A stretch of DNA of 22,406 nt from IMG/VR virus record IMGVR_UViG_3300013104_000077, positions 1-22,406 of that record; one strand, 5' to 3'. Position numbers and translations under genes: made by a program. The DNA comes from a virus. Position 1 is the stretch's first letter. Every line of letters starts with the position of its first letter. The notes under the pieces were generated by a model, which was not told where the DNA came from, ran no database searches, and saw only the letters and a program-made list of their open reading frames with translations. This document shows positions 1 to 22,406 of this stretch, piece after piece.

Positions 1-536
1 AGGGCGCTATGGCGTGGCTCAAGAAGGTGTCCGACGTGTTGAGCGAAGTGGGCCTGCCGATCCGTTGGACGTCGCCGATTGGCTTCCCGGTGCTGCAGGA
101 ATACCGGGAGCAAGTCGGGGAGCGCGTCAACGTGTTCGTGGGGGGCCAGCGCCTGCGGCTCACCCTGGTGTCCGACTCGTCCAAGCTGGCGTCACGCCGG
201 CAGAAAGCCGGCATTGCTCCGAACTTCGTTCACTCGCTCGACTCGGCCCACCTGATCTCCACCGTCAACCTGGGCCTGCTGAATGGCCTGGAGAACTTCG
301 CGGTGATCCACGACAGCTTTGCCACGCATGCATGCGACGTGTCGATGCTCAACGCCGTGCTGCGCGAGGCATTCGTCGAGCAGTACCGCGGGAACATCCT
401 GGAGGACTTCCGGGAGGAGGTGATCGAGCAGCTCCGGGTAACGGCCCCGGAAATGGTGGAAAAAATTCCACCGACTCCCCCGATGGGCAACTTGGATATT
501 GAGGCTGTGAAGGACAGCGACTTTTTCTTTGCCTGA
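1..536 (+). CDS. T7-type single-subunit DNA-directed RNA polymerase, C-terminal part (T7 gp1-like; 5' truncated by window)
   Basis: This is the C-terminal fifth of the phage RNA polymerase, which transcribes the phage's middle and late genes from its own promoters. The reading frame is already open at base 3, so the gene begins before the window and the ATG at 9 is internal. About 178 residues are visible. They include the segment GIAPNFVHSLDSAH, the palm-domain motif IHDSFATHA (the HD pair corresponds to catalytic H811-D812 of T7 polymerase), and the conserved tail GNLDIEAVKDSDFFFA, close to the T7 tail ending in DFAFA. The family's catalytic tyrosine and fingers lie upstream and cannot be checked. 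The gene is followed by the only large gap in the early region, which holds a dyad site and a candidate promoter. The family call is very secure; promoter specificity cannot be read from this fragment. Confidence 0.97.
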   Translation, partial: GAMAWLKKVSDVLSEVGLPIRWTSPIGFPVLQEYREQVGERVNVFVGGQRLRLTLVSDSSKLASRRQKAGIAPNFVHSLDSAHLISTVNLGLLNGLENFAVIHDSFATHACDVSMLNAVLREAFVEQYRGNILEDFREEVIEQLRVTAPEMVEKIPPTPPMGNLDIEAVKDSDFFFA

Positions 537-560
537 TAGTTCCTGATCCGGAACTGTCCC
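536..560 (+). promoter_or_regulatory. Dyad site 1 (AGTTCC / GGAACT inverted repeat) after the RNA polymerase gene
   Basis: AGTTCC (538-543) and GGAACT (550-555) form a perfect 6-bp inverted repeat around a 6-base spacer. The repeat starts directly after the polymerase stop codon. The larger pattern ATAGTTCC, six bases, GGAACTGT recurs exactly before the gene at 6968, and in weaker form before the gene at 10645. Here the arms are followed by CCC, as at the third site. It may be a protein-binding operator, an RNA hairpin, or part of a promoter; the sequence does not decide. Confidence 0.6.
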
Positions 561-566
561 AGCTCT

Positions 567-590
567 ACCACTGCCCACACTCGCATAACC
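567..590 (+). promoter_or_regulatory. Candidate phage RNA polymerase promoter, copy 1
   Basis: The 17-base string ACCACTGCCCACACTCG (567-583) occurs again, unchanged, at 12792-12808. Both copies lie in intergenic DNA: one just after the polymerase gene, one just before the virion genes. T7-group polymerases use promoters of about 20 bases whose core resembles CACACTATAG or CTCACTATAG, and CACACTCG fits the specificity part of that pattern. The following bases differ from the usual TATA. The start site would be near 584-588, leaving a short leader before the gene at 620. The repeat is seen; the promoter role is inferred from position and partial core similarity. Confidence 0.55.
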
Positions 591-619
591 AACATCCGAA
601 CCACCAGAGGACCGCCGAC

Positions 620-904
620 ATGATCGCTCCGCACACCACCAGAGACGGCATCTCGCTGCTCTCGAACCCGGCCCTTCTGCGGGGTCCGGCGTTCCAGATC
701 ATCAACCGGATGCAGCACATCCGTCCGGAGCACCAGGTACTCGGCACGGCGGTCGCGTTGGTGGCGATCACCGAGACGCTGAACATCGACCTGTCCGACT
801 TGATCTACAAGGCCAAGCGCGTTCTGGCCGACGTGGATGGTCCGTTCACCGAGCACATCCAGGCGATCCGCGACTTCGCCGCCAACGAAATGAGGAGAGT
901 CTGA
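620..904 (+). CDS. Hypothetical protein, first gene after the RNA polymerase
   Basis: This encodes 94 residues of unknown function. AGAGGA at 607-612 is a good ribosome binding site eight bases before the ATG. The protein looks soluble and mostly helical, with mixed charge. There is no signal peptide, membrane segment, cysteine cluster or recognisable catalytic motif. Its stop codon overlaps the next ATG (TGATG at 902-906), so the two are probably translated together. It lies where T7 carries its small host-takeover genes (about 1.1 to 1.8), so a host-modulating role is possible, but nothing in the sequence shows it. Confidence 0.8.
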   Translation: MIAPHTTRDGISLLSNPALLRGPAFQIINRMQHIRPEHQVLGTAVALVAITETLNIDLSDLIYKAKRVLADVDGPFTEHIQAIRDFAANEMRRV

Positions 905-1230
905 TGAACAAGCAGCGCGCCCCCCGCAAACCGACTCAGATCGGGACCCCGCACCTCCGGCAGTTCCTCCGCGACCTGGCCGGCTTCACGTACCGCGTTC
1001 CGCGCCGGCTGCTCAAGCAGTGGCGAGGTGAGCGCGGCGGCAAGGTGATGGTGCAGCACTTGCGCACCAAGTCGCAGGCCGCGTCCGTTGCCGAACGGCA
1101 GGCCGAGGCATTGGTCCAGCGCCGTGTGCACTTCGCAGAGGTTGCCGAACGGCAGGCCGAGGCATTGGTCCAGCGCCGTGTGCACTTCGCAGAGGTTGCC
1201 GCCCGGCGCCGCGCACTGGAGGCGAAGTGA
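904..1230 (+). CDS. Hypothetical basic protein with an 18-residue tandem repeat
   Basis: This encodes 108 residues, strongly basic and rich in Arg, Gln and Ala. The start overlaps the previous stop (TGATG). Residues about 62-97 are two identical copies of an 18-residue unit beginning VAERQAEAL and ending RRVHFAE, then a third partial VA. The units are encoded by an exact 54-bp tandem DNA duplication (1087-1194). The repeated part should be a continuous amphipathic helix or coiled coil. The basic N-terminal half could contact nucleic acid, but no known domain is recognised. Because the repeat is perfect at DNA level it must be recent, and the ancestral protein was probably about 90 residues long. 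Confidence 0.8.
   Translation: MNKQRAPRKPTQIGTPHLRQFLRDLAGFTYRVPRRLLKQWRGERGGKVMVQHLRTKSQAASVAERQAEALVQRRVHFAEVAERQAEALVQRRVHFAEVAARRRALEAK
1087..1194 (+). repeat. Exact tandem duplication, two 54-bp units
   Basis: Bases 1087-1140 and 1141-1194 are identical over all 54 positions, and 1195-1200 repeat the first six bases (GTTGCC). The unit is a multiple of three and keeps the surrounding gene in frame, adding 18 residues. No mismatch separates the copies, which points to a recent slippage or recombination event. Confidence 0.97.
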
Positions 1231-1475
1231 TGTACGTCTCCACACCCTCCATCCCCGCCCCCGTCCTCTCCCTGATGGAGAGCCGCCCGGCCATCCCTTC
1301 CGGCGTGATGGACGGCTACACCAATCGCAAGACCCGCAGGGTGTTCACGTCCCTACTACGCCGCGGTCACCTGGAAAAGTTGCCGCCGAGCCTGTTCCCG
1401 TTCGCGTTCATCTTCTACTTCGTAACCACCTACCCGGAGGCTTGCTTTGGACAGCTTCACCGCCGCGCGCACTGA
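1230..1475 (+). CDS. Hypothetical protein, 81 residues
   Basis: The ATG at 1230 shares its A with the previous stop (TGATG). GGAGGCGAAG just upstream serves as ribosome binding site. A GTG three bases earlier is in frame but less likely. The protein is unrecognised. It has a basic middle (YTNRKTRRVFTSLLRRGH) and a short hydrophobic aromatic stretch near residues 57-66 (LFPFAFIFYFV), which is borderline for a membrane segment. Its last nine codons overlap the next small gene, which starts at a TTG at 1447 in another frame. The product could be a small host-interaction protein; that is inference only. Confidence 0.65.
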   Translation: MYVSTPSIPAPVLSLMESRPAIPSGVMDGYTNRKTRRVFTSLLRRGHLEKLPPSLFPFAFIFYFVTTYPEACFGQLHRRAH

Positions 1476-1572
1476 GCTGGAGGAGCTGGGCTACGTCACC
1501 GACGAAACCCGCAGCCTCTTGTCCGCTGAGGACTTCCTGAAACTGATGGAGATGAGTAGTGGATCAGATTGA
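1447..1572 (+). CDS. Small hypothetical protein, 41 residues, TTG start
   Basis: This is a short frame opening at TTG 1447 and closing at TGA 1570-1572. It is supported by GGAGG at 1436-1440, six bases before the TTG, and by filling the space between two neighbours. The acidic product contains ARTELEELGYVTDETRSLL and SAEDFLKLMEM, and looks like a compact helical protein. It overlaps the gene before it by 29 bases and the gene after it by 14. Without it, 1476-1558 would be an unexplained gap in an otherwise gap-free operon. No function is recognised. Confidence 0.6.
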   Translation: MDSFTAARTELEELGYVTDETRSLLSAEDFLKLMEMSSGSD

Positions 1573-1858
1573 TATCACACAAGCCATCGAGGTGATGCAG
1601 CACTTTGCCGCTGGCGGAAAAGTTGAGGTGAAGAACCTCGACGAAGGTCCGTCTGCGAATTGGCGGGGCTGCCCGTATCCGGCGTTTAACTGGGCTGACT
1701 TCGAGTATCGAATCCGACAGCACACCCCTGTGGAACGCTGGGGGATCGAATGCCCGGATGGCCGCTTCTATACCACTGCGGCATCCAGGGAGAAGGCCAT
1801 GAGCAATTGCCAATCAGGCAGTCGCATCTTCCTGATGCGCGAGGTGGTGGAGTCGTGA
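1559..1858 (+). CDS. Hypothetical phage protein with an FDW-type 'FNWADFEYRI' motif
   Basis: This encodes 99 residues from a GTG start at 1559, with GGAG in the preceding gene about seven bases upstream. Residues about 34-54 hold NWRGCPYPAFNWADFEYRI. This resembles a motif common in small phage proteins, where a Pro-x-Phe-(D/N)-Trp segment is followed by YRI; no biochemical role is known for it. The C-terminal half ends in IFLMREVVES and may form a small beta domain. The stop overlaps the next start as GTGA. The family resemblance is from memory and is moderate. Confidence 0.75.
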   Translation: MDQIDITQAIEVMQHFAAGGKVEVKNLDEGPSANWRGCPYPAFNWADFEYRIRQHTPVERWGIECPDGRFYTTAASREKAMSNCQSGSRIFLMREVVES

Positions 1859-2214
1859 GCACCCTCACCCTCCCAGCCGGCCCCACGAAACTCCTGCTGC
1901 TCGACATAGCGGCGCTCAAGCGGAACACCGAGCGCCCCGGCCGTGGCGCCCCAGCCGTCTGCGTGGCGGTGCTGGCCGATGACGGCAGCGTCCAGTTCAC
2001 GCACCAGGGATTCAACGCCCGCACCGCGACGGATGCCGTCGTGAAGCTGCACGTGTTTCCCCGCGGCCATAAGTTCCAGAAGCTGTACTACGCCGCCTGG
2101 GCAACTGACGGCGAAGTGGTGCTCGACGTGCTCGGCAACCCGGCCCCCGCGTCCACCCCCACCAACCATAGGCCGGCAAAGCCGGTTCTCCCGAAACCCA
2201 AGGTGAAGCCCTGA
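1855..2214 (+). CDS. Hypothetical protein with proline- and lysine-rich tail
   Basis: The preferred start is GTG 1855, which overlaps the previous stop (GTGA) and gives 119 residues. The open frame runs further upstream, but that stretch lies over the preceding gene. The first 85 residues look like an alpha/beta domain, with LLLLDIAAL, AVCVAVLADDG and KLYYAAWA strands. The last 30 residues are a disordered PTNHRPAKPVLPKPKVKP-type tail. The gene is directly coupled to the ssDNA-binding protein gene (TGATG at 2212-2216). A role in replication is possible from context but no domain is recognised. Confidence 0.7.
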   Translation: MSTLTLPAGPTKLLLLDIAALKRNTERPGRGAPAVCVAVLADDGSVQFTHQGFNARTATDAVVKLHVFPRGHKFQKLYYAAWATDGEVVLDVLGNPAPASTPTNHRPAKPVLPKPKVKP

Positions 2215-2906
2215 TGGCAACCAAGAACACCAAGCAGAAAGACGACACGCCGACCCTGAACATCATCACCCCGAAGGGTGTGTCGATCTATCCGCGGCTG
2301 AATAAGCCGGACACCAAGTTCAACACGGCCGGCGTCTATGACTGCCGCCTGCGGCTGGATCCGGACGACTCCGAGGTCGCCGCGCTGATCGAGAAGCTGA
2401 CCAAGCTGCGCGACAAGTTCCACAAGGAGTTGGTCGCCGACCTCACCAAGAAGAAGAAGTCGGCAACGATCAAGAAGCTCAAGCTGCGCGACATCGGCAC
2501 CCCCGACGTGGACGACAAGGACCAGGAAACCGGCCTGATCGTGCTCAAGGGCAAGACGGTCGCCAGCGGCACCTACTCGGACGGCAAGGCGTGGAAGCGC
2601 AAGCCGGTGATCTTCGATGCGAAGGGCAACAAGCTGAAAGACCCGCCGCTGATCTACGGTGGCAGCGAACTCAAGATGGCCTGCCTGGCCCGCCCGTACC
2701 TGATGAAGTCCAGCTTCGAGGTCGGCGTCACGCTGTACCTCAACGCCGTGCAGATCATCAAGCTGGTCACTGGCGGTGGCCCGCAGGACGCCGAGGGCTT
2801 CGGCTTCGCCGAGGAAGATGGCTACGAGGCTGACGACGAAATCTTCGGCAGCGAAGAAGCCGAAGAATCCGAGGCGGACGCCGCGGGCGACAGCGACGAC
2901 TTCTGA
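2214..2906 (+). CDS. Single-stranded DNA-binding protein (T7 gp2.5-like)
   Basis: This encodes 230 residues, close to the 232 of T7 gp2.5. In the T7 group this protein coats ssDNA at the replication fork, helps strand annealing, and docks with the polymerase and helicase through its acidic tail. The body has the expected OB-fold-like pattern: GVSIYPRLNKPDTKFN near the N-terminus, GVYDCRLRLD, PVIFDAKGN, and IYGGSELKMACLARPYLM near residue 145. The last 35 residues are almost all acidic or small and end in DSDDF, matching the acidic, Phe-terminated tail that is essential in gp2.5. It lies in the T7 position, upstream of the nuclease, lysozyme and helicase genes. Confidence 0.93.
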   Translation: MATKNTKQKDDTPTLNIITPKGVSIYPRLNKPDTKFNTAGVYDCRLRLDPDDSEVAALIEKLTKLRDKFHKELVADLTKKKKSATIKKLKLRDIGTPDVDDKDQETGLIVLKGKTVASGTYSDGKAWKRKPVIFDAKGNKLKDPPLIYGGSELKMACLARPYLMKSSFEVGVTLYLNAVQIIKLVTGGGPQDAEGFGFAEEDGYEADDEIFGSEEAEESEADAAGDSDDF

Positions 2907-3379
2907 TGAGCCATCGCATCGGTATTGACCCCGGCATCTCAGGGGCAATCGTGGTGCTGCGCGAGGAGGGGCATAGACGCTTCCTCCCCGTCGCATTTCT
3001 GCGCATGCCGGCAGTGAAGGTAGGAAAGTCCTCCCGCGTCGATTGCCCCGCTGTAGCGCGCTTCCTTTCCCCATACGGCATCTGCCCCGCCTACATCGAG
3101 AACGTTCACGCCATGCCTGGACAGGGCAGCGTGAGCATGTTCACGTTCGGGCACGCCGCGGGCGCTGTGGCTGGCGTCGTGGGGGCACTCATGCTCCCAC
3201 TGACGCTGGTTACTCCGCAGGGGTGGAAGAAGCGCGCCGATCTGATCGGAACGGACAAGGACGCCTCGCGCTCTCGGGCCATCCAACTGTGGCCGGACTG
3301 GGCGGTTCTCTCCAAGAAGGGCGCCGGTCAGGCGTTCGCAGATGCGGCCCTAATCGCCGCCTTCGGAGACGCCCGATGA
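2906..3379 (+). CDS. RuvC-like Holliday junction resolvase in the T7 gene 3 position
   Basis: This encodes 157 residues of the RuvC/RNase H fold. The N-terminus GIDPGISGAI carries the first catalytic Asp (D8). AYIENVHAMPGQG carries the central Glu (E65), and GAGQAFADAALIAAFG carries the C-terminal Asp (D146). Such enzymes cut branched DNA. T7 uses an unrelated nuclease, gp3 endonuclease I, for the same job at this point of the map. The likely role is to resolve junctions in replicating and recombining phage concatemers before packaging. A second C-terminal acidic residue, usual in bacterial RuvC, is not obvious. The start overlaps the previous stop (TGATG), and the end overlaps the amidase start (ATGA). 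Confidence 0.9.
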   Translation: MSHRIGIDPGISGAIVVLREEGHRRFLPVAFLRMPAVKVGKSSRVDCPAVARFLSPYGICPAYIENVHAMPGQGSVSMFTFGHAAGAVAGVVGALMLPLTLVTPQGWKKRADLIGTDKDASRSRAIQLWPDWAVLSKKGAGQAFADAALIAAFGDAR

Positions 3380-3795
3380 GCGCCCTCAAGTACAAGCCCC
3401 TGGTCCCATCCCGCGTCAAGTACCTGGTGCTCCACCAGTCGGGCGCCGAGCGCGAGGATGGCGAGACCATGATCGAGATCGACCGTGTGCACCGCCGCCG
3501 CGGCCTGCTCCAGATCGGCTACCACTTCGTGATCCGTCGAGACGGCATGGTGGAACCCGGCCGTGACCTAGAGATTCCCGGTGCGCATGCCCGTGGTTTC
3601 AATCAGTTCTCCGTAGGTGTGTGTCTGATCGGCAAGGCCGGCGAGAAGCCGACCGATGCCCAGGTCCTCGCCGTCATGGAGCTGGCCAACCAGCTCGCGG
3701 CGAACTACCCGGCCATCGAGACGGTGGGCCACCAGGACCTCCCCGGCGCAGCCATAGCGTGCCCCGGGTGGAGCGTGAAAGAAACCATCCACTGA
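3376..3795 (+). CDS. N-acetylmuramoyl-L-alanine amidase / T7 lysozyme-like endolysin (gp3.5-like)
   Basis: This encodes 139 residues (T7 gp3.5 has 151) of the Amidase_2 family, zinc enzymes that cleave the peptide stem from peptidoglycan. T7 lysozyme also binds and inhibits T7 RNA polymerase. The predicted zinc ligands are H20 (YLVLHQSG), H119 (VGHQDL) and C129 (ACPGW). Y49 in GYHFVIRRDG matches catalytic Y46 of T7. NQFSVGVCLIG is also typical. The lysine two residues before the zinc Cys in T7 (K128) is Ile here (I127), and the H-to-C spacing is two residues longer. ATG 3376 is chosen because it overlaps the resolvase stop (ATGA). There is no signal peptide, so export would need the holin. 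Confidence 0.95.
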   Translation: MSALKYKPLVPSRVKYLVLHQSGAEREDGETMIEIDRVHRRRGLLQIGYHFVIRRDGMVEPGRDLEIPGAHARGFNQFSVGVCLIGKAGEKPTDAQVLAVMELANQLAANYPAIETVGHQDLPGAAIACPGWSVKETIH

Positions 3796-3812
3796 GCAAG
3801 ACGCGGTGAAAG

Positions 3813-3870
3813 GCGCACACGGCCGCTAGTGCGCGGTCCCCGGCAGACGGGCGTCGTAAGAAAGTCTGCC
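3813..3870 (+). other. Two consecutive hairpins in the gap before the primase-helicase gene
   Basis: The 98-base gap 3796-3893 has no gene. It can form GCGCAC (3813-3818) with GTGCGC (3829-3834) around a 10-base loop, then GGCAGAC (3842-3848) with GTCTGCC (3864-3870) around a 15-base loop. Neither is followed by a T run, so they are not intrinsic terminators. They could be RNase III-type processing sites, which T7 has between comparable genes, or translation control elements. The pairings are exact; the function is unknown. Confidence 0.5.
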
Positions 3871-3893
3871 ACCCATTCAACACCGAGGCACCC

Positions 3894-5513
3894 ATGTCCG
3901 ATGACTCCACGTGCATTGGCCATGAGCCATGCCCGAAGTGCGGCTCCCGAGACAACCTCGCCCGCTATTCAGACGGCCACGCCCACTGCTTCTCCCAGGG
4001 CTGTGGCTACTTCGAGCGCGGCTCCGGCGAGCCAACCCCCCAACCCCGCAGGAAGAAATCTATGACGCTGATTGACGGCGAAGTAAAGGCGCTCGCCAAG
4101 CGCGGCATCACGGAAGAAACCTGCAGGAAGTGGGGGTACAAGGTCGGAACGTCCGGTGGCAAGAAGGTGCAGATCGCCAACTACTGCGACGACTCCGGCC
4201 GACCCATTGCCCAGAAGCTCCGCTTCGCCGGCAAGAACTTCAAGTTCCTCGGCGATACGAAGAACGTGGGCCTGTACGGGCAGTGGTTGTGGCGTGATGG
4301 CGGCAAGATGGTGGTGGTCACCGAAGGCGAGATAGACGCCCTGAGTGTGAGCCAACTGCAGTCCAACAAATGGCCTGTGGTGTCGATCCCAAATGGTGCG
4401 CAAGGCGCAGCCAAGGCGATCGCTGGCTCCCTCGAATGGCTCTCCGGCTTCGAGAAGGTAGTGCTGATGCTGGACAATGACGATCCAGGCATCGACGCCA
4501 CTGCCGAGTGCGCCGCCATCTTGCCGCCCGGACGCGCGTTCATCGCGCACATCGACGGCTACAAGGACGCCAACGCGGCACTGGTGGCCGGCAAGGGGTC
4601 CCGCGTCATCGACGCGATCTGGGCCGCTAAGGAGTACAGGCCGGACGGCATCGTCGGCATCGAGTCGGTGATCGAGAGGGCGTCCCAGGCAATCGTCACG
4701 GGCCTCCCCTGGCCCTGGGAACCGCTGACCAGAGCAACCTACGGCCGTCGCCGCGGCGAGCTCTACGGCTTCGGTGCCGGCACTGGCTGTGGCAAGTCCA
4801 CCACCTTCAAGCAAATCCAGGCGCACATCCTCCAGCACGACAAGCTGCCCATCGGGGTGTTCGCCCTGGAGGAGCCTGTCCACCACTCGGCCAAGACCCT
4901 GGCCGGCGTCATCGACGGCCTGCGCTACCACGTCCCCGGCACCAAGTACGACCCGAAGCGCCTGCGCGAAACCCTGGAGTCGTTGAAGGGCCGGGTCTAC
5001 TTCTACGACCACTTTGGCTCTGCCACGTGGGAGACCATCAAGGAAAAGATGCGCTACATGGCGCACGCCTTCGGGGTCAAGGACTTCTTCCTGGACCACC
5101 TGACCGCCCTTGCAGCGACCCTGGGTGAGGATGAGCGGAAGGCCATCGACGTGATGATGGCGGAGCTGTCCGCGCTCACGCTGGAGCTCGACTGCACCAT
5201 CTACTACATCTCGCATCTCTCCACCCCCGAGGGCAAGTCCCACGAGGAGGGTGGCCGAGTCCTGGAGCGTCACTTCCGTGGCTCTCGTGCCATCGGCTAC
5301 TGGTCGCACTTCCTGTTCGCGCTCGAACGAGACAAGCAGGACGTCGATGGGATCACCACGTTCCGCGTCCTCAAGGACCGTTACACGGGCGATGCCAACG
5401 GCCTGACGTTCGGCCTCCGATACAACCGGGATACCGGCCGGCAGGAAGCGTGCGAGCTGCCTGACGGCGACGGCGACAACCCCTTCCCCACTGACGAGGA
5501 GTCGAACTTCTGA
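3894..5513 (+). CDS. Bifunctional primase-helicase (T7 gp4-like)
   Basis: This encodes 539 residues (T7 gp4A has 566). It makes RNA primers and unwinds DNA as a hexamer at the replication fork. The N-terminal zinc domain has C13, C16, C32 and C37; the last pair is CX4C rather than the CX2C of T7. A TOPRIM primase core follows, with VVVTEGEIDALS and VVLMLDNDDPG. The RecA-like DnaB-type helicase has Walker A GAGTGCGKST (K301) and Walker B DFFLDH (D401). The C-terminus is acidic, ending GDGDNPFPTDEESNF like the T7 tail that binds polymerase. An internal ATG (residue 57, base 4062), just after the zinc domain, has its own AGGAAG site and could give a helicase-only 4B-like form. Confidence 0.96.
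   Translation: MSDDSTCIGHEPCPKCGSRDNLARYSDGHAHCFSQGCGYFERGSGEPTPQPRRKKSMTLIDGEVKALAKRGITEETCRKWGYKVGTSGGKKVQIANYCDDSGRPIAQKLRFAGKNFKFLGDTKNVGLYGQWLWRDGGKMVVVTEGEIDALSVSQLQSNKWPVVSIPNGAQGAAKAIAGSLEWLSGFEKVVLMLDNDDPGIDATAECAAILPPGRAFIAHIDGYKDANAALVAGKGSRVIDAIWAAKEYRPDGIVGIESVIERASQAIVTGLPWPWEPLTRATYGRRRGELYGFGAGTGCGKSTTFKQIQAHILQHDKLPIGVFALEEPVHHSAKTLAGVIDGLRYHVPGTKYDPKRLRETLESLKGRVYFYDHFGSATWETIKEKMRYMAHAFGVKDFFLDHLTALAATLGEDERKAIDVMMAELSALTLELDCTIYYISHLSTPEGKSHEEGGRVLERHFRGSRAIGYWSHFLFALERDKQDVDGITTFRVLKDRYTGDANGLTFGLRYNRDTGRQEACELPDGDGDNPFPTDEESNF
4050..4064 (+). promoter_or_regulatory. Internal ribosome binding site and start for a short (4B-like) helicase form
   Basis: AGGAAG at 4050-4055 lies six bases before an in-frame ATG at 4062-4064, which is Met57 of the primase-helicase. 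Translation from here would remove exactly the zinc-binding domain and leave TOPRIM and helicase parts intact. T7 gene 4 makes its 63-kDa and 56-kDa forms in the same way, from Met1 and Met64. The site is visible; its use is inferred. Confidence 0.6.
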
Positions 5514-5743
5514 TGTATCCGATGAACAACTCCGAGCTGTCCGCCGTGATAGCCAACACAGAGGAAGCCATTCGCCGGACCAACAACTACTCCCTAGAGC
5601 GTCCGTTGCTGGTCGAGCACCTCAAGGTCCTGCTGACTATCCAGGCGCAACGAGCCCGGGCAGAGCGGGTGGAGATTCCGGAGATTCCGTCGAGCGAGCG
5701 CGCCGTCATCCGCCGACGCTATGGCAATGGGGGTCTCCGATGA
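5513..5743 (+). CDS. Hypothetical helical protein, 76 residues
   Basis: The ATG at 5513 shares its A with the helicase stop (TGATG); a second in-frame ATG at 5522 is possible. The sequence has three or so amphipathic helices: ELSAVIANTEEAIRRTN, then LLVEHLKVLLTIQAQRARAERVEI. The C-terminus is basic (RAVIRRRYGNGGLR). There is no membrane segment or catalytic motif. It is coupled on both sides (ATGA with the next gene), so it is likely made with the replication proteins. The function is unknown. Confidence 0.75.
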   Translation: MYPMNNSELSAVIANTEEAIRRTNNYSLERPLLVEHLKVLLTIQAQRARAERVEIPEIPSSERAVIRRRYGNGGLR

Positions 5744-5964
5744 ATCGGTTCAATAAAAGTCCCGCGAAGCTCGTGCTGCTGGGCTTCGCCGCTCTCGTTT
5801 TGTGTCCCCTGTGGATACCCCTTTTGATCGCGTTCGCACTCCTCTACGCGCTCGGTGACCTGGCCTATGACCTGTGGACCACGTGGCATAGGGCGGTTAC
5901 GGAACACGAGCTCGTTGCCGTGTGGAAAGCCTCCAAGGAGAACCAGCAATGCAAACCAGGCTAG
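5740..5964 (+). CDS. Small membrane protein, unknown function
   Basis: This encodes 74 residues starting ATGA over the previous stop. Residues about 9-38 form one long, or two short, hydrophobic stretches (LVLLGFAALVLCPLWIPLLIAFALLYALGDLAY), followed by a charged tail. The basic MNRFNKSPAK N-terminus suggests the N-terminus stays in the cytoplasm. It is the first of two adjacent membrane-protein frames. The next frame opens inside it at 5949 behind AGGAG (5936-5940). It could be a small inner-membrane protein or a secondary holin-like protein; there is no specific evidence for either. Confidence 0.75.
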   Translation: MNRFNKSPAKLVLLGFAALVLCPLWIPLLIAFALLYALGDLAYDLWTTWHRAVTEHELVAVWKASKENQQCKPG

Positions 5965-6179
5965 GTTAATTCCTGGAAGCCTGGGCGAACATCATCGTGG
6001 GCTTCTCCATCAACTGGTTCGCCAACATGGCGATCCTCCCGCTGTTCGGATTCAACGTGACCGGCGCCCAGGCGTTCGGCATTGGCCTGTTCTTTACCGC
6101 CATCTCGTTGGTCCGCAGCTACATCCTCCGTCGCTGGTTCAACGGCCTCAAGTTTGGCCACAAAAAGGATCATGCATGA
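5949..6179 (+). pseudogene. Small membrane protein frame interrupted by an early TAA (DUF7220-like)
   Basis: AGGAG at 5936-5940 precedes an ATG at 5949 that reads MQTRLG and then TAA (5967-5969). The same frame then continues without a stop for 70 codons: FLEAWANIIVGFSINWFAN, then MAILPLFGF and VRSYILRRWFNG. This resembles a small two-helix membrane protein common in phages (DUF7220, from memory), whose members begin like the joined sequence with one Ser or similar residue at the TAA. TCA-to-TAA is a one-base change. Either the gene is broken, or it restarts at CTG 5973 or GTG 5997 (a 60-residue product), or the base is a sequencing error. The end overlaps the next start (ATGA). Confidence 0.6.
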
Positions 6180-6373
6180 ATACCAATCGTGTTCCCTCGG
6201 CCGTCACGCTGACGACCACCCACGTCGACGCCAGCAACTCGAAGGAAGGCACGGAGCTGCTCGCCAAACTGATCCGTGAACGTGTGCAGTTCTCCGTCGC
6301 TCCCGATGATACAGGCTGGGCGATCAGCTACATCGACCATCGAGAGATCGAAGATCAGCCGGTGGTCGCATGA
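6176..6373 (+). CDS. Hypothetical protein, 65 residues
   Basis: ATG 6176 overlaps the stop of the membrane protein frame (ATGA), and GTGGTCGCATGA at the end overlaps the next gene in the same way. The frame is open further upstream, but that lies over the two membrane genes. The product is small, acidic and soluble. It has a helix around EGTELLAKLIRERVQFSV and a strand-like GWAISYIDHREIE. No family is recognised. Confidence 0.7.
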   Translation: MNTNRVPSAVTLTTTHVDASNSKEGTELLAKLIRERVQFSVAPDDTGWAISYIDHREIEDQPVVA

Positions 6374-6942
6374 GCATCGGTGACGTCAACAGCAACGCCC
6401 GTGGCTCCGGTGCGCGCTACAATGATGGAAAGCCGCCCGTCGATCTGATTCCCCTGAGTGCCATCGCTGCCAGCTTCAACGGTGTGTTCGGCGAGCGTAC
6501 CAACACCCTTCTCCGGGCTGCTGTGCAGCGTTCGCTGGACATGCTGGGCGGTTTCCAAGAGACGGGTGACGCCACCTATCTGGCCTGTGCCATTGACGAG
6601 GTGCGTTTCGCCTGGCGTGACTGCGCCCGCGTGTTCGGCTACGGCAAGAAGAAGTATGCCCCGTGGAACTGGGCCAAAGGCATGTCCTGGTCGATCCCCT
6701 TGGGGTGCGCCGGTAGGCATGCGCTGTGCATCTTCGAGGGGCAGCTCGTCGACGACGAGTCCAGGCTGCCACACATCGGCCACTACCTGGCCAACCTGGT
6801 GATGCTCGACCACTACGTCGACAACTACCCCGAAGGCAACGATCTGCCGGACCCCAAGCTGTTCGAGGGGCGCAATGCAGAACGCCAAGACCATCCAATC
6901 ATCATGCTCGACGACGTGCTCGCCGGCAAACCAATCTGCTGA
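6370..6942 (+). CDS. DUF5664-type protein, probable dATP/dGTP (pyro)phosphohydrolase-like
   Basis: This encodes 190 residues. The N-terminal GARYNDGKPPVDLIPLSAIAA, the middle RVFGYGKKKYAPWNWAKGM, and the C-terminal HIGHYLANLVMLDHYVDNYPEGNDLPD follow the pattern of a widespread phage family once called DUF5664 and now often annotated as dATP/dGTP diphosphohydrolase, N-terminal type. The glycine-lysine-Tyr-Asn-Trp segment is the signature. If the annotation holds, the enzyme would adjust dNTP pools during replication. The fold resembles all-alpha MazG-like pyrophosphatases in my recollection; no activity can be shown here. The gene is coupled upstream (ATGA) and followed by dyad site 2. Confidence 0.7.
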   Translation: MSIGDVNSNARGSGARYNDGKPPVDLIPLSAIAASFNGVFGERTNTLLRAAVQRSLDMLGGFQETGDATYLACAIDEVRFAWRDCARVFGYGKKKYAPWNWAKGMSWSIPLGCAGRHALCIFEGQLVDDESRLPHIGHYLANLVMLDHYVDNYPEGNDLPDPKLFEGRNAERQDHPIIMLDDVLAGKPIC

Positions 6943-6945
6943 CCA

Positions 6946-6967
6946 ATAGTTCCAGAGGAGGAACTGT
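6946..6967 (+). promoter_or_regulatory. Dyad site 2, overlapping the ribosome binding site of the gene at 6968
   Basis: AGTTCC (6948-6953), loop AGAGGA (6954-6959) and GGAACT (6960-6965) repeat the architecture of the site after the polymerase gene; 16 fixed positions are identical. Here AGAGGAGG, the ribosome binding site, occupies the loop and the start of the 3' arm, and the ATG follows two bases later. A folded hairpin, or a protein bound to it, would hide the initiation region, which is the layout of a translational operator. Confidence 0.65.
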
Positions 6968-7537
6968 ATGCGATTCGCATCTATTCACGACGAGTGCTCG
7001 GTGTTGCCCTGGCGGGTCAAGCACCGGGCCATGCTCGGTGGTGGCGCACTGCGCAGTTACTTCGACGGAACGATGGTGAAGGACTACGACCTGTTCTTCG
7101 AGTCCCTGGCCGATTGGCAAGTCTGCGTCACCCAGTTGGATGCGGACCCCGCCTTTGCCATCCAGGCATCCGCCGCCGACACGCTGTACCCGACCTACGT
7201 CCACATCTACACCGGCCGGCTGTTCAACCTGATCGGGTTCCGCTTCTACCCCAACCCGCAGGAGCTGGCCCATTCCTTCGACTTCCGATGCACGGCGATG
7301 GCCCTTCGTCTCCGCGATCCCGCGCTGACGTTCTACGGAGTGCCGGGTGCTTCCGAGGATTGCGCGGCCAAGGCGCTGAACTTCCTGAACCTGCAGCCGA
7401 CCAACCGCGTCGCCAAGCGCCTGCGTCGATACGTCGACGAGCGCGGCTACACCCCCACCGACGACTTCGTGTCGAAGGTCGCCCACTGCGCCCACGTGAC
7501 CAACCCCGGGTGCTCTTACAACGGAGACATTGCATGA
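6968..7537 (+). CDS. Nucleotidyltransferase-fold protein
   Basis: This encodes 189 residues. RAMLGGGALRSYFDG followed by KDYDLFF fits the nucleotidyltransferase signature G-G, spacer, D-x-D, with D39 and D41 as metal ligands. SFDFRCTAMAL supplies a likely third acid (D105). The family transfers nucleotides to RNA, protein or small molecules (poly(A) and CCA polymerases, antitoxin-type enzymes, and others). Related proteins occur in several T7-like and other phages with no settled role. The C-terminal part (NRVAKRLRRYVDERGY) is basic and helical and might hold the substrate. Its initiation region lies in dyad site 2, so expression may be controlled separately from the operon. The fold is likely; the substrate is unknown. 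Confidence 0.72.
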   Translation: MRFASIHDECSVLPWRVKHRAMLGGGALRSYFDGTMVKDYDLFFESLADWQVCVTQLDADPAFAIQASAADTLYPTYVHIYTGRLFNLIGFRFYPNPQELAHSFDFRCTAMALRLRDPALTFYGVPGASEDCAAKALNFLNLQPTNRVAKRLRRYVDERGYTPTDDFVSKVAHCAHVTNPGCSYNGDIA

Positions 7538-7794
7538 ACCTGTTCGCGCGCATCAAGGCCCTGTTCAGCCGCCCGCAGCCCGCCCCGCAGCCCGTCGTCG
7601 ATCGTCCGTTCCAGGTCGGCGATCGCGTCCTCGCAAATGACCCTGGTTACCACTTTGGCGCGCAGAGGGGAGTCATCACGAAAGCGTATTCTCCCCGCTG
7701 CTTCGCGGTGCGCCTGACCGCCTGGGACGAACCGACCGACGGCGGTCCTCATGGCTGGTCCTTCTACACCCACGAGCTCACGTTGCTGTCCTGA
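7534..7794 (+). CDS. Hypothetical small protein with SH3/KOW-like domain
   Basis: This encodes 86 residues. ATG 7534 overlaps the previous stop (ATGA); the longer open frame upstream lies over the nucleotidyltransferase gene. After a basic, proline-rich N-terminus (FSRPQPAPQPVV), residues about 24-84 read like a small beta barrel: FQVGDRVLAND, GAQRGVITKAYSPRCFAVRL, and WSFYTHELTLL. The VGDRV, turn, G-x-I pattern is typical of KOW/SH3-like modules that bind nucleic acid or protein. It lies directly before the DNA polymerase gene. The function is unknown. Confidence 0.72.
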   Translation: MNLFARIKALFSRPQPAPQPVVDRPFQVGDRVLANDPGYHFGAQRGVITKAYSPRCFAVRLTAWDEPTDGGPHGWSFYTHELTLLS

Positions 7795-7799
7795 CACCT

Positions 7800-9713
7800 G
7801 TGGATACTCCCGCGCTGGTCTTTGACCTGGAGACCGATGGTCTGCTCGACACCGTAACGAAGGTCCACTGCCTGAACATCATCGACCGCGCCACCGGCAA
7901 GCGCCTCCGCTTCAACGGTGGCGTTTACGGCAGCGGTGACAAGGCTCGCCGCGACGGGACGATCGAGGAAGGCGTTGAGCTGCTGCGCAAGGCTGACGTC
8001 ATCGCTGGTCAGAACGTGATCGCCTACGACATCCCGGTGCTGGACAAGCTGTTCGGCTTCAAGCCCACCGGCAAGGTGTTCGACACCCGGACCGCCTCGC
8101 GCGTCATCTGGCCCAACCTGGCTGACATCGACTTCGCCGCGATCCGGGCCGGCAAGCGTCCCGTCGACTTCCAGTCGAAGGGCTACGTCGGCAGCAACAA
8201 GCTGGCCGCCTGGGGCTTCCGCCTCGGCGAGTACAAGGGTGACTTCAACCCGAAGGACTACGGCTACACCTGGGCCACCTGCCCCTTCATGCTGGAGATG
8301 TCCGACTACTGCGAGCAGGACTGCGAGGTCACGCTCAAGTGGCTGGAGTTCATCGAGTCGCGCAACTACTCCCAGGAGTGCCTGGACCTGGAGATGCGCG
8401 TCGCCACGATCATCGCTGCCCAGGAACGCCACGGCTTCTGCTTCGACGTCCCCGCGGCGGAGAAGCTGGCCGCTTCCCTGATGGCCGAACGCGCCGAGCT
8501 GGAGTCCGCACTCACCTCCCTGTTCCCCCCGTGGAAGGCCAAGGACGGCAAGCCGTTTGTCCCGAAGCGCGACAACGCACGTTTTGGCTACACGGCCGGC
8601 GTGCCGGTGCAGAAGTACAAGACGGTGGTGTTCAACCCCGGCTCCCGCGATCACATTGCCGATCGCCTGATGACCGTGCACGGGTGGAAGCCCAAGGTGT
8701 TCACGCCCACGGGAAAGCCACAGATCGACGAGACGATCCTTGGTGCCCTGCCCTACAACGAGGCGAAGGAGCTGACCCGCTACATGCTGCTGGTGAAGCG
8801 GCTAGGCCAGCTCGCCGAGGGCTCCAAGGCGTGGCTCAAGAAGGTCAAGGCGGACGGTCGGATTCACGGCTCGGTCAACACCAACGGCGCAGTCACCGGC
8901 CGCATGACCCACTCCGACCCCAACGTCGCCCAGGTGGACAAGTGGGAGCCCATGCGCGCCCTGTGGACGGTGCCGAAGAACTACGTCCTGGTCGGCTGTG
9001 ACGCCGAGGGCCTGGAGCTGCGCTCAATGGGCCACTACATGGCTCAGTGGGACGGCGGCGAGTATGCCGAGGCGGTGGTCAACGGCAAGAAAGAGAACGG
9101 CACAGACGTCCATACCGTGAACCAGAAGGCCATTGGCCTGAACAAGCGGGACAGCGCCAAGACGTTCATCTACGCGCTGATCTATGGTGCCGGCGACTTC
9201 AAGCTCGGCACCATCGTGCGCGACGACTACACCGACGAGCAACGAGCGAAGTTCAAAGTTCGGAAGGACTCCAAGACGTCTCTTGCTGCCCTCGGCAAGG
9301 CTCGCCGTGCCCGTCTGATGAAGGCCCTTCCCGCGCTCGGGAAGCTCACTGCTGCCGTCAAGAAGCGGGCCAAGCTCCGCGGCTACCTCAAGGGTCTCGA
9401 CGGCCGAAAGCTGCACGTCCGGGCCGAGCATGCGGCCCTGAACACCCTCCTGCAGTCTGCGGGTGCGGTGGCAATGAAGAAGGCCCTGGTGCTGTTTGCA
9501 GATGCGGTCGAGGCTGACCCGAAACTGCGCGGCAAGGTCCACCCGGTGGCGAACATCCACGACGAGTTCCAGATCGAAGTTCCTCCGAACCTGGCGCAGA
9601 TCGTGGGCAAGCTCGCTGCCGATTCCATCACCAAAGCAGGCGAGCACTTCGGTTTTCGGTGCCCTCTGAGTGGTGCCTTTGATGTGGGCAAGAACTGGAG
9701 TGAAACCCACTGA
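7800..9713 (+). CDS. Family A DNA polymerase with 3'-5' exonuclease domain (T7 gp5-like)
   Basis: This encodes 637 residues (T7 gp5 has 704) from a GTG start at 7800. It replicates the phage genome with gp4-like helicase and gp2.5-like protein. The N-terminal proofreading domain has D9 and E11 (FDLETDGLL), an ExoII segment GQNVIAYDIPVL and ExoIII YCEQDCEVT. Polymerase motif A is GCDAEGLELR (D401), motif B is RDSAKTFIYALIYGAG (R450, K454, Y458), and motif C is NIHDEFQIEV (D588). Between W245 and F278, where T7 carries its thioredoxin-binding insert, there are only about 32 residues, roughly half the T7 length. The host processivity factor may therefore be different or not used. No strong ribosome binding site is seen at the GTG. 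Confidence 0.96.
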   Translation: MDTPALVFDLETDGLLDTVTKVHCLNIIDRATGKRLRFNGGVYGSGDKARRDGTIEEGVELLRKADVIAGQNVIAYDIPVLDKLFGFKPTGKVFDTRTASRVIWPNLADIDFAAIRAGKRPVDFQSKGYVGSNKLAAWGFRLGEYKGDFNPKDYGYTWATCPFMLEMSDYCEQDCEVTLKWLEFIESRNYSQECLDLEMRVATIIAAQERHGFCFDVPAAEKLAASLMAERAELESALTSLFPPWKAKDGKPFVPKRDNARFGYTAGVPVQKYKTVVFNPGSRDHIADRLMTVHGWKPKVFTPTGKPQIDETILGALPYNEAKELTRYMLLVKRLGQLAEGSKAWLKKVKADGRIHGSVNTNGAVTGRMTHSDPNVAQVDKWEPMRALWTVPKNYVLVGCDAEGLELRSMGHYMAQWDGGEYAEAVVNGKKENGTDVHTVNQKAIGLNKRDSAKTFIYALIYGAGDFKLGTIVRDDYTDEQRAKFKVRKDSKTSLAALGKARRARLMKALPALGKLTAAVKKRAKLRGYLKGLDGRKLHVRAEHAALNTLLQSAGAVAMKKALVLFADAVEADPKLRGKVHPVANIHDEFQIEVPPNLAQIVGKLAADSITKAGEHFGFRCPLSGAFDVGKNWSETH

Positions 9714-9748
9714 TGCGCACATCCAATCATCCAAGGAGTAGCACACTG

Positions 9749-10609
9749 ATGCAACGCAAAACCCCTGTGAAGGGGACCAAGCAGGTCGGCCTCCGCGACT
9801 TCATCGCGGCTGGCCGCAAACAACGGGGGCCGCGAGTTCTCCTGGCCGACATCGAGACGTTCCCGATCGAGGGGTACGTCTGGAACCTGTGGAAGCAGAA
9901 CATCGGGCTGGACCAGATCAAGCAGGATTGGACGCTCATGTCCTTCGCCGCCAAGTGGCTGGGTCAGCCCGAGGTCTACTACGACGACGTGTCGGAGAAG
10001 CGGGACGTTCGCGACGACGACTCACTGCTCCGTGACGTGCATCGACTCCTGTCCAATGTGGACATCCTGGTCGCCCACAACGGCCAGCGGTTCGACCTGC
10101 CGAAGCTCAAGGCTCGCATGGCCATCCGCCGACTGAGCCCGCTGCCTCCCATCAAGGTGCTGGACACGCTGCTCCTGAACCGACGCGCGTTCGGCTTCAC
10201 TTCCCAGCGACTTGCCTACGTCAGCGACCAGTTCGCCGAACAGGCCAAGGACTATCACAAGAACTTCCCCGGCTTCAAGCTGTGGCGGGAATGTCTCGCC
10301 GGCAACCGAAAGGCGTGGCAGGAGTGCCGCGAGTACAACATCATCGACGTCACGTCGATGGAGGAGACCTACAAGGCGCTCCGTGGGTGGTACGAGGGTG
10401 CGCCGAACTTCGGCCCGTACATCTCCCCGAGCAAGGATGGTGCCGTCGTCTGCCCGACCTGCGGCAGCGAGCACGTCGAACGCCGAGGATCACGAGAGAC
10501 CCAGGTGGGCATCTATGCCCGGTTCCACTGCTTGGATTGTGGCGGCTGGTCTCGTGGTCGCTACCAGGCCGTGTCCCGCAAGCTCCGTGAGCACATCCTC
10601 ACGAACTAA
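9749..10609 (+). CDS. DnaQ/RNase H-fold 3'-5' exonuclease with C-terminal zinc ribbon
   Basis: This encodes 286 residues from ATG 9749, chosen for AAGGAG at 9733-9738. An in-frame ATG at 9713 (TGATG with the polymerase stop) would add 12 residues. ExoI is LLADIETFPIEG (D34, E36), ExoII is DILVAHNGQRFDLPKL, and ExoIII is ECREYNIIDVTSMEETY, so all DEDD acids are in place; the fold resembles the exonuclease part of family B polymerases. The C-terminus has VCPTCGSEH (C235, C238) and HCLDCGGW (C261, C264), a zinc ribbon. The polymerase next door has its own proofreading domain, so this is an extra nuclease, perhaps for end processing, recombination or host DNA breakdown. Confidence 0.88.
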   Translation: MQRKTPVKGTKQVGLRDFIAAGRKQRGPRVLLADIETFPIEGYVWNLWKQNIGLDQIKQDWTLMSFAAKWLGQPEVYYDDVSEKRDVRDDDSLLRDVHRLLSNVDILVAHNGQRFDLPKLKARMAIRRLSPLPPIKVLDTLLLNRRAFGFTSQRLAYVSDQFAEQAKDYHKNFPGFKLWRECLAGNRKAWQECREYNIIDVTSMEETYKALRGWYEGAPNFGPYISPSKDGAVVCPTCGSEHVERRGSRETQVGIYARFHCLDCGGWSRGRYQAVSRKLREHILTN

Positions 10610-10632
10610 CGTTCCACTTACGCAACTGTCCC
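10608..10632 (+). promoter_or_regulatory. Dyad site 3 (degenerate) before the lysis cassette
   Basis: CGTTCC (10610-10615), six bases, GCAACTGTCCC (10622-10632) matches dyad site 1 at GTTCC, at G-AACTGT and at the following CCC. The pairing is weaker than at the other two sites because two arm positions differ. Like them, it begins right after a stop codon (TAA 10607-10609) in one of the few gaps. It lies 12 bases before the holin-candidate ATG, overlapping the upstream edge of its GAGGTG ribosome binding site. Confidence 0.45.
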
Positions 10633-10644
10633 GAGGTGACACCC

Positions 10645-11031
10645 ATGCTCGAAAAGATCGTATCGCTGCTCTCCTCCTTGTCGGCTGTTCCGCAGCCGAT
10701 CTGGGCGATGCTCGGCGGCACTCTGGTGTCGTGGGGTGTCACCCAGCGGCTCAAGGACTACGTGTCACCCCACTGGCACGGGCAGACCGCTGACGTGGCC
10801 GTGCGCGCCATCGCCTTCACGGCAGGTGCGCTGGCTACGGTGGGCCTGTGGTCCATCGGTGGCTTCGCTTCCCTACCCCACGCTGCCACCGCAGCGCTGA
10901 TCGTGGGCCTGTGGTCACCGGCCACCTGGGACATCCTGACGATGTTCATTGGGTGGAAGTGGCCACGCCTACGGTTCCTCCTGACCCGCTGTGGCCACCG
11001 CATCAACAAGCGCGGCGGGGACACACCGTGA
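10645..11031 (+). CDS. Probable holin (small multi-span membrane protein)
   Basis: This encodes 128 residues from ATG 10645, preferred over in-frame GTG 10636 because GAGGTG (10633-10638) sits six bases before it. There are three hydrophobic segments at about residues 18-37, 52-76 and 82-103, and the C-terminus is strongly basic (RLRFLLTRCGHRINKRGG). Holins time lysis by making the inner membrane permeable so that the amidase reaches the wall. The case rests on topology, size and position directly before Rz/Rz1 genes. T7 holin (gp17.5) is shorter and lies at the far end of its genome. Another membrane role cannot be excluded. Confidence 0.7.
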   Translation: MLEKIVSLLSSLSAVPQPIWAMLGGTLVSWGVTQRLKDYVSPHWHGQTADVAVRAIAFTAGALATVGLWSIGGFASLPHAATAALIVGLWSPATWDILTMFIGWKWPRLRFLLTRCGHRINKRGGDTP

Positions 11032-11390
11032 ACGGCCTGACCATTGCGAAGGTCGCCGTTGCATTGCTGCTGATCGGCGCCGGTTCCTACTTCGTCCTGT
11101 CCTACCAGCACATGACCACCCAGGTCGCCGAGCTCGCTCCCCTGAAAGAACAGGTGGTGGAGCTCCAGGGCCAGTACACCGAGCTCTCCAAGGAGGTGGT
11201 CCGCCGCGCGGCTGACGACGCACGTATCCGTGCCGGCCGGCGCTCCATCAACTCTCATCTCGACGAGGTAACCAATGAAGATTCTGCTGCTCGCGCTTAT
11301 CTCGGCGAGCGCATTCCTGACGGGGTGCGCGCGGCATATCTCACGTCCGACACCGGACGCAAGCGCGTTCCTGCAGCCAACGCACATTGA
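11028..11390 (+). CDS. Rz: Rz-like inner-membrane spanin (i-spanin)
   Basis: This encodes 120 residues from a GTG overlapping the holin stop (GTGA). It has a single N-terminal membrane anchor (about residues 6-25, VAVALLLIGAGSYFVL), then a periplasmic coiled-coil region (VAELAPLKEQVVELQGQYTELSKEVVRR) and a flexible tail. That is the layout of Rz, which spans the periplasm with Rz1 and fuses inner and outer membranes in the last lysis step. The last 116 bases overlap the lipoprotein gene in another frame, the classic Rz/Rz1 arrangement. Confidence 0.85.
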   Translation: MNGLTIAKVAVALLLIGAGSYFVLSYQHMTTQVAELAPLKEQVVELQGQYTELSKEVVRRAADDARIRAGRRSINSHLDEVTNEDSAARAYLGERIPDGVRAAYLTSDTGRKRVPAANAH

Positions 11391-11541
11391 GGGGAAGTAC
11401 GCCTCAATGGGTGAGCTGATGCAGGACCCCAACTCAACCACGCGCGATCTCGTCGACTTCGGTGGCAACGCCGACGACGCCAACCTTCGGTGCAACGCTG
11501 ACAAAGCGAGCGCATTGAGCCTGCTGCAGGAGAAGAAGTGA
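11275..11541 (+). CDS. Rz1: Rz1-like outer-membrane lipoprotein (o-spanin), nested start
   Basis: This encodes 88 residues, starting inside Rz in another frame (ATG 11275). MKILLLALISASAFLTGC is a lipoprotein signal peptide with lipobox LTGC; the mature protein would begin at C18. The periplasmic part is short, with prolines (SRPTPDASAFLQPTHI), as in other o-spanins. Its ribosome binding site is ACGAGG (11262-11267) within Rz. It should be lipidated, placed in the outer membrane, and pair with the i-spanin. The length is normal for unimolecular-partner o-spanins. Confidence 0.85.
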   Translation: MKILLLALISASAFLTGCARHISRPTPDASAFLQPTHIEGKYASMGELMQDPNSTTRDLVDFGGNADDANLRCNADKASALSLLQEKK

Positions 11542-11780
11542 TGCATATTGCGGATACATCGCAGGCCGATAAGAGCGGACGAATCCTTCTTGACCTGTTC
11601 GTCCAGAACCTCCGAAACACACTGGTCGACGAGGCCATCAAGGCAATCCGCCCGATCGTGGAGGCCAAGGTGGACCAGATCGTCGCCGAGCTGGAGCCCG
11701 ATGTTCAACACGAATACGACCTCCTCAAGCAGCGCACGGTGGTCCACTTCGTGGTGAACCGCCGCGGGGAGAAGCAGTGA
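11541..11780 (+). CDS. Hypothetical helical protein, 79 residues
   Basis: ATG 11541 shares its A with the Rz1 stop (TGATG). A GTG three bases earlier is in frame but lies inside the Rz1 gene. The sequence is a long helix or coiled coil with a regular hydrophobic pattern: DLFVQNLRNTLVDEAIKAIRPIVEAKVDQIVAEL. It ends in HFVVNRRGEKQ. There is no membrane segment and no known family. It is coupled to the next gene by TGATG at 11778-11782. The function is unknown. Confidence 0.72.
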   Translation: MHIADTSQADKSGRILLDLFVQNLRNTLVDEAIKAIRPIVEAKVDQIVAELEPDVQHEYDLLKQRTVVHFVVNRRGEKQ

Positions 11781-12010
11781 TGGATGACTCCCCGGCTCTG
11801 GTCACCTTCATCGGCGGCTCGGCCAATCTAACCCAGCGGGTATTACAACAGCGCGAGCTTGGTCCGTACTTCGACGTCGCGGTGATGCCGGACATTCGTG
11901 AGTACGGCCCTGGGTATGAGCCAATGCGGGTGGTTGCCAATCGTGAACGCTACATCCTGAAACAGGTGGCGAGATCACATTTCGTAGCCCTCATCGAGTC
12001 TATCCGATGA
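11780..12010 (+). CDS. Hypothetical protein, 76 residues
   Basis: ATG 11780 overlaps the previous stop; GGGGAGAAG upstream is a good ribosome binding site. The product has a strand-turn N-terminus (ALVTFIGGSANLTQRV), a central FDVAVMPDIREYGPGYEPMRVV, and a helix at the end (ILKQVARSHFVALIESI). It resembles small uncharacterised proteins found next to exonuclease genes in T7-like phages, but I cannot name a family. The stop overlaps the exonuclease start (ATGA). Confidence 0.72.
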   Translation: MDDSPALVTFIGGSANLTQRVLQQRELGPYFDVAVMPDIREYGPGYEPMRVVANRERYILKQVARSHFVALIESIR

Positions 12011-12792
12011 CTCCCAAGAACAAGGCTCGGACCCTCCTGATCGACGCCGACATCTTCGCCTACGCTGCCTCCGCCGTTTCCGAGAAGGTCTACTACTGGG
12101 ACGGCCCCGGCTCGGAACCCTCAGTCGACACCGAGGAGACCCCCGAGTCAGCCGGCAAGCTCGCCATCGAGCGCATCGAGAAGATCGCCAACCAGCTCAA
12201 GGCCAGCCGCATCGTGGTCTGCCTGACCGACGCCCACAACTTCCGAAAGGACGTGTGGCCGCAGTACAAGGCGAACCGAAAGGACGTCCGCAGGCCGACC
12301 CACCTGATCGGCGTGAAGGATGCCCTGGCGTCCAAGTACGAGACGTACAAGCGTCCCGGCCTGGAGGCCGACGACTGCATGGGCATCCTGGCGACGCACA
12401 AGACCCTGATCCCTGGCGAGAAGGTCATCGTGTCCAGCGACAAGGACCTCAAGACGATCCCTGGGCTGCTGTTCAATCCGGACAGGGATCGGGTGCCCCA
12501 TCGGATCACCAAGGTGGCCGCCGACAGGAACTTCCTGCAGCAGGTCATCACGGGTGACGCCACCGATGGCTACCCCGGCTGCCCCGGTGTTGGCCCGAAG
12601 TCCAAGTTCGTGGGCCTGATCCACACGTGCACCACGCTCAGTGAGATGTGGCGGCACGTCCTGGATGCCTACGCCAGCAAGGGCCTGACGGCCACCGATG
12701 CCGTCCTGCAGGCTCGCATGGCGCGCATCCTCCGGGCGACCGACTGGGACTTCAAGCTCAAGGCGCCGAGGCTCTGGAGCCCGCCAATCTGA
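12007..12792 (+). CDS. 5'-3' exonuclease, FEN/PIN fold (T7 gp6-like)
   Basis: This encodes 261 residues (T7 gp6 has about 300). It digests duplex DNA from the 5' end, removing RNA primers, helping recombination and degrading host DNA. Acidic metal-ligand clusters are visible in order: LLIDADIFAY (D13, D15), RPGLEADDCMGILA, VIVSSDKDL, and the helix-hairpin-helix region ITGDATDGYPGCPGVGPKSK. The VWPQYKANRKDVRRP segment is the arch/helical entry typical of FEN enzymes. The gene ends the replication block. Its stop lies next to the second copy of the 17-base promoter-like element. Confidence 0.92.
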   Translation: MTPKNKARTLLIDADIFAYAASAVSEKVYYWDGPGSEPSVDTEETPESAGKLAIERIEKIANQLKASRIVVCLTDAHNFRKDVWPQYKANRKDVRRPTHLIGVKDALASKYETYKRPGLEADDCMGILATHKTLIPGEKVIVSSDKDLKTIPGLLFNPDRDRVPHRITKVAADRNFLQQVITGDATDGYPGCPGVGPKSKFVGLIHTCTTLSEMWRHVLDAYASKGLTATDAVLQARMARILRATDWDFKLKAPRLWSPPI

Positions 12793-12815
12793 CCACTGCC
12801 CACACTCGGATATAC
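12792..12815 (+). promoter_or_regulatory. Candidate phage RNA polymerase promoter, copy 2 (late)
   Basis: ACCACTGCCCACACTCG (12792-12808) is identical to 567-583. It begins one base after the T of the exonuclease stop region and precedes a 200-base noncoding stretch and the whole virion gene block. This is where T7-group phages place a late (class III) promoter. Transcription would start near 12809-12813. The last bases, CACACTCGG (12801-12809), also have a perfect 9-base complement at 12916-12924. Confidence 0.55.
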
Positions 12816-12981
12816 ACAACATATTGTGTCTGGTCCTCCGAGTTCACCCGATTGCACACGATGCAATAGGGCTGGTCTGCATCCCTGTTCTGCTTAACCG
12901 ACAGTTTCGGTAGTCCCGAGTGTGCAGCCGGGCACCCCTTCTGATCCCCCTGACCGCTACTGGTCAGGGGGATTTTTTTTT
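12810..12981 (+). ncRNA. Candidate structured small noncoding RNA between promoter element and terminator
   Basis: This stretch has no supported gene and can fold into successive hairpins. ACACAA (12814-12819) pairs with TTGTGT (12824-12829). CCC plus ATTGCA (12847-12856) pairs with TGCAAT plus GGG (12862-12871) across one G-A mismatch. ACCGA pairs with TCGGT around CAGTT (about 12897-12911), inside an outer stem of CTGCA with TGCAG. A 12-bp terminator stem closes the 3' end. With the promoter-like element just upstream, the predicted transcript is about 170 nt. This may be a true small RNA, or a leader/attenuator read through by the phage polymerase. The pairings are seen; the RNA itself is inferred. 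Confidence 0.5.
12944..12981 (+). terminator. Strong intrinsic terminator before the virion genes
   Basis: ATCCCCCTGACC (12944-12955) and GGTCAGGGGGAT (12962-12973) pair perfectly over 12 bp around loop GCTACT, followed by nine Ts (12973-12981). This is a textbook intrinsic terminator. It would stop transcripts arriving from the replication and lysis block, or cut the transcript of the promoter-like element at 12792 to about 170 nt. The first virion gene starts 12 bases after it. Confidence 0.95.
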
Positions 12982-12992
12982 CGAGGAGTCCC

Positions 12993-13223
12993 ATGCCTGC
13001 ACCCGCCACAAAGCCCGGCAAGCAGCGGGCCAATCTCCGCCGTCTGGTCGCCGCACACAGCGAGCTCGTTCTCGCCCTCGACCAGCTCTACCCCTCCCTG
13101 CCGCCGAGCCTTGATGACTCCGAGCGCCTGGTGTGGGCCAAGGCCGGCGAGCGCCGACTTGTCGACCACCTACTAACCCTACTGCGCGAGTCCAACGAGC
13201 GCGGCAACCTATTGGAGGACTGA
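12993..13223 (+). CDS. Hypothetical protein, first gene of the virion block
   Basis: This encodes 76 residues with a good ribosome binding site, GAGGAG at 12983-12988, directly after the terminator T run. The N-terminus is basic (MPAPATKPGKQRANLRRL); the rest is helical, with LVAAHSELVLALDQLYPSL and LVDHLLTLLRESNERGN. It lies where T7 has genes 7 to 7.7, several of which encode host-range or minor tail proteins. No family is recognised and no membrane segment is present. Confidence 0.75.
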   Translation: MPAPATKPGKQRANLRRLVAAHSELVLALDQLYPSLPPSLDDSERLVWAKAGERRLVDHLLTLLRESNERGNLLED

Positions 13224-13225
13224 CC

Positions 13226-13534
13226 ATGTGCTCAGCCCCGAAGATGCCAAAGCCGGACCCCGCAGCCGTGGCCGCGGCGAACAAGAAGCCGCAGTACCTA
13301 CGCAATCCCTGGCTCGACAGTCTGTCGATCAACGGGGCCGGCGCCGGTTCCGGCCGCAACGACCTGGTGATCGACCCCGGCACCCAGCCCCCGGCCAACC
13401 CGGTAGCTCCGCCTCCGGTGACCACGCTGCCGAACTACACCGGCCCGTATCAGAACATCGGTTTCAACAGTGGCTACAACGGCGGCACCAACCGCGGACG
13501 TGGCAACCCCAAGCTGATCGGGTTTGAGCGATGA
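13226..13534 (+). CDS. Hypothetical minor virion protein candidate (T7 gp7.3 position)
   Basis: This encodes 102 residues from ATG 13226, two bases after the previous stop, with TTGGAGG at about 13212-13218. The open frame extends upstream, but that part lies over the preceding gene. The protein is low complexity: a Lys/Pro/Ala N-terminus (MCSAPKMPKPDPAAVAAANKKP), then Gly-, Asn- and Pro-rich segments (INGAGAGSGRND, PPANPVAPPPVT, GFNSGYNGGTNRGRGNP). It should be largely disordered. T7 gp7.3, a small tail-assembly protein of similar size with a Gly-rich end, has the same position, so an analogous role is plausible but not shown. It overlaps the portal start (ATGA). Confidence 0.7.
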   Translation: MCSAPKMPKPDPAAVAAANKKPQYLRNPWLDSLSINGAGAGSGRNDLVIDPGTQPPANPVAPPPVTTLPNYTGPYQNIGFNSGYNGGTNRGRGNPKLIGFER

Positions 13535-15069
13535 GTGCCCAGTCCGACTATCAGACCCTCCAGAACAACCGAAGCTCCGTCCTCATCCGCGCCCGCGAAT
13601 GCTCCGCGCTGACGATCCCGGCCCTGCTTCCCCCGGAGGGCGCCAACGATTCCACCAGCCTGCCCACCCCGTTCCAGTCGGTGGGCGCCGAGGGCGTCAA
13701 CAACCTGGCGTCCAAGATTCTGTTTGCGCTGTTCCCGCCTGGTGTGGCCTTCGCCCGCCTGACGGTTCCGCCTCGGGTGGCTTCGGGTAACCCGAACACC
13801 CTGGCCGAAGTCCAGAAGGCGCTGGCGGTTCTCGAAGGTCGCATCATGGACAAGTTCGAGACCAGCGTGCTGCGTCCCGTCCTGTCCCACATCATTTCCC
13901 ACCTCATCGTGACCGGCAACCAGCTTGCCTACTTCAAGTCACCGACTGAGTTCGCCACCTACCGTCTCGATCAGTACGTGATCCGGCGCGACGCGATGGA
14001 CCACCCGATCGACGGCGTGGTCAAGCAGAGCGTTCACCCGAGCACGCTGTCCCCTGAGATCGCCGTGGCGTGCAAGGTCGACATGAAGGCCGACAAGTCC
14101 ATCGACATCTACACGCGCATCGAGTGGCGTGAAAAGAAGGTCGAGTCGTGGCAGGAAATCAATGAGATCGAAGTCCCCGAGAGTCGGGGAAGCTGGCCCG
14201 TCGACAAGTCACCTTGGATGGTGCTCCGCTGGAAGGCGGTTCCCGGCACGGACTACGGCCGCGGTCACGTCGAGGAATACCTCGGCGCCCTGACCTCGCT
14301 CGAAGGTCTGTCGCAGTCGATCGTCGAGTTCGCCGCGGTGGCCTCCAAGATCGTGTTCCTGGTCCACCCCAACTCCACCACGGATGTTGAGGAAGTGAAC
14401 CGCGCCGAGTCGGGCGAAGCCGTAACAGGCTCCAAGGCCGACATCGACACGCTCCAACTGGAGAAGTTCGCCGACTTCCAGGTGGCCGAGAAAGTGGTCG
14501 CCTCGCTGGAGAACCAGATCGCCCGTGCGTTCCTGTTGCGTTCCGCAATGACGCGTGACGCCGAGCGCGTGACCGCCGAGGAAATCCGTGCGATCGCCCA
14601 GGAGCTCGAAGACGTGCTCGGTGGTGTTTACACCGTCCAGGCCAACGAGCTGCAGCTTCCGCTGGTTCGCCGCCTGATGGCGGTGATGACCGCCAAGCAG
14701 GAACTGCCGGCGCTCCCGAAGGGCTCCGTCGATCCGATCATCATCTCCGGCTTCCAGGCGCTCGGCCGAAACCAGGCCCTCAGCAAGCTCCGTGGATTCA
14801 TCCAGGACTTCACCGGCCTACTCGGTCCACAGGCTCCGTCCTACCTCAAGCCTCTTGAGATTGGTACGAGGCTCGGTGTCGCGTGGGGCGTCGAGGGCTT
14901 GGGCGACATCATCAAGTCTCCGGACGAGGTTGCCCAGGATCAGCAGGCCGCGAAGAACGCCCAGATGCTGCAAACCATGATGGACAAAGGCACCGGCCCG
15001 ATGGCCAAAGCAATGGCAGAGCAAGGCAGCGGGGCTATCCCCGCGGCCGCTGCACAACCCCAACAGTAA
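13531..15069 (+). CDS. Head-tail connector / portal protein (T7 gp8-like)
   Basis: This encodes 512 residues (T7 gp8 has 536). Twelve copies form the ring through which DNA is packaged and ejected, and which starts procapsid assembly. Portal-family features of the podovirus type are present: RARECSALTIPALLPPEG near the N-terminus, FQSVGAEGVNNLASKILFALFPPG around residues 50-70, a middle segment MVLRWKAVPGTDYGRGHVEEYLGAL, and the crown helices AFLLRSAMTRDAERVTAEEIRAIAQELEDVLGGVYTVQANELQLPLVRRL near residues 330-380. The C-terminal 50 residues are Gln/Ala/Met-rich, as in the T7 tail. It is followed 12 bases later by the scaffold gene. Confidence 0.95.
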   Translation: MSAQSDYQTLQNNRSSVLIRARECSALTIPALLPPEGANDSTSLPTPFQSVGAEGVNNLASKILFALFPPGVAFARLTVPPRVASGNPNTLAEVQKALAVLEGRIMDKFETSVLRPVLSHIISHLIVTGNQLAYFKSPTEFATYRLDQYVIRRDAMDHPIDGVVKQSVHPSTLSPEIAVACKVDMKADKSIDIYTRIEWREKKVESWQEINEIEVPESRGSWPVDKSPWMVLRWKAVPGTDYGRGHVEEYLGALTSLEGLSQSIVEFAAVASKIVFLVHPNSTTDVEEVNRAESGEAVTGSKADIDTLQLEKFADFQVAEKVVASLENQIARAFLLRSAMTRDAERVTAEEIRAIAQELEDVLGGVYTVQANELQLPLVRRLMAVMTAKQELPALPKGSVDPIIISGFQALGRNQALSKLRGFIQDFTGLLGPQAPSYLKPLEIGTRLGVAWGVEGLGDIIKSPDEVAQDQQAAKNAQMLQTMMDKGTGPMAKAMAEQGSGAIPAAAAQPQQ

Positions 15070-15081
15070 CGAGGAGGTTAC

Positions 15082-15933
15082 ATGGCAAATGAAGTAGAAG
15101 CGCCGGCTCCGGGCACCCCGGAATACGACGCAGCGATGGCCGCCAAGGCCAAGGAAGGCGGCGTCACCACCGTCGACCACGACAACCCACCGGCCGAAGG
15201 CGCCGCCAACGAGAAGCCGGTCCGCCCCGATCACATCCCGGAAAAGTTCTGGGATGCCGAGAAGGGCGCGGTGAATGTCGAGGCGCTGGCCAAGTCCTAC
15301 ACGGAGCTGGAGAAGGTCCGCAGCAAGTCTGCGACCGAACCCACTGCCGAGGAAAAGGCTGCCGCCGAGAAGGCCGCGGCTGACGCCAAGGCTGCCGGTG
15401 GCGACGCTGGCGGTGAGGCTCTGCGAGCCAAGGCCGAACAGGAGTGGCGTGCCAACGGCACCCTCTCGGAGGAAACGTTCGCCGCCTACGAAAAGGCCGG
15501 CGTGACGCGTGCCCAGATCGACACCTACATCGAAGGTCAGGAAGCCCTGGCCCGAGAACGCGAGAGCGAAGCGTATGCGGTGGTCGGTGGCGAAGAGTCC
15601 TACAAGGCGATGCAGGCGTGGGCGAATGCCAACCTGACCCAGCCGGAGAAGGACGCCTACGACCGCGATGTGTTCGGCAAGGACAAGGCTGTGCGTGCAA
15701 ACGCCATCCGTGGCCTGGCCGCCCGCTACGCGCAGTCCGAAGGTTCGGACGGCAAGATGGTGGTTCCCAACAGTGATGGCGGGAAGCAGGCCGGTGAACA
15801 CTTCGGCTCGAAGGCCGAGATGATCGCCGCCATGCGTGATCCGAAGTACAAGACCTCCGCCACCTACCGCAACGAGGTAGCCCAGAAGATCGCCAACGCC
15901 GCCAAGGCAGGCGTCTATCTAGGCGTGAGCTGA
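15082..15933 (+). CDS. Capsid assembly scaffolding protein (T7 gp9-like)
   Basis: This encodes 283 residues (T7 gp9 has 307), with GAGGAGG (15070-15076) as ribosome binding site. It is the temporary internal scaffold of the procapsid, lost when DNA is packaged. The protein is acidic and Ala/Lys/Glu-rich, with mostly helical low-complexity parts (EEKAAAEKAAADAKAAGGDAGG). The recognisable motif is PEKFWDAEKGAVNVEALAKSYTELEK at residues about 52-77, common to phage scaffolds. The C-terminus (RDPKYKTSATYRNEVAQKIANA) is the probable capsid-binding helix, also typical. It lies between portal and capsid genes as in T7, but one extra gene separates it from the capsid. Confidence 0.92.
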   Translation: MANEVEAPAPGTPEYDAAMAAKAKEGGVTTVDHDNPPAEGAANEKPVRPDHIPEKFWDAEKGAVNVEALAKSYTELEKVRSKSATEPTAEEKAAAEKAAADAKAAGGDAGGEALRAKAEQEWRANGTLSEETFAAYEKAGVTRAQIDTYIEGQEALARERESEAYAVVGGEESYKAMQAWANANLTQPEKDAYDRDVFGKDKAVRANAIRGLAARYAQSEGSDGKMVVPNSDGGKQAGEHFGSKAEMIAAMRDPKYKTSATYRNEVAQKIANAAKAGVYLGVS

Positions 15934-15938
15934 TCCCC

Positions 15939-16271
15939 ATGCGGATTCCCAAGAGCTTCACCCTGGGACCCCACGAGATCAAGGTCCGCATCGTCTCCGA
16001 AAAGGAGATGACGAAGATCGACGCTGAATCCGAGCAGCCCTCGGAGGACGAGTACGGCCCTCCGTTTGGCCTGTTCGTCCGCGGCGAGAACGCTCTGTAC
16101 GTCCAAGAGGTGCGCAAGGGTTTCTGCAAGCAGCAGCAGCTCCACGCCTTCTGGCACGAATACTTCCACGCGTTGTTCTTCGCACTGAATCTGGACTTCG
16201 CCACCGACGAGGTGCTCGTTGACCAGTGTGGCCTGCTGATGCTGCAAGCACAGCAGACCATGAAGTATTGA
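15939..16271 (+). CDS. Zinc metallopeptidase-like protein (HExxH) between scaffold and capsid genes
   Basis: This encodes 110 residues. HAFWHEYFHALFFAL carries a zincin HExxH site (H73, E74, H77). DEVLVDQCGLLMLQ, about 14-20 residues later, offers E91 as third ligand, the spacing seen in small ImmA/IrrE- or SprT-like minimal zincins. The N-terminal half (SFTLGPHEIKVRIVS) looks like a beta sheet. Similar small HExxH proteins are scattered among phages with unknown targets. Its place inside the assembly block suggests a role in maturation, or simply late expression. T7 has no counterpart here. No strong ribosome binding site is seen; the start is five bases after the scaffold stop, so it is probably coupled. 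Confidence 0.78.
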   Translation: MRIPKSFTLGPHEIKVRIVSEKEMTKIDAESEQPSEDEYGPPFGLFVRGENALYVQEVRKGFCKQQQLHAFWHEYFHALFFALNLDFATDEVLVDQCGLLMLQAQQTMKY

Positions 16272-16342
16272 GCGCGTCCTCCTCCGCGCTCTCTGTGCGC
16301 CCCGAGCGTACTCCCGGCAGAGGTAAACCCTCCTGGCCGGGA
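16270..16342 (+). other. Two hairpins at the start of the noncoding region before the capsid gene
   Basis: GAGCGCG (16270-16276) pairs perfectly with CGCGCTC (16285-16291) around TCCTCCTC, beginning inside the stop codon of the zincin gene. TCCCGG (16312-16317) pairs with CCGGGA (16337-16342), with further pairing inside it (GAGG with CCTC around TAAAC). Neither is followed by a clear T run. They may be RNase processing or stability elements at the 5' end of the capsid transcript. Confidence 0.5.
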
Positions 16343-16350
16343 CCCTTTCC

Positions 16351-16422
16351 CACCGTTAGCTCAAGCGCAGAGCATCCCGACTGATCGGGAGAGATGCGGA
16401 CTCGACATCCGCACGGTGACCA
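16351..16422 (+). ncRNA. tRNA-like element (possible degenerate tRNA gene)
   Basis: The 72 bases fold as a cloverleaf. The acceptor is CACCGT (16351-16356) with ACGGTG (16413-16418), followed by A and CCA. TA sits at positions 8-9. The D stem is GCTC with GAGC around AAGCGCA. The anticodon stem is TCCCG with CGGGA around a six-base loop ACTGAT. The variable region is GAGAT, and the T stem is GCGGA with TCCGC around CTCGACA. All four stems pair without mismatch and the CCA end is encoded. It departs from a normal tRNA by a six-bp acceptor, a six-base anticodon loop, no GG in the D loop and C instead of T at position 54. It may be a decayed tRNA, a tRNA mimic, or a coincidental fold. Confidence 0.5.
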
Positions 16423-16575
16423 CTTTGTTTCACCCCATGCACCCGCGTGGGTCAGCTCCAGATGACAAAGCAGCTCAAGACGTCAAGCCCGCTACGGTGG
16501 ACAACTTCTCTGAACGACCTGTGCAGTCGGATGGGCACAAGAACCGTGTCCCCAACACTCTACAGTGAGTAAGAA
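16423..16575 (+). other. Remaining leader before the capsid gene, with possible 36-residue frame
   Basis: CTTTGT (16423-16428) can pair with ACAAAG (16465-16470), enclosing a small ACCC/GGGT hairpin. An open frame runs from ATG 16462 to TAA 16570-16572 (36 residues, basic, ending in TVSPTLYSE). It has no convincing ribosome binding site, so it is not called as a gene. It ends three bases before the capsid ATG, whose own ribosome binding site (GAGTAAG) is weak for such a highly made protein; coupling is possible. No copy of the 17-base promoter-like element is seen here, only a short ACCACT match at 16419-16424. Confidence 0.35.
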
Positions 16576-17595
16576 ATGGCAAATGCAACTCCCTCCCGCT
16601 TCGGCCAAATCCAAGGTGCCGGCGCGACCGATGCCCTGTGGCTCGACATCTTCGGTGGCGAAGTCCTGACGGCCTTCGAGACCAAGGTCCAGACCAAGGA
16701 CCGCATCCGCACCCGCACGATCACCGAAGGCAGGTCCGCCCGCTTCCCGGCGACCTTCAAGGCGCACACCCAGTACCACACTCCGGGTGTCGAAATCGCT
16801 GGTCAGACGATCCAGTCGAACGAAGTCACCGTCACCCTGGATGATCTGCTGATCTCCCCGGTGGAAATCTCCGAGATCGACGAGCTGAAATCGCACTTCG
16901 ATGTGCGCGCTCCCTACTCCGCCGAGTTGGGCAACTCGATGGCTCTGGCGTATGACCGCGTTGTCACCCAGTGCCTTCTGGCCGCTGCCCGCGGTGCCGC
17001 CTTGTTCGCCGATGATGACGCCGGTGGCGCCGTGATCGAGACCGACGTGGCTGCCGGCGCGAGCTTCTCCACCTCGGGTTCCGACCTGATCGACGGTGTG
17101 AACCTCGCCAAGCAGGCGTTGGACGAGAAGGACGTGCCCGTCGAGAACGGCGTGTCCGCTCTGTTCCTGCCGGCCCAGTGGTATCTGATGGCCCGCACGG
17201 ACCACAACATCAACCAGTTCTACGGTGGTCAGTCCACCCTGGCGCACCAGGTGCTCACCACGGTGAGCGACATCCAGATCGTCAAGTCGAACGCTCCGTT
17301 GTTCGGCAAGGACGTCACCCCGTATGACGCCGGCACCAACGCTGACGGCCTGGTTGGCGCTCCGTCCGGCAAGTACCAACTGCCGGCTGGCTTCGCCACG
17401 AAGTACCAGGGCGACAACACCAAGACGGTGGGTGTCGTGTGGACCGAGGCGGCGGCTGCGATGCTGCAGTTGATGGGCTTGAAGATGGAGTCCGAGTGGG
17501 ACGCCCGTCGTCAGGTGACCTTCATGCTGGCGAAGATGGCCATCGGTGCAGGTCCGCTGCGCAGCAAGTGCGCCATCGAACTCAAGACCGCGTAA
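16576..17595 (+). CDS. Major capsid protein (T7 gp10A-like)
   Basis: This encodes 339 residues (T7 gp10A has 345), HK97-fold shell protein. The N-terminal arm (NATPSRFGQIQGAGATDALWLDIFGGEVLTAFE) is typical of the T7 group. Further conserved segments are RSARFPATFKAHTQYHTPGVEI (residues about 54-75), VTVTLDDLLISPVEISEIDELKSHFDVR, and LPAQWYLMARTDHNINQFYGGQSTL near residue 200. The C-terminal KMESEWDARRQVTFMLAKMAIGAGPLRSKCAIEL also matches the family. No slippery sequence like that giving T7 gp10B is seen at the end. A structured leader precedes it and an intrinsic terminator follows it, as in T7. Confidence 0.97.
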   Translation: MANATPSRFGQIQGAGATDALWLDIFGGEVLTAFETKVQTKDRIRTRTITEGRSARFPATFKAHTQYHTPGVEIAGQTIQSNEVTVTLDDLLISPVEISEIDELKSHFDVRAPYSAELGNSMALAYDRVVTQCLLAAARGAALFADDDAGGAVIETDVAAGASFSTSGSDLIDGVNLAKQALDEKDVPVENGVSALFLPAQWYLMARTDHNINQFYGGQSTLAHQVLTTVSDIQIVKSNAPLFGKDVTPYDAGTNADGLVGAPSGKYQLPAGFATKYQGDNTKTVGVVWTEAAAAMLQLMGLKMESEWDARRQVTFMLAKMAIGAGPLRSKCAIELKTA

Positions 17596-17606
17596 GCGAA
17601 ACCCCA

Positions 17607-17641
17607 AAACCCATCCCGAGAAAATCGGGGTGGGTTTTTTT
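17607..17641 (+). terminator. Intrinsic terminator after the capsid gene (T7 T-phi analogue)
   Basis: AAACCCATCCCGA (17607-17619) pairs with TCGGGGTGGGTTT (17625-17637) over 13 bp with one T-G wobble, around loop GAAAA. The Ts at 17635-17641 complete it. T7 has its main polymerase terminator at the same map position, directly after gene 10. It should reduce, not abolish, transcription of the tail genes and so favour capsid over tail proteins. Confidence 0.93.
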
Positions 17642-17662
17642 CATCCAACCGGAGCACAACCA

Positions 17663-18289
17663 ATGGCCACCATTCCTCTCACCACGGCTCCCATGACGGA
17701 GCTGGACGGCGTGAACCTGTGCCTGATGGCCATCGGTGGCGCCCCTGTGAACGCCCTGGATACCCCAGGCAACAAGGACGCATCCATCGCGCGCCTGACC
17801 CTCAACAACACCTCGCGGGAAGTCCAGTCCAAGGGCTGGTTCTTCAACCACGAGTATTCCTATCCGCTCGCTGCCGATGCAACCACTGGCAAGATCGCCT
17901 TGCCGAGCAACTGCATCGCCCTGGCGACCGCCGATGAGAAGTACCGGGTGGTCGAGCGCGCCGGCTATCTCTACGACCTCGACAACCGCACCAACGTGTT
18001 CCCTCTGGGCACCACGGTGAATGTCGACATCACCTTCATGTTCAACTTCGAGGACCTCCCGCAGGTCGCCCGCACCTACAGCGGGCTGGCCGCCGCACAG
18101 ACCTTCCAGTCGAACACCGTTGGCGCCACCGATCTCAATGCGCTGATCGACGGACAGGTCACGAGGGCATATGCCCTCCTGGTGGCCGCCGACACGCGCT
18201 CGAAGCGCCCCAACGTCCTCACCTCAAACGCTCGAATCCTCCGGATGACCCGTCGTCACCGCGGCAGCTTCGACTTCGCTGACCGATAA
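17663..18289 (+). CDS. Tail tubular protein A (T7 gp11-like)
   Basis: This encodes 208 residues (T7 gp11 has 196). Twelve copies form the gatekeeper ring under the portal. The start is ATG 17663 with CGGAG at 17651-17655. The frame is open back to 17546, but that would read through the terminator and the capsid end. Family features: MTELDGVNLCLMAIGGAPVNALD at residues about 11-33, ARLTLNNTSREVQSKGWFFNHEYSYPL, and LPSNCIALATADEKYRVVERAGYLYDLDNRTNVF. The order N-x-C-L-x-x-I-G and GW-F-N is highly typical. It is followed after 12 bases by the tubular B gene. Confidence 0.95.
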   Translation: MATIPLTTAPMTELDGVNLCLMAIGGAPVNALDTPGNKDASIARLTLNNTSREVQSKGWFFNHEYSYPLAADATTGKIALPSNCIALATADEKYRVVERAGYLYDLDNRTNVFPLGTTVNVDITFMFNFEDLPQVARTYSGLAAAQTFQSNTVGATDLNALIDGQVTRAYALLVAADTRSKRPNVLTSNARILRMTRRHRGSFDFADR

Positions 18290-18301
18290 CAGGAGGCCCC
18301 T

Positions 18302-20491
18302 ATGGGACTGGTCACCAGACCTATCCAGTCGCTCTACAACGGCGTCTCCCAACAGCCCGCAACGATTCGCCTGGACTCGCAGTGCGAGGAGCAGGTCAAC
18401 GCCTGGGGGACGGTTGTGGAAGGCGTTCGCAAGCGCCCACCCTCCCTGTACGTGAATCGGATCACCACGGCTCCTGTTTCAGGTGCCCATCTCCACAAGA
18501 TCAACCGCGACGCTGACGAGAAGTATGACGTCATCGTGACGGCGACCACCATCCGCGTGTTCGACGAGGCGGGTGTGGAACGCACCGTGGCATTCCCCGC
18601 GGGTACGTCCTACCTGTCTCTCCCGGCCGGCGCTACGGCCGAGTCGAGCTTCGCCCTGGAGACGGTGGCCGACTTCACCTTCGTGGTGAACAAGACCAAG
18701 ACCGTCGCTATGGCGCCGCTCGATGCCGACCTGTCTCCGCAGAACGCGAACTACTGGTGGCTCAACCGCCCCCAGTCGAGTGGTGCCACCGGAGCGCAGC
18801 AGCTCCAGTACCCGCCGAACACCCCCATCACGTCCTTCATGGGCACCGTCCAGTCATTCGACGATCTGCCCCAGTCGGCCACTGTGGGATCGCTCTACCA
18901 GATCGTCGGTACGCAGGACTCGAACTTCGCCACCTACTACGTGGTTCGTGGTGCTGGTGTGTGGAATGAGTGCCGCGCCCCTGGCCTGGTGAACATGATC
19001 GACAACCTGACGATGCCGCATGCCCTGGTCCGCCTGGGCGATGGCACGTTCGCGTTCGCTCCGTTCTCCTGGGCTCCGCGTCGTGTCGGTGACTACACCT
19101 CCAACCCAAACCCCACCTTCGTGGGCCGCCAGATCAGCGACGTGTTCTTCTGGCGCAACCGCCTATGCCTGACGGTAAACGAGACCACGGCGATGTCCCG
19201 CGTAGGCGACTTCGGCAACTTCTTCCGCCTTACGGCGGTGACGCTGCTGCCGGACGAGACCGTCGACATTGCCACCAGCGAAACCCAGGTGACCAACCTC
19301 CGGTACGCCATCCCGATGGGTGGTGAGCTGATGCTGTTCTCGGACGAGACACAGTTCCGCATCAACCACGATGCCAATGCCGGCGTCACGCCGACCAGCC
19401 TGTCGATCGACGCGGTGACCCACTACTCCACTGCGCCGGCCGTCGAGCCGGTCAACCTGGGAAGCGACGTCTACTTCGTCGCCGAGGACAAGGGCTTCGC
19501 CACGGTCTACGAGTACGGGGTCACTCCCGGATCGGAACACCTGGACGCCTCCTCGGTCACCGGCCATGTGCCCAAGTACATCCCCGCGGGTGTCCGCAAG
19601 CTCATCCCGAGCAGCACGCAGGACGCACTGTTCGTGCTCACCGCTGGCGAGCCGAACCGGGTGTACGTCTACAAGTTCTACTGGGCCAGCGATACCGAGA
19701 AGGCGCAGTCCTCCTGGAGCTACTGGGAGTTCGGTGCCAACGATGTTGTTTTGAGTGGATCGGTGCAGGACAACTACCTGCATCTCCTGGTCGACCGTTC
19801 CGATGGAACGTACCTGGAGAAGATTCCGCTGGCTCCCAACGACACCGCGGATGGTGCGACCTACCAGATTTACCTGGATCGTCGTGTGAGTGTGCGAGGC
19901 GTCTACAGCGCGACCACCGGACGCACGACCTTCACGCTCCCCTACCCGGTGGCGACGGCCGACCAGCCGAGCTTCCGTGTCGTCCACGGGCCTGGCTTCA
20001 CTTCCGGCCCTGCAGCGCTCGTCGACACCGCCCAGTACGTGTGGTCGAACTCGACCACCATGACCGTCCTCGGTGACCACTCGGCGGCCGACTGCTTCTG
20101 CGGCCTGGCGTACACGATGCGCTACACGTTCTCCGAGAGGTTCCTCAAGAACGCCCAGCAGGTCCCGATCATCACTGGTCGATTCCAGCTCCGGACCTAC
20201 ACGGTCTACTACACCGACTCGGCTTTCTTCCGAACCGAGGTCGCTCCCTACGGAGTGGATGTCGAGGTGGAGACGATCGTGCCGGCGCAACTGTCGGAGT
20301 TCAGCGGCAAGACCCTGGGGGACGCCTCACTCCTCCTGGGGTCGCCTGTGTTCCACACGGGTTCCTACCAGTTCCAGATTTACGGCGACTCCGACACCGC
20401 CGTCGTGTCCCTCACGAATGACTCCCACCTGGCCTCCACATTCCAGGCTGCCGAGTACGAGGGCTTCTACCACAACCGAGCTACCGCCTAA
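18302..20491 (+). CDS. Tail tubular protein B / nozzle (T7 gp12-like)
   Basis: This encodes 729 residues (T7 gp12 has 794), with AGGAGG (18291-18296) before the ATG. Six copies form the tail nozzle that closes the tail until adsorption. The N-terminus (RPIQSLYNGVSQQPATIRLDSQCEEQVNAWGTVVEGVRKRPP) is diagnostic. Other typical parts are NRLCLTVNETTAMSRVGDFGNFFRLTAVTLLPDETVDIATSETQVTNLRYAIPMGGELMLFSDETQF in the middle (about residues 290-360) and TGRFQLRTYTVYYTDSAFFRTEVAP near residue 630. The C-terminus carries the usual beta-rich FQIYGDSDTAVVSLTNDSHLASTFQAAEYEGFYHNR. The stop overlaps the next ATG (TAATG). Confidence 0.96.
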   Translation: MGLVTRPIQSLYNGVSQQPATIRLDSQCEEQVNAWGTVVEGVRKRPPSLYVNRITTAPVSGAHLHKINRDADEKYDVIVTATTIRVFDEAGVERTVAFPAGTSYLSLPAGATAESSFALETVADFTFVVNKTKTVAMAPLDADLSPQNANYWWLNRPQSSGATGAQQLQYPPNTPITSFMGTVQSFDDLPQSATVGSLYQIVGTQDSNFATYYVVRGAGVWNECRAPGLVNMIDNLTMPHALVRLGDGTFAFAPFSWAPRRVGDYTSNPNPTFVGRQISDVFFWRNRLCLTVNETTAMSRVGDFGNFFRLTAVTLLPDETVDIATSETQVTNLRYAIPMGGELMLFSDETQFRINHDANAGVTPTSLSIDAVTHYSTAPAVEPVNLGSDVYFVAEDKGFATVYEYGVTPGSEHLDASSVTGHVPKYIPAGVRKLIPSSTQDALFVLTAGEPNRVYVYKFYWASDTEKAQSSWSYWEFGANDVVLSGSVQDNYLHLLVDRSDGTYLEKIPLAPNDTADGATYQIYLDRRVSVRGVYSATTGRTTFTLPYPVATADQPSFRVVHGPGFTSGPAALVDTAQYVWSNSTTMTVLGDHSAADCFCGLAYTMRYTFSERFLKNAQQVPIITGRFQLRTYTVYYTDSAFFRTEVAPYGVDVEVETIVPAQLSEFSGKTLGDASLLLGSPVFHTGSYQFQIYGDSDTAVVSLTNDSHLASTFQAAEYEGFYHNRATA

Positions 20492-20964
20492 TGAGAATCG
20501 TCCCAGTAACCGAAGCACTCGTGCAAGACCTGGGACGCAATCTCCGGGCGATCGACAAGCGCGAAATCATGGAGGCCACTGGCCTGTCCCCAAGGCGCGG
20601 CCTCCTTCATAGCGTGAACACCTCTGTGACCGCCTACGCGGCCCTCCAGGGGTCACGCGTGTTCGCCATATACGGTTGTGCCCAGAGCCCCAAGAGAGCC
20701 GACACAGGCTGCCCATGGCTGCTTGGGAGCCCCCTTCTGGATACCCAGCAACGACGGGCTCTCATCACGGTGGCGCCTGGAGCAATCCAGGAGATGCACC
20801 AGATGTTCCCCCGCCTGGAGAACTACGTGTCCGCGGAGAACTACCTCGCGCGGCGCTGGCTCCTCTGGGCCGGCTTCCAGATGGTCGAGCACGTCCAGCA
20901 CTACGGCGTGCAGAACCGCCCATTCATTCGATTCGTCAAGGAGGTGTCCCCATGTGTCCCGTGA
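20491..20964 (+). CDS. Internal virion protein A (T7 gp13-like, GNAT-related fold)
   Basis: This encodes 157 residues (T7 gp13 has 138). In T7, gp13 is needed for a functional virion, although it is not part of the mature core. The start overlaps the tubular B stop. MRIVPVTEALVQDLGRNLRAIDKREIMEATGL, then SVTAYAALQGSRVFAIYGCAQSP and GCPWLLGS, follow the layout of the GNAT acetyltransferase-like proteins found here in many T7-group phages. The A-site motif for acetyl-CoA (R-x-x-G-x-G/A) is not obvious, so catalytic activity is doubtful. The C-terminal helix and strand (RRWLLWAGFQMVEHVQHYGVQNRPFIRFVK) are typical of the end of a GNAT domain. Confidence 0.83.
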   Translation: MRIVPVTEALVQDLGRNLRAIDKREIMEATGLSPRRGLLHSVNTSVTAYAALQGSRVFAIYGCAQSPKRADTGCPWLLGSPLLDTQQRRALITVAPGAIQEMHQMFPRLENYVSAENYLARRWLLWAGFQMVEHVQHYGVQNRPFIRFVKEVSPCVP

Positions 20965-21461
20965 CCATTGCCGCCGCCATTGGCGTCTCGACCACCACCC
21001 TGTACGTCGCCGCGGCCGCCGCCGCGATCGCAGCGGCCTACACGGCCTCCCAGTCGATGGCTGCCAATCGGCAGGCCAAGGCTCAGTCCAAGCTCCTCAC
21101 GCAGCAGGCCATCCAGCGCAACAGCGAAATCGACACCGCTGCGGCTAACCAGATGAACCAGCGTGCCGAGGCTGCCCGTCAAGAGCGTGCCGCGGCCCGT
21201 GCTGCAGCGGCGGAGTCGGGTGTCAATCTCGGTTCCGGTTCCTTCCTCGCGCAGCTCAACGCTTCGCAGCTCCAGGAATGGAACGACAACGGCGTCATCA
21301 CCAAGAACGCCGAGGAGCAGAAGAAGGCCACTGGCGTCCAGTACAAGTCCGGCCTGGCCGGTCTCCAAATCCAGTCTGGTCTGGGCATCGCACTCGGTGC
21401 CACGGCTGCTGGTGTCTCCACTGGCGCCGGCATCGCGCAAGCCGGGCGATCGAAGCCCTAA
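20952..21461 (+). CDS. Internal virion (core) protein B (T7 gp14-like)
   Basis: This encodes 169 residues (T7 gp14 has 196), overlapping the previous gene by 13 bases, with AAGGAGGTG at 20938-20946 before the ATG. It forms part of the ejected channel; in T7 it inserts in the outer membrane. The N-terminus MCPVTIAAAIGVSTTTLYVAAAAAAIAAAYTAS is a hydrophobic Ala-rich stretch; then comes a Gln/Ala/Glu-rich helix (NRQAKAQSKLLTQQAIQRNSEIDTAAANQMNQRAEAARQERAAARAAAAESG). The segment ESGVNLGSGSFLAQLN is characteristic, and the C-terminus is Gly-rich (GLGIALGATAAGVSTGAG). The composition and position fit very well. Confidence 0.9.
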   Translation: MCPVTIAAAIGVSTTTLYVAAAAAAIAAAYTASQSMAANRQAKAQSKLLTQQAIQRNSEIDTAAANQMNQRAEAARQERAAARAAAAESGVNLGSGSFLAQLNASQLQEWNDNGVITKNAEEQKKATGVQYKSGLAGLQIQSGLGIALGATAAGVSTGAGIAQAGRSKP

Positions 21462-21479
21462 CCCACCCGAGGAATCCCT

Positions 21480-22406
21480 ATGCCACGTCCTGTCCAGCAG
21501 CGCATCCAAGTTCGCGCTGCACCCCTGCAGGAGCCCAACTCCCCGCAGGCCGGCGTATTCGCTCCTCTCGATGGTGTTCGAGCTGCCCCGGCTGGAGGCG
21601 CCCTCCAGGGGCTGGCCTCCGCCCTAGCGCCCATCCTCGACGCTGGTGTTCCGATTGCAACCACTGAGGTTGCGCGCGGCGCCGTCAAGGATGCCGAGGC
21701 CGGCGAAGCGGATGCCGAGATCGGCAAGGTCGATCCCGAACGCGCGAAGCAGAGCATCCTGTACGCCGATGCGGCCCACAAGGTCAACATCATCAAGCAG
21801 CTCCAGGACGCCCAGGCCGCGGTCACCGAGAGGGCGAACACGGAGCTGGACCACTCGGCTTCCTACCAGGACCAGACCAAGCAGATCGACGCCTGGATGA
21901 AGGAGGAGCTCGGCCCCCTGGCGGCCGACCCGAAGGCGGCTGCGATCATCGCCCCGCGCTACCAGCAGTTCATCGAAAACGCGTCGAACAACATCCTGGC
22001 TCGGCAGACCGAGGCTCGCTACAACGAAGCCGTGGAGACCATGCGCGCCGACATTGGCAGCTCCATCGCCAACGGTGGGCTGTCCCCCGAGCTGTACGGT
22101 CAGCACGTCGAGATGCTCACGCACCTGACGGGTGATCGCACCCAGGCTGTGGCCGCTGTGGTCGCCGCCTATGGCGACGCCGCCTACGACACCGCCACGA
22201 AGGGTGGCGATTGGAAGGCTGTGTTCAAGGCCATCCCGACTTCCATCAAGCTCCCTGACGGCACGACCATCCCTGGTCCTACCGTTGGTGGAGGCAAGAA
22301 CCACGACGCGCTCGTGCGTGCCCAGGACGCCGCCCAGCAGGCATACAACAAGCACATGGAGCCGATCCTAGATCAGCGCCAAGCAGAGGTGCTCGTCCAC
22401 CTGGAT
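21480..22406 (+). CDS. Internal virion (core) protein C, N-terminal part (T7 gp15-like; truncated by window end)
   Basis: The gene starts at ATG 21480 with GAGGA at 21469-21473 and is still open at the last base (309 codons visible; T7 gp15 has 747). The visible part is Ala-, Asp- and Gln-rich and strongly helical. A short disordered N-terminus (PRPVQQRIQVRAAPLQEP) is followed by AGGALQGLASALAPILDAGVPIATTEVARGAVKDAEAGEADAEIG and long helices such as IIKQLQDAQAAVTERANTELD. T7 gp15 lines the ejection channel and spans the periplasm. The order after gp13- and gp14-like genes supports gp15, but a gp16-like N-terminus with lytic transglycosylase would look different; none is seen in this part. Confidence 0.85.
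   Translation, partial: MPRPVQQRIQVRAAPLQEPNSPQAGVFAPLDGVRAAPAGGALQGLASALAPILDAGVPIATTEVARGAVKDAEAGEADAEIGKVDPERAKQSILYADAAHKVNIIKQLQDAQAAVTERANTELDHSASYQDQTKQIDAWMKEELGPLAADPKAAAIIAPRYQQFIENASNNILARQTEARYNEAVETMRADIGSSIANGGLSPELYGQHVEMLTHLTGDRTQAVAAVVAAYGDAAYDTATKGGDWKAVFKAIPTSIKLPDGTTIPGPTVGGGKNHDALVRAQDAAQQAYNKHMEPILDQRQAEVLVHLD

Follow-up and report, generated by a model that had tools for sequence, protein, structure and literature searches.

The region between the 5'-3' exonuclease gene and the first virion gene of this T7-like phage probably holds a late-operon leader/attenuator cassette, which would end in a partial terminator and be able to carry non-coding RNA (ncRNA) cargo. The phage single-subunit RNA polymerase (RNAP) would start at G12808, within the only promoter copy found from the replication genes to the end of the window (the whole stretch analysed, a virus record of 22,406 bases). 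The transcript would open with a 5'-terminal hairpin, probably a protector of the 5' end, and continue through the approximately 105 non-coding nt that lie in the window between this hairpin and a strong intrinsic terminator placed ahead of any virion gene. Some polymerases would stop there and release an RNA of 172-174 nt while others would read through and produce virion mRNA. The terminator would thereby determine how much leader RNA is made relative to virion mRNA, with the leader probably in excess, and the interval before the terminator would behave as a slot where some related phages put tRNA genes.

The window opens inside a T7-like RNA polymerase gene, in its C-terminal part, and continues with the primase/helicase, DNA polymerase, 5'-3' exonuclease, head-tail connector, head assembly protein, major capsid and tail protein genes. 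Its closest contig, IMGVR_UViG_3300014497_000034 (G001, the "sister" hereafter), is 95.9% identical in DNA over 9.4 kb and includes a complete single-subunit RNAP gene. The cognate RNAP is thus phage-encoded, in line with the PF00940 match at the start of the window. The best annotated relatives of the window exonuclease belong to the Autographiviridae, at about 45% identity or less, and the bacterial genomes scanned with this protein gave distant relatives only (41% or less). Among annotated phage records none matches the 12793-12981 stretch itself, the single match falling in the exonuclease gene. Two peculiarities lie elsewhere in the window. Positions 1087-1194 form an exact 54-bp tandem duplication (18 codons), for which the overlap of BLAST blocks suggests one copy in the sister. 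The DNA polymerase appears split over two adjoining ORFs (7800-10609), a polymerase of 637 aa followed by a 298 aa product that matches the 'DNA polymerase exonuclease subunit' family.

The features discussed below are as follows.

567-583, plus strand: predicted phage-RNAP promoter copy 3' of the RNAP gene (class II-like), predicted +1 G583; exact 17-nt match to the late copy, at the same site as the repeats of relatives.
12007-12792: 5'-3' exonuclease gene.
12792-12808, plus strand: predicted late phage-RNAP promoter (counterpart of T7 phi6.5), predicted +1 G12808; motif repeated at equivalent sites in the sister and relatives, identity ending at G.
12808-12981, plus strand: predicted non-coding leader RNA of 172-174 nt, from promoter start to terminator end.
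12808-12836, plus strand: 5'-terminal hairpin from +1, closing pairs GGAU/GUCC, upper stem ACACAA/UUGUGU; consistent U-G to U-A change in the sister, equivalents in all late copies tested.
12847-12871, plus strand: hairpin 2, CCC/GGG and AUUGCA/UGCAAU, loop CACGA; stem replaced in the sister by GCGGAUG/CAUCCGC, loop CAUGA.
12852-12927, plus strand: alternative long-range pairing of 12852-12859 with 12920-12927, exclusive with hairpin 2 and unavailable in the sister.
12897-12911, plus strand: hairpin 3, ACCGA/UCGGU; stem identical in the sister, loop changed.
12943-12981, plus strand: strong intrinsic terminator that precedes every virion gene, GC-rich stem with the U-run directly after; equivalent in 20/22 close relatives.
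12993-13223, plus strand: first late ORF (76 aa), whose start codon lies 11 nt past the T-run; 99% identical in the sister.
13531: head-tail connector gene.
16576-17595: major capsid gene.
17609-17641, plus strand: another strong terminator, immediately 3' of the major capsid gene, at the position of T7 Tphi.

The repeated promoter-like element noticed at the start of the stretch is real. The window has two exact copies of the sequence ACCACTGCCCACACTCGNATA, at 567 (30 nt past the RNAP stop codon) and at 12792 (beginning at the exonuclease stop codon), and no further copy within 5 mismatches was found in the window, late region included. The motif recurs in the sister in three copies, two at the places equivalent to those of the window and the third upstream of the RNAP gene, with one change within the 17-nt core. 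For relatives whose exonuclease is 49-60% identical, the stretch following RNAP was compared with the one following the exonuclease; eight relatives carry a repeat of their own at these equivalent sites, and in seven of them it is clear (GTCAGTGCTTGCTCTAG, GTCATACGTGGGAATAG, CGATTAGGGCCAGGGAGAG and others). One relative's repeat, AATAGTGTTCGACTATAG, resembles the T7 promoter TAATACGACTCACTATAG. As judged from this recurrence, the ACCACTGCCCACACTCGNATA repeat is a phage-RNAP promoter whose late copy is positioned like phi6.5, which lies upstream of gene 6.5 and is the first of the class III promoters in T7 (PMC6068830). Since repeat identity stops at a G in each relative compared, +1 of the window most likely falls at 12808 rather than near 12810 as first proposed, and the cognate RNAP is predicted to initiate at this G. 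The base following +1 is G in nearly all late copies and C in the copies located after RNAP (T in G010 and G012). No sigma-70 promoter was found in the 12793-12981 region. The copy upstream of the RNAP gene (238-254 of the sister in window orientation, and also present in relatives) is placed as is LUZ100 phi1 (PMC10134795), an arrangement that could possibly generate positive feedback.

The predicted transcript begins with a stem. The hairpin originally recognised at 12814-12829 exists as described, but it belongs to a longer one, 12808-12836, that starts at +1. Each predicted transcript was folded over its first 60 nt, with the mean pairing of bases 2-5 taken as the measure. Late starts range from 0.71 to 1.00 (10/10 paired, n=10) versus 0.00 to 0.75 for the other copies (n=20; Mann-Whitney p = 9e-6), the samples not being independent, given the near identity of window and sister here and the relatedness of all the phages; the hairpin sequences differ between most genomes. 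A closing stem pairing 12801-12809 with 12916-12924 had also been envisaged. It is abandoned here because most of the first arm belongs to promoter DNA lying upstream of +1, and an RNA initiated at the promoter would not include it. The two segments form a nine-base inverted repeat, one arm in the promoter and the other in the insert, which can pair only in RNA reading through from upstream; that RNA might therefore fold differently from the promoter-initiated one. The inverted copy was also considered as a minus-strand promoter and rejected, about 6 extra bases splitting the motif.

The terminator reported at the end of the stretch is confirmed as a strong one, with 14 pairs (12943-12974) and a T-run at 12973-12981. 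All of the 11 genomes scanned possess a terminator 71-370 nt after the exonuclease, and most of them a second one 4.4-5.3 kb further on. A wider scan located it 74-373 nt past the exonuclease in 20 of the 22 contigs whose exonuclease is at least 49% identical. L020 and L021, which represent the same phage, are without it, their U-run being missing, and the L018 contig stops too soon for a judgement. Few contigs below 49% identity have a terminator there; as it appears from this distribution, the late terminator is clade-specific. The single known terminator for T7 RNAP follows gene 10A and is incomplete (PMC6068830). Within our incomplete coverage of the literature, no account was found of T7-like phages in which a terminator separates the late promoter from the virion genes. 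Additional promoters that could bypass it were not apparent in the late regions of five contigs of 45-47 kb (G002, G005, G007, G009 and G010), where no further copy was found at 3-4 mismatches, a search that a late promoter of diverged sequence would escape; G006 has one possible extra late copy (3 mismatches). With no further late promoter copy and a terminator ahead of the virion genes, virion transcription most likely must pass this terminator. We infer that the terminator acts on the phage RNAP and leaks, and that the short RNA accumulates with little function of its own; the start, stop and abundance of the leader RNA are predictions.

The region has no coding capacity that we could support, in agreement with the original prediction. 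Between +1 and the end of the T-run the sister carries a net addition of 7 nt, mostly in hairpin 2, and such indels between the two genomes break any frame in 12793-12992, so that a coding gene was rejected. The insert between the 5' hairpin and the terminator does show signs of structure. Hairpin 3 (12897-12911) is present as originally drawn. Hairpin 2 (12847-12871) also exists, but in the isolated window RNA it is outcompeted by the long-range pairing, which is better by 4.4 kcal/mol; the different stem found at this site in the sister has a formation probability of about 0.95. Replacement of the hairpin 2 stem by another that still pairs, with the CAYGA loop kept, together with the kept stem of hairpin 3 and the consistent change in the 5' hairpin, argues for RNA structure, in a comparison of two sequences only. 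The insert fold appears partly conserved between window and sister, and the favoured interior pairing differs. Folding against shuffled controls, as initially suggested, gave z = -5.4 with the terminator but only -2.35 from 12793 and -1.8 from +1 (26/500 shuffles as stable) without it. The folding excess is therefore mainly that of the terminator.

These structures raise the question of a genuine trans-acting phage small RNA (a base-pairing regulator, a protein-binding decoy or an anti-defence RNA) whose excess would result from the terminator that follows it. We regard this as unlikely, although such an RNA would account for a promoter and terminator of its own around a non-coding stretch, for the re-paired hairpin 2 with its CAYGA loop, and for the stems or pairing kept in all three hairpins. 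Its homologues do not extend beyond the sister: a specific pattern scan matched the sister only, and nhmmer over all the loci collected recovered only window and sister, other hits having E about 0.6 (the matches listed for a looser 16-base pattern were evaluated through this profile search alone). No Rfam family reached its gathering score, the best, NsiR1, scoring 24.7 of 39 bits, mostly owing to the terminator. The global fold differs between window and sister, the fold excess is modest once the terminator is removed, and relatives do without the insert. A trans-acting role for the window RNA is possible but unsupported. The roughly 170-nt RNA first put forward therefore stands as a short RNA predicted by its anatomy and by the relatives, but not as a conserved, independently acting small-RNA gene, since its sequence is limited to one sister, its interior fold differs there and the slot of relatives holds other content. 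Two particular modes of action were considered. Anti-Shine-Dalgarno action through CCUCC (12835-12839) was rejected, CCUCC being absent in the sister, and no convincing anti-terminator pairing with the terminator arm was found by eye. It is likewise doubtful that the terminator behind the only late promoter serves to give ncRNA in excess over virion mRNA, with the RNA of the window lineage as an undescribed functional phage ncRNA and tRNAs as the product of the slot in other lineages.

The hairpins could also be RNase III processing sites or elements stabilising the late mRNA, the terminator-like hairpin acting mainly as a 5' cap beside the ribosome-binding site with little real termination. 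A 5'-terminal hairpin at all late starts and the position of the terminator hairpin, 11 nt before the first late start codon, are consistent with this. However, the conserved run of 7-9 Ts directly after the stem is needed by termination and not by processing, which makes this explanation quite improbable.

In relatives the interval between promoter and terminator varies: it contains tRNA genes or unrelated hairpins, or measures only about 50-75 nt. The tRNA genes lie between the two elements in L008 and in L011 and L013 (alike here), and just past the terminator in L012 and L016. In L270 (G010), just after the late terminator, and in L016 (5998-6074), ARAGORN predicts a tRNA with a 4-base anticodon 'gcaa'; it has an Rfam tRNA match of 46 bits and its anticodon loop is possibly unusual. 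No tRNA was detected in the window insert by ARAGORN or with RF00005/Rfam, and the calls obtained at relaxed thresholds were all either on the minus strand or intron-containing and were not the same in window and sister, so that a decayed tRNA or tRNA cluster is very improbable here despite the tRNA genes of several relatives at the same place. Sequence comparison across the clade brings out the promoter identity and position, the 5' hairpin, the terminator, the general layout and the slot tRNAs of relatives. What is conserved is the predicted unit of late promoter, 5'-terminal hairpin, terminator and virion operon, not this particular RNA.

The late-operon leader with its partial terminator can be compared with known systems. 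As in the window, T7 has a late phage-RNAP promoter, phi6.5, between the exonuclease and virion genes (PMC6068830) and a terminator after the capsid gene, the second terminator of the window occupying the Tphi position. However, in T7 no terminator intervenes between phi6.5 and the virion genes, and there are further late promoters, phi9 and phi10, whereas the window has a strong terminator within 174 nt of its late promoter and no other late copy was found. The cultured Caulobacter phage S2B (MN857473), whose exonuclease is 45% identical to that of the window, carries its own promoter three times; the late copy immediately follows the exonuclease and is separated from the late genes by a strong terminator. 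It differs by a leader RNA of about 87 nt with no room for cargo, a weaker 5' hairpin and another promoter sequence. S2B (L281) also encodes an integrase beside the RNAP gene (7043-8158). In Pseudomonas phage LUZ100, the mapped phage-specific promoter phi6 lies between the exonuclease and connector genes (PMC10134795); downstream of it comes what is, judged by eye, a homologue of the small first late gene. There the terminator-like hairpin is upstream of phi6, not downstream, and ends the replication operon. The slots of L008 and L011/L013 also have non-coding RNA between late promoter and terminator but, unlike the window, this consists of tRNA genes.

If this interpretation is right, virion gene expression in the clade would depend on read-through of an intrinsic terminator, unlike in T7, and the interval before the terminator would constitute a high-output ncRNA slot. 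Many phage genomes would thereby acquire a named place in which to seek tRNAs and undescribed ncRNAs. It would also provide a set of predicted RNAP-promoter pairs, testable in cultured S2B on Caulobacter vibrioides CB15.
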